In this document: piece after piece, positions 1 to 64,000 of the stretch
Numbering within the stretch: the stretch's first letter is position 1
Layout of the letters: the number at the start of each line of letters is the position of its first letter
Origin: Bombella dulcis
Lineage (GTDB): Bacteria > Pseudomonadota > Alphaproteobacteria > Acetobacterales > Acetobacteraceae
Length of the DNA: 64,000 nucleotides
Direction: 5' to 3'
Assembly (NCBI RefSeq): GCF_026385505.1
Contig: NZ_JANIDV010000004.1
Span: 124,001-188,000, forward strand
Position numbers and translations under genes: made by a program
Notes under the pieces: model-generated
Told to the model about the DNA's origin: nothing
What the model saw: the letters and a program-made list of their open reading frames with translations, nothing else
Databases searched by the model: none

Positions 1-295
1 CAGCAGCACGGAAACCCGTACCCTGAATTTCAAGGCCCTTCTGGAAGCCCTCGGAAACACCCTTGATCATGTTGGCGAACACCGCACGGGATGTCCCCCA
101 CATCGTCCAGCTCTTGTTGGTACGGCCACCCAGCGGGGACACGGTAACCTTGCCATCGGCAATCTTCACATCAACATGAGAAGATACCGGCACGCTCAGT
201 TCACCGCGTTTACCCTTGACGCAGAACATACCGTCTTTAACAGCTGCTTCCACGCCTGCGGGGAGGTCAATAGGATACTTACCTACGCGAGACAT
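1..295 (-). CDS. rplF: 50S ribosomal protein L6 (N-terminal part, cut by window edge)
   Basis: The first 98 codons of L6 are present; the rest lies beyond position 1. The ATG at 295 opens MSRVGKYPIDLPAGVE, the usual L6 start, and KVTVSPLGGRT-like L6 sequence follows. L6 binds 23S rRNA near the sarcin-ricin loop and the factor-binding site. It sits 9 nt downstream of rpsH, the normal spc-operon order. Identification is secure although only about half of the gene is visible. Confidence 0.96.
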   Translation of the reverse strand, partial: MSRVGKYPIDLPAGVEAAVKDGMFCVKGKRGELSVPVSSHVDVKIADGKVTVSPLGGRTNKSWTMWGTSRAVFANMIKGVSEGFQKGLEIQGTGFRAA

Positions 296-304
296 ATTCC
301 CTCC

Positions 305-703
305 TTAGAAGACGCGGCAGAGGACTTCGCCACCAACATTGGCAGCCCGGGCCTCGACGTCTGAAAGAACACCACGCGGCGTGGAGAGAATGGAAACACC
401 CAGACCAGCATAGACGCGCGGCAGTTCCTTGATTTTGGAGTACACACGGCGACCCGGACGGGACACGCGATGAATCTCGCGGATCACGGGCTGGCCATCA
501 GCATACTTCAGCTCGATGCGGAACTGGGAAATGCCCTTGCGGACTTCCTCGGTGGTGTAACCGCGGATATATCCTTCGCGCTTCAGTGCCTCAAGAACAC
601 TGGCACGCAGCTTGGACGCCGGAGCAACGCAGGCAGCATGGCGGGCACGCTGAGCGTTACGGACCCGGGTGAGCATATCACCCAAAGGATCAGACATAGA
701 CAT
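305..703 (-). CDS. rpsH: 30S ribosomal protein S8
   Basis: A 132-residue protein with the S8 opening MSMSDPLGDMLTRVRNAQ and the typical C-terminal region SILSTPRGVLSDVEARAANV. S8 binds the central domain of 16S rRNA and is the translational repressor of the spc operon in enterobacteria; whether it is so here is not shown. It lies between rpsN (13 nt upstream) and rplF. Confidence 0.97.
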   Translation of the reverse strand: MSMSDPLGDMLTRVRNAQRARHAACVAPASKLRASVLEALKREGYIRGYTTEEVRKGISQFRIELKYADGQPVIREIHRVSRPGRRVYSKIKELPRVYAGLGVSILSTPRGVLSDVEARAANVGGEVLCRVF

Positions 704-716
704 TCAGACTACCCTT

Positions 717-1022
717 TTACCAGCTGGACTTGACCATGCCGGGGATCTGCCCCGTGGAAGCAAGGTCACGCAGAGCAATACGGCACAGCTCAAACTTGCG
801 GTAGTTCCCACGGGGACGACCAGTCAGTTTACAACGCAGACGTACACGGGTCTGGGACCCATTGCGTGGCAGCTTGGCCAGTTTAAGTGTCGCTTCAAAA
901 CGCTCCTCCATGGAGAGAGAGCGGTTCTTGATAGTATTTTTGAGAGCGGTCCGCTTTTCAAGGTCACGCTGCGCCATGGCAGCACGACGATTATTACGGT
1001 TCACCGCAGAGACTTTCGCCAT
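717..1022 (-). CDS. rpsN: 30S ribosomal protein S14
   Basis: A 101-residue S14 of the long, zinc-free type: no CxxC pairs are present and the length is that of proteobacterial S14. The C-terminal part, with [15 protein letters not shown] and [11 protein letters not shown], is diagnostic. S14 assembles late into the 30S head. A 131-nt spacer separates it from rplE, unusually long for this operon, and contains a hairpin. Confidence 0.97.
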
Positions 1023-1092
1023 CTCGAATCTTCTCCCGGAACCTGTCAGGCCTATCCCGACGGTTTTCCAATCACCGGACTTGTAACGGAGA

Positions 1093-1116
1093 TTCCCCCC
1101 TCATGTGAAGGGGGAA
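1093..1116 (-). other. Hairpin in the rplE-rpsN spacer
   Basis: A 7-bp inverted repeat (TTCCCCC and GGGGGAA, 10-nt loop) lies between the rplE stop and the rpsN start. No T-run follows in the transcribed direction, so it is more likely an mRNA processing or stability structure than a terminator. Function is inference. Confidence 0.4.
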
Positions 1117-1153
1117 AGCCCATTTTTCCGTGATTGATACGAAAAATTGTCGC

Positions 1154-1720
1154 TCAGGACACGAACGGCAGGTCAAATGCCTTCAGAAGAGCCTTGGCTT
1201 CTTCGTCAGTCTTTGCCGTCGTCACAAAGATGATGTCCATACCACGGATGGCATCAACCCTGTCATAATCAATTTCCGGGAACACGATCTGCTCTTTCAG
1301 GCCCATGGCAAAGTTGCCACGGCCATCAAAGCCCTTGTTCGCCGGAAGACCGCGGAAGTCACGGATACGCGGCATGGCAATCGTCACCAGACGATCAAGG
1401 AACTCGTACATACGAGCCTTGCGCAGCGTCACCTTACAACCGATCGGCAACCCTTCACGAATACGGAAACCCGCAACAGCCTTGCGTGCCACAGTCTTGA
1501 CAGGCTTCTGACCAGAGATCAGGGCCATTTCTTCAACAGCGGCATCCAGCTTTTTCTGGTCAGCAGCGGCTTCACCGACACCCATGTTCAAGACAATCTT
1601 CTCGAGCTTGGGAATCTGCATGTCACTCTTATACCCGAACTGCTCACGCAGCTTAGCGCGGAGCTTGTCCTGATATTCCTGCTGCAGACGGGGCAGAACG
1701 GCATTCTTGTTATCGCTCAT
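1154..1720 (-). CDS. rplE: 50S ribosomal protein L5
   Basis: A 188-residue L5, which binds 5S rRNA and contacts the P-site tRNA in the central protuberance. The family core [16 protein letters not shown], the GCKVTLR segment and the [10 protein letters not shown] motif are all present. The start at 1720 lies 10 nt from the rplX stop, consistent with coupled translation. Nothing is unusual in the protein. Confidence 0.97.
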
Positions 1721-1730
1721 CGTTCGCTCC

Positions 1731-2051
1731 TCAGCCTTCGATCACTTCGCCGGTCACCTTGGCGACACGAACCTTGCGACCATCTTCCAGAACACGGAAA
1801 CCGACGCGGGTCGGCTTGCCACTCTTCGGGTCGATCAGCTTCAGATTGGACAGATGAACCGGCATCTCACGTTCGATGATGCCACCACCCTCGCCCATGC
1901 GGTTCGGCTTGCTGTGACGCTTGGCAACAGCCACGCCACGCACGATAGCCTTCTCCACCTTCGGCAGAACGGAAAGGACCTCCCCACGCACACCGCGGGA
2001 ACGCCCTGTCAGGACCAGAACCTGATCGCCTTTTTTGATACGTGCAGCCAT
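1731..2051 (-). CDS. rplX: 50S ribosomal protein L24
   Basis: A 106-residue L24 with an N-terminal KOW motif ([19 protein letters not shown]), which initiates 50S assembly by binding the 5' region of 23S rRNA. Its start codon shares one base with the rplN stop codon (TAATG arrangement), so the two are translationally coupled. Confidence 0.97.
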
Positions 2052-2419
2052 TACAGCACCTCCGGAGCCAGGGAGATGATCTTCATGAACTTGCGGGCAC
2101 GCAGCTCACGAACAACCGGGCCAAAGATACGCGTACCAATCGGCTCCTGCTGCTTGTTCAGCAGGACGGCAGCATTCCGGTCAAAACGGATGGCAGAACC
2201 ATCAGCACGACGCACCGGGTAAGAGGTACGGACGATAACGGCCTGATGCACCTCACCCTTCTTCACCTTACCACGGGGGATCGCTTCCTTGACGGATACG
2301 ACAATGATGTCGCCGACCGAGGCAGTCTTCCTCTTGGAGCCACCCAGCACTTTGATGCACTGCACCCGACGTGCGCCGGAGTTGTCAGCCACGTCAAGGT
2401 TGGTCTCGGGATGAATCAT
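2051..2419 (-). CDS. rplN: 50S ribosomal protein L14
   Basis: A 122-residue L14, the canonical length, with [20 protein letters not shown] at the N terminus and [19 protein letters not shown] at the C terminus. L14 forms part of the intersubunit bridge B8 region. It lies 12 nt downstream of rpsQ. Confidence 0.98.
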
Positions 2420-2431
2420 GTGTCTACCCCC

Positions 2432-2707
2432 TTATGCGCCGACAGAAGTCGGGGCTGCACCAGCAACATCGACTCCATTGCGGGAAACGACCGTCCACGT
2501 CTTACGCTTGGAGAGCGGTGCACATTCGACAATGCGGACCACATCGCCAACCTTGCATGCATTGGCATCATCATGCGCAGCATACTTCTTGGAACGGCGG
2601 ATAAACTTCTTGTAGAGCGGGTGCATCACACGACGGTCAACAAGAACGGTAACCGTCTTGTCCATCTTGTCGCTTGTCACTCGCCCTGTCAGGACGCGCC
2701 TGGGCAT
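2432..2707 (-). CDS. rpsQ: 30S ribosomal protein S17
   Basis: S17, an OB-fold protein that binds the 5' domain of 16S rRNA. The start is placed at the ATG at 2707 ([19 protein letters not shown]) because a GAGGAG ribosome-binding site precedes it; the 16 residues encoded further upstream look unlike any S17. The protein is 91 residues, with a slightly extended C terminus (GAAPTSVGA). Confidence 0.96.
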
Positions 2708-2720
2708 CGTCCGTCTCCTC

Positions 2721-2957
2721 TCAGGACTTGGCGGCGGACGTTTTTGCGCCCGCACGGTTCTTCGACTGGGTCAGCAGCGTCTTGATACGGGCGACAGCAC
2801 GACGCACGATCTTGACACGGCTGGTGTTCTCGGACTGGCCTGTGGCCGCAGAGAAACGCTGGTTGATCTGCTCACGCTTCAGATCCAGCAGGAGAGCCTT
2901 AAGCTCATCCTCGCTCTTCGTGCGCAGCTCGGCAACCTTATAGGTCGTCTCAGCCAT
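2721..2957 (-). CDS. rpmC: 50S ribosomal protein L29
   Basis: L29, placed at the nascent-chain exit tunnel where it forms part of the docking site for SRP and trigger factor. The ATG at 2957 ([19 protein letters not shown]) is preferred to the one two codons upstream because it matches the family start. The 78-residue product has a Lys/Ala-rich tail longer than in E. coli. Confidence 0.96.
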
Positions 2958-2959
2958 TC

Positions 2960-3376
2960 TCAAGCCTCCCCGATACGCTGAATGAACTTGGTCTTGATCG
3001 GCAGCTTCGCAGCAGCCAGACTCAGGGCCAAGCGGGCAACCTCCGGCGGAACCCCTTCAATCTCGAAGAGGATACGGCCCGGTTTCACACGGGCTGCCCA
3101 GTATTCGGGGTTACCTTTACCGGAACCCATACGCACTTCTGCAGGCTTTGTCGAGACCGGAGTATCCGGAAAAATCCGAATCCAGACACGACCAGCACGC
3201 TTCATGGCGCGCGTAATGGCACGACGGGAGGCCTCGATCTGACGAGCCGTGATACGCTCCGGCTCCAGAGCCTTCAGGCCATACGCACCGAAATTCAGCT
3301 GCGTACCGCCCTTGGCCATCCCATGAATACGGCCCTTGTGGGCCTTACGAAACTTTGTCCGCTTTGGAGAAAGCAT
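2960..3376 (-). CDS. rplP: 50S ribosomal protein L16
   Basis: A 138-residue L16 with the family start [16 protein letters not shown] and the conserved [14 protein letters not shown] loop. L16 helps position the aminoacyl-tRNA elbow near the peptidyl-transferase centre. Its stop lies 2 nt from the rpmC start. Confidence 0.98.
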
Positions 3377-3433
3377 GATTTTCTATCCTCACATCAAGCA
3401 CCTCGGATAAAAGACGGGGGAAACCCCCGCCCC

Positions 3434-4111
3434 TTAACGCTGAGGAGCCTGCTCCGCAGCACGACGGTCCTGGGCCATCGGGTCGTGAGCCAGGATCTCA
3501 CCCTTGAAGATCCAGACCTTCACGCCGCAGGAACCGTAAGTGGTGTGCGCTGTGGAAGTCCCATAATCAATGTCGGCACGCAGTGTATGCAGCGGTACAC
3601 GACCCTCGCGATACTGCTCGTCACGAGCAATCTCGGCACCACCAAGACGTCCGCTGCAGGTCACGCGGATACCCTGGGCACCCAGACGCATGGCGGACTG
3701 GATGGAACGCTTCATGGCCCGACGGAAGGCAACACGACGCTCCAGCTGCTGGGCGATGTTGTCCGCCACCAGAGTCGCATCGATTTCCGGCTTGCGGATC
3801 TCGACGATGTTCAGGGCGACATCAGCCTTGGCCATGGCACTGAGAGTCTTGCGCAGAGCATCAATGTCCTGACCCTTCTTGCCGATGATGACACCGGGAC
3901 GTGCCGCATAAATCGTCACGCGAGGCTTCTTGGCCGGACGCTCAATGACCACACGGGAAACACCGGCACCAGAAAGCTTCTTGCGCAGGAAAGCACGCAG
4001 CTTCAGGTCCTCATGCAGCAGGCGGGCATAGTCCCCACCGGCATACCAGCGGCTGTCCCATGTACGATTGACACCGAGCCGAAGCCCGATCGGATTAACC
4101 TTATGTCCCAT
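3434..4111 (-). CDS. rpsC: 30S ribosomal protein S3
   Basis: A 225-residue S3 beginning [20 protein letters not shown]. The KH domain carries the GxxG signature within [14 protein letters not shown]. The C-terminal domain includes [20 protein letters not shown], the mRNA-entry helicase region. The last residues ([14 protein letters not shown]) are a short variable tail. It lies 3 nt downstream of rplV. Confidence 0.98.
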
Positions 4112-4114
4112 AGA

Positions 4115-4540
4115 TCAGGCTGCCTTCTGCTCTTTGGAGTTCTTGCCAGCCTTCGGAGCTTCTTCAGCTTCGGCACGCTCGGCAACAACAATCTTCAGGT
4201 GACTGAAAAACTTCTCAACACGAGCAGAACGGCCACGGCCACGTGCATGGAAGCGTTTCATCACGATGGACTTGCCGACCTCAGCAGTCTTCACCACCAG
4301 CTTGTCAACATCGAGCTGGTGATTGTTCTCTGCATTGGCCACGGCACTCTCAAGAGCCTTCTTGACCTGCTGTGCAATGCGGCGACGTGAGAACGTCAGC
4401 GCAGCAATGGCCTTGCCAGCCGGCTGGTTGCGGATCGTGGCGGCAACCAGGTTCAGCTTGCGCGGGCTGACACGGATGTTGCGGGCAACAGCCTGTGCCT
4501 CTGTATCAGCCAGGGTACGGATATACTTAGGCTTACTCAT
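4115..4540 (-). CDS. rplV: 50S ribosomal protein L22
   Basis: A 141-residue L22 whose extended loop lines the exit tunnel. Conserved features include [17 protein letters not shown] and the loop [18 protein letters not shown]. The C terminus is extended by about 25 residues rich in Ala, Glu and Lys relative to E. coli, as in many alphaproteobacteria. Confidence 0.97.
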
Positions 4541-4542
4541 GC

Positions 4543-4821
4543 TCAGCCTCGCTTCGACTTCTTATCGGAACCATGACCGGTATAAGTACGGGTGGGTGAG
4601 AACTCACCGAACTTATGACCAACCATGTGCTCCGTAACCTGCACAGGCAGGAACTTCTGACCATTATAGACGCCGAACGTCAGCCCGACGAACTGCGGCA
4701 GGATGGTGGAACGACGGGACCAGATCTTGATCACCTCATTCCGACCCGATGCACGGGCCTTCTCAGCCTTGCCAAACAGATACCCGTCGACGAACGGGCC
4801 TTTCCAGACGGAACGTGCCAT
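4543..4821 (-). CDS. rpsS: 30S ribosomal protein S19
   Basis: A 92-residue S19, canonical in length, with [15 protein letters not shown] and the C-terminal [16 protein letters not shown]. It forms a head complex with S13. Start and stop fit tightly between rplB (16 nt) and rplV (2 nt). Confidence 0.98.
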
Positions 4822-4837
4822 CTTCTATGCCCCTCTC

Positions 4838-5668
4838 TTACTTGCCGGTTTTACGACGACGGATAATCAGGCTGTCCGTCTTCTTGTTGGTACGGGTCTT
4901 GTAGCCCTTGGTCGGCACACCCCACGGCGTGACAGGATGACGGCCACCGGAGGTACGGCCCTCACCACCACCATGCGGATGGTCAACAGGGTTCATGACC
5001 ACACCACGGTTGTGCGGACGACGACCCATCCAGCGACGGCGACCAGCCTTGCCGAAATGCTGGTTCATGTTGTCCGGGTTGGAAACCGCACCAACAGTAG
5101 CCATGCACTCGGCACGCACGATGCGCAGCTCACCGGACTGCAGCTTGATCTGTGCGTAGCCGGCATCCTTACCGACGAGCTGGGCATAGTTACCAGCAGA
5201 GCGGGCAAGCTTGCCGCCAGCACCGGGCTTCAGCTCGATGTTGTGGATGATCGTACCAACCGGCATGGAGGCCAGCGGCATGGCGTTACCCGGACGGACG
5301 TCAGCATGATGGGCAGCAACCACACGGTCACCTGCCTTCACACGCTGCGGAGCCAGAATGTAGGCCAGCTCACCATCCTCATAACGGACCAGTGCGATGA
5401 AGGCCGTACGGTTCGGGTCATATTCCAGACGTTCCACCGTGCCGACAACATCAAACTTGCGACGCTTGAAATCAACATAACGGTAGGACTGCTTGTGCCC
5501 GCCACCACGGAAACGCACGGTCGTACGCCCGTAGTTGTTACGGCCACCAGTCTTGTTCTTGCCTTCCGTAAGCTGCTTGACGGGCTTGCCCTTCCAGAGC
5601 TCGCTCCGGTCAATCAGCACGGTACCACGAGTGCTTGGTGTCGTGGGATTAAAGTGCTTCAATGCCAT
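4838..5668 (-). CDS. rplB: 50S ribosomal protein L2
   Basis: A 276-residue L2, needed for subunit association and peptidyl-transferase activity. The catalytic-region signature with [18 protein letters not shown] and its conserved histidine is intact, as is the N-terminal RNA-binding segment with [17 protein letters not shown]. The C terminus [13 protein letters not shown] is typical. Confidence 0.98.
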
Positions 5669-5686
5669 GGTATCTTACCCCGCGCC

Positions 5687-6028
5687 TCAACCAAGCTTCG
5701 CTGTGAGGTCAATGGACTGACCCTCAGCAAGCTGGACATAAGCCTTCTTGATGTCAGAACGGCGACCTGGACGACCCTTGACACGCTTTGTCTTGCCCTT
5801 CTGGATCAGGGTGCTGACAGCAGCAACCTTCACGTTGAAAAGCTTCTCGACAGCGACCTTGATCTGCGGCTTCGTTGCTTCCAGAGCCACCTTGAACACA
5901 ACCTGGTTCTTTTCGGAAACCATGGTTGCCTTTTCAGTGATCAGCGGTGCACGCAGCACATCAAACAGAGCTTCCTGAGACAGGCCAGCAGCCGCCTTGC
6001 GTGCATTCAGAACTGTTTTCGTTGTCAT
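5687..6028 (-). CDS. rplW: 50S ribosomal protein L23
   Basis: A 113-residue L23, the main docking site for trigger factor and SRP at the tunnel exit. The core [20 protein letters not shown] and the [18 protein letters not shown] loop identify it. The N terminus has about 20 residues more than E. coli L23. Its ATG overlaps the rplD stop by 4 nt (ATGA). Confidence 0.97.
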
Positions 6029-6639
6029 GCCAGACGCTCCTTGAGACCCTCAAGAGCGGCCTGGGTGATCACCAGAACATCATGCTTGAGAATATCGTAA
6101 ACATTGGCCCCGATCGTGGGCAGGAGATCGATCTTCGGCAGGTTGGCGATCGCACGGGCAAACGGCTGGTCAGCCACCTGGTCCACGATCAGAGCAGAAG
6201 AGCAGCCGAGAGCCTTCAGACGAACTGCAGCATCACGGGTCTTCTCAACGCCAGCCAGATCCTTCAGGATGATCAGCTTGCCTTCAGCGGCCTTCTGAGA
6301 CACGGCAGAACGCAGCCCAAGACGGCGCACCTTCTTCGGAAGGTCAAAGCCATGATCACGGACGACCGGACCATGCACGACGCCACCAGTACGGAACTGG
6401 GGAGCTCTCAGAGACCCCTGACGGGCAGAGCCTGTCCCCTTCTGGCGGTAAGGCTTCTTGGTCGTACCGGAGACGACCCCCCTGCCCAGTGTTGCATGTG
6501 TCCCGGCGCGACGCTTGGCGAGCTGCCAGTTGACGACGCGGGCCATGATGTCTTTGCGGGGAACAATCCCGAAAATCTCTTTCGGCAGTGCGACTTTGCC
6601 GTCACTTCCGTTTTCGAGGGTTTTGATATCGTATTCCAT
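6025..6639 (-). CDS. rplD: 50S ribosomal protein L4
   Basis: L4, a tunnel-constriction protein that in E. coli also represses the S10 operon. The start is set at the ATG at 6639 ([14 protein letters not shown]), the usual family start; a GTG three codons upstream overlaps the rplC stop and is the alternative. The tunnel loop with [15 protein letters not shown] is conserved. The product is about 204 residues. Confidence 0.97.
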
Positions 6640-6644
6640 ATCCC

Positions 6645-7328
6645 TCACCCGGCGGCCTCAACGGTCGCTGCCGGATAGGGCGCGTCCGCATTACGGGCCT
6701 TCTTGATTGCATCGCGAACCAGAACAACACTGTTCTTGGCACCTGGGATGGCACCGCGCACCATGATCAGGTTACGCTCTTCATCCACAGCGGCAATTTC
6801 GAGGTTTTGTGTTGTCACACGCTTGTCACCAAGGTGACCAGCCATCTTCTTGCCCTTGAAGACCTTGCCAGGATCCTGACGCTGACCTGTAGAGCCGTGA
6901 GAACGGTGACTGATGGACACACCGTGTGTGGCTTCAAGCCCGGCAAAGTTGTGGCGTTTCATGACACCAGCAAAACCTTTACCCTTGCTGCGGCCTGTGA
7001 CGTCCACCTTCTGACCAACCACGAAATGGGCGGCAGAAAGCTTTGTCCCCGGCTCCAGCACGGCATCCTCTGCCACGCGGAACTCGGCCAGCTTCTTCTT
7101 CGGCTCAACCTTCACACGGGCAAAATGCCCACGGTTCGCTTTCGTGACGTGCTTGGCCTTTGCAGCCCCCATACCGAGCTGGACAGCCGTATAGCCATCA
7201 CGCTCCTGTGTACGGGCATCCACAACCTCAACATTGTCAAGGTGCAGCACCGTCACCGGCACATGTGTGCCGTCTTCTTTAAAGAGCCGGGTCATCCCCA
7301 GCTTTTTTGCAATCAATCCGGTACGCAT
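6645..7328 (-). CDS. rplC: 50S ribosomal protein L3
   Basis: L3, one of the first proteins to bind 23S rRNA. The start at 7328 ([16 protein letters not shown]) matches the family; ten further in-frame codons upstream do not. The loop near the peptidyl-transferase centre, [19 protein letters not shown], includes the conserved glutamine that is the target of PrmB methylation in E. coli. The product is 227 residues with an Ala-rich C-terminal tail. Confidence 0.97.
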
Positions 7329-7338
7329 CGTCTGGACC

Positions 7339-7647
7339 TTAGAGTTTAATCTCGACATCTACGCCAGCGGCGAGATCGAGCTTCATGAGGGCGTCCACGG
7401 TCTGCGGGGTCGGCTCGACAATGTCGAGCAGCCGGCGGTGAGTTCTCATCTCGAACTGCTCGCGGCTCTTCTTATCCACATGCGGTGAACGATTCACAGT
7501 AAACCGGGCAATATGCGTCGGCAGGGGGATGGGACCCCGAACCCGCGCACCCGTACGCTTCGCCGTATTGACGATCTCTTTCGTGCTGTTGTCCAGCACG
7601 CGATGATCATACGCTTTGAGGCGAATGCGGATGTTCTGGTCGTCCAT
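7339..7647 (-). CDS. rpsJ: 30S ribosomal protein S10
   Basis: A 102-residue S10 (NusE), which is also a partner of NusB in antitermination. The loop [30 protein letters not shown] is intact apart from normal variation. It is the first gene after tuf, separated by 113 nt containing a GC-rich hairpin, so an additional S10 promoter or processing site could lie here. Confidence 0.98.
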
Positions 7648-7708
7648 GATTTCACTTCATCCTTAATAAACCGGATGCCGTCCTACTGCATTTCTTTCAG
7701 AAATGGAA

Positions 7709-7734
7709 CCCCGGCCGAGAAAAATCGACCGGGG
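7709..7734 (-). terminator. Hairpin between tuf and rpsJ (possible attenuator)
   Basis: A 10-bp stem (CCCCGGTCGA against TCGGCCGGGG, one wobble) with a 6-nt loop lies 27 nt past the tuf stop. The bases after the stem are T-rich (TTCCATTTCT) but not a clean T-run. It may partly terminate tuf transcripts or be a processing site. Confidence 0.4.
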
Positions 7735-7760
7735 CACCAGATTCCGAAGTCGGCAGGGAC

Positions 7761-8951
<1,191 letters not shown>

Positions 8952-8968
8952 CGTCGCTCTCCAAAACC

Positions 8969-8987
8969 CTGACCCGGCAAGGGTCAG
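8969..8987 (-). other. Hairpin in the tuf 5' untranslated region
   Basis: A perfect 7-bp inverted repeat (CTGACCC and GGGTCAG, 5-nt loop) lies 18 nt upstream of the tuf ATG. It could influence tuf translation or mark a transcript end; no function is demonstrated. Confidence 0.4.
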
Positions 8988-9008
8988 AGGTATGACTGAA
9001 ACTTCATG

Positions 9009-9039
9009 CTGGCCACCCGGAAATTCGGTCAGTGGCCAG
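9009..9039 (-). terminator. GC-rich hairpin after rpsG
   Basis: An 8-bp perfect stem (CTGGCCAC and GTGGCCAG) with an inner CCG/CGG pairing starts 21 nt past the rpsG stop. It has no T-run in the transcribed direction. Its place between rpsG and tuf suggests a transcript boundary where fusA would normally be. Confidence 0.4.
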
Positions 9040-9059
9040 AAGCCCTATTACTGGTACTA

Positions 9060-9548
<489 letters not shown>

Positions 9549-9920
9549 TTATTTCGGCCGCTTGGCGCCATACAGCGAACGGCGCTGACGGCGTTTTGCG
9601 ATACCCTGCGTATCCAGCACACCACGAAGAATGTGGTAACGCACACCGGGAAGATCCTTCACGCGACCACCACGGATAAGAACGACACTATGCTCCTGGA
9701 GGTTATGCCCCTCACCCGGAATATAGCTCACCACCTCATACCCGTTGGTCAGGCGCACCTTAGCGACCTTACGCAGGGCGGAGTTCGGTTTCTTCGGCGT
9801 TACAGTATAGACACGTGTGCAAACACCACGCTTCTGCGGACATCCCTGCAGAGCAGGAACCTTGTTCCGCTTTGCGGCCGGCTCCCGGCCCTTTGCGATC
9901 AACTGGTTGATGGTCGGCAT
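9549..9920 (-). CDS. rpsL: 30S ribosomal protein S12
   Basis: S12, of 123 residues, decoding-centre protein. The ATG at 9920 ([12 protein letters not shown]) is preferred to an in-frame start eight codons upstream because all S12 proteins begin this way and a GGAAGG site precedes it. The loop [14 protein letters not shown] keeps the lysines whose substitution gives streptomycin resistance, so this is a wild-type, sensitive form by sequence. Confidence 0.97.
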
Positions 9921-10174
9921 GCGCCCTTCCCAATCCTTGTCCATATGCTGGCGGGAGCAACTCCCACCACGACATTCCGTTCAAACCGACATGCGGCTGA
10001 ACCGCCTGTCTTCGCACGATTGCACAGAAGAAAGGAAAGAATCTTCCCTCCTCCAAAGCTACTTGCCTCTGGACTTAACCTTTTTTTCTGAGAAACAAAA
10101 GTAGTGCCAGATGCTATTTTTTTATTCTGGGACGATTCCTTCACCTTAATAAGGGGGAACTGTCTAAGCCGCGG

Positions 10175-10203
10175 ACCCTAAGTGGGGTTGGGCCGAGAGT
10201 CAA
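10175..10203 (-). promoter_or_regulatory. Predicted sigma-70 promoter of the rpsL-rpsG unit
   Basis: On the minus strand TTGACT and TAGGGT are separated by exactly 17 nt. They lie about 255 nt upstream of the rpsL start, just after the rpoC stop. The 325-nt interval 9921-10245 holds this promoter, a hairpin and an A/T-run near 10080-10125, and no gene. The same TTGnnn-17-TAGGnn form occurs upstream of rplK and of the tRNA. Confidence 0.5.
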
Positions 10204-10205
10204 GT

Positions 10206-10225
10206 CTCCCTGCCTGCGCAGGGAG
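10206..10225 (-). terminator. Hairpin after rpoC
   Basis: A perfect 8-bp stem (CTCCCTGC and GCAGGGAG, 4-nt loop) lies 21 nt past the rpoC stop and overlaps nothing coding. There is no T-run, so it may act through Rho or be a processing site. It sits immediately upstream of the predicted rpsL promoter. Confidence 0.4.
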
Positions 10226-10245
10226 GCCTGACCAGCAGAATTTCC

Positions 10246-13200
10246 TTATTCTGCAGCGTCTTCCACCTCGGCCGTACCCTTGCCGAGCCGCACCGGAGAC
10301 TGGTCTGCCGCAATATTGCGCAGACGCCGCATGGCACCGCCCGTCCCTGCCGGGATGAGACGACCCACGATCACGTTCTCCTTCAGGCCACCAAGCGTAT
10401 CGATTCTGCCGGATGTGGCAGCATCGGTAAGCACCCGTGTGGTCTCCTGGAAGGAGGCCGCAGAAATGAAGGACTGCGTCTGCAGGGAGGCCTTGGTGAT
10501 ACCCTGAAGGATCGGCATGGCCTTGGCCGGCTCACGCCCCTGCTCCAGCAGTACCCTGTTGTCCCGCTCGAACTCGAGCCGGTCGACAGTCTCGCCGATG
10601 AGATAGGTGGAATCACCCGGCTCCAGCACCTCGACCTTCTGCAGCATCTGACGGACAATCACTTCGATGTGCTTGTCGTTGATCTTCACGCCCTGCAGAC
10701 GGTAGACGTCCTGAATCTCATTGACCAGATAGTCGGACAGAGCCTCCATCCCCATGACCTTGAGAATATCATGCGGCACACGGGGACCATCCACAAGCGG
10801 ATCACCCTTCTGGACAAAGTCACCTTCCTGCACGGAAATATGCTTGCCCTTCGGGATCAGGTAATCCGTCCGCTCACCCGTCTCATCGTTATGCACGATG
10901 ACACAACGCTTGGACTTGTAGTCCTTTCCGAACTCGATGCGGCCATCACCTTCGGCAATGATCGCATGATCCTTCGGACGACGAGCCTCGAACAGTTCGG
11001 CCACACGTGGCAGACCACCGGTAATGTCACGAGTCTTGGACCCTTCACGCGGAATACGTGCCAGCACGTCACCAGCATGGACCACGGCTCCATTCTCCAC
11101 GGACAGAATACTGTCAGGAGACAGGAAGTAACGGGCCTCATTGCCATTGGCCAGACGGACCACGTTACCAGCCGCATCCTTCAGCTGGAGGCGAGGACGC
11201 AGGTCCACACCCTTGGTCGCCTGCTTGTAGTCCACGACAACGCGTGAGGTCAGACCGGTCACCTCGTCAACCCGTTCAACCAGCGTGATGCTGTCGATCA
11301 GGTCCTGATATTCGACCGTACCGGCCTGCTCGGTGATGATCGGCAGTGTGTACGGATCCCACTCTGCCATCTTGTCACCACGCTTGACCTCCTGCCCTTC
11401 GGACACCATCAGGCGGGCACCATAAGGCACGCGGTAACGGGCCTTCTCCGCACCAGTCTCGTCAATGAGCAGAATCTCACAGTTCCTGGACATGACCACA
11501 GGGACATTCTGGGAGTTCTGGACGACGTTGCGGTTACGGATGGTCACCTTGCCGTCACGGAAGGCCTCGACCATGGACTGCTCAGCACCACGGGTCGCCG
11601 CACCACCGATATGGAAGGTACGCATCGTCAGCTGCGTGCCCGGCTCACCGATGGACTGGGCAGCAATCACGCCGACAGCTTCACCGATATTGACCGGCGT
11701 ACCACGGGCCAGATCACGGCCATAGCAGTGGGCGCAGATGCCGGCCTTGCTGTCACAGGTCAGGACGGAACGGATTTCAACCGCTTCAATCCCCGCCCCT
11801 TCGAGCATTTCGACATCAGCCTCATCCAGAAGACGATTCCGGGGAAGCAGCTTCTCACCTGTCATCGGATGGAAGACATCATGAGACAGTGTCCGCCCCA
11901 GAGCACGCTCGGCAAGGGAGGCCACAACTTCACCACTGTCCGTCACGGCACGAACAACCAGACCACGCTCACTGCCACAGTCGATCTCGGTGATGATGCA
12001 GTCCTGCGCCACATCAACGAGACGACGTGTCAGATAACCGGAGTTGGCGGTCTTCAGAGCCGTATCGGCCAGACCCTTACGGGCACCGTGGCTGGACGTG
12101 AAGTAATCGAGAACCGACAGGCCTTCCTTGAAGTTGGCCACGATCGGCTGTTCAATGATCTCACCGGACGGCTTCACCATCAGCCCACGCATACCGGCCA
12201 GCTGCTTCATCTGGGCCGGTGACCCACGGGCCCCGGAGTGGCTCATCATCCAGACAGAGTTTGTCGGCTTACCCGGTACCTGCTTGGAAATCTCCTTGAG
12301 CATGGCCGCCTGCACTTCATCCGTACAGCGGGACCAGGCATCCACCACCTTGTTATAACGCTCGCCAGCCGTGATCAGACCTTCCTGATACTGCTGCTCG
12401 AACTCCTTGACCTCTTCCGTGGTCTTGTTCACCAGCGTGGTCTTTTCGGCCGGAACGATCATGTCGTCCTTGCCGAAGGAGATACCGGCACGGGCTGCAT
12501 GACGGAAACCCAGAGCCATGAGACGATCACAGAAAATGACGGCCTCTTTCTGTCCGCAGTGACGATACACGGTATCAATCACGTCAGATACCAGCTTCTT
12601 CGTCAGCTGACGGTTGATCAGGCTGAACGGAATGGCCGGGTGCTTCGGCAGGATCTGGGCGATCAGGGCGCGGCCCGGTGTCGTCAGGATTGTCTGACGG
12701 ACCGGCTTGCCGTCCTCATCCTGGGCATCCAGACGCAGACGGATCTTGTCATGGAGCTTCAGGGCGTTGGACAGCAGGGCAGCCTCGATCTCCGCAACCG
12801 TGGCATAGGCAGGCGGAGCCGCCTTGATGACCTTGCCATCCCTGATCTCGGCTTCATCCGGCGTAAGGCGGTATTCAGGCACCTCAAGGCTCAAATAGTA
12901 CAGACCAAGCACGATATCCTGGGAAGGCACGATGATCGGCTTGCCGTTGGCCGGGCTGAGGATGTTGTTGGTGGACATCATCAGCACACGGGCTTCCAGC
13001 TGGGCTTCCAGTGAAAGCGGCACATGCACGGCCATCTGGTCACCGTCAAAGTCCGCATTGAAGGCGGTGCAGACCAGGGGATGCAGCTGGATGGCCTTGC
13101 CTTCCACGAGGCTCGGCTCAAACGCCTGAATGCCCAGACGGTGCAGGGTCGGCGCACGGTTCAGCATCACCGGATGCTCACGGATGACCTCTTCGAGGAT

Positions 13201-14562
13201 ATCCCAGACTTCCGGACGCTCTTTCTCGACCATCCGCTTTGCAGCCTTGATGGTCGTGGCGTGACCGTACTTCTCCAGCTTGGAATAGATGAACGGCTTG
13301 AACAGCTCCAGTGCCATCTTCTTGGGAAGACCGCACTGGTGCAGTTTCAGCTCCGGCCCCACCACGATCACGGAACGGCCGGAATAGTCCACGCGCTTGC
13401 CGAGCAGGTTCTGACGGAAGCGGCCCTGCTTCCCCTTCAGCATGTCGGACAGGGACTTCAGCGGACGCTTGTTGGCCCCGGTGATGGCACGGCCACGACG
13501 ACCATTGTCGAACAGCGCATCAACAGCTTCCTGCAGCATGCGCTTTTCATTACGGACGATGATGTCCGGCGCACGCAGCTCGATCAGCCGCTTCAGACGG
13601 TTGTTACGGTTGATGACACGGCGGTACAGGTCATTTAGGTCGGACGTGGCGAAACGCCCGCCATCCAGCGGCACGAGCGGACGCAGTTCCGGCGGAATCA
13701 CGGGCACGATGTCCATGATCATCCATTCCGGACGGGCACCGCTCTCCACGAAGGATTCGACCATCTTGAGACGCTTGACCAGCTTCTTGCGGGCCGCTTC
13801 GGACGTGGCCTTGCGCAGTTTCTTGCGCATGACCGTCTTTTCCGAATCGCCTTCCATCACCTCGGCGTCATAGTCGAACGGGTCCGGCTCGCCACGCTCA
13901 CGGGCGGCACGGCTCAGCTCGGCTTCCTGTGCATTCGGCAGACCCCAGTCATAGCTGGACAGCGCACGCTTGATCGCCTCGGCACCGATGCCAACATCCA
14001 GACCGTCATCAGCGAATTCATCCATCAGCTCTTCGCAGCGGATTTCATCCAGCAGATACTGGTCACGACGCTTGCCGTGCTTGTAGGATTCAACCTGATC
14101 GGATTCACAGACACCCTTATCGAGCACCAGGAACTTCTCGAAATACAGGACCGGCTCAACATCCTTGAGCGGCAGGTCCAGCATCGTGGCGATACGGCTC
14201 GGCAGGGACTTCAGGAACCAGATGTGAGCGACCGGTGAAGCGAGGTCGATATGGCCCATCCGCTCACGGCGGACCTTGGCCAGTGTCACCTCGACACCGC
14301 ACTTCTCACAGACGATCCCACGGAACTTCATCCGCTTGTACTTGCCGCAGAGGCACTCATAATCCTTGGTCGGCCCGAAAATGCGGGCACAGAACAGCCC
14401 GTCACGCTCCGGCTTGAAGGTACGATAGTTGATCGTTTCCGGTTTTTTGATCTCGCCATAAGACCATGACCGGATCTGCTCGCTGGAAGCGAGCTGGATA
14501 CGGATCTGGTCAAATGTGCCTGACTGACCAGACTGACCGAGAATCTTCATGAGTTCGTTCAT
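10246..14562 (-). CDS. rpoC: DNA-directed RNA polymerase subunit beta'
   Basis: The beta' subunit, 1438 residues from the ATG at 14562 ([12 protein letters not shown]). The N-terminal zinc-binding cysteines ([20 protein letters not shown]), the catalytic [12 protein letters not shown] loop with its three aspartates, the bridge-helix and trigger-loop region ([10 protein letters not shown]) and the second zinc site ([15 protein letters not shown]) are all intact. The start five codons upstream is a GTG and less likely. It follows rpoB by 82 nt in the usual order. Confidence 0.98.
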
Positions 14563-14644
14563 TTGCCGAAACCCCACTGTGCCGGGCGGCGTCCCGCCGG
14601 CACGTTAAACATGAACAATGAAGAAGAAGCGGAAAGCACTGCCC

Positions 14645-18811
<4,167 letters not shown>

Positions 18812-18934
18812 CTTATCCTGCCTCTGAACCAGACCTTCAAGTCGTCCGCTATATGACCATCCCATTACCCCATGGAATATCAGACGACTTGAACGGCTGG
18901 TTTAATCCTGCCCGTGATGCGTGACGGAATGCCC

Positions 18935-18963
18935 TGTATAGACAATTTCCCTGTCAACGGCAA
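18935..18963 (-). promoter_or_regulatory. Possible promoter within the rplL-rpoB spacer
   Basis: On the minus strand TTGCCG and TATACA are 17 nt apart, upstream of rpoB and after the rplL-rpoB hairpin. A second TTGACA overlaps the spacer but is only 11 nt from the TATACA. This could add rpoBC transcription independent of rplJL. It is prediction only. Confidence 0.35.
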
Positions 18964-18966
18964 ATG

Positions 18967-18992
18967 GGGCGGGCACCGCAAAGCACCCGCCC
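18967..18992 (-). terminator. Hairpin/attenuator between rplL and rpoB
   Basis: A GC-rich stem of 10 bp including two wobble pairs (GGGCGGGTGC against GTGCCCGCCC, 6-nt loop) lies 47 nt past the rplL stop. In E. coli a partial terminator and an RNase III site lie at the same place, lowering rpoBC relative to rplJL. An equivalent role here is inferred from position. Confidence 0.5.
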
Positions 18993-19038
18993 ACTCGCTC
19001 CAACGGCCTCCCCGAAGGGCACCGCATGGATGAAGCTC

Positions 19039-19410
19039 TTACTTGATTTCGACTGTTGCGCCGTTTTCTTCCAGAGCCTTCTTGATCTTCTCGGCCTCGT
19101 CCTTCGTGGCGCCTTCCTTGATGGTCTTCGGTGCGCCTTCGACCAGGTCCTTGGCTTCCTTCAAGCCCAGACCCGTGATGCCACGGATTTCCTTGATGAC
19201 GTTGATCTTCTTGTCACCAGCCTTGGCCAGAACGACGTCGAACTCTGTCTTCTCGGCAGCAGCTTCACCACCAGCAGCCGGAGCAGCAACAGCAGCAACC
19301 GGAGCAGCGGCGGAAACGCCCCACTTCTCTTCGAGCAGCTTGGACAGCTCAGCAGCTTCCAGAACGGTAAGAGCGGAGAGTTCGTCAACCAGTTTTGCCA
19401 GATCGGCCAT
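19039..19410 (-). CDS. rplL: 50S ribosomal protein L7/L12
   Basis: A 123-residue stalk protein that recruits translation GTPases. The N-terminal dimerisation part ([20 protein letters not shown]), the Ala/Gly-rich hinge (residues about 33-52) and the C-terminal domain with [20 protein letters not shown] are all present. It lies downstream of rplJ, as expected for the L10-L12 stalk operon. Confidence 0.98.
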
Positions 19411-19472
19411 GATAATATCCTCTAAGATGCGTAAATGTCAGGCGGCTTCGCTCATGCGGGCCACCCTGTTAA

Positions 19473-19997
19473 TCAAGCGGCTTCCGTGTCGCCTGTTCTG
19501 GCATAGGCACCAAGAACGCGAGCAAGCTGCCCAGCCGGAGCCTGGGTGACGCCTGCAATGCGGGTTGCCGGGGTACTGATCATACCAACCAGCTTTGCAC
19601 GCAGCTCGTCCAGAGATGGCAGGGATGCCAGTGCCTTGACGCTATCAGCCGTAAGGGTCTGATTGCCAAGGGCACCACCAAGTACCACCAGCTTGTCATT
19701 CTTCTTGGCGAACTCGACCAGCACCTTTGCCACGCCAACCGGCTCGTCCGACCAGGAAATGGCCGTCGGGCCTTTAAGCAGCGGCGCAATGCCGTCGAAC
19801 TGGGTCCCATCCAGAGCACGGCTGACCAGCCGGTTCTTCGCAACCTTGTATGTCGCACCCACAGCGCGGATGTTACGACGCAGCTCTGTCGCATCAGCAA
19901 CCGTCAGACCCAGATTCTGGGTGACGACAACCATGGACGTGCTGCCGAACACTTTGCTGAGGGACTCGACAAAGGCCCGTTTTTCCGTACGGTCCAA
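19473..19997 (-). CDS. rplJ: 50S ribosomal protein L10
   Basis: L10, the stalk base that anchors L12 dimers, 174 residues. The family start [12 protein letters not shown] is preceded not by ATG but by TTG at 19997, with an AGGAG site 8 nt upstream; no ATG gives a sensible L10 N terminus. Upstream in-frame codons back to 20129 look like untranslated leader. A TTG start would lower initiation, which fits a protein made at one copy to several L12. Confidence 0.93.
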
Positions 19998-20266
19998 AAC
20001 CTTGTCTCCTCGGTTAGTCCGATCATCTCGGACCAGGTTACCCATTAGGTCCCGCCCGCCATGCGGCATGACAGGACCCGCTCGCCTGTCCATGTGAGGA
20101 AGACCGCATCCGCACCCGAAAGGCTGCAATACGTTCCACCCGTCTCACGCCTGCGCCACTCAGGGCTTTAAGGAACAGCGTTCCACATGCGTTCTAGGAC
20201 AGGAAAAGGAGCGGCAGGACCGCTCCCGCACCATTCCGGAGAATGGCGATTCCTTGATCTCGTCGA
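19998..20266 (-). promoter_or_regulatory. rplJ leader, candidate L10-L12 autoregulatory RNA
   Basis: The 269 nt between the rplA stop and the rplJ start hold no gene. They contain a stem (GACAGG and CCTGTC around 20072-20094) and further GC-rich complementary stretches. In many bacteria this leader binds the L10-L12 complex to repress rplJL. The exact kink-turn motif was not matched, so the assignment rests mainly on position. Confidence 0.4.
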
Positions 20267-20959
20267 TTAGCCTTCGAAGCTGGAGAGATCGATACGCACA
20301 CCTACCCCCATTGTGGAGGAAAGGGAAGCTTTTTTCAGATAGGTCCCCTTCGCACCGGACGGACGGGCCTTCTGGAGGGCATCCACCAGAGCCTTCACGT
20401 TCTCGGCGAGCTGGGACTCGGAGAAGGAGGCCTTGCCGACGCCAGCATGGACGATACCGGCACGCTCTGCACGATACTCAACCTGACCGGACTTGGCAGC
20501 CTCGATGGCACCCTTGACGTCCATCGTCACGGTACCGAGACGGGGGTTCGGCATCAGGCCACGCGGACCAAGAATCTTACCCAGACGACCAACCAGAGCC
20601 ATCATGTCCGGTGTGGCGATGCAGCGGTCGAATTCGATCTCGCCAGCCTGCACCTTCTCGGCCAGGTCTTCAGCACCGACAACCTCGGCACCAGCAGCCG
20701 CTGCTTCCTCGGCCTTCGGGCCACGGGCGAACACGCCGACACGCAGTGTCTTGCCTGTGCCGTGCGGTAGGGAGATCAGACCACGGACCATCTGGTCAGC
20801 ATGACGGGGGTCAACACCCAGACCGATGGCGAATTCAACCGTCTCATCGAACTTGGCTGTTGCGTTGCCCTTCACCAGAGCCACAGCCTCGTTCAGGGAA
20901 TACAGCTTGTCACCGTCAACCTTGGCACGCAGGGCAGCAATACGTTTGTTCTTGGCCAT
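20267..20959 (-). CDS. rplA: 50S ribosomal protein L1
   Basis: L1, of 230 residues, which forms the mobile stalk that moves deacylated tRNA out of the E site. The ATG at 20959 ([18 protein letters not shown]) is preferred to a longer frame that runs back into rplK. The conserved segment with [20 protein letters not shown] and [10 protein letters not shown] is intact. In E. coli L1 represses the rplKA mRNA. Confidence 0.97.
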
Positions 20960-20963
20960 GTTC

Positions 20964-21398
20964 TCAGCCCTCCACCACATCAAGACCGATGGAACGGGCG
21001 GACCCAGCCAGCATACGCACGGCACCATCGATGTCGTTTGCGTTCATGTCCTGGAACTTCTTCTCAGCGATTTCACGCAGCTGGGAAGTCGTCACGGACC
21101 CGACGGACGAAGCACGCCCGACCGTCTGAGACCCCTTGGTGATCTTGGCAGCCTTCAGCAGGAAGTAGGTGTTCGGCGGTGTCTTCGTGATGAAGGTAAA
21201 GGTGCGGTCCGCATAGGCAGTGATCACGACCGGGATCGGCATGCCCGGCTCAAGACTCTGCGTCTTTGCGTTGAATTCCTTACAGAACTGCATGATGTTC
21301 AGACCGCGCTGACCCAGCGCCGGACCGACCGGCGGAGACGGGTTAGCCTTACCAGCCGGAATCTGCAGTTTGATGTAGCCAACTACTTTCTTGGCCAT
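20964..21398 (-). CDS. rplK: 50S ribosomal protein L11
   Basis: L11, of 144 residues, part of the GTPase-associated centre. [20 protein letters not shown] at the N terminus and the proline-rich [19 protein letters not shown], the thiostrepton-binding region, are conserved. It is the first gene of its transcription unit; nusG and secE, which commonly precede it, are not upstream. Confidence 0.97.
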
Positions 21399-21482
21399 AT
21401 CCGGGACTCCCTGATTTATAGTTCCCGAACCGTGGTTGAGACGGCAGGGATCATCCCCGCCTCCCACGTTCGACTGAGGGGG

Positions 21483-21511
21483 TGCCTAGACCATTCCCCC
21501 CGGACCGTCAA
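21483..21511 (-). promoter_or_regulatory. Predicted sigma-70 promoter of rplK
   Basis: On the minus strand TTGACG and TAGGCA are separated by 17 nt, 85 nt upstream of the rplK ATG and only 8 nt past the stop codon of the efflux outer-membrane factor. This supports rplK as the start of its own unit rather than part of a nusG operon. Confidence 0.55.
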
Positions 21512-21518
21512 GAACGAA

Positions 21519-23126
21519 TCAGGGGTGCGCCGGTACGGCCGCCCTGCCCGTCAGGTCACTTTCCGAAGCAGGCGGCTGAATCTCGGAGCCTTTCTGCTGC
21601 GTGCCCACCGGCACCTCACCGGCAGGACGGGCATGATGAAGCCCCTCATACTGTAGCGGCCCGATCGGATCGATGCTCCTGATGTCCGGCAGAAGCGTAC
21701 TGGACCAGCCACCACCGAGGGCACGGATCAGCCTGACCGTGGACTGCACCTGCCTCGTCTGTGCCTGAACCTCCAGCAGACGGGCCTTCAGGGCGTCCTG
21801 CTGTGCCACCAGCGCATCCAGATAGTTCGTCAGCCCGCCAGTATAGAGGGCCATCGTCATGGCCTGCGTTCTCAGGGCGGCATCCACGGCCTGATGCTGC
21901 TGCAACTGTTCCTGATGATACAGGGCCGTCTGGCTCAGGCCATCCTCCACATCCTGGAAGGCTGCGAGAACCGTGGCCCGGTAGGCATCCACACGTTCCC
22001 GGTACTGTGACCAGGCCCGTTGCAGGGCCGCACGCCGCATCCCGCCCGTAAAGAGTGGTTCCACAGCCTGCACGGCCACCCGCCAGAACGCCTTGGAAAT
22101 ACTGGCCAGATCGAACCCGGCATCCTCAAATCCACCCGTCGCACTGATGGTGATATGTGGATAGAAAGCTGCCCTGGAGACCCCGATGGCCCGTGCAGCC
22201 GCAGCCATCTGCCGCTCGCTCATGGCCACATCCGGCCGCCGCTCCAGCAGGGTGGAGGGAATCCCTTCCCTGACCCGGACCGTATCAAAATGCAGCCGGA
22301 AATCCTTGACCGGCTGAATATGGAAGCTGGCAGGCACCATGTTCACCATGATGGCAATGGCGTGCTCCTGCACCTGACGGGTCGCCAATAGATAGCTCTG
22401 CGCCGCCTGGGCGGAGTACAGCTCATTCTCGGCACGGGACACGTCCAACCCCGCCCCGATGGCTCCCCCCTGCCGCAGCCTCGTGATCTCCACAGCGGTG
22501 CGGAAGTACCGGATGGAGTCATCATAAACGGCCAGCTGTGCATCAATCCCACGCAGTGCCATGTAATCTGACGCCAGCTCCGCCTGAAGGCTCAGCCTCG
22601 TCAGCGCATATTCAGCCGCCCCGGCCTGTGCCAGATTTTTCTGCATATGCGTCTGGTTACGGATGGCATCCCAGAAATCCGGCTCCCATGTCGCAGCCCC
22701 GCTATAGGCAACATTGGACTCATAAATGGGCGTGTTATTGGCACGCCGCAGAAAGAGCCGCCCTTCCGACTGCTTGTTCCGGCTCATCTGTGCACCACCG
22801 GCAAGCTGGGGATACAGCCGGCTTTCCGTCTCACGGGCAATGTCACGTTCCTGCGTGAAGACTTCCGCCGCTGCCTGAAGGTCCGGATTATAGCTGTTCA
22901 GCCGTTCTTCCAGCTCATCAAGCTGGGAGTCATGAAACACCTTCCACCACTCACCCCGCACGACGGCATCGGCAGGCCGGGCATTCCCCATGATGCCTTT
23001 GCCTTCCCACCCATCAGGATAAATGAAATGCGGCGTGTGATATCGTGGGGCGAGATCGCATGATGCCAGGAAAAAGGACAGTCCCCCTGCCAGCAGCGGC
23101 AGTTTCCGCCATAAGCCCGTCACCAT
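21519..23126 (-). CDS. RND efflux outer-membrane factor (TolC/NodT family lipoprotein)
   Basis: A 535-residue outer-membrane channel. The N terminus MVTGLWRKLPLLAGGLSFFLASC is a lipoprotein signal with the lipobox Cys at residue 23. Two OEP-type repeats follow, including LERRPDVAMSERQMAAAARA and FYPHITISATGGF, typical of NodT proteins. Its ATG overlaps the adaptor stop codon (TGATG), so it is coupled. It forms the outer part of a three-component pump with the two upstream genes. The last 45 residues are a variable tail. The substrate is unknown. Confidence 0.9.
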   Translation of the reverse strand: MVTGLWRKLPLLAGGLSFFLASCDLAPRYHTPHFIYPDGWEGKGIMGNARPADAVVRGEWWKVFHDSQLDELEERLNSYNPDLQAAAEVFTQERDIARETESRLYPQLAGGAQMSRNKQSEGRLFLRRANNTPIYESNVAYSGAATWEPDFWDAIRNQTHMQKNLAQAGAAEYALTRLSLQAELASDYMALRGIDAQLAVYDDSIRYFRTAVEITRLRQGGAIGAGLDVSRAENELYSAQAAQSYLLATRQVQEHAIAIMVNMVPASFHIQPVKDFRLHFDTVRVREGIPSTLLERRPDVAMSERQMAAAARAIGVSRAAFYPHITISATGGFEDAGFDLASISKAFWRVAVQAVEPLFTGGMRRAALQRAWSQYRERVDAYRATVLAAFQDVEDGLSQTALYHQEQLQQHQAVDAALRTQAMTMALYTGGLTNYLDALVAQQDALKARLLEVQAQTRQVQSTVRLIRALGGGWSSTLLPDIRSIDPIGPLQYEGLHHARPAGEVPVGTQQKGSEIQPPASESDLTGRAAVPAHP

Positions 23127-24484
23127 CAGTACTGCCCCTGTTCCTGTCTGGCTGGTGTGGATGCAGGAGCCGCCCCTCCATCACCCGGCTTCGTCGGTTC
23201 GTCGGGCGTGCTGTCATCCGGCGGGGGCATGGCACCGACACGCCGCAGATCATTCGACGTCACGTTCGGGAGAGGCTTTTCCGCTTCCTTCGGCTTGACG
23301 TCATTATAGCCGCGGGTTGGCGTCACGACCCGGACTTCATCCCCATCCAGCATGTCTGCCGTCGGGTTGGCCACAATCTCGTCATGCGGGGACATGCCGG
23401 AGAGAACCTGCGTCGTCATGCCGAAATTCGTGCCAACCTGCACGGTCTCCAGCCTGATATGGTTATTAACGACCTTGGCCACCTGCATCCCCTGCGCCCG
23501 GAAGATGAGCGCACTGGTCGGCACGATCAGCACATCCGGGTCACCCGGTGCCTGAATATGGGCCGTGGCATAGGAATTGGGCCAGAGCAGCCCATCCGGA
23601 TTGTCCAGAACAAGCTCGGTCGTCACGGTCCGGGTGGAGGCGTTAAAGGCATTTGCTGTTGCCAGAAAACGTGCCTTGAACACACGGCCCGGATACTGGG
23701 GCACGCTCAGCTCCGCACTGATGCGAGGGGAAATGACGCTGGCAAAATCCTGCGGCACGGACACGAACACACGTATCTTGTGTACATCCGCCACGGAAAA
23801 GAGTTCGGCGATGGCCCCCCGTGAATTGAGATTGCCCCCGGCAGCGTTCACGTAATCCCCGACATTGACCAGACGGGATGTCACGATCCCGTCAAAGGGG
23901 GCCACGATCCGCTTGAAGTTCTCCAGAGCCTCCACCCGCTCGACATCATGGGCGGCCGCATCAAGTTCGGCCTTCTGGGCGGCGGCGTTGGCAGCCTGCA
24001 CGTCCACTTCCTGACGGGACACGGCCTGCGTCCCCCGCAGGGCCGTCCAGCGTTTCGTGGTGATCAGAGCCAGCTGATAGCGGGCATTGACGACCTCATA
24101 ATGCGCCTTGGCCGCCGCATACTGGGCATCAATGCTCGGCGTGCTGACTTCTGCCAGAAGATCGCCCCGCTTCACATGCGCACCGTAGTCCTTGTACCAC
24201 ATCTTCACATAACCGGAGACCTGCGCATAGATCGGTGCCTCATACCAGGCAGCCAGGTTAGCAGGCAGGTCCACGTTCCGGGTTTTCGGTCCCGGCTGGG
24301 CCTTGATCAGCACGACACGGGCGATGGCACTGTCCTTCGTCTCCCGTTCCAGCTCCCCCCTATGAAGGGCACGCTGCACAAGCCCCAGCACGACCAGCCC
24401 TGCCAGCACGACCAGAAAGATGAGCAGCAGCAGGCGTCCCCTGCCACGGGCGGGAGGCTGGGTCTGACGGGTGGGAGGATTCAT
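23126..24484 (-). CDS. RND efflux periplasmic adaptor (membrane fusion protein)
   Basis: A 452-residue HlyD/AcrA-family adaptor. A single N-terminal membrane segment (LLLLIFLVVLAGLVVLGLV, about residues 18-36) is followed by the lipoyl half-motifs (PIYAQVSGYVKMWYKDYGAHVK and FKRIVAPFDGIVTSRLVNVG), a helical hairpin between them, a beta-barrel part and a Pro-rich acidic C-terminal tail of about 50 residues. Its start overlaps the permease stop by 4 nt. It bridges permease and outer-membrane channel. Confidence 0.9.
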   Translation of the reverse strand: MNPPTRQTQPPARGRGRLLLLIFLVVLAGLVVLGLVQRALHRGELERETKDSAIARVVLIKAQPGPKTRNVDLPANLAAWYEAPIYAQVSGYVKMWYKDYGAHVKRGDLLAEVSTPSIDAQYAAAKAHYEVVNARYQLALITTKRWTALRGTQAVSRQEVDVQAANAAAQKAELDAAAHDVERVEALENFKRIVAPFDGIVTSRLVNVGDYVNAAGGNLNSRGAIAELFSVADVHKIRVFVSVPQDFASVISPRISAELSVPQYPGRVFKARFLATANAFNASTRTVTTELVLDNPDGLLWPNSYATAHIQAPGDPDVLIVPTSALIFRAQGMQVAKVVNNHIRLETVQVGTNFGMTTQVLSGMSPHDEIVANPTADMLDGDEVRVVTPTRGYNDVKPKEAEKPLPNVTSNDLRRVGAMPPPDDSTPDEPTKPGDGGAAPASTPARQEQGQY

Positions 24485-27400
24485 GAAGGTTCTCCTTCTG
24501 GAGTGGTCTGGTCACCCTTCGGCGCACCGCCATGGATCAGAGCAAAAACACAGGGAACGAACAGCAGCGTCGCCACCGTCGCCATCAGCAGCCCCCCGAT
24601 GACCGCCTTGCCCAGTGGGGCATTGGAGGAATTGCTGACGGACATGGGGATCATGCCGATCATCATGGCAAGAGCCGTCATCAGCACGGGGCGGATGCGT
24701 TCAAACCCGGCTTCGGATGCGGCGAGGACAGCATTGCCATGCTCCTCCAGACGCTCCCTTGCAAAGGCCACGATCAGCACGGCATTGGCCGTGGCTGTCC
24801 CCATGCACATGATGGCTCCCGTCAGGGCCGGGACGGACAGGGTCGTATGGGTCAGGAACAGGCTCCATGAAATCCCGCCCAGGGCGGCAGGCAGGGCCAT
24901 GACGATGACGAACGGGTCCAGCCATGACTGGAAATTCACGACGATGATCAGATAGACCAGCACGATGGACAGCAGCAGCCCGCCAATCAGCTGGATATAG
25001 GCATTGTTCATCGTCACGACCTGCCCCCGCATCACCATGCTGGAGCCATGAGGCAGTGCGGGCCTGGCTTTGTCCACCTCCCGCCCGACGGCACGGGACA
25101 GGGCACCAAGGTCGGTCCCCTCCGCCGCCACGTAAATGTCGAAAACCGGCATGATGTTGTAATGGGAGACCTCCGCAGGTGTGCCCGTCTGCACGATATG
25201 GCTGACACCTCCCAGAATCTGCATGGTCCCGTTCTGGGGATTTCCGTCTCCCTTGTCGAGCGGCATCTTCTCCAGATCATTGAGAGTCTGGAGATAGGTG
25301 GCAGGAGCCTGAACGTCGATCAGCTGGGATGTTCCCTGCGGGTTGAGATAGTAGGTCTGACCGACCTGGGAACTCCCCGAGAGGGTCGTCAGGACGTTAT
25401 AGGCGATGTCTTTTTCGGTAATGCCCGTCCCCATAGCGAAGCTGCGATGGGCATTGATGAGCAGGGTCGGCTGCGTCATGGGCTGCTGGACGCTGACATC
25501 CACGGCACCGGGAATCTTCCGCAGACGCTGCGCCAGATGGACGGCAAAATCATAATTGTGCTGGAGATCACGCCCGACAATCTGCACGTCAATGGGGGAC
25601 GGCAGGCCGAAATTGAGAATCTTGGCCGTCAGGTCACCCGGCTGGAAAGTGAAACCGATCCCCGGAAATGCCGTGCTGAGGGATTTCCGCAGCTTCCTGC
25701 GATAATCAGGGATCGGGCTTTCATCATCCTCCAGCTGGATGGTGACATCACAGTCCTGCGCCCCCGTCGTGGGCGAGGGCACCATCGCCTGATTCATCTG
25801 GCTCATCGGCAGGCCGCAGTTATTGACGATCAGCTTCACCTGACCGGGCAGGGTCTCCCGGATTTTCTTCTCGATCAGCCCGCTGAGCTTTGCACTTTCT
25901 TCAATACGGGTACCGACAGGTGCCCGGAAATGCATCTGCATCGTGCCGGACTTGATCTCCGAAAAGAAATCCTGCCCGACAAAGAAAAGAAGAAGAAGTG
26001 ACGCCAGAGCACCCGACAGGAACAGGACGATGAATTTCGTCCGTATGGCCAGAACGGCCAGCAGGACATCATGATAGCCCTGCCGGAACCGCTCGAAATA
26101 TGTCTCAAATGTTTCCTGGAACCTGCCGAAGACCCCTTTCTTCCGGCTGGCATGGTCGGGATGACGCTGCTTTTCCACCTGTGCTGCCAGCAGCCAGTTT
26201 GCCATTGTCGGCACGAGCGTTCTGGACAGGACAAAGGAAGCGATCATCGCAAAGATGATCGCTTCGGCCATCGGCATGAACAGCCAGCCCGCAACACCCG
26301 TCAGCTCGAAAAGAGGGAACCAGACGATACAGATGCAGGTGGTCGAAACGAAGGTCGGAATGACAATCTGGTTGGCCGCATCAATGATGGCATGTTCGAG
26401 TTCCTTGCCCATATGAAGGTGAGCGTCGATATTCTCGATCATCACCGTGGCATCATCCACGAGAATACCGACCGCCAGAGCCAGCCCGCCCAGCGTCATC
26501 ACGTTGATGGACTGCCCCGCCAGACTGAGGCCGATCAGGGCTGAAAGCATGGCCAGCGGAATGGACACCGCCACGATCACGGTGGAACGCCACGACCCCA
26601 GAAAGAGCAGGACGGTCAGGCTGGTCAGGATGGCGGCAGTAATCATTTCCCGCACCACGTCGACCACAGATTCCTTCACGAAGCTGGAGGCATCCGTCAG
26701 GACGTCCATGCTCGTGCCGGGGGGAAGCGTCTTCTTGATGTCCGGCAGCAGCTTCTTGATTCCGCTCACCACATCCAGCGTCGAGGCATTGCCGCTCTTC
26801 AGAATGACGATCATCACGGCCTGCTTGCCCCGCACCAGCACGGCATTGGTCTGCGGCGGGCCACCCTTGTGCACCCACGCCACATCCCGCAGATAAATGA
26901 CGGAATTGCCCACCTGCTTGATGGGCATGCGGTTGAAGGCCGCAATATCCATGGGGGCCGAATTGGTCCTCACCATGAAATCCATGGCCCCGACCTTCTG
27001 GTCACCGGCCGGCAACACGATGTTCTGCTTGTTCAGGGCCGTGGCGACATCAACGGCGGAAAGCCGGTGCGCCAGCAGCTTCACCGGGTCGATATCCACC
27101 ATGATGTCCGCCGCCACGCCACCATAAGGGTTGGGAATGGCCGTCCCCGCCACGGAGACCAGCTCCGGCCGGATGAGGTTGGAAGCCATGTTGTAGACTT
27201 CCGAGGCGGACATGTTGGGATTGTTGACCTGGAGGGTCAGGACCGGGACAGACGAGGCATCCAGTGCCAGAATGAGCGGTGGCGTGGCCCCGGTGGGAAG
27301 CTGCTTGATGACGGTCTGGGAGACGGAGGTGATCTGCGTCTGGGCCACGCTGGCATCCGTTCCGGGCTGGAAGAAGACCTTGACGATCCCCCGCCCGTAA

Positions 27401-27660
27401 TAGGAGCTGCTTTCAATATGTTCGATGTTGTTGACGGTCGCCGTCAGGGTCCGCTCATAATAATAGACGATACGGCCTGAGACTTCCTCCGGCATCAGCC
27501 CCGTATAGGACCAGACGACCGCCACGGTCGGAATCTTGATGTTGGGGAACACGTCCGTCGGCGTTCCCAGAATGGCCCTCACCCCGAAAATGAGGATCAT
27601 GATGGACATGACAACGAACGTGTAGGGCCGCCGCAGGGCCGTCAGGACAATGGCATTCAT
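24481..27660 (-). CDS. RND efflux permease (HAE-type)
   Basis: A 1059-residue inner-membrane proton-driven exporter with the duplicated RND plan: TM1 near the N terminus (YTFVVMSIMILIFGV), a large periplasmic loop, a TM2-TM6 block and the second half from about residue 540. The TM4 motif LALAVGILVDDATVMIENI keeps the paired aspartates of proton relay seen in drug exporters, not the metal-exporter variant. It is the first gene of permease-adaptor-channel, downstream of a two-component system. Candidate substrates are drugs, bile-like compounds or organic acids; none is proven. Confidence 0.9.
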   Translation of the reverse strand: MNAIVLTALRRPYTFVVMSIMILIFGVRAILGTPTDVFPNIKIPTVAVVWSYTGLMPEEVSGRIVYYYERTLTATVNNIEHIESSSYYGRGIVKVFFQPGTDASVAQTQITSVSQTVIKQLPTGATPPLILALDASSVPVLTLQVNNPNMSASEVYNMASNLIRPELVSVAGTAIPNPYGGVAADIMVDIDPVKLLAHRLSAVDVATALNKQNIVLPAGDQKVGAMDFMVRTNSAPMDIAAFNRMPIKQVGNSVIYLRDVAWVHKGGPPQTNAVLVRGKQAVMIVILKSGNASTLDVVSGIKKLLPDIKKTLPPGTSMDVLTDASSFVKESVVDVVREMITAAILTSLTVLLFLGSWRSTVIVAVSIPLAMLSALIGLSLAGQSINVMTLGGLALAVGILVDDATVMIENIDAHLHMGKELEHAIIDAANQIVIPTFVSTTCICIVWFPLFELTGVAGWLFMPMAEAIIFAMIASFVLSRTLVPTMANWLLAAQVEKQRHPDHASRKKGVFGRFQETFETYFERFRQGYHDVLLAVLAIRTKFIVLFLSGALASLLLLFFVGQDFFSEIKSGTMQMHFRAPVGTRIEESAKLSGLIEKKIRETLPGQVKLIVNNCGLPMSQMNQAMVPSPTTGAQDCDVTIQLEDDESPIPDYRRKLRKSLSTAFPGIGFTFQPGDLTAKILNFGLPSPIDVQIVGRDLQHNYDFAVHLAQRLRKIPGAVDVSVQQPMTQPTLLINAHRSFAMGTGITEKDIAYNVLTTLSGSSQVGQTYYLNPQGTSQLIDVQAPATYLQTLNDLEKMPLDKGDGNPQNGTMQILGGVSHIVQTGTPAEVSHYNIMPVFDIYVAAEGTDLGALSRAVGREVDKARPALPHGSSMVMRGQVVTMNNAYIQLIGGLLLSIVLVYLIIVVNFQSWLDPFVIVMALPAALGGISWSLFLTHTTLSVPALTGAIMCMGTATANAVLIVAFARERLEEHGNAVLAASEAGFERIRPVLMTALAMMIGMIPMSVSNSSNAPLGKAVIGGLLMATVATLLFVPCVFALIHGGAPKGDQTTPEGEPS

Positions 27661-27853
27661 GACGTCAGGCCACGCCCATCAGACCGGTATCCTCCCGACA
27701 GGACGGGTCCACCCCCATCCCCCAGTCCTGCGTGATGGGGTCTCGTCTCTGTCACAATGCCGCTGAGCAATCTGCCTCTCCACCTGGTCGGGCATGAGCC
27801 TGTCCGTCTCATGCCTCATGTCCGGATGGGGATTATACCGACACGGCCCGAAG

Positions 27854-27877
27854 AAAAAACGCTTTTCATCTGAAAAG
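27854..27877 (-). terminator. Weak terminator between the histidine kinase and the pump genes
   Basis: A 7-bp A/T-rich stem (CTTTTCA and TGAAAAG) followed on the minus strand by CG and six T residues lies 58 nt past the kinase stop. The rest of the 274-nt spacer 27661-27934 shows no gene and must hold any separate promoter of the pump operon. Confidence 0.45.
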
Positions 27878-27934
27878 ATTTTTAAGAAGCACGGTTTCGC
27901 TACGCACGTTTTACTTTGCGCCACCCTCCCGGCC

Positions 27935-29389
27935 TCAGGAGCCGCTGTAACTTTCTTTCAGGGATGGAAAGATCAGGCGGAATACCGTCCCGCTCTTTAC
28001 CTCGCCTTCACAGTTTTCTTCAATCACGAGGCGGGCCTCATGCAGCCGGACAATGGCCGCCACGAGGCTCAGTCCCAGACCGCTGCCCGGAATGTGACGG
28101 CTCTTGTCCGCCCGGTAAAAGCGGCTCATCACGGCCTTGCGCTCTTCCACCGCAATGCCGACCCCCGTATCCCGCACCTCGAACCACGGTTCATCCAGCT
28201 CGTTGCAGCCCGCCCGCAAGGTCACGGAGCCGCCTTCTTCCGTGAATTTCAGGGCATTATCCAGCAGGTTGGCCAGCACTTCATTCAGAAGGTCCGCATC
28301 ACCCCACAGTTCCACAGGCCCCTCATGCGGCACGACGGAAAGGATCAGCCCCTGTGTCTCCGCATTCGGCTCATAGAGGTCCGCCATGTCGGCAATCAGC
28401 GGCATGATGTCCATGCGCCTGAACCCCGCCCGCCTCTGACCGTTCTCAATCTCGCCAATCCGCAGCAGGGCCGTGATGACGGAAAAGCACTGCTCAAGGT
28501 CCCTCCGGCACAGATTCATGGCCCGCTCGAACCGTTCACCTTCTTCCGGGGGAGCTGCCAGCGTCCGGGCGAGACCACTGACCCGGTCCAGCCGTGCCTG
28601 GACACGGGCCAGAGGCGTGCGGAGATCATGCGCAATGTCATTGCCCACATCCCGCATCTCGCCCATCAGCTGTTCCAGCCTGTCCAGCATCCGGTTGACC
28701 GACCCGGCCAGACGGTCAAGATCATCATACCCACGCCCGACAGGCAGACGCTCCCGCATCTGCCCCTTGACGATCTGCTCGATGGAATGATGCATCTTGC
28801 TGATGCGTCCCAGTGCCCGACGGCTGAGGATCATCCCGGCCGTCAGGGCAAACAGCACGACCGGCACCATGGAAAACAGGGCGCACTGCCGGGCAACACG
28901 CCGCAGCTCGTCCACCATGTGGCGGGACCGCCCCAGTACCAGAAGCCGGGTCTTGCCCGGCTGCATCCCCGGCACTTCCACCACCAGAAACCGCATGATC
29001 GTCACGGAATGATCCGGCAGGACAAAAGACAGGTTCTGCGTGGACTGGCTGGGCACCAGTCCGGCCGGCCAGGCCGTCATGTCTCCAGCTATGGGATGAT
29101 GGTCCCTGTCAAACAGGGCTGCGGCATTCAGGAAAATGCGCAGCTCGCTCGTACTGCGTTCCTTCAGCCGGACTTCCAGATCGCCCGGAGCTTCCTGCAT
29201 GAGAACGGACGCCGACCGGCGCAGCAGATCATTCGTGCGGAGCTGCTCATAGGCACTGATCTGCCCATAGAGGAGGACCAGCTCCAACAGCATCCCCAGC
29301 ACCACGACACAGACCAGCCCCAGCGTCAGCCGGAATGCCGCCGTGCGGAACAGGTCACTCCGGGACACGCAGGCAGAACCCGGCACCAC
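27935..29389 (-). CDS. Sensor histidine kinase
   Basis: A 484-residue inner-membrane kinase. A first membrane segment (LTLGLVCVVVLGMLLELVLLY, about 22-42), a periplasmic sensor of about 120 residues, a second membrane segment (CALFSMVPVVLFALTAGMIL), a HAMP linker, the phospho-acceptor box DIAHDLRTPLARVQ and ATPase boxes (N of NLLDNALKF, DTGVGIA, GSGLGLSL) are present. It overlaps the regulator gene by 35 nt from a GTG start; a GTG seven codons later is an alternative. It probably controls the adjacent RND pump. Confidence 0.9.
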   Translation of the reverse strand: MVPGSACVSRSDLFRTAAFRLTLGLVCVVVLGMLLELVLLYGQISAYEQLRTNDLLRRSASVLMQEAPGDLEVRLKERSTSELRIFLNAAALFDRDHHPIAGDMTAWPAGLVPSQSTQNLSFVLPDHSVTIMRFLVVEVPGMQPGKTRLLVLGRSRHMVDELRRVARQCALFSMVPVVLFALTAGMILSRRALGRISKMHHSIEQIVKGQMRERLPVGRGYDDLDRLAGSVNRMLDRLEQLMGEMRDVGNDIAHDLRTPLARVQARLDRVSGLARTLAAPPEEGERFERAMNLCRRDLEQCFSVITALLRIGEIENGQRRAGFRRMDIMPLIADMADLYEPNAETQGLILSVVPHEGPVELWGDADLLNEVLANLLDNALKFTEEGGSVTLRAGCNELDEPWFEVRDTGVGIAVEERKAVMSRFYRADKSRHIPGSGLGLSLVAAIVRLHEARLVIEENCEGEVKSGTVFRLIFPSLKESYSGS

Positions 29390-30113
29390 GGATGCTGTGA
29401 ATCAGGGGCGTTTCCCCATCCCTGTCCACCTTGCGGCGCAGCTTGCCGATATGCACATCCACCAGATTGGTGCGGGGCACGAACCGGTAATTCCAGACAT
29501 CTTCCAGCAGCATGGTACGGGTCAGCACCGTATTGGGACGGCGGACCATATATTCCAGCAGACGGAACTCCCGTGGCAGAAGGTCAATCTCCCGTCCGTC
29601 ACGCCGCACCCGCCGTTCCAGCAGGTCCATTTCCAGAGGCCCCAGTTTCAGCATGGAGGTCCGGCCATAGATGGGGCGGCGCAGCAGGGCCTCCAGACGG
29701 GCGGCCAGTTCCTCCATGACGAAAGGCTTGGTCAGGTAATCATCACCCCCCGCCTTCAGGCCACTAATCCGATCATCCACCGCCGAAAGGGCGGACAGCA
29801 CCAGAACCGGCACCGTCATGCCCTGCTCGCGCAGGGTCTCCAGTACGCTCAGCCCGTCCATTCCCGGCAGCATACGGTCCATCACCAGCAGGGCATACTC
29901 CCCCGTACGGGCCATCTCCAGCCCTTCCGTTCCTGTTGCTGCACGTGAAACCTCATAGCCCCGCCCGCACAGATCACCCACGATCTCTTCAGCAAGGCTG
30001 TCATCATCCTCAACCAGCAGGAGCTTCACGGGGCCCTGTTCTTCACTCTCTGTCAGGGCGTCACTGGGCCAGGGCTGCCGCTCCGTTTTCTTGATCTTCT
30101 TTTCTGCCGCCAT
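29355..30113 (-). CDS. OmpR-family response regulator
   Basis: A 252-residue regulator. The receiver domain starts near residue 29 (VKLLLVEDDDSLAEEI), with the phospho-acceptor Asp in LLVMDRMLPGMDG and the switch Lys in GGDDYLTKPF. A winged-helix trans_reg_C domain follows from about residue 155, with LLPREFRLLEYMVRRPNTVL and DVHIGKLRRKVD. The Lys/Glu-rich first 28 residues are unusual and may reflect a start further in. It is the first gene of the TCS-pump cluster. Confidence 0.92.
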   Translation of the reverse strand: MAAEKKIKKTERQPWPSDALTESEEQGPVKLLLVEDDDSLAEEIVGDLCGRGYEVSRAATGTEGLEMARTGEYALLVMDRMLPGMDGLSVLETLREQGMTVPVLVLSALSAVDDRISGLKAGGDDYLTKPFVMEELAARLEALLRRPIYGRTSMLKLGPLEMDLLERRVRRDGREIDLLPREFRLLEYMVRRPNTVLTRTMLLEDVWNYRFVPRTNLVDVHIGKLRRKVDRDGETPLIHSIRGAGFCLRVPE

Positions 30114-30155
30114 CTCATAGCCTCTCTTCCGGCGGACATATTACCACGCCCGCCA

Positions 30156-31346
30156 TCACGCACCAGCCCGCTCTGCCGCCGCCTGTCCTGCCGCCACACC
30201 GCTGGCCCAGGCCCATTGGAAGTTATAGCCCCCCAACCAGCCCGTCACGTCCACGGCCTCACCAACAACATACAGGCCCGGCACCGTACGGGCTTCCATC
30301 GTCCGGGAGGACAGGTCTCTCGTATCCACGCCGCCCCGCATGACTTCCGCCTTGGGGTAACCTTCCGTCCCGGTCGGCTTCAGCACCCAGTCACTGACCT
30401 GCGCCGCCAGAGCGCGCACGGCCTTTGCAGGCTGCTCGGCCAGCGGGCGATCATCCAGCTTTCCTGCCACCAGCACCTTCACCAGTCGGGCAGGCAGGGC
30501 GTCCAGCAGAGCCGGGGCATGTGCCCTGGGCCGCTGCTCACAGATGGTCCGCATGTCCTCATGAACATCCCGGCCCGGTGCCAGATTCAGGCGCAGGGCC
30601 TCCCTGCCTTCCCACCATGAGGATATCTGGAGGATGGCCGGACCGGACACGCCCCGATGGGTGAACACCATTCCCCCCGTAAAGACAGGTTTCTTCTGCC
30701 CCACCAGTGAAGCCGTGACCTGAAGGGACACACCGGCAAGCTCAGGCTGCGCATCCTCAATCCGGAAAGGCACAAGTGCCGGAGCCGGTGTCACGATCCG
30801 CAATCCGAACTGCCGGGCCATGCGCAGGGAAAAATCCGTTGCCCCCAGCCTGGGTATGGCCAGCCCGCCCGTGGCCAGGATGATGGAACGTGTCTGCACC
30901 GGCCCCCATGACGTGTCCAGCGTGAACACGTGACCGTCATGACTGATCCCACCCAATGAACAGCCGAGCTGGAACCGCACGCCCCCCGCCCGGCATTCCT
31001 CCTCCAGCATGGTGACGATCTGTCGGGCTGAGTCATCGCAGAAAAGCTGGCCCTCTTCTTTCTCATGCCAGCGGATGCGATGTTTTTCGACAAGAGAGAG
31101 AAAATCCTGTGGCCGGTACCGGGCAAGAGCAGACCGGCAGAAACGGGGATTTTCAGAACGGTAATGCGTCCAGTCAGCCTTCAGGTTGGTGAAATTGCAG
31201 CGTCCGCCACCTGAAATGAGTATCTTGCGCCCCGGCTGGTCCGCATGGTCCAGAAGAATGGTCCGTGTCCCCCACTGCCCCGCCGTGGCTGCCGCCATCA
31301 TGCCCGCAGCCCCGGCCCCCATGACGGCCACGTCCCATATCGTCAT
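30156..31346 (-). CDS. NAD(P)/FAD-dependent oxidoreductase, YhiN/HI0933 family
   Basis: A 396-residue flavoprotein of the HI0933 (BaiN-like) family. The Rossmann motif MGAGAAGMMAAATAG binds FAD, followed by the family marker KILISGGGRCNFTN. A second nucleotide motif, IILATGGLAIPRLGATDF, and the C-terminal GLYVVGEAVDVTGWLGGYN with QWAWASG complete it. Length is normal. The physiological reaction of most members is unknown. It is monocistronic, with a 42-nt gap to the regulator start. Confidence 0.92.
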   Translation of the reverse strand: MTIWDVAVMGAGAAGMMAAATAGQWGTRTILLDHADQPGRKILISGGGRCNFTNLKADWTHYRSENPRFCRSALARYRPQDFLSLVEKHRIRWHEKEEGQLFCDDSARQIVTMLEEECRAGGVRFQLGCSLGGISHDGHVFTLDTSWGPVQTRSIILATGGLAIPRLGATDFSLRMARQFGLRIVTPAPALVPFRIEDAQPELAGVSLQVTASLVGQKKPVFTGGMVFTHRGVSGPAILQISSWWEGREALRLNLAPGRDVHEDMRTICEQRPRAHAPALLDALPARLVKVLVAGKLDDRPLAEQPAKAVRALAAQVSDWVLKPTGTEGYPKAEVMRGGVDTRDLSSRTMEARTVPGLYVVGEAVDVTGWLGGYNFQWAWASGVAAGQAAAERAGA

Positions 31347-31372
31347 GCCTGCACTGGCTCCCTCATACCCGT

Positions 31373-32041
31373 TCAGAAATCAAGATCAGCGTAATGGGGC
31401 GGGGGTTTCACGCCACTGACACGGTCACTCAGGAGATCACGGAAACAGGGACGGGACTTGATGCGGGCATACCAGTCCCTCACGCAGGGCGCGCGACGCC
31501 AGTCAATGTCCCCCAGAAAATCCAGTGCCGAAAAATGGGCCGCTGCGGCAAAATCAGCCGCCGTCAGGACCGGCCCGCCAAGCCATGTCCGTGTTTCGGC
31601 CAGATAACCGATATAATCCAGATGGAAACGCAGATTCTTGTAACCGGCCTGAAGGATTTTCCCGTCAGGATGCCCCTGCCCGAACAGACGCTTCTCGACC
31701 TTTTCCCCCAGAAGATTGACCATGACCTCCTGTTGGAAGAGCCGCTCAAACCAGTCCATCAGACGGCGGACTTCCACACGTTCGGCCAGATTCCGCCCCA
31801 TGAGGGAGGTCTCCGGGTAGGCATCCTCCAGATATTCGGCAATCACCCGCCCCCCCGGCACGACCATGCCGTTGTCCTCCACCAGCACGGGAACCTCCCC
31901 GGCCGGGTTCAGCTCATGGAAACGCTCGTTCGGCTGCCACGTCTTTTCGATCATCAGCTCGAAAGGCAGCTTTTTCTCAGCCAGCATGAGCCGTACAAAA
32001 CGCGATTGCGGAGACAAGGGTAAGTGATGCAGTATACGCAT
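31373..32041 (-). CDS. Glutathione S-transferase family protein
   Basis: A 222-residue GST. The thioredoxin-like N-terminal domain (MRILHHLPLSPQSRFVRLML, then NPAGEVPVLV with the cis-Pro, and the glutathione-binding end GGRVIAEYLEDA) is followed by an all-helical C-terminal domain with TWLGGPVLTAADFAAAAH. The N-terminal catalytic Ser would be among SPQS. It lies 26 nt upstream of the flavoprotein start and divergent from minC. Substrate unknown. Confidence 0.9.
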   Translation of the reverse strand: MRILHHLPLSPQSRFVRLMLAEKKLPFELMIEKTWQPNERFHELNPAGEVPVLVEDNGMVVPGGRVIAEYLEDAYPETSLMGRNLAERVEVRRLMDWFERLFQQEVMVNLLGEKVEKRLFGQGHPDGKILQAGYKNLRFHLDYIGYLAETRTWLGGPVLTAADFAAAAHFSALDFLGDIDWRRAPCVRDWYARIKSRPCFRDLLSDRVSGVKPPPHYADLDF

Positions 32042-32123
32042 ATGTCTTTCCTACGGCACTTTTGCACTAGGGAACAAGCAGCATTCCAGCCCATCCAGGC
32101 ACAACCATGGTGACCTTAAATTC

Positions 32124-32897
32124 ATGTCCATTACCTCGTTAACTCCCCAGCCCCTACATCCCTCAGATGCCCCAACAATACGAGCCCCCAATACGAATAC
32201 CATGACCATTCGCGCTCGAGGCCGCTCCTTCCTTGCTCTTATCCTCTCTCCCGAACCACCCCTAAAGGACTGGTTGGCCAAACTAGATGAACATATAAAG
32301 CATGCCATTGACTTTTTTCATCAACAACCCATCATTCTGGATCTCAGCCTACTAAATGAAACAACCGAGGGCTTGGCCTCTTTCCAAGAGGAGTTGCGTC
32401 AGCGACACATCCATCTCATTGGCATCGAAGGCGGGAACAAACACTGGGAAGCTCTTGAAAAATGGGAATGGCCCCTCGAACTTCGTGGGGGGCGTCCACA
32501 GGGACCTATGAAAATACCGGAACACAATGGCCAAATACCTCCTTTACCCACCACCTCCCCCTTAACCGAATCACTCGTGATTGACCGTGTAGTAAGATCT
32601 GGCCAATCTATCCAACATTCTACTGGAGATGTTATTGTTCTAGGAGCCGTCTCATCTGGGGCTGAAGTAATTGCTGGAGGGTCTATCCATGTTTACGGGC
32701 CTCTACGTGGAAGGGCGATCGCCGGCATAAACGGGCATCCGCACGCACGCATCTATACTACAAGAATGGAGGCCGAACTTCTCGCCATTGATGGCTTTTA
32801 CATGGTTCCCGAAGAAATGCCTAACGGCCCAATTGGACAAGCAGCGCAAATCTTCTTAGATAAGAACCACGTTAAGATCGTCCCCATCAAAATATGA
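32124..32897 (+). CDS. minC: Septum site-determining protein MinC
   Basis: A 257-residue inhibitor of FtsZ polymerisation. The N-terminal domain covers about residues 27-110, after an unusual 26-residue Pro/Thr-rich leader; MTIRARGRS at 32202 is an alternative start. The C-terminal beta-helix domain from about residue 150 has VVRSGQSIQHSTGDVIVLGA, GAEVIAGGSIHVYGPLRGRA and GHPHARIYTTRMEAELLAI, all diagnostic for MinD and septum binding. Codons are more AT-rich than those of flanking genes. It is the first gene of minC-D-E. Confidence 0.95.
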   Translation: MSITSLTPQPLHPSDAPTIRAPNTNTMTIRARGRSFLALILSPEPPLKDWLAKLDEHIKHAIDFFHQQPIILDLSLLNETTEGLASFQEELRQRHIHLIGIEGGNKHWEALEKWEWPLELRGGRPQGPMKIPEHNGQIPPLPTTSPLTESLVIDRVVRSGQSIQHSTGDVIVLGAVSSGAEVIAGGSIHVYGPLRGRAIAGINGHPHARIYTTRMEAELLAIDGFYMVPEEMPNGPIGQAAQIFLDKNHVKIVPIKI

Positions 32898-32946
32898 CCA
32901 CCCTAAAACCTACTGGACGACATCAATCGACTTTTTCTTACTGGAT

Positions 32947-33063
32947 ATGCCTTATCAAACAATAAATACTCTTGTAAGATACGACGGACGGGGTTTCCTT
33001 TCCGAAGACCTCTATCGCCTATTACACCGTTATGACTCCAAGACCAATTTGGGCCGGCTTTAG
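32947..33063 (+). CDS. Small ORF of 38 codons between minC and minD
   Basis: An open frame from ATG 32947 to TAG, MPYQTINTLVRYDGRGFLSE and then 18 more residues, ending 15 nt before minD. A second short frame starts with an ATGA overlap on the minC stop (32894) and ends at 32965. The translation looks protein-like but no clear ribosome-binding site is visible. It may be a real small protein, a frameshifted remnant or chance; the 181-nt minC-minD gap is otherwise empty. Confidence 0.25.
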   Translation: MPYQTINTLVRYDGRGFLSEDLYRLLHRYDSKTNLGRL

Positions 33064-33078
33064 GAAAGCTACAATTTC

Positions 33079-33894
33079 ATGTCAAGAATCGTTGTTGTTA
33101 CATCTGGTAAAGGGGGCGTTGGTAAAACCACGACGACGGCTGCCCTTGGTGCTGCCCTAGCACAAAATGGACAAAATGTGGTTGTCGTAGATTTTGATGT
33201 CGGGTTACGTAATCTTGACCTCATCATGGGCGTTGAACGTCGTGTCGTCTTTGATCTGATTAACGTCATCCAAGAGGAGGCGGCACTCCATCAAGCTTTA
33301 ATCCGTGATAAACGCTGTGACACCCTATCCATCTTGCCCGCTTCCCAGACACGCGACAAGGATGCATTAACCGACGATGGAGTAACCCGAGTAATGAATG
33401 AGCTCCGGGAACGCTTCGACTGGATACTCTGCGACAGTCCCGCGGGAATCGAGCGCGGAGCACGTTTAGCTATGCATCACGCTGACCATGCAGTCATCGT
33501 CACCAATCCTGAAATTAGTTCTGTTCGTGACTCCGATCGCATCATTGGCATGCTCGACAGCCAAACTGCCCATGCTCAAAAAGGTGAAACCGTTGAAAAG
33601 CATTTACTCCTAACACGCTATGATCCTTATCGCGCCTCCCGGGGAGAAATGTTAAGTATCGAAGATGTAGTAAGTATTCTTTCTCTACCGTTGCTCGGAG
33701 TAATTCCTGAGAGTGAGGATGTTCTAAAAGCGTCTAACGTAGGAGCTCCTGTAACTTTTGCTTCTCCAGAAAGTGGTCCAGCCATTGCTTATTTCGAGGC
33801 TGTTAACCGCCTGAGGGGTGAAAATATCCCTATCAGCATCCCAACCGAAAAACGTGGCTTGTTGAGCCGCATCTTTAAAAAGAGGGGCTCATGA
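33079..33894 (+). CDS. minD: Septum site-determining ATPase MinD
   Basis: A 271-residue membrane-associated ParA-like ATPase. The deviant Walker A motif SGKGGVGKTTTTAALGAAL carries the signature lysine, VVVDFDVGLRNLDLIMGVE is the A' box, and DWILCDSPAGIERGA is the Walker B region. The last residues (KRGLLSRIFKKRGS) form the amphipathic membrane-targeting helix. It overlaps minE by 4 nt (ATGA). Codon use matches minC and minE and differs from the GC-rich flanks. Confidence 0.97.
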   Translation: MSRIVVVTSGKGGVGKTTTTAALGAALAQNGQNVVVVDFDVGLRNLDLIMGVERRVVFDLINVIQEEAALHQALIRDKRCDTLSILPASQTRDKDALTDDGVTRVMNELRERFDWILCDSPAGIERGARLAMHHADHAVIVTNPEISSVRDSDRIIGMLDSQTAHAQKGETVEKHLLLTRYDPYRASRGEMLSIEDVVSILSLPLLGVIPESEDVLKASNVGAPVTFASPESGPAIAYFEAVNRLRGENIPISIPTEKRGLLSRIFKKRGS

Positions 33895-34202
33895 CTTTTC
33901 TAGATACTTTTTTTCCTCGTAAGCGATCTGAAACTGCAACTAGTAATGTCGCCCGTGATCGATTGCAAATCCTTTTATCTCAAGAACGGCAAGCCCAAGA
34001 AGGTGGGGACTCAACTCTCCTGCGTACACTTCATACCGAAATACTTGAAGTTCTAGCTCGTCATGTTCCCGTTGATGAAGATAATGTACAGATTAAGATG
34101 GATCGTGGACACAAATACTCTAAATTAGAAATTGACATCCAAGTTCCAAAAAGCGGTTTGAGAGCACAAGTATCCACAGTAACATCAAATAGAGAATCAT
34201 AA
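33891..34202 (+). CDS. minE: Cell division topological specificity factor MinE
   Basis: A 103-residue MinE that drives MinD oscillation by stimulating its ATPase. The N-terminal amphipathic membrane-targeting segment MTFLDTFFPRKRSE, the MinD-activating helix ARDRLQILLSQERQ and the C-terminal dimer domain (LEVLARHVPVDEDNVQIKMD) are present. It is translationally coupled to minD. Confidence 0.95.
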   Translation: MTFLDTFFPRKRSETATSNVARDRLQILLSQERQAQEGGDSTLLRTLHTEILEVLARHVPVDEDNVQIKMDRGHKYSKLEIDIQVPKSGLRAQVSTVTSNRES

Positions 34203-34373
34203 CTCATTCACCGCAAATAGTGTGCCTACTCCAGACCAAAATTCGTCCCCTAACAACTGGAAAACCTCAATGAATGCTTAACCTTCCGATAAATCGTCTT
34301 TCCTCCTCCAAGAAAGAAGAAAATTAGCTTCCTGAATCCCACTCTTTGCTCTACCTAACTGAAGAAACTAAAA

Positions 34374-34499
34374 AATTTCCCGCCCAGCAAGGTTCCCCGT
34401 GGGAACCGCTATCTGGGAGCACCCAAATATTACATGAGTACCTCCCAGCTCGGCATCAATGGCGGCTATTACTATCTGGATGTGTCAGCCCGCTTCTAG
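34374..34499 (+). pseudogene. Possible 3' remnant of an outer-membrane barrel gene
   Basis: The 312-nt gap between minE and the hydroxylase holds no intact gene. One frame ending at TAG 34499 reads NRYLGAPKYYMSTSQLGIN and ends GGYYYLDVSARF, resembling the last strands of a TonB receptor or similar barrel with terminal Phe. No start or upstream part remains. A short stem (GCCCG and CGGGC) surrounds the stop. Recognition is by eye only. Confidence 0.25.
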
Positions 34500-34514
34500 G
34501 AAACGGGCCAGACC

Positions 34515-35198
34515 TCACATCTCGGCCCATGTCCGCAGCAAGTTGTGATAGACATTGGTCAGACGCAGCACTTCGGCGTCCTTGGGGCCGTGGCTCCGGG
34601 TCAGGGCCATGATGCTCTGGTCCAGATCAAACAGGATGGACCTATGTTCCTGCGAGCGGATGACGGACTGTGCCCAGAAGAAGGACCCCCAGCGACTGCC
34701 CCGTGTCACGGGGGTGACCGTATGCAGGGCCGTGGTGGGATAGACGATCATGTCCCCCGCAGGCAGGCGCACCCGCTTTTCTTCTGACGGACCATGAAGG
34801 ACCAGCTCTCCCCCGTCATACTCATCAAGATCGGAGATGAAGAGCGTGCTGGACACATCCGTGCGGATGCGCTGCCCCGTACCGGGAATGGGACGGAGGG
34901 CATTATCAACATGCGCTCCGAAATTCATTCCCACATCATAGCGGTTGAAAAGTGGCGGCACGAGACGCAGGGGCAGCACGGCACTGTTATAGAGCGGGTT
35001 CGTCCCCAGCTTGCGCAGCACGAAGGTGGACAGTTCCTTCCCCAGCGGGCTGTCCGGAGCGATCTGAAGATTGTTCTTCACGCTGCCGGACTGTGACCCG
35101 GCGGTACCCCGGCCATCAACCCACTCCCCCGCTGCCAGACGGGAGCGCAGGTCAGCCAGCTCTTCTGCCGTGAGAACACCCGGAATATGCAACATCAT
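34515..35198 (-). CDS. PKHD-type Fe(II)/2-oxoglutarate hydroxylase, PiuC/YbiX family
   Basis: A 2OG-dependent oxygenase of about 227 residues. The start is set at MMLHIPGVLTAEELADLR (35198), which matches the family and has AAAGG upstream; the frame extends 13 codons further to 35237. The iron ligands are visible as HVDNA (His, Asp) and the distal His in TTALHTVTPV, with the 2OG-binding Arg in TRGSR. Members are usually found beside Fiu-type siderophore receptors, exactly as here, and are iron-regulated. The reaction is unproven. Confidence 0.88.
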   Translation of the reverse strand: MMLHIPGVLTAEELADLRSRLAAGEWVDGRGTAGSQSGSVKNNLQIAPDSPLGKELSTFVLRKLGTNPLYNSAVLPLRLVPPLFNRYDVGMNFGAHVDNALRPIPGTGQRIRTDVSSTLFISDLDEYDGGELVLHGPSEEKRVRLPAGDMIVYPTTALHTVTPVTRGSRWGSFFWAQSVIRSQEHRSILFDLDQSIMALTRSHGPKDAEVLRLTNVYHNLLRTWAEM

Positions 35199-35244
35199 GA
35201 GATCATGCCTTTCAGGCAGGCCCGGCGGCACCGCCATTTACAGG

Positions 35245-35271
35245 AAAAAGAGCAGACGGGGCCGCCTGCTC
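35245..35271 (-). terminator. Rho-independent terminator after TonB receptor 1
   Basis: On the minus strand a 9- to 10-bp stem (GAGCAGGCGG against CCGTCTGCTC, one wobble) is followed by five T residues, about 75 nt past the receptor stop and before the hydroxylase start. The hydroxylase would then need read-through or its own promoter. Confidence 0.7.
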
Positions 35272-35344
35272 CATGTGAAACCTTCACACCATCATCCGCC
35301 TGTTTCAAGATCGGCCCTGTCAGTTGCCGGACCGGTCCCGACAC

Positions 35345-37735
35345 TCAGTAATCCATCGTCAGGCGACCAAGGAATGTCCGGCCTGGGGCTGGCGTGGCAT
35401 AGCCGCTGAACAGGCTGTTATAGTTCAAACGGTTCGCCAGATTGTACCCGTTGAGGGACACCTGCCAGTGCCGCCCGAAATGGTGGGAAATGACGGAGTC
35501 GAAATCCACGTTTGCAGGCACTCTGGTCGTGTTGTTGTTGTCCAGATACACGCCCTGACGCCATGTCAGGCCACCACCAATCGTGAAATTCCACGGTGTG
35601 CCGGAAAAGGCCTCATAGGCAGACCAGAGAGTCGCCTGATTATGCGGCACATACTGAATCTGGTTATGCATCTTCCCGCCACCATTCGGCGATGTCTTCG
35701 GATCATACAGGGCGTAGGTTGCCGTGACGTTCCAGCCCGGCAGGATCATGCCACCGACGGAAAGTTCCATACCCTGGTTGCGCTGCTGGGCACCCGTATT
35801 GATGGTGGAGTTGGAGACCGGATCAGTCGTCAGGGCATTGTCCTTGTCCAGACGGAAGAGCGAGATGGTCGCCCCCAGACGGTCATGCAGCAGGCTGAAC
35901 TTACTGCCCACCTCATACAGACGGGCACGCTGCGGCCTGGTGTCCACCGTTCCCTGTGATCCCGGACGGACCGGAATGGCCCCGCTGGTCACATACATGC
36001 CCGTCGGCGTGGTGGAACTGGCATAGGTGAAATAGACCGTCTGCCATTTCGCCGGTGTCAGCACGAGGCTGGCCGTGGGGTTGAAGGTGTTGGTCGTCTG
36101 CGGGAATTTCTTGTCCGGATTGTCCGGCAGCTCGGAAAGACCGGAAGTCCAGTAATTGCTCTGCCAGCGGTCCCAGCGGAACCCGCCCTTGATGGACGCC
36201 CATTTCGTCAGCCATATCTGGTCATACAGGAAGATGCCCGTATCAAACCCGTAACCCCGGCTGTTCGGCTTCTTTCCGATACCGGCAATATTGGGCATGG
36301 AGTCCGCCTGAGCCGAGACACGACGGACCATCGCATCCGGTACATTATGCGGGTCAGGATACAGCATGTTGGCTGTCGGCACCGCATGGATGAGCGAAGC
36401 CCCTGCATAGGTATCCTGATGACGGGAATCATGGACATATTCCATGTCAAACCCGGTCACGACCTGATGACGCAGGAACCCCGTATTGAAGTCAGCCTGC
36501 AACGAGGCGACATCCTGGAAAGACCAGCTGTTCTGCTTGTAAGGCAGCGGCACGCTTCCGTTGGTGTTACGGGTGATCACCCCGGCACCATAATTGCCAC
36601 TGTTGAGCGCATTGACGCATTTCGTGCCGCACTGAACCTTGGAGGCCTCAAAGTCACGGCTATATTCACCAAAGCGCAGATCATTATGGAATGTCAGATG
36701 ATCGCTGAAGATGTGCTTCAGGCGCAGCGTCTCCATCGTGTCATCCGTGTGGTTGTGGTCCTGCTGCTTGCCGTACCAGTTCTGACGGGGCACGCCATAT
36801 TCCGAGATGGGCCGCCCATAGGCGGAGCCACGGGCCTGCACGACAGGCATACCATAATCCGGAATGCTGTTGTCCGTCTCATGCGTCACCTGAAGGACAA
36901 CCGTCGTCTTCGTCCCCAGACCAAAAGCAATGGAGGGGGCAATACCCCAGCGGTGGTCCCAGACATGATCCCGCCCGACCACGTTGTTTGAGGCTCCCAG
37001 CCCCTCAAGACGGAAGGCGGTCGTGTCGTTGATGCGTTTGTTGACATCCACCGTGCCACGGAAATAGTCCGCTGACCCGCCACTGAAATCCACATTGTAA
37101 TGGTCATTGACCGTCGGCGTCTTCGTCACAACGTTGATGGCACCGCCCGTCGTCCCGTTACCGAAAACCTGTGAGGACGGCCCCTTGATGACATTGACCG
37201 AATCATAATTGAAACTGTCACGGGAATAGACACCGAAGTCCCGCAGACCGTCTTCATAGATGTCGTTCTGGGCCGGGAAGCCACGGATAAGGAACTGGTC
37301 CCCGTTCAGGCCACCGGCCCCTTCCCCGACGGACGCCGTGATGCCGGGAACGTTCCGCAGGGCTTCATCCAGCGACTTCACGTTCTGCTGTTTGATGAGT
37401 TCACGGGGCACCACATCGATCGTCTGTGGCGTGTGCATGACATCCTGCGGCAGACGCCCCATGTCATTCCCGGCATGCATCGTGTTGAACGGGTGGCCGA
37501 TGACATGGATGCGTTCCACCTGCGTGGCCTGCACGCCCTGTGTCTGAGCATCGCCAGTGGACTGGGCCGGTGTCGTGGTAGCTCCACCAGCAGCAGACGT
37601 GCGCTTCTCTTCCGAAGTGGATGAACCGCTCTGATGCAGGGCTGTTGTATCAGCAGCATAGGCCCCCCCAGCAACACTGCCCAGCGTCAGGGCAGCTGAA
37701 ACCGGCTTGAGGCACTGATGAATGAAACGACTCAT
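35345..37735 (-). CDS. TonB-dependent siderophore receptor (Fiu-like), copy 1
   Basis: A 796-residue outer-membrane receptor. The ATG at 37735 (MSRFIHQCLKPVSAALTLG) has a GTGGAG site and begins a signal peptide ending near AYA-AD. The plug domain includes DVMHTPQTIDVVPRELIKQQ, VKSLDEALRNVPGITASVGE and NVIKGPSSQVFGNGTTGGAI; the barrel ends GRTFLGRLTMDY. The family imports ferric catecholates or their breakdown products. It is preceded by a Fur box and followed by a terminator. It is a close paralogue of the next two genes. Confidence 0.93.
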   Translation of the reverse strand: MSRFIHQCLKPVSAALTLGSVAGGAYAADTTALHQSGSSTSEEKRTSAAGGATTTPAQSTGDAQTQGVQATQVERIHVIGHPFNTMHAGNDMGRLPQDVMHTPQTIDVVPRELIKQQNVKSLDEALRNVPGITASVGEGAGGLNGDQFLIRGFPAQNDIYEDGLRDFGVYSRDSFNYDSVNVIKGPSSQVFGNGTTGGAINVVTKTPTVNDHYNVDFSGGSADYFRGTVDVNKRINDTTAFRLEGLGASNNVVGRDHVWDHRWGIAPSIAFGLGTKTTVVLQVTHETDNSIPDYGMPVVQARGSAYGRPISEYGVPRQNWYGKQQDHNHTDDTMETLRLKHIFSDHLTFHNDLRFGEYSRDFEASKVQCGTKCVNALNSGNYGAGVITRNTNGSVPLPYKQNSWSFQDVASLQADFNTGFLRHQVVTGFDMEYVHDSRHQDTYAGASLIHAVPTANMLYPDPHNVPDAMVRRVSAQADSMPNIAGIGKKPNSRGYGFDTGIFLYDQIWLTKWASIKGGFRWDRWQSNYWTSGLSELPDNPDKKFPQTTNTFNPTASLVLTPAKWQTVYFTYASSTTPTGMYVTSGAIPVRPGSQGTVDTRPQRARLYEVGSKFSLLHDRLGATISLFRLDKDNALTTDPVSNSTINTGAQQRNQGMELSVGGMILPGWNVTATYALYDPKTSPNGGGKMHNQIQYVPHNQATLWSAYEAFSGTPWNFTIGGGLTWRQGVYLDNNNTTRVPANVDFDSVISHHFGRHWQVSLNGYNLANRLNYNSLFSGYATPAPGRTFLGRLTMDY

Positions 37736-37796
37736 AAGGGGATGCTCCACGGCAGAACTGACATGACCTCATCAGGAGGCGACGCACACCCATAGA

Positions 37797-37811
37797 TGAT
37801 AATTATTCTCA
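37797..37811 (-). promoter_or_regulatory. Fur box upstream of receptor 1
   Basis: TGATAATTATTCTCA matches the 7-1-7 Fur consensus (TGATAATnATTATCA) with one mismatch. It lies 62 nt upstream of the receptor 1 ATG, as expected for iron repression. The 351-nt region 37736-38086 otherwise holds the receptor 2 hairpin and no gene. Confidence 0.8.
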
Positions 37812-38051
37812 CTTTCAAACCATAAAAAACATGACAGACTGTTTATGAAAGCGATTGTGTCTTAATTGTCACATTCCGCCTCATTGCCAGCACAATGCCG
37901 GTTTTCTGCCTTCTTCAGGCTGCTCAAGAACCTGTCACAGTCCCGTTAATGATTGATGGAACTGATATGTCATCACATGACATAAGCCAGACCGGACATG
38001 AGAACAGGAATTCTCTACAGTGCTGTAATGCAGAACGAATCCGGAATGATC

Positions 38052-38076
38052 CAGGCCGGACAGACAGTCCGGCCTG
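38052..38076 (-). terminator. Hairpin after receptor 2
   Basis: A perfect 10-bp stem (CAGGCCGGAC and GTCCGGCCTG, 5-nt loop) begins 11 nt past the receptor 2 stop. The T-rich stretch precedes rather than follows it on the minus strand, so termination strength is doubtful. Confidence 0.5.
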
Positions 38077-38086
38077 AAAAGAACGC

Positions 38087-40468
38087 TCAGTAATCCATGG
38101 TCAGGCGGCCAAGGAAGGTCCGTCCCGGGGCTGGCGTGGCATAGCCGCTGAACAGCGTATTGTAATTCAGGCGGTTTGCCAGATTGTACCCGTTGAGGGA
38201 CACCTGCCAGTGCTGTCCGAAATGATGGGAAATGACCGTGTCAAAATCCACATTCGCAGGCACTCTGGCCGTATTTTTATTGTCCAGATACACGCCCTGC
38301 CGCCATGTCAGGCCCCCACCAATCGTGAAGTTCCACGGCCTGCCGGGGAAGGCTTCATAGGCGGACCAGAGCGTCGCCTGATTATGCGGCACATACTGAA
38401 TCTGGTCATGCATCTTCCCGCCACCATCACCGGAAGTCTTGGGGTCATACAGGGCGTAAGTCCCGGTGATGTTCCAGCCCGGCAGAATCATGCCCCCCAG
38501 TGACAGCTCCATCCCCTGGTTGCGCTGCTGGGCACCCGTATTGATGGTGGAGTTGGAGACCGGATCAGTCGTCAGGGCATTGTCCTTGTCCAGACGGAAG
38601 AGCGAGATGGTCGCACCCAGACGGTCATGCAGGAAGCTGAATTTGCTGCCCACCTCATAGAGACGGGCGTGCTGCGGATGATTGTCCACCGTCCCCTCAT
38701 TCTTCCCCGGCCGTACGGGCACGGCCCCGCTGGTCACATACATGCCCGTCGGTGTGGTGGAACTGGCATAGGTGAAATAGACCGTCTGCCAGCTGGTCGG
38801 CGTCAGCACGAGGCTGGCCGTGGGGTTGAAGGTGTTCTTCGTCTGCGGGAAATGCTGATCCGCATTGGAAACGGGACGGTTCCTGTCATTCAGGGTCGTG
38901 GCAGGGCCGCCCGTGACGTCATAGCCACTCTGCCAGCGGTCCCAGCGGAACCCGCCCTTGATGGACGCCCATTTCGTCAGCCATATCTGGTCATACAGGA
39001 AGATGCCCGTATCAAACCCGTAGCCATGATTGTCCGGTTTCCTGCCCAGACCGGCGATGTAGGGCATCTTCCTGGGGTTGTTCTCTCCCGGAATGCGCCG
39101 TGCCTGCGCATCCGTCACCTCATGCGGGTTGGAATACAGCAGATTGGCGGCCGGAATGGTACCCGCATACACATCCTGATGGCGGGAATCATGGACATAT
39201 TCCATGTCAAATCCGGTCACGACCTGATGCCGCAGAGACCATGTTTTGAAATCAGCCTGCAACGAGGCGACATCCTGAAAAGACCAGCTGTTCTGCTTGT
39301 AGGGCAGAGGCACGCTGTTGCCTGGTGTCGTGCGGTTCACCAGCCCCCGGCCATAATCCCCGCTATTGAGGGCCTGAACACATCCTGCCCTGCACACGAC
39401 CTTGGAAGCCTCGAAGTTGCGGCTGTATTCCCCAAAACGCAGGTCATTATGGAAGGTGAAATGCCGGTTGAAGATATGCTTCAGCCGCAGCGTCTCCATC
39501 GTGTCATCCGTATGGTTATGATCCTGCTGTTTGCCGAAGAAATTATGCCGTGGCACGCCATATTCAGAAAGCGGCCGCCCGTAAGCTGATCCCCGTGCCT
39601 TGACGACCGGCATCCCGAAATCGGGCACGCTGTTATCGGTCTGATGCATGACCTGAAGGACAACCGTCGTCTTCGTCCCCATCCCGAAGGCAATGGAAGG
39701 CGCAATGCCCCAGCGGTGATCCCAGACATGATCCCGCCCGACCACGTTATTGGAGGCTCCCAGCCCCTCAAGACGGAAAGCAGTCCTGTCATTGATGGTC
39801 TTGTTGACATCCACCGTGCCACGGAAATAGTCCGCTGAGCCGCCACTGAAATCCACGTTGTAGTGATCATTGGCTGTGGGCGTCTTCGTCACGACATTGA
39901 TGGCACCGCCCGTCGTCCCGTTACCGAAAACCTGTGAAGACGGCCCCTTGATGACATTGACCGAATCATAATTGAAACTGTCACGGGCATAGACACCGAA
40001 GTCCCGCAGACCGTCTTCATAGATGTCGTTCTGGGCCGGGAACCCACGGATAAGGAACTGGTCTCCATTCAGGCCACCGGCCCCTTCCCCGACGGACGCC
40101 GTAATGCCGGGCACGTTGCGCAGGGCTTCATCCAGCGACTTCACGTTCTGCTGTCTGATGAGTTCACGGGGCACCACGTCAATCGTCTGCGGCGTGTGCA
40201 TGACATCCTGCGGCAGACGCCCCATGTCATTCCCAGCGTGCATCGTGTTGAAGGGATGACCGATGACGTGAATATGTTCCACCTGCGTGGCCTGAACACC
40301 CTGTGTCCGGGCATCCTGGACAGGCTGTGGTGGCATGACCGTTCCCTGTCCCACAGGGATGGTTTCTTCCGGTGATGAGGCAGCGGCTTCACAGGCTCCC
40401 CCTGTCACACTCCCTAAAGTGATTACCGCTGAAACCGGTCTGAAACACTGATGGATAAATCGACTCAT
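38087..40468 (-). CDS. TonB-dependent siderophore receptor (Fiu-like), copy 2
   Basis: A 793-residue receptor, very similar to copy 1. The ATG at 40468 (MSRFIHQCFRPVSAVITLG) is preferred to a frame start 18 codons upstream because the signal peptide begins here and AGAGG precedes it. Plug and barrel are intact, with the same C terminus GRTFLGRLTMDY. Differences from copy 1 concentrate in the signal peptide, the N-terminal linker and surface loops, which may alter ligand preference. No strong Fur box is visible upstream; only a degenerate site near 40526-40540. Confidence 0.93.
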   Translation of the reverse strand: MSRFIHQCFRPVSAVITLGSVTGGACEAAASSPEETIPVGQGTVMPPQPVQDARTQGVQATQVEHIHVIGHPFNTMHAGNDMGRLPQDVMHTPQTIDVVPRELIRQQNVKSLDEALRNVPGITASVGEGAGGLNGDQFLIRGFPAQNDIYEDGLRDFGVYARDSFNYDSVNVIKGPSSQVFGNGTTGGAINVVTKTPTANDHYNVDFSGGSADYFRGTVDVNKTINDRTAFRLEGLGASNNVVGRDHVWDHRWGIAPSIAFGMGTKTTVVLQVMHQTDNSVPDFGMPVVKARGSAYGRPLSEYGVPRHNFFGKQQDHNHTDDTMETLRLKHIFNRHFTFHNDLRFGEYSRNFEASKVVCRAGCVQALNSGDYGRGLVNRTTPGNSVPLPYKQNSWSFQDVASLQADFKTWSLRHQVVTGFDMEYVHDSRHQDVYAGTIPAANLLYSNPHEVTDAQARRIPGENNPRKMPYIAGLGRKPDNHGYGFDTGIFLYDQIWLTKWASIKGGFRWDRWQSGYDVTGGPATTLNDRNRPVSNADQHFPQTKNTFNPTASLVLTPTSWQTVYFTYASSTTPTGMYVTSGAVPVRPGKNEGTVDNHPQHARLYEVGSKFSFLHDRLGATISLFRLDKDNALTTDPVSNSTINTGAQQRNQGMELSLGGMILPGWNITGTYALYDPKTSGDGGGKMHDQIQYVPHNQATLWSAYEAFPGRPWNFTIGGGLTWRQGVYLDNKNTARVPANVDFDTVISHHFGQHWQVSLNGYNLANRLNYNTLFSGYATPAPGRTFLGRLTMDY

Positions 40469-40525
40469 GGAACAACCTCTGCTGAAAGGGTCACGCACGT
40501 CCCAGCGGGACAGCCGCTCCATAAA

Positions 40526-40540
40526 TGCGATTAATTCTTA
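40526..40540 (-). promoter_or_regulatory. Degenerate Fur-like site upstream of receptor 2
   Basis: TGCGATTAATTCTTA matches about 9 of 14 positions of the 7-1-7 Fur consensus, 58 nt upstream of the ATG, at the same distance as the box of copy 1. It is a weak call made from position as much as from sequence. Confidence 0.25.
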
Positions 40541-40686
40541 ATTTTAACTTTAAGGAGCTGTTCCCGTTCCATGGAAGGCCAGTAAATGTGTCGGAAACAA
40601 CACATTTACTTTAATCTTCATTTCACTTCCTATGAATCAACGCCCTGCCACGTCCGGTGCCTGTTAATGAACACAGACAGCCCCAC

Positions 40687-40724
40687 AAAAACAGTGCGCC
40701 CTTCCCGGAAAGGAAGAGCGCACT
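40687..40724 (-). terminator. Rho-independent terminator after receptor 3
   Basis: On the minus strand a 13-bp stem (AGTGCGCTCTTCC against GGAAGGGCGCACT, one wobble) is followed by GTTTTTG. It lies 31 nt past the stop of the broken receptor and should end its transcript before receptor 2. Confidence 0.85.
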
Positions 40725-40754
40725 CCAGAGACCATCCCTCTGACTGGCTAGGGA

Positions 40755-43117
40755 TCAGTAATCCATGCTCAGCCGCCCGAGGAAGGCACGGCCGGGAGCC
40801 GGTGTCACACGGTTGGTGAAGAGCGAGTTATAGTTGAGACGGTTGGAGAGGTTGTAGGCATTCAGCGACACGACCCAGTGCCGGTTGATGCGGTGCGAAA
40901 TGTAGGAATCGAACTCCACATTCGCCGGAACCTTGGCCGTATTGGCAAGGTCCAGATACACGCCCTCACGCCATGTCAGCCCCCCGCCAATGGTGAAGTT
41001 CCAGAGCTTGCCGGGGAACGCCTCATAAGCGGACCAGACGGTTGCCTGATTATGCGGCACATACTGGATGTTCCGGCCATGATTGGCCCCGGACATCACC
41101 CGTGGGTCATACAGGGCGTAGGTCGCCGTGATGTTCCAACCCGGCAGGATCATGCCGTCCAGAGACAGTTCCAGCCCCTGGTTGCGTTCCTTCACGCCTG
41201 TAGCCAAAACCTGCCCGGCAATCGGGTCCGTGGTCAGGGCGTTGCTCTTGTCCAGCCGGAAGAGCGAGATCGTGGCTCCAAGGCGGTCATGCAGCAGGCT
41301 CATCTTGGACCCGACTTCATAAAGCTGAGACCGTTCCGGCTGCGTAGCCACCTGCCCGTTCACAGGGCGGATCGGCAGGGCACCGTTCGTCACGTACATG
41401 CCCATCGGCGTCGTGGAACTGGCATAGGTGAAATAGAAAGTCTGCCAGCTGTTGGGGGTGATCAGCAGGCTGGCGGTCGGATTGATGACGCCCTTCGTGT
41501 CATGATAATCCAGAGCCGTCGAAGGGGCCTTCCCCTGCGGGCCACGTTCCGCTGCACTTTCCTGTCCATCAGCACCCCATGTCTTGTACATGGTCTGCCA
41601 GCGGTCCCAGCGCAGCCCGCCCTTGACGGACAGCCACTTCGTGAACCACATCTGGTCATACAGGAACAGCCCCGTATCAAATCCGTAACCACGGGAATCC
41701 GGCCGTCCCAGATTGTAATTGGTATTCTTCCAGCAGTTCCCGGAATCGGCACGGCAGGTTGAGTAACCATAGTTGTCACGCTGCGGATTATAGGTATTCT
41801 GCCACGGAATGGCCCGGTGCGCCCCAACGGCATCATAAGCATATTGACGCCGGGAATCCTGCACATATTCCATATCGAACCCGGTCACGAGCTGATGCCG
41901 CAGGAAGCCCGTGTTGAAGTCTGCCTGAAGGGAAGCAACATCCTGGAAAGACCAGCTCGACTGCTTGTACGGCATCGGGCCACCATTGAGGCCAATCCCG
42001 GCTGCCGGATCGACCTTCTTGTAGCCCGGATTATAGATCTGCATTTCCGAGCAGGACGCATTGGCACATTGCGGCGTGGATGCCGCAAAGTCGCGGCTAT
42101 ATTCCCCGAAACGCAGGTCATTATGGAACGTGAAGTGCCGGTTGAAGACATGCTTCAGCCGTAACGTCTCCATCGTGTCATCACTATTGTCATGGTCCTG
42201 CGTCTTTCCGTACCAGTTGCTCCGGGACACGCCAAAAGCCGATGATCTTTCCGTGATGGGATGGCCATTCACGACCGGCACACCGTAATCCGGGATGTCT
42301 GGTGCATGACCTGAAGGACGACGGTCGTCTTTGTTCCGATTCCAAAAGAAATGGACGGAGCCAAACCCCAGCGATGGGAATGGACGTAATCACGCCCCAC
42401 CACCTCATTGGAATTCCCCATCCCTGCGATGCGGAACGCTGACGTATCATTGATGCGCTGATTCACATCCACGACACCACGATAGAAATTGCCTGACCCG
42501 CCACTGAAATCGACACCGTAATGGTCCTTCAGGGTTGGGGTCTTGGTGATGATGTTGATGGCACCGCCTGTCGTCCCGTTACCGAAGACCTCCGATGAAG
42601 GCCCCTTGATGACATTGACGGAGTCCTGAAAGAAGCTGTCACGGGTATAGACACCGAAATCCCGCAGGCCATCCTCATAAATGTCGTTCTGTGCAGGGAA
42701 ACCACGGATGAGGAACTGGTCACCGCTCATGCCACCGGCCCCTTCCCCGACCGAAGAGGTGATGCCGGGAACGTTCTTCAGGGCCTCATCAAGGGATTTC
42801 ACATTCTGCTGCCTGATGAGTTCACGGGGCACCACATCAATCGTCTGCGCCGTGTGCATGACATCCTGCGGCATACGGCCCATGTCGTTGCTGGCGTGCA
42901 TCGTGTTGAACGGATGACCGACAACATGAATCTGCTCGACACCCCTGGCCTGAACACCCTTCCTTTCATCCGCATCTTCAGCAGACCCCATGGGAGCGGC
43001 CGCATCCTGCGTGACATTGGCCTGCGTCTCTGAAGCAGCATGGGCACCACCGACAACGCCCCCCAGTGTCAGGGCTGCTGACAACGGCTTGAGACCACTA
43101 CGGATGAAACGACTCAT
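40755..43117 (-). pseudogene. TonB-dependent siderophore receptor, copy 3, frameshifted
   Basis: A third paralogue, complete at both ends but broken in the middle. From the ATG at 43117 (MSRFIRSGLKPLSAALTLG) the plug reads normally to VVLQVMHQT, then shifts to SRITVCRS and stops at 42269. The rest resumes in another frame at IPDYGVPVV and runs to GRAFLGRLSMDY. Compared with copies 1 and 2, 10 nt (part of Thr plus Asp-Asn-Ser) are missing at 42296/42297. A perfect Fur box precedes it, so the damage is probably recent. Confidence 0.88.
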
Positions 43118-43157
43118 GAACACCACCAGAAAAAGGGAAAGATTGTGTCCATCTAAA

Positions 43158-43172
43158 TGATAATCATTATCA
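43158..43172 (-). promoter_or_regulatory. Perfect Fur box upstream of receptor 3
   Basis: TGATAATCATTATCA is an exact 7-1-7 Fur site and sits inside a longer palindrome AATGATAATCATTATCATT, 41 nt upstream of the ATG. It is the strongest Fur site in the window although its gene is broken. Confidence 0.9.
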
Positions 43173-43356
43173 TTCTATACTAAAGTTTAATTTAATGTTG
43201 CAGCACATCTCCCATCATTTCAGGATGTAAGATGAAAAAACCCTATTTTTCAGAAGATTAACTATCCGCAATAAACAGGATAACCAATCACAGACGTGAT
43301 AGATTGTGACATTTTCTATGATAGATCAGCCCGTCAAAGCCCGGTCAGGACCACCC

Positions 43357-44367
43357 TCAGTCCTGCTCGAAGGCCCGGGGATGACACAACCTGACCAGAT
43401 GACGGCAGCAGAGCAGCTCTTCGGGTGTTCCACTCTGCTTGCAGGCCAGCTCCAGTGCCTGCGTCGCCTGCGCTGCCCGTGAGAGGGCTGGAAGAGGCCA
43501 CCGCCTCAACCCCGCCAGAAACTCATCCTTACGGCGGAAAAAGACCGGCGGCATCAGGGACGCCATGGCCTCCTGCCTGGTCTGCCCCTCCTGCACCATG
43601 AGCAGGGCCTGCTGGAAGCGGTCCAGCACGGAGAGGGTCACGCGGGCAAAAGCGACGGGGCTAGCTCCATCCCCCATCGCCCGCTCGAAAGCCCTGTCAG
43701 CCGCCAGACGGTTCCCCGCCAGAGCCGCATAGACGGCATCATCCAGAGACGCCTGCCCGGAATCCCCCACACAGGCCTGCACGTCATCCGCCGTCAGGGT
43801 GGTACCGGGTTCGCCATAAAGACACAGCTTCTCCACCTCGCTCCGGACAAGCGTCCGGTCATGGCCCAGATGCCCCAGCAGCCATGCCATGCCATCACGA
43901 TCCAGACGGATGTCATCTTCCGCCAGAATGTCCGCCACCGTCCGGGCAAGATTCCGCCCTTCCTCCGGGTAGCAGCCAATGGACGCCACTTTCTTATGCT
44001 TTTCCGCAAACTGCCGCACTTTGGAGCGGCTTCCCAGCCCCGGCCCTTCCAGAACGATCAGCGTATCGCTCTCATGGTCCAGAGCCGTTTTCAGCGGCCC
44101 GAGGGCACCATCCTGCACACCCCGCAGCCAGACAACCCGACGTCCCCCCGTCAGGGACAGGGCAAGGGCCTCTTCCTCCAGCCGGTCCTGTTCCTCCGCT
44201 TCCAGTCTAGCCAGCCGAAACGGATCATCCAGATCATCCACCACCGTCAGGACGGCCTCTCTGGCCCGTTCCCGGATCAACCCACCATCATCCCCATGAA
44301 GGAGAATGACACGCCAGCTGCCAGCATCCTTCAGAGTCTGCCCGACAGCCTGCGCCATGATCTTCAC
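43357..44367 (-). CDS. holA: DNA polymerase III subunit delta
   Basis: A 336-residue clamp-loader delta subunit, which opens the beta sliding clamp. The N-terminal region WRVILLHGDDGGLIRERARE, RRVVWLRGVQ, the middle part with MAWLLGHLGHDRTLVRSEVEKL and the C-terminal domain ALELACKQSGTPEELLCCRH fit HolA. The GTG at 44367 overlaps the lptE stop by 4 nt; the ATG at 44358 is an alternative. Order leuS-lptE-holA is standard in alphaproteobacteria. Confidence 0.92.
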   Translation of the reverse strand: MKIMAQAVGQTLKDAGSWRVILLHGDDGGLIRERAREAVLTVVDDLDDPFRLARLEAEEQDRLEEEALALSLTGGRRVVWLRGVQDGALGPLKTALDHESDTLIVLEGPGLGSRSKVRQFAEKHKKVASIGCYPEEGRNLARTVADILAEDDIRLDRDGMAWLLGHLGHDRTLVRSEVEKLCLYGEPGTTLTADDVQACVGDSGQASLDDAVYAALAGNRLAADRAFERAMGDGASPVAFARVTLSVLDRFQQALLMVQEGQTRQEAMASLMPPVFFRRKDEFLAGLRRWPLPALSRAAQATQALELACKQSGTPEELLCCRHLVRLCHPRAFEQD

Positions 44368-45110
44368 AGACCGTTATCCTCGTCTTCCTCCAGATTCCGG
44401 CTGTCCTCACCCGTCCAGGTGGAGGCATTGTTGCTGCTGCGGCCCACGGCATTGGCCGGGAAACCATCAACACCCAGAGACCGCAGATTGGTCCTCTGCG
44501 TACCGGGCAGCTGGTCCAGATACGGGTCCCGGCCCGGACGGATGGATTTCTCCTCCCCCAGAGACTGATGGGCACGGAACCAGATGGCCACCTGCGTGGT
44601 GATCTCGTGCGCCAGATTTTCCCCGATACGCTTGTAGAGGGTCTCATTATTGAGAGTCTGGGCGAAATACTGCTCGATATACATGTTGTACCCGTCCAGC
44701 GTCCGGGCATAACCCTTGGCCAGAACGGTATTGGTGTCCCCGACACGATAGAGCCGCCAGTCAGCCCAGCCGACACCCCGGGTACGGCCTGACGTGTTGT
44801 CCTGATGAATGTCGATCGACTCCAGAGAGGCCGTCGCACTGACACGCAGAATGTAGCCTTCCGGCCGCTCCGGGCCATCGCCTGCCATTTCCTTCTGAAG
44901 GCCAAGGCGGACCTCCTGACCGAAACGGGTCGGAATGTTGGCGACAAACACATCCTTCATCTGCCGGCTGACATCAGCATTCTGCTGCCCTGCCTGCCTG
45001 CCATAAAGAGGCTGGAACCCGCACGCCCCCAGACTGGCAAGTCCCACCCCGGCCAGCAGGACACCCAGACCCCAGCGGGTCATCTTCTCCATCCGGGAGC
45101 TATTGCTCAT
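44364..45110 (-). CDS. lptE: LPS-assembly lipoprotein LptE
   Basis: A 248-residue lipoprotein that plugs the LptD barrel for LPS export. The signal ends in the lipobox LASLGACGFQPLYGR, with Cys near residue 30. The body includes TASLESIDIHQDNTSGRTRG and the C-terminal RIGENLAHEITTQVAIWF, matching LptE/RlpB. The last 60 residues are a polar tail. A start at MEKMTRW (45092) is possible. It sits 14 nt after leuS. Confidence 0.88.
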   Translation of the reverse strand: MSNSSRMEKMTRWGLGVLLAGVGLASLGACGFQPLYGRQAGQQNADVSRQMKDVFVANIPTRFGQEVRLGLQKEMAGDGPERPEGYILRVSATASLESIDIHQDNTSGRTRGVGWADWRLYRVGDTNTVLAKGYARTLDGYNMYIEQYFAQTLNNETLYKRIGENLAHEITTQVAIWFRAHQSLGEEKSIRPGRDPYLDQLPGTQRTNLRSLGVDGFPANAVGRSSNNASTWTGEDSRNLEEDEDNGL

Positions 45111-45124
45111 CCAGCCTCTCCCGC

Positions 45125-47737
45125 TCAGCCTGCAACCACGAAATTGACGATCCGGTTCGGCACATGGATCTCCTTGACGATCCGCTTGCCTTCCAGTGCC
45201 TTCGCAACATTCGGCTCGGCTCTGGCCTGTGCCAGCACGCTCTCTTTCGCCTCATCCGGCGCACAGGTGATCGTGCCACGCAGCTTGCCCAGCACCTGCA
45301 CGGCAATGGTCACCTTCTTGACAGCCAGCAGGCTCTCATCAGCTTCCGGCCAGCTCCGTTCCACCACCATCGGGCCTTCCGGCTCCAGAAGCAGCATCAG
45401 TTCCTCAGCCAGATGCGGCATCATGGGAGAGACCAGCATGGCCAGCACATAGGCCGCTTCACGGCGGGCGGCGGGCAGACCGTCACCCTCCCTGCCCTCA
45501 GCGTCACCCAGTGCAGAAGACAGCTCATGAAGACGGGCCACGGCCACATTCGGCGTGAAGCCTTCCAGAGCTTCCGTCACGGCAGCAATGGTACGGTGCG
45601 TCACCTGACGCAGCTCCTCCCCGGCTGCACCATGTGCCACATCCGCTCCATCCCTGGCCGCAACGGCCTGAACCTGCCGGTACAGACGCTGCATGAAACG
45701 TCCGGCCGCCGCCACACCGGCCGCCGTCCACTCCATGTCCCGTTCCGGCGGGCTGTCGGACAGCACGAACCAGCGGGCCGTATCAGCCCCGTAACGCTCG
45801 ATGATCTCCACCGGGGACACCGTGTTCCGCTTGGACTTGGACATCTTCTCGGAGCGTCCCACCGTGACGGGATTGCCATTATCCTTGCGGACAACCGCAT
45901 CCCCACGATGCTCGACCTCTTCGGGATAGAGCCACTGGTTCCCGTCACGATAGCTCTCATGCGTGACCATGCCCTGCGTGAAGAGACCCGCAAATGGCTC
46001 ACTCACATCCAGATGACCCGTCTTCTTCATCGCACGGGTGAAGAACCGGGCATAGAGCAGATGCAGGATGGCATGTTCAATCCCACCAATATACTGGTCC
46101 ACGGCCAGCCAGCCATCCGCAGCCTTGCGATCAGTCGGGGTTGCTGCCTTCGGAGCCGTAAAGCGGGCAAAATACCATGAGCTATCCACGAACGTATCGC
46201 AGGTATCCGTCTCACGCCGTGCCTCTGCGCCGCATTTCGGGCAGGAAACATGCTTCCATGTCGGATGATGATCCAGCGGGTTGCCCGGCGTGTCGAAACT
46301 GACATCCTCCGGCAGCGTCACCGGAAGCTGCTCCTCCAGCACGGGAACAGCCCCACAGGAATCGCAGTAGATGATGGGAATGGGGCAGCCCCAGTACCGC
46401 TGGCGGGAAATGCCCCAGTCACGCAGACGCCAGTTGGTCACGCCACGGCCAACTCCCAGCTCTTCCACCCGCTCAATGGCAGCCCGAATGGCCTCCTTCG
46501 TGGTCTTCCCGCTCAGGAAGCCGGAATTATAGAGTGTCGCCTCGCCCGTGACGGCCTTCTTTCCCACCGTGAAGCTGGCTTCCTCTTCCCCTGCGGGCAG
46601 CAGGACGGACGGAACCTCCAGGCCGTATTTACGGGCAAAGTCCAGATCACGCTGATCCCCACAGGGGCAGCCGAAGACGGCACCCGTGCCATATTCCGTC
46701 AGCACAAAATTGGCGATCCAGACCGGAGCCGTCTGCTCCGGATTCAGCGGATTCACCACACGCAGGCCGGTATCGAAGCCACGCTTCTCCATCGTACTCA
46801 GGGCTTCTTCAGACGTGCCGACACGCTGGCATTCCTCAACGAAGCCCTGCGCTTCCGGATTGCCCGCAGCGACCTTGCGGGCCAGCGGATGATCCGCCGC
46901 AATCCCGATGAAGCTCAGACCGAACAGCGTGTCCGGCCGGGTGGTGAAGACCTCGATGGAATCTTCATCCACATCATAACCCTGCGGCGGATTATGCAGG
47001 CTGAAACGGACTTTCGCCCCCTCGGACCGGCCGATCCAGCGTTCCTGCATGATGCGGACACGCTCCGGCCATTTGTCCAGGTCCTTCAGCCCGTCCAGAA
47101 GAGGCTCGGCAAAATCGGTGATCTTCAGGAACCACTGGGAGAGTGTCTTCTTCTCCACCAGTGCGCCGGACCGCCAGCCCCGCCCGTCCACAACCTGCTC
47201 ATTGGCCAGAACGGTCTGGTCCACAGGGTCCCAGTTGACGGATGAATCACGCCGCTCTACAAGCCCGGCAGCCAGCATGTCAAGGAACAGCTTCTGCTGC
47301 TGGCCATAATAGTCCGGCAGGCAGGTCGCAATCTCACGCTTCCAGTCCAGCGAGAAACCGAGCCGCTGAAGTGTCCCCCGCATGGTGGCGATGTTCTGGA
47401 GGGTCCACTTGCCCGGATGAACGCCCCGTTCCCGTGCGGCGTTTTCGGCGGGCAGGCCGAAAGCATCCCAGCCCATCGGGTGCATCACGGCATAGCCACG
47501 TGCCCGCTTGTACCGGGCAACCACATCACCCAGCGTGTAATTGCGTACATGCCCGACATGCAGCTGCCCCGACGGGTAAGGGAACATTTCCAGCACATAA
47601 TATTTCGGCCTGTCGGCAGGCGGAACATCCGGCACATGGAAAATGTCGGCCTCCGCCCACCGGGCCTGCCAGTGAGGCTCACGGGCATGGAAGTCGAAAC
47701 TGGAATCAGAAGCGTTGCTGGCTGTCATGTCACTCAT
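45125..47737 (-). CDS. leuS: Leucyl-tRNA synthetase
   Basis: An 870-residue class I synthetase. The HIGH-type motif is [12 protein letters not shown] (following MFPYPSGQL), the KMSKS motif is [10 protein letters not shown], and the CP1 editing domain keeps [10 protein letters not shown] zinc-type knuckle (CPKCGAE) and a C-terminal anticodon-binding domain ending [16 protein letters not shown] are present. Length matches bacterial LeuRS. It begins 9 nt after the DUF3576 gene. Confidence 0.97.
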
Positions 47738-47746
47738 CAGATTATC

Positions 47747-48286
47747 TTATTTTCCGCCGCCATTTTCGGCCCGCAGCTGACGGGCACGCTCCAGGATGCG
47801 GGATATGATGTCCGCTGCCGTATTGGAGGCGGCGGGCGTATCCTGCCATTCTCCACCATTGATACGGGTTTGGCGGAAAACGCTCAGCCGGATGGCATCC
47901 GACCGTAGACGACGATCCAAGATGTAAGCAGCGATCTTAAAACGCTCATCCTGCGAACCGGAAGGCTGATACCAGTCCGTCAGGATGACGCCACCCTGTG
48001 CATCGGCGGAGACCATCGGCATGAAGGAGAGCGTATCGATCGCCCCACGCCAGAGATAGGCATTCACGCCGCCACGGAGCTGGTCGTCGCCCCCCTGCGC
48101 CCCCCGGTCCACGCCCAGCAGGTGATTGCGGGGCAAGGCCAGCGAAGACGGATTGCGCTTGCCCCCACCACAGCCAGCCAGCCCCCCGACAGCCACCACT
48201 GCCATCAGCGACAGGACCATGGGGCGGCGCAGGCCACACCAGAGAACAGATAGACGGGGTACTGGATACGATGACGAAAAGAACAT
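47747..48286 (-). CDS. DUF3576 family lipoprotein
   Basis: A predicted lipoprotein of about 179 residues from the ATG at 48286 (MFFSSSYPVPRL), which has a GCAGG site; the frame runs 25 codons further, and an ATG at 48220 (MVLSLMAVVAVGG) would give a shorter signal. The lipobox GGLAGCGGG is clear. The body, with VNAYLWRGAIDTLSFMPMVS and SQDERFKIAAYILDRRLRSD, matches the DUF3576 family, which is typically next to leuS in alphaproteobacteria. Its function is unknown. Confidence 0.85.
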   Translation of the reverse strand: MFFSSSYPVPRLSVLWCGLRRPMVLSLMAVVAVGGLAGCGGGKRNPSSLALPRNHLLGVDRGAQGGDDQLRGGVNAYLWRGAIDTLSFMPMVSADAQGGVILTDWYQPSGSQDERFKIAAYILDRRLRSDAIRLSVFRQTRINGGEWQDTPAASNTAADIISRILERARQLRAENGGGK

Positions 48287-48439
48287 GGGCAAACCTGCGG
48301 AAGGCCGTGCCAGGGCCGGTCTTGAACAAGGCTTCCAGCATGGCAGGCGTGGAAGCATCAACTGTCAGAACAGATCAGAACTGTCCCCTTCATATCCTGC
48401 CCGCCCGCACAGGCCAAGGGGCATGGTGGGAGAGCAGGC

Positions 48440-48468
48440 TTGCGGAACTGTAAAAAAAACGCTAGGCC
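48440..48468 (+). promoter_or_regulatory. Predicted promoter of tRNA-Arg(CCU)
   Basis: TTGCGG and TAGGCC are 17 nt apart and lie 11 nt upstream of the tRNA 5' end, the normal distance for a stable-RNA promoter. The form matches that upstream of rplK and rpsL. Confidence 0.6.
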
Positions 48469-48478
48469 GTCTCTGCGT

Positions 48479-48796
48479 GTCCGCGTAGCTCAGCAGGATA
48501 GAGCACAGGATTCCTAAATAATTGGGCACCGGGATGGCAAACCGCCCGGTGAATTCGCTCAAAGTCGGGGAACGCTAACGCCGTTTCAGGCCATGCCAAT
48601 CCCGAGCCAAGCCAGCCTAGGTCAACAGGCTGGAAGGTGTAGAGACTGTACGGGTGACACCGTGGCAGGGCAGCCGCCCTGTGGTGAAGAGACAGTCCAG
48701 ACCACGAACGAGGCCTTACCATCGGGAGGTCCGGCGGCGAAAGCTGAAGTGGTATGAATCCTGGGGTCGAGGGTTCGAATCCCTCCGCGGACACCA
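48479..48796 (+). tRNA. tRNA-Arg(CCU), split by a group I intron
   Basis: The exons 48479-48515 and 48757-48796 join to a full cloverleaf: acceptor GTCCGCG/CGCGGAC, D stem GCTC/GAGC, anticodon stem CAGGA/TCCTG with loop TTCCTAA (anticodon CCT), T arm GAGGG-TTCGAAT-CCCTC, discriminator A and an encoded CCA. The split lies directly after the third anticodon base. This tRNA reads AGG codons and is often single copy, so splicing is probably essential. The 3' half borders a degraded island. Confidence 0.95.
48516..48756 (+). ncRNA. Self-splicing group I intron in tRNA-Arg(CCU)
   Basis: A 241-nt intron. P1 pairs CCTAA with TTGGG, giving the U.G wobble at the 5' splice site (T48515 with G48524). 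P2 is CACCGGG/CCCGGTG (48527-48551). The Q element AATCCCGAGCCAAGCC (48598-48613), R element around GTAGAGACTGTACGG (48639-48653) and S element GAAGAGACAGTCC (48686-48698) are clear; P7 is GACTGT/ACAGTC. The last base is G48756, the expected terminal G. There is no ORF. The features fit subgroup IC3, as in tRNA introns of Agrobacterium and cyanobacteria. Confidence 0.93.
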
Positions 48797-48948
48797 ATAT
48801 TACCCACAACAAGCGACAATAAGTATCAAAACACCTCAGAAAACCGCCATTTCTGGCGTAATTTCATGTCACCTAGTAACATTAACGCACAATAGCAGCT
48901 ATCACCCATCAAGGTAGATTTCTGGGCAGGTTTTGGGAGGCTAGGTAG

Positions 48949-49038
48949 ATGACCCGCAATCAACTAACAGACGCAAGGTCACGGGACCTCAAGTCAAAGG
49001 ACCGGGAGTACCGTGTGGCCAATAACAAAGGACTCGCT
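48949..49038 (+). pseudogene. Integrase N-terminal stub
   Basis: About 29 codons, MTRNQLTDARSRDLKSKDRE and the following YRVANNKGL, resemble the arm-binding start (DUF4102) of P4-type tyrosine integrases. It lies 152 nt past the tRNA end, where such integrases usually sit. The sequence then switches in the same frame to ImmA/IrrE-like protein, so the catalytic part is lost. It marks an old integration at this tRNA. Confidence 0.6.
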
Positions 49039-49049
49039 ACAGGTTTCCC

Positions 49050-49690
49050 CCAAAGGGGCCAAGCTACAGTAACCACATTATTTTTTCCGGAAGAAAGAGC
49101 CCTAAGCTTCCGCAGCATGATTACAATGACCGCTCGTGAACGTAGCATAGCGAGTGTAGCGGCTCCGTTGGCTTACAACATTCAAAACTGGGCTGAAGAA
49201 TGGTTCAACCTTCCTCAACACAATTTACTCAATGTTTCTCCTGAGTCTGACCTCGACAATGCTGCCCGCTTCCTTAGCAGTTTTTGAACATTAGGAAAGC
49301 AGACAGTCGCGATATAATCAAACTTATGGAATCCAAAGGTTTCTAAGTGTTTCCACTGGCCAAAAATACTCTAAGAGTCAATGGTTATTCCTGCTGGAGA
49401 TGAAAAACACCCTATATATTTCTCAATAAAATCAGCCGAACGCATTCACTTTGCTTCTGCCCATGAATTAGGGCATCTTCTATTGAATACAGAAGACAAG
49501 CTGAATCAGAAACTAATTGCTTTGCCTATTCACTCCTAATGCCAGAATTGAATATCAGAGCACATCTTCCCTTCATGTCGTCCCTCACTCAAATTGTCCA
49601 TGCAAAAAACGTTGGGCGTTTCTACAGCTGCACTTACCTATAGAGTACACAAATAAGAACCATCAGAAATTGGAAATACCGGATGATGAA
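49050..49690 (+). pseudogene. Broken ImmA/IrrE metallopeptidase gene
   Basis: The pieces, read across frames, give an ImmA/IrrE protease: FFPEERALSFRSMITMTARE and NWAEEWFNLP; then LMESKGF, stop (49344), VFPLAKNTLRVNGYSCWR, stop (49401); then after a frameshift ERIHFASAHELGHLLLN with the zinc HExxH; then after another shift ESETNCFAYSLLMPEL. Two in-frame stops and at least two frameshifts rule out a working protein. The usual HTH N terminus is replaced by the integrase stub. Such genes control mobile elements. Confidence 0.75.
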
Positions 49691-51127
49691 TATGGGCATA
49701 ACTAGGTGTCAACACTTGGCAGATGAACCAAACCCCATGCCACGTGAGAAATCAGTTGTTTGAGAAAAGGTACTAGCACAATTATGGAGAAAACGTTTGA
49801 TAAAACACTATGTGGTAAATATTTAAATATTCTCATAATATAAATTGAGAATCTCCTATTCAATATTTTACTATTACCAATTAATAGAAAGTTAGAGCCA
49901 AAGCATAAGAAGCCTGCACTCCGACTTATCAGCACATGAGAGCAATCCTATCCCACAATGTTTAAATTGTAGTTTCATATCGATACAGACCGGCAAATAA
50001 CCTTTGTGCCCTAGAAGGCTCATCTAACTCATAGATGTAGACCGCTACCATCCTCTCCGTACGAACGTCAGCTTTTCAAGATCATGGCGCACCTACACCC
50101 TACTTTATTCCTCAAAAAAGCCGTATTTTAGGATGGGCAATATAGGTAGGTAGATGGGTAAGATTTCAAGAGATTCCCAAAAGGTCCAACCCCAACAAAT
50201 TCATAACACGTGTTAACACTACTTATAGGAAACAACCCTTTCTAGGGTATTTCACGCTATCCAGCGATACGATTCACAATTATTTAACCATTGCAGCACC
50301 GAACACAATCGATACTAAGTAAACAATGCCATATCTTAAAATTCAAGTGAATTAAAAAATTCCCAAACGCTCACCTGCTATTTAATATAAAAACAATAAA
50401 ACAGCCATATTAATTCACAATCCCTATAACAATTAAGTAGAAATTCCAATAAATTACAGCTATCTTCGTCTCCATAGAAAAATATAATATTTATATTTCC
50501 AAATCATTAATAAAAATTTTTTCCCAGAAAGCACCTCCGTAAAGTTTACCCATAAAAAAACAAAATATTACTAAAGATAAAAAATTAATACCATACTCAA
50601 TATTATATTCATATCAACCGCACAAATAAATTTTTGAAATGCAATTCTCAAAATACGCCAGCGAATTATCGTAAATAGATAATTAAATTATGATAATTTA
50701 TTATTTTAAATGAATACTAAATATCAAAATTTTATTTTAATTTTCCTAAATTTTGCAAAATAAATGTAAATTTATAAATAAATCTATCCGCATCCCAAAA
50801 AACACTTTTTGTAGAAGATGCTTTATCTCAGATACACAATTTTATATGTTCTATAAATATAGAGATAGTATTTTATCTCCGTCTATTAATTAATGCATTG
50901 CGATATTTAATTTAAATATTAATTATAAATATATATATATATATTTTCTTCATTAAGAAGGCCGTTAAACATTTACACAACAACAATAAGTTTAAAATAC
51001 CCGATATTTTGCAATCTAGAAGGCAAAAAAGCTACACAGAGTCGCTCTCGCTCTTAACAATCCCGTGACATTGTTGACCATAGAGGGAGGGAGGTATAAA
51101 CATGAATCCCGCAAAGGAGACACTAGT
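49691..51127. other. Very AT-rich region without recognisable genes
   Basis: About 1.4 kb between the ImmA remnant and the next gene. From about 50280 to 51000 it is almost all A and T, with an (AT)n run at 50929-50945. Short open frames (for example 49702-49935 on the minus strand) look random. A GGTAGATG repeat near 50150 resembles the sequence before the integrase stub (48942). No tRNA, terminator or att duplicate was found. It could be decayed island DNA or a silenced regulatory region for the downstream genes. Confidence 0.6.
50929..50945. repeat. AT dinucleotide run
   Basis: About eight consecutive AT units within the AT-rich region, roughly 180 nt upstream of the start of the 186-residue ORF. 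Such a run is prone to slippage and DNA melting. Confidence 0.9.
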
Positions 51128-51688
51128 ATGAAGCAACGAAATATTGCCGCTCTACAAGCCTTCCAAGCTTGGTTCCTCTCTCCAAGCGGACCAAATCTGT
51201 TGCATATTCCCCTATACTATCCAACCAACAAAAAAGAGGGAGCAATGGCTATCACCCTCTACCGGCGAAATGGATACCAAGCAGAGCTTTGCCTAATACC
51301 ACAAGGCTACGACTGTAGATTGAGTCTCCCAGAGGGAATGCCTGTAATACTCACATTCCTCGGTGGATCACTTGATTGTGACATTTCTACCTTGTCTCAT
51401 TTTCCCCAAATGGCGAACAGCGATTCGTTGCCCGATGGCTTCCTAATACAAATGGGAGAAAATCCCTACAAACCAAGACTAGAGCAACCTCATCCCCTTC
51501 TGCTTCAAACAGCAGACAGATACACCCTTCCCCTCTCAAAGGGCGAGGAAAGCAACTCTTCTTTCTCCACCCCTCGCGGAGATGGTGTTCTTCTTTTTTT
51601 CAGTTTTTATCAGGAAGATACTGACACTGCTTTGAGCATATTTGAACGTCTCCATTTTTCCCGTGGAGAAACTTCATCAAATCCGTAA
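51128..51688 (+). CDS. Hypothetical protein upstream of the Hint protein
   Basis: A 186-residue protein of unknown function. The start is placed at ATG 51128 (MKQRNIAALQAFQAWFLSPS) because AAAGGAG lies just before it; the frame is open to 51065. The segment ITLYRRNGYQAELCLIPQGY and LSLPEGMPVILTFLGGSLDC is beta-rich and vaguely cupin-like, but no metal motif is seen. There is no signal peptide. It precedes the Hint gene by 92 nt in the same low-GC block, so it could be co-expressed and assist it. Confidence 0.6.
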   Translation: MKQRNIAALQAFQAWFLSPSGPNLLHIPLYYPTNKKEGAMAITLYRRNGYQAELCLIPQGYDCRLSLPEGMPVILTFLGGSLDCDISTLSHFPQMANSDSLPDGFLIQMGENPYKPRLEQPHPLLLQTADRYTLPLSKGEESNSSFSTPRGDGVLLFFSFYQEDTDTALSIFERLHFSRGETSSNP

Positions 51689-51780
51689 AACTCACACGGA
51701 TTCCTCTGGATTTTTGTAAAAATTTCGTCTACCTCTTGCTCATCACAACCCAACCTCTACCATAGCTGAGGGATACCGAT

Positions 51781-54700
51781 ATGCCCGCTTACAACTACAA
51801 CTCCACCACATACACCTATAACTCTTCATATGATGGCCTGAAGGCAGTAGCTCTCAATCAAGTTCCGAGCAATTGGGTTACGGTGCTGTCCGGTAACACC
51901 GTTAGTTCTGGTACGGCTGTCCCTCTCAGTAATTATTATGTCAGTGGCACCTCGATCAACATAGACTCCTCTGGCGGCACCAGTACGAGCAATTCTTTTG
52001 CCTACGGTTTCGGAACCGGCAATAACGTTACCAATGCTATCACAATAAACGGTGGGCATGTAGCGGTCGCTAGCGGCGCAACCATGTTCGGTGGAACTGC
52101 TCTAAATAAAGGATCCATTGAGGCTGTTGGTGGAGGTGTCATTTCTGGTGGGGTTGTTGGCTCCTCTGGGGCTGTCTTCGCTGGAGCTCTTACAAGCGGG
52201 GGACAGGTTTCCGGTTACGGTACGGTTATCAACCCTAATGTTGCCTCCAAGGGTTACGCTATCGTAGGGGGTGGTGCTGGAGACTTTGTCGTTAAAGGGT
52301 TTTCCGTTGATGGTCAGGGCGGCGTCATGTCAGGTGGCACGTTTAACCCAGGAAGTGTTTACGGTATCGGTAATGCTGGTGTAGGAACTGGCGGGACTAT
52401 ATTCGGCAGTCAGGCTATTTTTGCAACCGGAACCTCCATAAACCAACTTTTCGTTGGAAGTGACGCTGTACAAACCCTTTATAGTAGTGGTGTCGCTTCG
52501 CAATCTACTGTCCTTGGCGGGACCGTCTTAAATTCGGGCGGGACGACATCTGGTGCAACTATACTGAGTGGTGGTTCCCTTAACGTTACAGGAGGGACAT
52601 ACACAAGTTGGCTGCATCCGCAGTTTAAAGTTCAATATGGCGGTTACGGGACTGGAACGTCTAGCAATGACTATATCGGTTCCGGAGCGACAGAATTAGT
52701 GGGTCAAGATGGTATTACCTCTAACTCTGTTCTAACTTCTGGTGCAGTTGGGATTGTTACCCAGGGTGGAACAAGCCTCTTTCCGGTTATAAGTGGTGGA
52801 ACGGAAACGGTCAGTGCAGGGGGTCTCCTCAGCAGCGGCAGTGTAAGCGGTCAAGGCAGCGTCTTCGTTTCTTCTGCCGGTGCCGCCTCCAGTTTAAATG
52901 TTTCTTCCACTGGGTTTGCTCAAGTTCTATCTGGCGGAACTGGATATGCTTTCGTAGCCAACAGCGGTGGTACCGTCGTGGTGGACAGCGGAGGCTCTCT
53001 CGGTCGTTCTCTTCTGAACAGTGGTGGCACCCTCACCGTTCCTTCCGGAGCTGTTATATATAGTGGGGCTACCCTTAATTACGCAAACACGTCTTTTGCT
53101 CTCTCTTCCGGTGCTACTGCAGATTATCTTGTTGCGAGCAATGGGACAGTACTCGCCGTCCCTGGTGCAACGATCGGGAGCATTTATACAGTTAATAGCG
53201 GTGTAGGGTCCGTTGCTTCCGGTATTTCCGTTAACACTCTCTTAGCTGGATTTGATCCTAATAATCCCCTGGCCAATGGTGATGGTACTGTTATTCTCGA
53301 TAGTGGGGGAACTGCGGCCACCTTTGGAGCACAAGGGGGGGCTACCGCCCTCGCCAACAGTGGAACGATTACGAGTGGAGTTAGTATTAGTGGCGGGACC
53401 GGTACTCTTCTAAAAGGAGTTTATGTAGCTAGCGGTGCTACGATGCAAGTATCGGGTGGCACTACCAACGGTTCCCCCTACGATGGTTATCTTTATGTTG
53501 ATACGCCGAACCAGTTTAAAGAACTTGATATTGGAAGTGGTGCGTCGGCATTTGTTGATTCCGGAGCGTCAGTTGGCAGCGTTAATATAACAAATAACGG
53601 TATGGGCACAGTTGGCTCTGGGGTATTTGCTAGTTCACTCAGTGTTACTGGAGCAAATGCATCGGCCTTCCTTTCAAGCGGTGCCACAGTCCCAAATGTA
53701 GTCCTAGCAAGTGGTGCAACAGTTGAAATTCCTAGAGGTGGAGCGGGCGTCAGCGTTCTTTCGGCAATCTCCGGAGCCACAGGTATCATCGACTCTGGTG
53801 CTCGTCTTAATAGCGTCTCTCTTTCTTCCGCTAATGCCACTATCGCATCCGGTGTTTTCGTCAGCAAACTAACTGTGCTAAGTGGCGCATCAGGTGTCTT
53901 GATGCCTGGTGCATCTGTCCAACATATTGAAGTCGCCAATGGCGGTTGGATTAGCGGTGCGACTGTTGCCAACAATGGAGAACTAGTTGTTTCGTCCGGC
54001 GGGACCGCCATACAAAGTTTGATTAAATATGACAGTGGCATGTGGGCTACAAACCCCTACACTATGGTTCAATCTGGAGGGACTGTCGCAAATGCTACCG
54101 TCGCAGGTGCTGGAAGTGTGGGCGAAGGAGCTTCTAATCTAGGGGGACTGCTAACAGTTGAATCGGGTGCTGTCCTGATTAATACATCCATGGGTTATAA
54201 TGCCCGCATTAAAGTAAATGGGTTGTCCTACGACAGCGGTGGCTCAGTTACTGTCAGCAATAATATCTTAACTGTTTCTGAAAATGGACAAAATTGGCAG
54301 ATGAGTATCTCTGGCAATTATGATCCAAGCGGTTTTATTCTCAATAATGATGGGGCTGGTAACACCGTTCTCATCTATCAGAAGTGTTTCCTCGCTGGTA
54401 GCATGATCCGTACTCCTAAAGGAGAGAAGGCTGTGGAACGGCTCCGCAAAGGAGAGACGGTATGTGTCTATGTGGATGGGAAGGAAGAGACAAGGGAGAT
54501 TACGAGCGTTATCCAACGCCGGGCTCGCGTTAACAGCTCACAGCCAGAAGATATTGCTGGTTGGTCTATCATTATTGCAAAGGATGCCTTTGCCCAAGGT
54601 GTTCCTAATAAAGATCTCTCTGTTACACCTGAGCACTGTTTTTATTTTGAAGGCCGTTTCGTTCCTGTGCGTATGCTCGTAAATGGCGAGTCTATCCGGT

Positions 54701-55422
54701 ACGATCACAGTCAAGTCGAATATGATTATTACCACATTAAAACCGAGCCGCATTCCGTTCTGTGGGCCAACAATACGTTAACCGAAAGCTGGTTGGATAC
54801 AGAGGTGCAGGACATCTATAAACAGGATTCCTCCGCAGAAGGAATCATGCGTTTAATTACGCAGCAGAAACTTAACTGGGATGAACATGCGGCAGCTCCG
54901 CTTGATACCTCACAAGCTTTCGTAGAGCCACTACATTCCAGGTTTTCTAGCCGTGCTAAGAAACTCACTCCTGTTAAACAGTCCTTCTCCAACGAGTCCC
55001 TATCAAGTGACATGAGTGCGGATCCTGCTCCTTACATTAGACTTGATGATGGCCGAACCATTCAGCCTCAGCGTCACGAGGCCGGTCGTTATCTTTTCTC
55101 CCTACCTGCTCATGCTCGCAAAGCTATTCTTGGTTCTCGAACATTCCGTCCTTCTGAGACTGTAGGCCCCCACTTGGACGATCGACGTGAACTTGGTATG
55201 CTGATCGGCCAAGTCTCTCTTTGGACTGGTGAAAAGGAACATATCGTTACTCGCCACTTAACTGAGAAAAACCTCAAGGGTTGGGATGTAATCGAGGCTG
55301 GTCCTCATCGCTGGACTAAAGGTGAAGCAGAACTTCTTCTGCATGATGTTCCTGCCTCTGACATAGGTCAGCACATGCTAAGTATCGAAGTCCAAGCAGG
55401 GGGGCCATACAAGGCAGCCTAA
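51781..55422 (+). CDS. AIDA-repeat protein with C-terminal Hint domain
   Basis: A 1213-residue protein. Residues about 20-860 are degenerate strand-loop-strand repeats rich in SGG, GGT and SSGA, as in AIDA-type passenger domains, predicted to form a beta-solenoid. At residue 869 a Hint domain begins with Cys (CFLAGSMIRTPKGEKAVERL), with block VTPEHCFYFEGRFVPVRML and EPHSVLWANNTLTESWLD. A further domain of about 200 residues ends in HRWTKGEAELLLHDV. No signal peptide or autotransporter barrel is visible. A GAGG site precedes the ATG. Hint chemistry suggests self-cleavage at Cys869; surface adhesion is inference. Confidence 0.88.
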   Translation: MPAYNYNSTTYTYNSSYDGLKAVALNQVPSNWVTVLSGNTVSSGTAVPLSNYYVSGTSINIDSSGGTSTSNSFAYGFGTGNNVTNAITINGGHVAVASGATMFGGTALNKGSIEAVGGGVISGGVVGSSGAVFAGALTSGGQVSGYGTVINPNVASKGYAIVGGGAGDFVVKGFSVDGQGGVMSGGTFNPGSVYGIGNAGVGTGGTIFGSQAIFATGTSINQLFVGSDAVQTLYSSGVASQSTVLGGTVLNSGGTTSGATILSGGSLNVTGGTYTSWLHPQFKVQYGGYGTGTSSNDYIGSGATELVGQDGITSNSVLTSGAVGIVTQGGTSLFPVISGGTETVSAGGLLSSGSVSGQGSVFVSSAGAASSLNVSSTGFAQVLSGGTGYAFVANSGGTVVVDSGGSLGRSLLNSGGTLTVPSGAVIYSGATLNYANTSFALSSGATADYLVASNGTVLAVPGATIGSIYTVNSGVGSVASGISVNTLLAGFDPNNPLANGDGTVILDSGGTAATFGAQGGATALANSGTITSGVSISGGTGTLLKGVYVASGATMQVSGGTTNGSPYDGYLYVDTPNQFKELDIGSGASAFVDSGASVGSVNITNNGMGTVGSGVFASSLSVTGANASAFLSSGATVPNVVLASGATVEIPRGGAGVSVLSAISGATGIIDSGARLNSVSLSSANATIASGVFVSKLTVLSGASGVLMPGASVQHIEVANGGWISGATVANNGELVVSSGGTAIQSLIKYDSGMWATNPYTMVQSGGTVANATVAGAGSVGEGASNLGGLLTVESGAVLINTSMGYNARIKVNGLSYDSGGSVTVSNNILTVSENGQNWQMSISGNYDPSGFILNNDGAGNTVLIYQKCFLAGSMIRTPKGEKAVERLRKGETVCVYVDGKEETREITSVIQRRARVNSSQPEDIAGWSIIIAKDAFAQGVPNKDLSVTPEHCFYFEGRFVPVRMLVNGESIRYDHSQVEYDYYHIKTEPHSVLWANNTLTESWLDTEVQDIYKQDSSAEGIMRLITQQKLNWDEHAAAPLDTSQAFVEPLHSRFSSRAKKLTPVKQSFSNESLSSDMSADPAPYIRLDDGRTIQPQRHEAGRYLFSLPAHARKAILGSRTFRPSETVGPHLDDRRELGMLIGQVSLWTGEKEHIVTRHLTEKNLKGWDVIEAGPHRWTKGEAELLLHDVPASDIGQHMLSIEVQAGGPYKAA

Positions 55423-55433
55423 AGTACATATTC

Positions 55434-55454
55434 GGGGGAACGATCTGTTCCCCC
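55434..55454 (+). terminator. Hairpin after the Hint gene
   Basis: A perfect 8-bp stem (GGGGGAAC and GTTCCCCC, 5-nt loop) begins 12 nt past the Hint stop. No T-run follows. It marks the end of the low-GC block; GC-rich sequence resumes after it. Confidence 0.5.
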
Positions 55455-55520
55455 AGAACTTGAAGTGTTGTAGGCTATCCCCTGCCGCTCCCTCCTTTAC
55501 ATGGAGCTCAGTGGCAGCCC

Positions 55521-56498
55521 GTGACAACAGCCCTTTTCCTGACAATCATAGAAGCCATCCTGCCCATCCTGGTGACGCTCGGGCTGGGGTATCTGGCAGC
55601 ATGGAGACGGGATTTCGATTCCCATCAGGCCGGTGTTCTCATCCGGCTTGTCATGCTCTATGCCCTGCCGCTCGCTCTGCTGGCCTCCATTCTCAGCACG
55701 CCACGGGAACGTGTCCTCGCGGCCGGCCCGCTCGCCGTGCTGATTCTCATTGCCATGCTGGGAGTCTATGTCCTCCTCTTCGCCTTTCTGCGCTGGGGAC
55801 TGGGCCGTAAACAGGGTGAAGCCGCCCTGATCTCCATGACGGTGACCGGACCTTCCGTTCCTTTCATTGGCATCCCGGTGCTGGGCCAGCTTTTCGGCCC
55901 CACAAGTGCGGTCCCCATCTCGGTAGCGTCTCTCATCATGAATCTGTGCCAGATTCCCCTGACGCTGATCCTGATGAATCATGACCAGCAACGCCAGCAG
56001 CGGCAGGATGATGCACCCCCTACATGGCAGGCCACATTACGGGAGCTGGGTGGCCATCTGCTCCATTCCTGCAGGGAACCTGTTGTCTGGGCACCCATGC
56101 TGGCTTTCGTGATGGTCCTCGCAGGCATTCACCTTCCACTGCCCCTGAAAAGCTCCCTCCAGCTTCTGGGTCATGCCACGGGTGGAACAGCCCTCTTTGC
56201 CTCCGGCGTGGTCCTCTGTGCCCGACAGGTCCGGTTCAACCTCCCGGTCGGGCTGATGGTTCTGGGGCGCACGATCCTCATTCCCCTTGGCGTCTGCGCT
56301 CTGGCCTTTCTCTGGCGGCTCCCGTCTCTCACCCTGCAGGAAGGCGTCCTCGCCATGGCCATGCCCAGTGCCGCCATGAATGTCATCCTCGCCATGCGCT
56401 ATCACATGATGGAGCGTGAAATTGCATCGGTCCTTTTTTTCGGCACGATCAGCTCCATATTTACTCTGGCATTCTTCATATGGCTGACGCACTCATGA
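55521..56498 (+). CDS. AEC family transporter (auxin efflux carrier/malonate type)
   Basis: A 325-residue inner-membrane carrier with about ten hydrophobic segments in two halves, such as AILPILVTLGLGYLAAWRR near the N terminus, ALISMTVTGPSVPFIGIPVL in the crossover region and VLAMAMPSAAMNVILAMRYH in the second half. The closest described relatives are malonate or auxin transporters; the substrate here is unknown. The start is a GTG with no strong ribosome-binding site. It is the first gene of a three-gene run linked by ATGA overlaps. Confidence 0.85.
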   Translation: MTTALFLTIIEAILPILVTLGLGYLAAWRRDFDSHQAGVLIRLVMLYALPLALLASILSTPRERVLAAGPLAVLILIAMLGVYVLLFAFLRWGLGRKQGEAALISMTVTGPSVPFIGIPVLGQLFGPTSAVPISVASLIMNLCQIPLTLILMNHDQQRQQRQDDAPPTWQATLRELGGHLLHSCREPVVWAPMLAFVMVLAGIHLPLPLKSSLQLLGHATGGTALFASGVVLCARQVRFNLPVGLMVLGRTILIPLGVCALAFLWRLPSLTLQEGVLAMAMPSAAMNVILAMRYHMMEREIASVLFFGTISSIFTLAFFIWLTHS

Positions 56499-57025
56499 CA
56501 GATACACCCCCTGCACCATCTTTCCTTTTTGTCTGCACCGGCAACATATGCCGCTCTCCACTGGCCGAACTCGCCATGCGCCGGGAAGCTGAAGCCCGTG
56601 GCCTGATGATCGACATCGATTCCGCCGGGACGGGCAACTGGCATGAAGGCGACCGGCCAGACCCCCGTGCCCGTGCCACAGCCCGTCGGCATGGGCTGAA
56701 TGCCGATGTCCTGCGGGCACGTCAGGTCCGGCAGGAAGACTTCGACCGGTTCGATCACATCATCGCCCTTGACCGCTCCCACCTCGCTACCCTGAAAAAA
56801 CTCAGACCCGCTGACAGTAAAGCACGCATCACCCTTCTGCTGGACCATGTTGAAGGGCAGCAGGGTCGTGACGTCATTGACCCTTATTACGGCTCTGAAG
56901 ACAACTTCGAGACCACATGGCGGGATGTCGAGGCAGGCTGCAAGGCTCTTGCCACCCGCTATCTGGACCAGCCAGCCGCCACAAAACAGGCTCTTCCGCC
57001 TTTCACCGAGAGACATCAATCATGA
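56495..57025 (+). CDS. Low-molecular-weight protein-tyrosine phosphatase
   Basis: A 176-residue phosphatase. The P-loop VCTGNICRSPLAELAMRR has the CX5RS signature and DPYYG carries the general-acid Asp. The ATG at 56495 overlaps the transporter stop (ATGA); an ATG five codons upstream is possible. Substrates of such enzymes include tyrosine kinases of polysaccharide export, but nothing nearby supports that here. Confidence 0.93.
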   Translation: MTDTPPAPSFLFVCTGNICRSPLAELAMRREAEARGLMIDIDSAGTGNWHEGDRPDPRARATARRHGLNADVLRARQVRQEDFDRFDHIIALDRSHLATLKKLRPADSKARITLLLDHVEGQQGRDVIDPYYGSEDNFETTWRDVEAGCKALATRYLDQPAATKQALPPFTERHQS

Positions 57026-57969
57026 CGGACACCAGTCAGACAAAACGGCCCCTTCTCCTGCTGGAACCCCTCCCTGAGCCTACACTCAGAACTCTGGCAG
57101 AACATTTTGTCATCCATCCTTTCAGCACCATGCAGGAGCTGGAAAAGATTACGCCGGACATTCAGGCCATCGCCACGGGTGGCTCCTATGGTGTGGCCCC
57201 TGAGGTCATGGCCGCCCTGCCACATCTGAAGATCATTGCCGTCAATGGTGTCGGACTGGACAGGATTGATGTTGCCGAAGCCAGACGGCGTGGCATTCAC
57301 GTCACTGTCACGACGGACATTTCCACCAACGACGTGGCCGACATGGCCATGCTTCTCCTGCTGGCCCTGAAACGCAACCTGAAGAGCAATGAACAGTTCC
57401 TGCTTGATGGCAGCTGGGCAGCCGGGAAGCTCCCCCCGCTGGCTCATTCCCTCAATGGGCGGAAGCTGGGCATAGCCGGTTTCGGACGCATCGGGCAGGC
57501 CGTGGCCAGACGGGCAGAAGCCAGCAACATGGATGTGGCCTACTTCAACCCCCATCCTCGTGAACACAGTCCCCTGACCTTCGAGCCTGACCTCAGAAAA
57601 CTGGCCACATGGGCGGATGTTCTGGTCATCACCCTTCCTGCCACCCCGGAAACGAAACACATCATCAATGCCGACATCCTGAAGGCTCTTGGAAAAGATG
57701 GTGTTCTCATCAACACCGCACGGGGCAGTGTCATTGATGAAGAGGCTCTCCTGGACGCCCTGAAGAACAGGTCCATTGCCGGGGCCGGGCTGGATGTGTT
57801 CCAGAACGAACCGACCATCAATCCCGCTTTTCTCACGCTAGACAATGTCGTGCTTCAGCCGCATCAGGCATCCGCCACCATCGAGACACGACTGGCGATG
57901 GGGCAGAACATCATCGACAACCTGCTCGCCTTCTTCAGTGGCAGGCCCCTGCTGACCCCGGTCTGCTGA
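57022..57969 (+). CDS. D-isomer 2-hydroxyacid dehydrogenase (glyoxylate/hydroxypyruvate reductase type)
   Basis: A 315-residue NAD(P)H-dependent dehydrogenase. The start at 57022 (MTDTSQTKRPLLLLEPL) overlaps the phosphatase stop by 4 nt; the frame is open further upstream only inside that gene. The nucleotide motif LGIAGFGRIGQAVARRAE and the catalytic Arg (NTARGSVIDEEAL), Glu (LDVFQNEP) and His (LQPHQASAT) are in place. It likely reduces glyoxylate, hydroxypyruvate or a related 2-oxoacid. Confidence 0.92.
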   Translation: MTDTSQTKRPLLLLEPLPEPTLRTLAEHFVIHPFSTMQELEKITPDIQAIATGGSYGVAPEVMAALPHLKIIAVNGVGLDRIDVAEARRRGIHVTVTTDISTNDVADMAMLLLLALKRNLKSNEQFLLDGSWAAGKLPPLAHSLNGRKLGIAGFGRIGQAVARRAEASNMDVAYFNPHPREHSPLTFEPDLRKLATWADVLVITLPATPETKHIINADILKALGKDGVLINTARGSVIDEEALLDALKNRSIAGAGLDVFQNEPTINPAFLTLDNVVLQPHQASATIETRLAMGQNIIDNLLAFFSGRPLLTPVC

Positions 57970-57994
57970 AAAACGAACCTTCCAGAATCACGAA

Positions 57995-58028
57995 AGCCAG
58001 AGAAGCCGGTATTACGGCTCCTCTGGCT
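57995..58028. terminator. Bidirectional hairpin between convergent genes
   Basis: AGCCAGAG and AGCCG pair with CGGCT and CTCTGGCT around a 6-nt loop, with one internal mismatch. It lies between the dehydrogenase (plus) and the TM2 gene (minus), whose 3' ends face each other. No long T-run is present on either side. Confidence 0.55.
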
Positions 58029-58060
58029 GCACACTTCATCCCTTCATCAGAGGGAAGACC

Positions 58061-58525
58061 TCAGAACCATGAACGGCGGTTCTTCACATAGGTCAGATAG
58101 AAGTCCTGATCGGATTTCGTCAGGTAGATGACCCCCTCAATGAAGGCGATGACCCCGATGATGAGGCTCGGAATTCCGAACAGAAACAGACCAGAACCCG
58201 TCAGCAGCAGCATGATGACACCGGCCCAGTTATAGCCCAGATAGAATTTGTGAACGCCCAGCCCACCAAAGAAAAGGGCCAGAATACCCGCCACCATCTT
58301 GGATTTTCCACCAATCTCATCAAAAGCGTTGCCGCCCCTCTCCAGCACCGTGAAGATGGACAGAGCCTCATCATCACGCACTTCAAAATCAACAGCCGTC
58401 CCATTTTTCAGGAGATTGCTGTCAGAACCAAAACTGGCTCCCTTGAAGGAATAACGTCTGCCATCATCACCGCTGATGAGACCTTCACCACTCTGCGCAT
58501 CGTAAGTCAGGATTGTTCCACGCAT
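58061..58525 (-). CDS. TM2 domain protein with N-terminal cold-shock-like domain
   Basis: A 154-residue membrane protein. The ATG at 58525 (MRGTILTYDAQSGEGLISGD) has a GGAG site 7 nt upstream; ten more in-frame codons precede it. Residues 1-60 resemble a cold-shock OB fold (GEGLISGDDGRRYSF). Residues about 75-140 form a TM2 domain with two membrane helices (VAGILALFFGGLGVHKFYLG, then FGIPSLIIGVIAFIEGVIYL) and the usual GGLGVHKFYLG turn. Function is unknown; the domain pairing is known in other proteobacteria. Confidence 0.85.
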   Translation of the reverse strand: MRGTILTYDAQSGEGLISGDDGRRYSFKGASFGSDSNLLKNGTAVDFEVRDDEALSIFTVLERGGNAFDEIGGKSKMVAGILALFFGGLGVHKFYLGYNWAGVIMLLLTGSGLFLFGIPSLIIGVIAFIEGVIYLTKSDQDFYLTYVKNRRSWF

Positions 58526-58628
58526 CTCTTGTCTCCGTACATGCAGGCCCTGCAACCATCAGGGCCATGTCAGGATAAATGAAACGGCATTCCAGTCAGA
58601 CTGCTTCCAGGCGGGCCGAATCCCCCGG

Positions 58629-59387
58629 TCACTCCGCAAACTGTTCCGCTATAATTCGTTCAGACAGGCTGTGATCCGGGTCGAACAGGAGAGTCACTTT
58701 CTTTTCCTGATCCAGCCTGACGACCACTTCTTCCACATTCCGGATTTCCTCCGGTCCGGCTACGGCAGAGGCAGGCCGTTTGCCCGTATCGGACAGGGTG
58801 AAACGTACCGTCACATCCGCTGGCAGCAGGGCACCCCGCCAGTGCCGGGGATGAAACGGTGAAATGGGCGTAAGGGACAGAAGCTCCGCCCCCAGAGGAA
58901 TGATCGGCCCATGTGCCGAACGGTTATAGGCCGTGGACCCTGCCGGCGTTGCCAGAATGATTCCATCACAGGTCAGGCGTGACATGCGTGTCCGGCCATC
59001 AACCTCGATGCCGATATGCACCGTCTGTCGGGTTTCCCGATACAGGAACACGTCATTGAACCCGATGCCCTCATGCATCTCCCCGGAGGTCGTCCTCGCC
59101 CACATATGCAGGGGGGCAATCTCCGTATGCTGGGCATAGGCCAGACGCTGCGGAAGATGATCTTCCTCGGGGCTGTTCATGAGGAAGCCGATCGTCCCGT
59201 AATTCATGCCAAAAACAGGAATGTTGCGCCCGGGAATATGCAGCAGGGTCTCCAGCATGAAGCCATCACCCCCCAGGCACACCAGCACTTCGGCCTGCTC
59301 CAGTGGAACATTGCCATAACGCCTGGTGAAACGCTTCAGGGCACTCTGCGCCGCCTCAGTCGAAGCCGCAACGAAGGCTATGTTCAT
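58629..59387 (-). CDS. nadK: NAD kinase
   Basis: A 252-residue kinase that makes NADP from NAD and ATP. The GGDG motif lies in VLVCLGGDGFMLETL, the NxxxxGF region is GMNYGTIGFLMN, and the second conserved region is CDGIILATPAGSTAYNRSA. Length is typical of the short alphaproteobacterial form. It is followed upstream by a small secreted protein gene with a 9-nt gap, and both follow purH on the minus strand. Confidence 0.95.
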   Translation of the reverse strand: MNIAFVAASTEAAQSALKRFTRRYGNVPLEQAEVLVCLGGDGFMLETLLHIPGRNIPVFGMNYGTIGFLMNSPEEDHLPQRLAYAQHTEIAPLHMWARTTSGEMHEGIGFNDVFLYRETRQTVHIGIEVDGRTRMSRLTCDGIILATPAGSTAYNRSAHGPIIPLGAELLSLTPISPFHPRHWRGALLPADVTVRFTLSDTGKRPASAVAGPEEIRNVEEVVVRLDQEKKVTLLFDPDHSLSERIIAEQFAE

Positions 59388-59395
59388 AAGGCGTC

Positions 59396-59785
59396 TCAGG
59401 GAGACTCACTGCCCTGATGCTCGATCACATCATAAGCTGCCGAACCGGGATAAGCCCCCTTGCGCACATCCAGAGCCGAAGGACAGATCAGCCTGTCCTT
59501 GTCATACAGGGCCAGCACCCAGATTTTCTTTCCATCAAGGCTGAGCAGCCCATGCAGCTTCACCTCATTGGCCAGACGGACGAATGGCAGCAGGGATTCC
59601 GGCATGACAACATCCCGCCCGTCAGAGAACAGGACGCCATCACCCGTAATCCGGCTGACCGTGCCCGTAAAAACCGGCACGGGCTTCACGTCATACTGGC
59701 AGTCCGCCGCCCGGGCTGCCGGAGACAGCATCCCGGACAGACCACATGCCAGCACGAAAAGAGCAGAAAAGCGGGTGATCATCAT
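59396..59785 (-). CDS. Small secreted protein of unknown function
   Basis: A protein of about 129 residues starting at the ATG pair near 59785 (MMITRFSALFVLACGLSGML), with GAGG just upstream; a TTG start at 59794 would overlap purH. The signal peptide ends near AARA-ADCQYD. The mature part (FTGTVSRITGDGVLFSDGRD, then IWVLALYDKDRLICPSALDV) has two or more cysteines and no recognised domain. It lies between purH and nadK, probably in one transcript. Confidence 0.7.
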   Translation of the reverse strand: MMITRFSALFVLACGLSGMLSPAARAADCQYDVKPVPVFTGTVSRITGDGVLFSDGRDVVMPESLLPFVRLANEVKLHGLLSLDGKKIWVLALYDKDRLICPSALDVRKGAYPGSAAYDVIEHQGSESP

Positions 59786-59790
59786 AAACC

Positions 59791-61383
59791 TCAATGTCTG
59801 AAGTGGCGCATCCCCGTAAAGACCATGGCGATACCGGCAGCATCCGCAGCGTCAATCACTTCCTGATCCCGGATGGACCCACCAGGCTGGATGACAGCCG
59901 TGGCCCCTGCCGCAACCACGCTCTCCAGCCCGTCCGCAAAGGGGAAGAACGCATCGGAAGCCGCAACGGACCCTCTGGTCAGGGCCTCGGACTCACCAGC
60001 CGCCTGGGCCGCATCCTCGCTCTTGCGGGCGGCGATCCGTGCGCTGTCCACACGGGACATCTGCCCGGCACCGATGCCCACCGTAGCCTGATTCTTCACA
60101 TAAATCACGGCGTTCGACTTCACATGCTTGGCAACACGGAAGGAGAAGAGAAGGTCTGCCATTTCCTGTGCCGTCGGCTTGCGCTTCGTCACGACCTTCA
60201 GCATCTCTTCCGTCACATGCCCGTTATCCCGGCTCTGGGCCAGGAACCCACCGGAAACGGACCGAAAGGACAGCCCCGGTGCCTGTGCATCCGGCACGCC
60301 ACCCGTCAGCAATAGGCGTAGATTCTTCTTCTTTGCCAGAATGGCCTTTGCCCCCTCGTCTGCATCAGGAGCCACGATCACCTCGGTAAAGATCGCACTG
60401 ATCTGTTCCGCCGTAGCTTCATCCAGCGTGCGGTTCAGGGCCACGATGCCACCAAAGGCAGAAACCGGATCACAGCGCAGAGCGGCCTTCCATGCCTCGA
60501 CCAGTGTAGCGGCAGAGGCCACGCCACACGGATTGGCATGTTTGACGATCACCACCGTCGGTTCATCAAACTCTGCCACAGCCTCGAAGGCAGCATCCGT
60601 GTCATTCAGGTTGTTATAGCTCAGGGCCTTGCCCTGAATCTGCTTTGCCGTCGCCAGACCGGGCCGTGTACTACCATCACGATAGAAGGCCGCCGCCTGA
60701 TGAGGATTCTCACCATAGCGCAGCAGCTCGTCACGCTGGCCGGAGAGTGTCAGGACCGGCGGCAGAGCCACCTTGTTGCCCTCTTCATCCCCCTGCCGGA
60801 TGAACCATGCGGAGATCATCCCGTCATAGGCTGCCGTATGGGTATAGGCAGCCGCAGCCCAGTCCCGACGTTCCGCCAGTGTCGTGCCACCCTGCTCCAG
60901 AGCGGCGAGGAAGTCTGCATACTGGGCCGGGCTTGTCAAAATGGCGACCGAGGCAAAATTCTTGGCAGCCGCCCGCACCATGGCGGGGCCACCAATATCA
61001 ATATTCTCCACGCACTGCTCTGCATCCGCACCGGAAGCCACCGTGGCCGCAAAGGGGTAGAGATTGACGCAGACCAGATCAATCGGCGCAATGCCATGTT
61101 CCTGCATCTGCGCCTTATGCTCTTCCCTGTCCCGCCGCCCGAGAATGCCACCATGAATCCATGGCACCAGCGTCTTGACCCGGCCATCCAGAATCTCGGG
61201 GAAACCCGTATGCTCGGACACTTCCTTCACCGGCAGGCCAGCCCCACGCAGCGTGCGGGCAGACCCACCAGTGGACAGGATTTCAACATTCCGGGCCACC
61301 AGGGCACGGGCCAGATCAACCAGCCCTGTCTTGTCAGAAACGGACAGAAGGGCACGACGGGGAGAAAAGCGTGTATCAGTCAT
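59791..61383 (-). CDS. purH: Bifunctional AICAR transformylase/IMP cyclohydrolase
   Basis: A 530-residue enzyme for the last two steps of IMP synthesis. The N-terminal MGS-like cyclohydrolase domain ([30 protein letters not shown]) is followed by the transformylase domain with [11 protein letters not shown] and [20 protein letters not shown]. The C terminus with [20 protein letters not shown] and [11 protein letters not shown] is complete. It heads a minus-strand group with the small secreted protein and nadK. Confidence 0.97.
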
Positions 61384-61469
61384 GCTTGTGGCATATCCCC
61401 GGCCTTCCCGCTGTGCAAGACAGATTCACGTAAACAGACCGCAAAAAGCCACTTTCCCGTCACCTGCCC

Positions 61470-63011
61470 CTAGCGGGTCCCCTTCCCGTCCTTTCCATCT
61501 CCGGCATCGGCGGTCATGCGCTGCTCGGTGGCGGCAAGAACAGGCTGCCAGCCCCCACCCAGGGCACGATAGAGGCTGACAGCGGCCAGCGTCGTCTCCA
61601 TCCGCAGGTCCGCCAGCGTCACCTGACTGGAAAGCAGCATGGATTCCGCCCTGTCCACCTCCAGAAACGGCACGGCCCCATCCTCATATTGCAGGCGGGC
61701 CGCCCGGTAAGCTTTCCGGTTCTGCTGCACCAGCCCCGTGACGTGCTGATAGCGGAGCTGGAGCTGGGCCAGCCTCGTGATCGCATCATCCACATCCCGC
61801 CATGCATTCAGGACCGTCTGGCGGTAAGCCAGAGCGGCTTCCTGCTGCTCGGCCTTCTTCAGGGCCAGTGTTCCCCGCAGGCGTCCACCCTCAAAGATCG
61901 GGACATTCACGGTCGGGCCGAGCGTGAAATATTTGGCCGCAGGCATGAAGAAATCGCCTGCCGAAAGGCTCTGCGTCCCCAGATTGCCCGCCAGGTTGAT
62001 GTCCGGATAGAACGCCGCCTTTGCCGCCCCGACCTCAGCCGTGGCCGCATGGAGACGGGCATCCGCCACCATGATGTCCGGCCTCCGCTGCGCCAGACTG
62101 GAGGGCACATCCACCCCGACAGAAACGGGCACATCCAGCTGCGGCTGGACCGGCATCAGCTCCTCCTCCAACGCACGGGGCGGGAGGTCCAGCATGACAC
62201 CCATCGTATTGATCAGGACCGCCTGCATGTCCCGCAGAGGCGGCAGGGCACTGTCCGTCTGCTCCACCTGCCCACGGGCCTGCGCCACCTCCAAATCATT
62301 CGCCGCCCCTTCCTTCTGACGGGCCAGAACGAGGGCCAGATCATGCCTTACAAGAGCCTGATGCCGTTCCGTCAGGCCTATCTGTGCCTGAACCGCCCGC
62401 AGACGCAGATAGGCCTCCACGAAATCAGCCAGACGGGCCAGCGCAATGCCACGGGCATAGGCCTGCTGCTCGTCCACACGGGCCTTTCCGGCTTCCACAA
62501 GCCGGCGGATGCGGCCAAAAACATCCATGTCCCACGAAACGGAGCCAATATTGGCATACTGCTCATATTGCAGGTTGGACCCCGGGGCGGGCTGGGCCAG
62601 CGTCAGGAAGCCTTTCCGGCTCTGCTGTGTCCATGTATAGGACCCGGCCCAGTTCAGGCTCGGCACACCTTCTGCGGCCACAACCTTCAGCTGCCCACGG
62701 GCCTGAAGCACACGGGTGGCCGCCTGCCTGATGTCCAGATTGTCCCGTGAGAGCCGGTCAACCAGCCGGTTCAGGACCGGATCATGCCACTGCTGCCACC
62801 AGCTGACATCCACCGTGGCGGGGCCTGTGAAACCACGGCTCCGCTTCTCCCGTGCATCAGCAGCCTTCTGCCATGCGACAGGCTGATCATCCTCCTTCGG
62901 CGTGTGGTAGTCCTGCCCCATCCGCACACATCCGCCCAGAGCCGCCAGCCCGAACAGGACCAGCCCCATCACGCCGCCCCGACCACAGGCAGACAGACCT
63001 TTCATGCTCAT
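61470..63011 (-). CDS. Efflux outer-membrane factor lipoprotein (NodT family)
   Basis: A 513-residue TolC-like channel. The signal MSMKGLSACGRGGVMGLVLF ends in the lipobox LAALGGC, Cys at 28. Family markers are VDVSWWQQWHDPVLNRLVDR, LAQRRPDIMVADARLHAATA and FYPDINLAGNLG. It overlaps the adaptor gene by 4 nt (ATGA). It is a distant paralogue of the channel at 21519-23126 and likely serves an EmrAB-type or similar exporter whose inner-membrane gene lies outside the window. Confidence 0.9.
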   Translation of the reverse strand: MSMKGLSACGRGGVMGLVLFGLAALGGCVRMGQDYHTPKEDDQPVAWQKAADAREKRSRGFTGPATVDVSWWQQWHDPVLNRLVDRLSRDNLDIRQAATRVLQARGQLKVVAAEGVPSLNWAGSYTWTQQSRKGFLTLAQPAPGSNLQYEQYANIGSVSWDMDVFGRIRRLVEAGKARVDEQQAYARGIALARLADFVEAYLRLRAVQAQIGLTERHQALVRHDLALVLARQKEGAANDLEVAQARGQVEQTDSALPPLRDMQAVLINTMGVMLDLPPRALEEELMPVQPQLDVPVSVGVDVPSSLAQRRPDIMVADARLHAATAEVGAAKAAFYPDINLAGNLGTQSLSAGDFFMPAAKYFTLGPTVNVPIFEGGRLRGTLALKKAEQQEAALAYRQTVLNAWRDVDDAITRLAQLQLRYQHVTGLVQQNRKAYRAARLQYEDGAVPFLEVDRAESMLLSSQVTLADLRMETTLAAVSLYRALGGGWQPVLAATEQRMTADAGDGKDGKGTR

Positions 63012-64000
63012 TTGTCCGTCACCGCCCGATCAGTCCGTGTCTGGGCACGCACAACGGATACCAGCCCCGTATCCACGGTCGTTTCGACAGAAAGTCCCAT
63101 CCGCAGCAGGCGGGCATGGGGCTGGCCCGGCACCAGCGTGATCTTGACGGGAAGACGCTGGACAATCTTGGTAAAGTTGCCTGTTGCATTCTCCGGGGCC
63201 AGAGGTGCGAAAGCAGCACCGGAAGCCGGAGGCATGCTGTCCACGACGCCATCAAGATCAATGTCATAGGCATCCACATGGATGCGGGCCTTCTGGCCGG
63301 GACGCATGTGCTGGAGGGCAAGTTCCCGGTAATTCGCCTCAATCCAGAGCTGGTCCATCGGCACGACGACCATCAGGGCGGCCCCATCAGGCACGTAATT
63401 ACCACTCTGGACGGTACGTTCCCCAACCATGCCGTCAAAGGGGGCACGGATGGCCGTGTAGGACAGGTTCAGCTCGGCCTGATGCACCCGTGCCCGGTCC
63501 ACATCCACCTGACGGCGGCTGGAATCCTGACGGGCCTCCAGCACACGGAGCTGCGCCTCGGCGGCATCTCTCTGGGCTTCCGCCGCCTGAAGGGACGCTG
63601 TCAGATCATCCAGACTGGCCCGGGTCCGCTCACCCTCTTCCCGGCTGCCTGCGCCATTCAGGGCCAGATGGGCGTAACGACTGGCATTCTGTTTCGCAAA
63701 AAGAAGCTGGGCGGACAGCTGGGCCACACGGGCCTTCGCCTCAGCAATGATGGCAGGCTGACGGGCCACGCTGGCGGCGGCATCCATCACGAGGGCACGG
63801 TCATGCGCCTCCACCGCACGGGCCTGATCCAGTGTGGTCTGATAATCCCGTGGGTCAAGCTGCACCAGAATATCCCCGGCATGGACGGTCTGGTTGTCAT
63901 CCACGGCAACAGCAATGACCTGACCGGGCACACGGGGCGCAATGACGCTGTAATGTGCCGTCACATAGGCATCATTCGTCCAGACCCGTGCGGCAGGAAC
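63008..64000 (-). CDS. HlyD/EmrA-family efflux adaptor (5' part cut by window edge)
   Basis: The open frame continues to base 64000 with VWTNDAYVTAHYSVIAPRVP, the normal start of the first lipoyl half in EmrA-type adaptors, so the true start and membrane anchor lie outside. A GTG at 63964 is internal. The body has a long coiled-coil hairpin (ARAVEAHDRALVMDAAASVA to ARQDSSRRQVDVDRARVHQA), the second lipoyl half TAIRAPFDGMVGERTVQSGN and a barrel domain. It is coupled to the NodT-type channel gene. Confidence 0.9.
   Translation of the reverse strand, partial: VPAARVWTNDAYVTAHYSVIAPRVPGQVIAVAVDDNQTVHAGDILVQLDPRDYQTTLDQARAVEAHDRALVMDAAASVARQPAIIAEAKARVAQLSAQLLFAKQNASRYAHLALNGAGSREEGERTRASLDDLTASLQAAEAQRDAAEAQLRVLEARQDSSRRQVDVDRARVHQAELNLSYTAIRAPFDGMVGERTVQSGNYVPDGAALMVVVPMDQLWIEANYRELALQHMRPGQKARIHVDAYDIDLDGVVDSMPPASGAAFAPLAPENATGNFTKIVQRLPVKITLVPGQPHARLLRMGLSVETTVDTGLVSVVRAQTRTDRAVTDK

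Follow-up and report, generated by a model that had tools for sequence, protein, structure and literature searches.

How a tRNA gene whose anticodon loop is interrupted by a long insert can supply its tRNA, and how such an insert came to occupy that site, are the questions raised by a locus of Bombella dulcis, a member of the Acetobacteraceae. Within the 64,000-nucleotide stretch of DNA that was analysed (the window), a gene for tRNA-Arg(CCU) is interrupted after U36, the third anticodon base, and its two exons span positions 48479-48796. Reinhold-Hurek and Shub reportedly described a group I intron in the tRNA-Arg(CCU) gene of Agrobacterium tumefaciens in 1992, and we take placement between bases 36 and 37 of tRNA-Arg(CCU) to be the site of that Agrobacterium-type intron. 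Introns of subgroup IC3 are characterized by small size, the absence of P5abc, and GNRA loops in L2 and L9.

Small group I introns in tRNA anticodon loops, some of them classed as IC3, are treated in the accessible parts of PMC3984707, PMC8450103 and PMC4033280. The last of these cites alphaproteobacterial tRNA introns to 1992, and tRNA-Arg(CCU) introns are named in the text available from PMC5733544. A table footnote in PMC4596401 records that an Arg tRNA of Asaia bogorensis is split by a group I intron homologue; this host belongs to the same bacterial family as ours, and in the footnote the likeness is drawn without anticodon or sequence. As far as these excerpts go, group I introns of tRNA-Arg(CCU) are already in print, and the window intron adds another example. 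The same cyanobacterial paper, PMC5733544, claims in the part available that tRNA-Arg, -Gly and -Lys contain group I introns measuring 22-49 nt; these are too short for group I and were left uncounted.

In this study, the structure of the gene, the core fold of its insert and the covariation behind it, the conservation of the site, and the relatives of the intron are established by computation. The window gene proves to be ordinary for its kind, and the spread of its relatives over other tRNA genes is the more interesting part.

Results

Structure of the interrupted gene

The 5' exon (48479-48515, plus strand, 37 nt) ends at U36 in the intron mode of ARAGORN, the same exon end being found in 40 Arg(CCU) loci. 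It is followed by an insert of 241 nt (48516-48756, plus strand) with a terminal G at 48756, and by a 3' exon (48757-48796, plus strand, 40 nt) that begins with A37 and includes an encoded CCA. When the terminal G is left in the intron, the joined exons form a 77-nt tRNA-Arg(CCU). A default ARAGORN run on the window returned 0 tRNAs, and a covariance search for tRNAs across the entire 1.87-Mb assembly listed 46, from which the split gene is absent. With its intron option, ARAGORN called tRNA-Arg(cct) at 48479-48796 with a 241-nt intron, and this was the sole call in the window at an intron range of 150-300 nt. Two further calls at wide intron settings (introns of 776 and 808 nt) are implausible as tRNAs. 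The split gene, its boundaries and its insert, as drawn by the initial annotation from the letters alone, are thus borne out by ARAGORN and by our reading of the junctions, and its warning that automated tRNA callers can miss such genes applies to both searches.

The insert had also been described as free of ORFs, and no frame of at least 80 aa, the length from which frames were listed, lies wholly within it. One sense frame of 87 aa (48654-48917) overlaps it partly, beginning in the intron, crossing exon 2 and leaving the gene. An antisense frame of 116 aa (minus strand, 48462-48812) spans the entire split gene, where a false protein annotation is possible. We take both frames to be spurious.

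The group I core and its covariation

The Rfam group I model RF00028 matched the insert at 27.7 bits (E 3.8e-5, 501 bases searched), which is its only match in the genome at E 0.001. The covariance model proposed as a check on the group I assignment yields a real match, but one below the curated gathering score of 50, so that a default Rfam scan reports nothing and an automatic pipeline would read 'no hit'. Since the gene escapes tRNA and Rfam scans alike at their default settings, such genomes look as if they were without tRNA-Arg(CCU).

The fold was examined in an alignment of 43 introns, from 24 Arg(CCU), 11 Leu(UAA) and 5 Thr(GGU) genes and one gene each of Arg(UCU), Lys(UUU) and Leu(CAA). 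The RNAalifold consensus contained 53 pairs, 36 of them with changes on both sides, and in it a hairpin clashing with P7 was exchanged for P7 itself, written as a pseudoknot. In the amended structure 95.9% of cells pair and 38 of the 53 pairs change on both sides, compared with 80.7% pairing and 25.4 such pairs in shuffled controls; sliding the partners lowered pairing to 29.8-44.3%, and the covariation score was 0.438 as against 0.158 when shuffled and at most 0.087 when slid, figures that test the shared core and not P1 or P10, as the alignment mixes sites.

The core consists of P3, P4, P6, P7 and P8 with the P3/P7 pseudoknot, and the corresponding helices (2, 3, 6, 7 and 8) are 95.7-100% paired. 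On the plus strand of the window, the 5' strand of P3 (48555-48560) pairs with 48652-48657 (helix 2, 99.6% paired, 5 of 6 pairs changing on both sides) and that of P4 (48565-48570) with 48600-48605 (helix 3, 100% paired, 5 of 6 pairs never varying). The 5' strand of P7, the guanosine-site helix (48644-48648), pairs with 48693-48697 in the pseudoknot with P3 and occurs in four matching versions: GACUG/CAGUC in 32 rows, GACUA/UAGUC in 8, and GACCA/UGGUC and GACUU/AAGUC in 1 each, one row being masked. P8 (48658-48686) comprises helices 8 (100% paired) and 9 (82.5%), and a hairpin of the P9 region with a GAAA loop (48735-48746, helix 12) is 100% paired. The terminal G is invariant in the 43 rows, whose junctions had been chosen expecting a terminal G.

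The P2 hairpin (48527-48551, plus strand, helix 1) is 85.3% paired. Its loop (48538-48541) reads CAAA in 8 of 8 loci of the genus and GAAA in 39 of the 43 aligned introns; the CAAA loop, which is not of the GNRA type, may alter or weaken a tertiary contact in the genus. For the features of IC3, the intron shows no large P5 extension, a GAAA loop in L9 and CAAA in L2.

Outside the counted structure, a putative internal guide GGG (48524-48526, plus strand) can be read from the sequence, which would form P1 through U36.G, C35-G and C34-G, G48524 being the base that can pair with U36 at the 5' splice site. The preceding UU (48522-48523, plus strand) could pair with A37 A38 of exon 2 as a putative P10. 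The guide region GGGC is conserved in most Arg(CCU) rows of the alignment. Insertion after the third anticodon base, the U.G at the 5' splice site, the terminal G, P7 and the Agrobacterium-type placement, all named in the initial annotation, hold.

Conservation at the same site

The 318-base gene is matched from end to end in each of the 8 genomes of the genus, the other seven at 82-91% identity in the DNA search, and the closest genome outside the genus in that search is G158. Counted from the rows of the DNA search, 115 of 299 Acetobacteraceae genomes carry an intron-bearing Arg(CCU) gene, a count in which the match in G048 is partial and that in G093 is interrupted by a run of N. An intronless junction with at most one mismatch occurs in 77 of the 299; the two sets have an overlap of 0, and 107 genomes fall in neither. 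All of the 40 Arg(CCU) loci read at their junctions, the window's own included, rebuild tRNA-Arg(cct). In the tree described below, the window intron lies within a set of 14 rows (SH-aLRT 99), all of them Arg(CCU) introns from Acetobacteraceae; this is consistent with descent alongside the hosts, and vertical inheritance within the genus is the best explanation of its presence. In one genome, a truncated second copy comprising the 3' part of the intron and exon 2 (L108/L132; G169 C1, 1816911-1817058) occurs with the full gene elsewhere.

The closest known counterpart is the Agrobacterium intron. The record of A. tumefaciens MEJ076 (L264) has the same tRNA, the same 36/37 junction and the same core, and 172 of 215 aligned positions (80%) are identical to the window intron; it differs in length (223 nt, against 241 nt here), in the P2 loop, which is CAAA in the window, and in the order of its host. 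Both introns fall in a set of 57 rows with 56 Arg(CCU) introns, on a branch counted as open (support 86); Arg(CCU) introns overall are not one clade and need 6 changes on the tree.

Decoding of AGG

Fetched and typed, the 46 tRNAs of the covariance search include Arg genes for UCU, ACG (two) and CCG. The check for another tRNA-Arg(CCU) found none among these 46, a list that is also without tRNA-Ile(GAU) and tRNA-Ala(UGC); the assembly or the search consequently has gaps, in which a second CCU gene may lie. The assembly has an intact tRNA-Arg(UCU), whose U34 can read AGG by ordinary wobble, so that AGG could be decoded even without the split gene. The earlier proposal that, were this the only CCU tRNA, AGG decoding would depend on RNA self-splicing was too strong.

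Relatives in other tRNA genes

Among the matches of the DNA search were also introns whose exons are not those of Arg(CCU). ARAGORN recognised the joined tRNAs as Leu(UAA) interrupted after 34, Thr(GGU) after 36, Arg(UCU) after 34, Lys(UUU) after 35 and Leu(CAA) after C34; His(AUG) calls by ARAGORN and by early splice callers were misplaced junctions of Arg(CCU) or Thr(GGU). A profile of the 43 introns found matches in 140 of the 299 genomes of the family, 49 of the 385 of the class (among them five family members) and 41 of the 398 of the phylum, this last set overlapping those of family and class. Further loci in the family comprise one each in Leu(UAG), Leu(CAG) and Leu(CAA) after 33 and one weak Asn(GUU) (52.9 bits), and introns of other Alphaproteobacteria lie in Lys(CUU), Lys(UUU) and Thr(GGU). 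Two introns in two tRNAs occur together in several genomes of the family, Arg(CCU) being combined, for example, with Leu(UAA) (G020), Thr(GGU) (G059) or Lys(UUU) (G079). In classes and phyla other than these, a pattern scan of named genomes, which matched at least 114 stretches, added loci in tRNA(CAU), Phe(GAA), Asn(GUU) and Thr(UGU). A spread over such other tRNA genes was not found described in the accessible portions of the open-licence literature, where the sites named are Leu(UAA), fMet, Ile(CAU) and Arg.

Junctions were called at 282 loci (L052-L333); 35 gave no call, including the intronless L109-L111, a few cases at contig edges and possible chance matches of the pattern, and 12 were repeats, leaving 235 distinct introns. 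Acetobacteraceae contribute 89 of these, namely Arg(CCU) 49, Leu(UAA) 23, Thr(GGU) 6, Arg(UCU) 4, Leu(CAA) 3, and Lys(UUU), Asn(GUU), Leu(UAG) and Leu(CAG) 1 each, site counts that mirror which loci were fetched, not frequencies, and that lean on known junction templates, to which the caller gives a bonus. At three loci (L106, L164 and L165), in tRNA-Leu(CAA) and Leu(CAG), the base at the 5' splice site is C34, not U. A Leu(UAA) relative (L196, genome G534, 491-955, minus strand) carries an antisense ORF of 154 aa with a weak match to an HNH endonuclease (PF13392, E 0.0005, 20 bits against a cut-off of 24.8).

Match of guides to exons

The guide differs by site, reading in the alignment GGGC at Arg(CCU), GAGU at Leu(UAA) and GCC at Thr(GGU); in the P1 scan described next it reads GGAG at the Lys sites. 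Nine doubtful rows were removed from the 235 introns before the guide tests and the tree, leaving 226. A loose scan for P1 in the first 34 intron bases ranked the own exon first, alone or jointly, in 32 of 226 introns; the figure for a control region was 16 of 226, and the scan did not separate own from foreign exons. A restricted design, picked after this failure, confined the guide to the bases ahead of the P2 loop: across 226 introns and 18 sites the mean match to the own exon was 7.36, against 4.94 (sd 0.45) when permuted (z 5.4; 0 of 5000 permutations as high), where some sites have identical exon ends and introns within one site are related. For control regions displaced by 40 and 80 bases, z was 0.7 and 0.9. 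Taken together, the guides fit the exons of their own sites better than they fit permuted exons. The own exon ranks first at 6 of 18 sites and fourth of 18 for Arg(CCU), with poor ranks for Asn(GUU) 36/37 (11th), Arg(UCU) and Leu(CAA) 33/34 (both 8th) and Thr(UGU) 33/34 (7th).

Distribution of sites on the tree

A quick tree was built from 184 cores without the guide region, the 226 introns having been reduced by 32 without the core motif, 5 longer than 330 nt and 5 near copies; 95 of its 181 inner branches are open, and long-branch warnings apply. The sites require 28 changes on this tree, against a minimum possible of 10 and a shuffled mean of 86.7, which indicates sites that are mostly inherited, with repeated shifts, counted regardless of direction, most forks being weak.

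Discussion

The locus is almost certainly a functional tRNA-Arg(CCU) gene that contains a group I ribozyme, small, IC3-like and free of ORFs, of the type found in the tRNA-Arg(CCU) gene of Agrobacterium. If expressed, the precursor would fold so that the guide GGG grips exon 1 through U36.G, C35-G and C34-G; exogenous guanosine bound in P7 would then attack after U36, and the released exon 1 would attack after the terminal G and join A37. The product would be an ordinary 77-nt tRNA reading AGG. The steps beyond guide pairing are those of the textbook group I pathway.

Counting against a functional gene are the predicted P1, which has only three contiguous pairs, the rank of the own exon for Arg(CCU) introns, fourth of 18, the Rfam score below gathering and the CAAA loop of P2. 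A disrupted pseudogene holding a dead insert, with AGG read by tRNA-Arg(UCU), would be in keeping with the intact tRNA-Arg(UCU) of the assembly, with the infrequency of AGG (0 to 4 per gene in four window genes counted) and with the CAAA loop of P2; yet the gene is full length in 8 of 8 genus genomes, its exons rebuild the tRNA in each, and the core covaries across related introns, so that we regard a dead insert as highly improbable. Excision that succeeds in the cell only with an essential protein helper, and not by the ribozyme alone, appears unlikely, though less so: the P2 loop is altered in the genus and host proteins can assist group I introns in vivo (PMC3984707, in the part available), against which stand a complete group I core, a covarying P7 and the terminal G. 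A self-splicing intron in a working gene is the reading that we adopt.

Two accounts of the wider family of introns have to be weighed. The lineage may, as we tentatively propose at somewhat below even odds, have moved repeatedly from one tRNA gene to another, in Acetobacteraceae and in other Alphaproteobacteria, by reverse splicing at the RNA level, exploiting the shared frame of U33 and A37-A38 and rewriting its guide to the new anticodon. Its sites in the family would then include Arg(CCU), Arg(UCU), Leu(UAA), Leu(CAA), Leu(UAG/CAG), Thr(GGU), Lys(UUU) and perhaps Asn(GUU). There is close to an even chance that the introns of the other tRNAs instead represent distinct lineages of old standing, which descent and horizontal transfer have spread together with their tRNA genes, with no movement between genes. 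The strong clustering of sites (28 changes against a shuffled mean of 86.7) favours such lineages, as do Leu(UAA) introns in at least five named phyla. They are harder to reconcile with 28 changes where 10 would be the least possible, and with two groupings on the tree. The 4 Arg(UCU) introns, all from one genus (g76), form one branch (97) among Leu(UAA) introns, most of the surrounding forks being weak, and the family introns of Leu(CAA) 34/35, Leu(UAG) and Leu(CAG) fall in one set of 8 rows (99), the other four rows of which are Arg(CCU) introns of Bartonella and others and to which a long-branch warning applies. Among other small anticodon-loop introns, the same core pattern also picks up tRNA(CAU) and cyanobacterial Leu(UAA) loci; these introns differ in tRNA and partly in position, and their kinship to the window lineage is poorly resolved in the tree.

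The surroundings of the gene are conserved on one side. The seven other genus genomes are collinear with the stretch 46979-48797, which includes leuS, a DUF3576 gene and the tRNA, at 79-90% identity; in all seven, BLASTN similarity ends at the 3' end of the tRNA, so that this end looks like an island or integration boundary. An integrated element with a duplicated tRNA end was considered for the window and set aside, no second att-like copy of the tRNA 3' end being present there at up to 3 mismatches. Downstream of the tRNA, at 51781-55422 on the plus strand, lies a gene for a repetitive protein of 1213 aa with a C-terminal Hint domain (PF13403).
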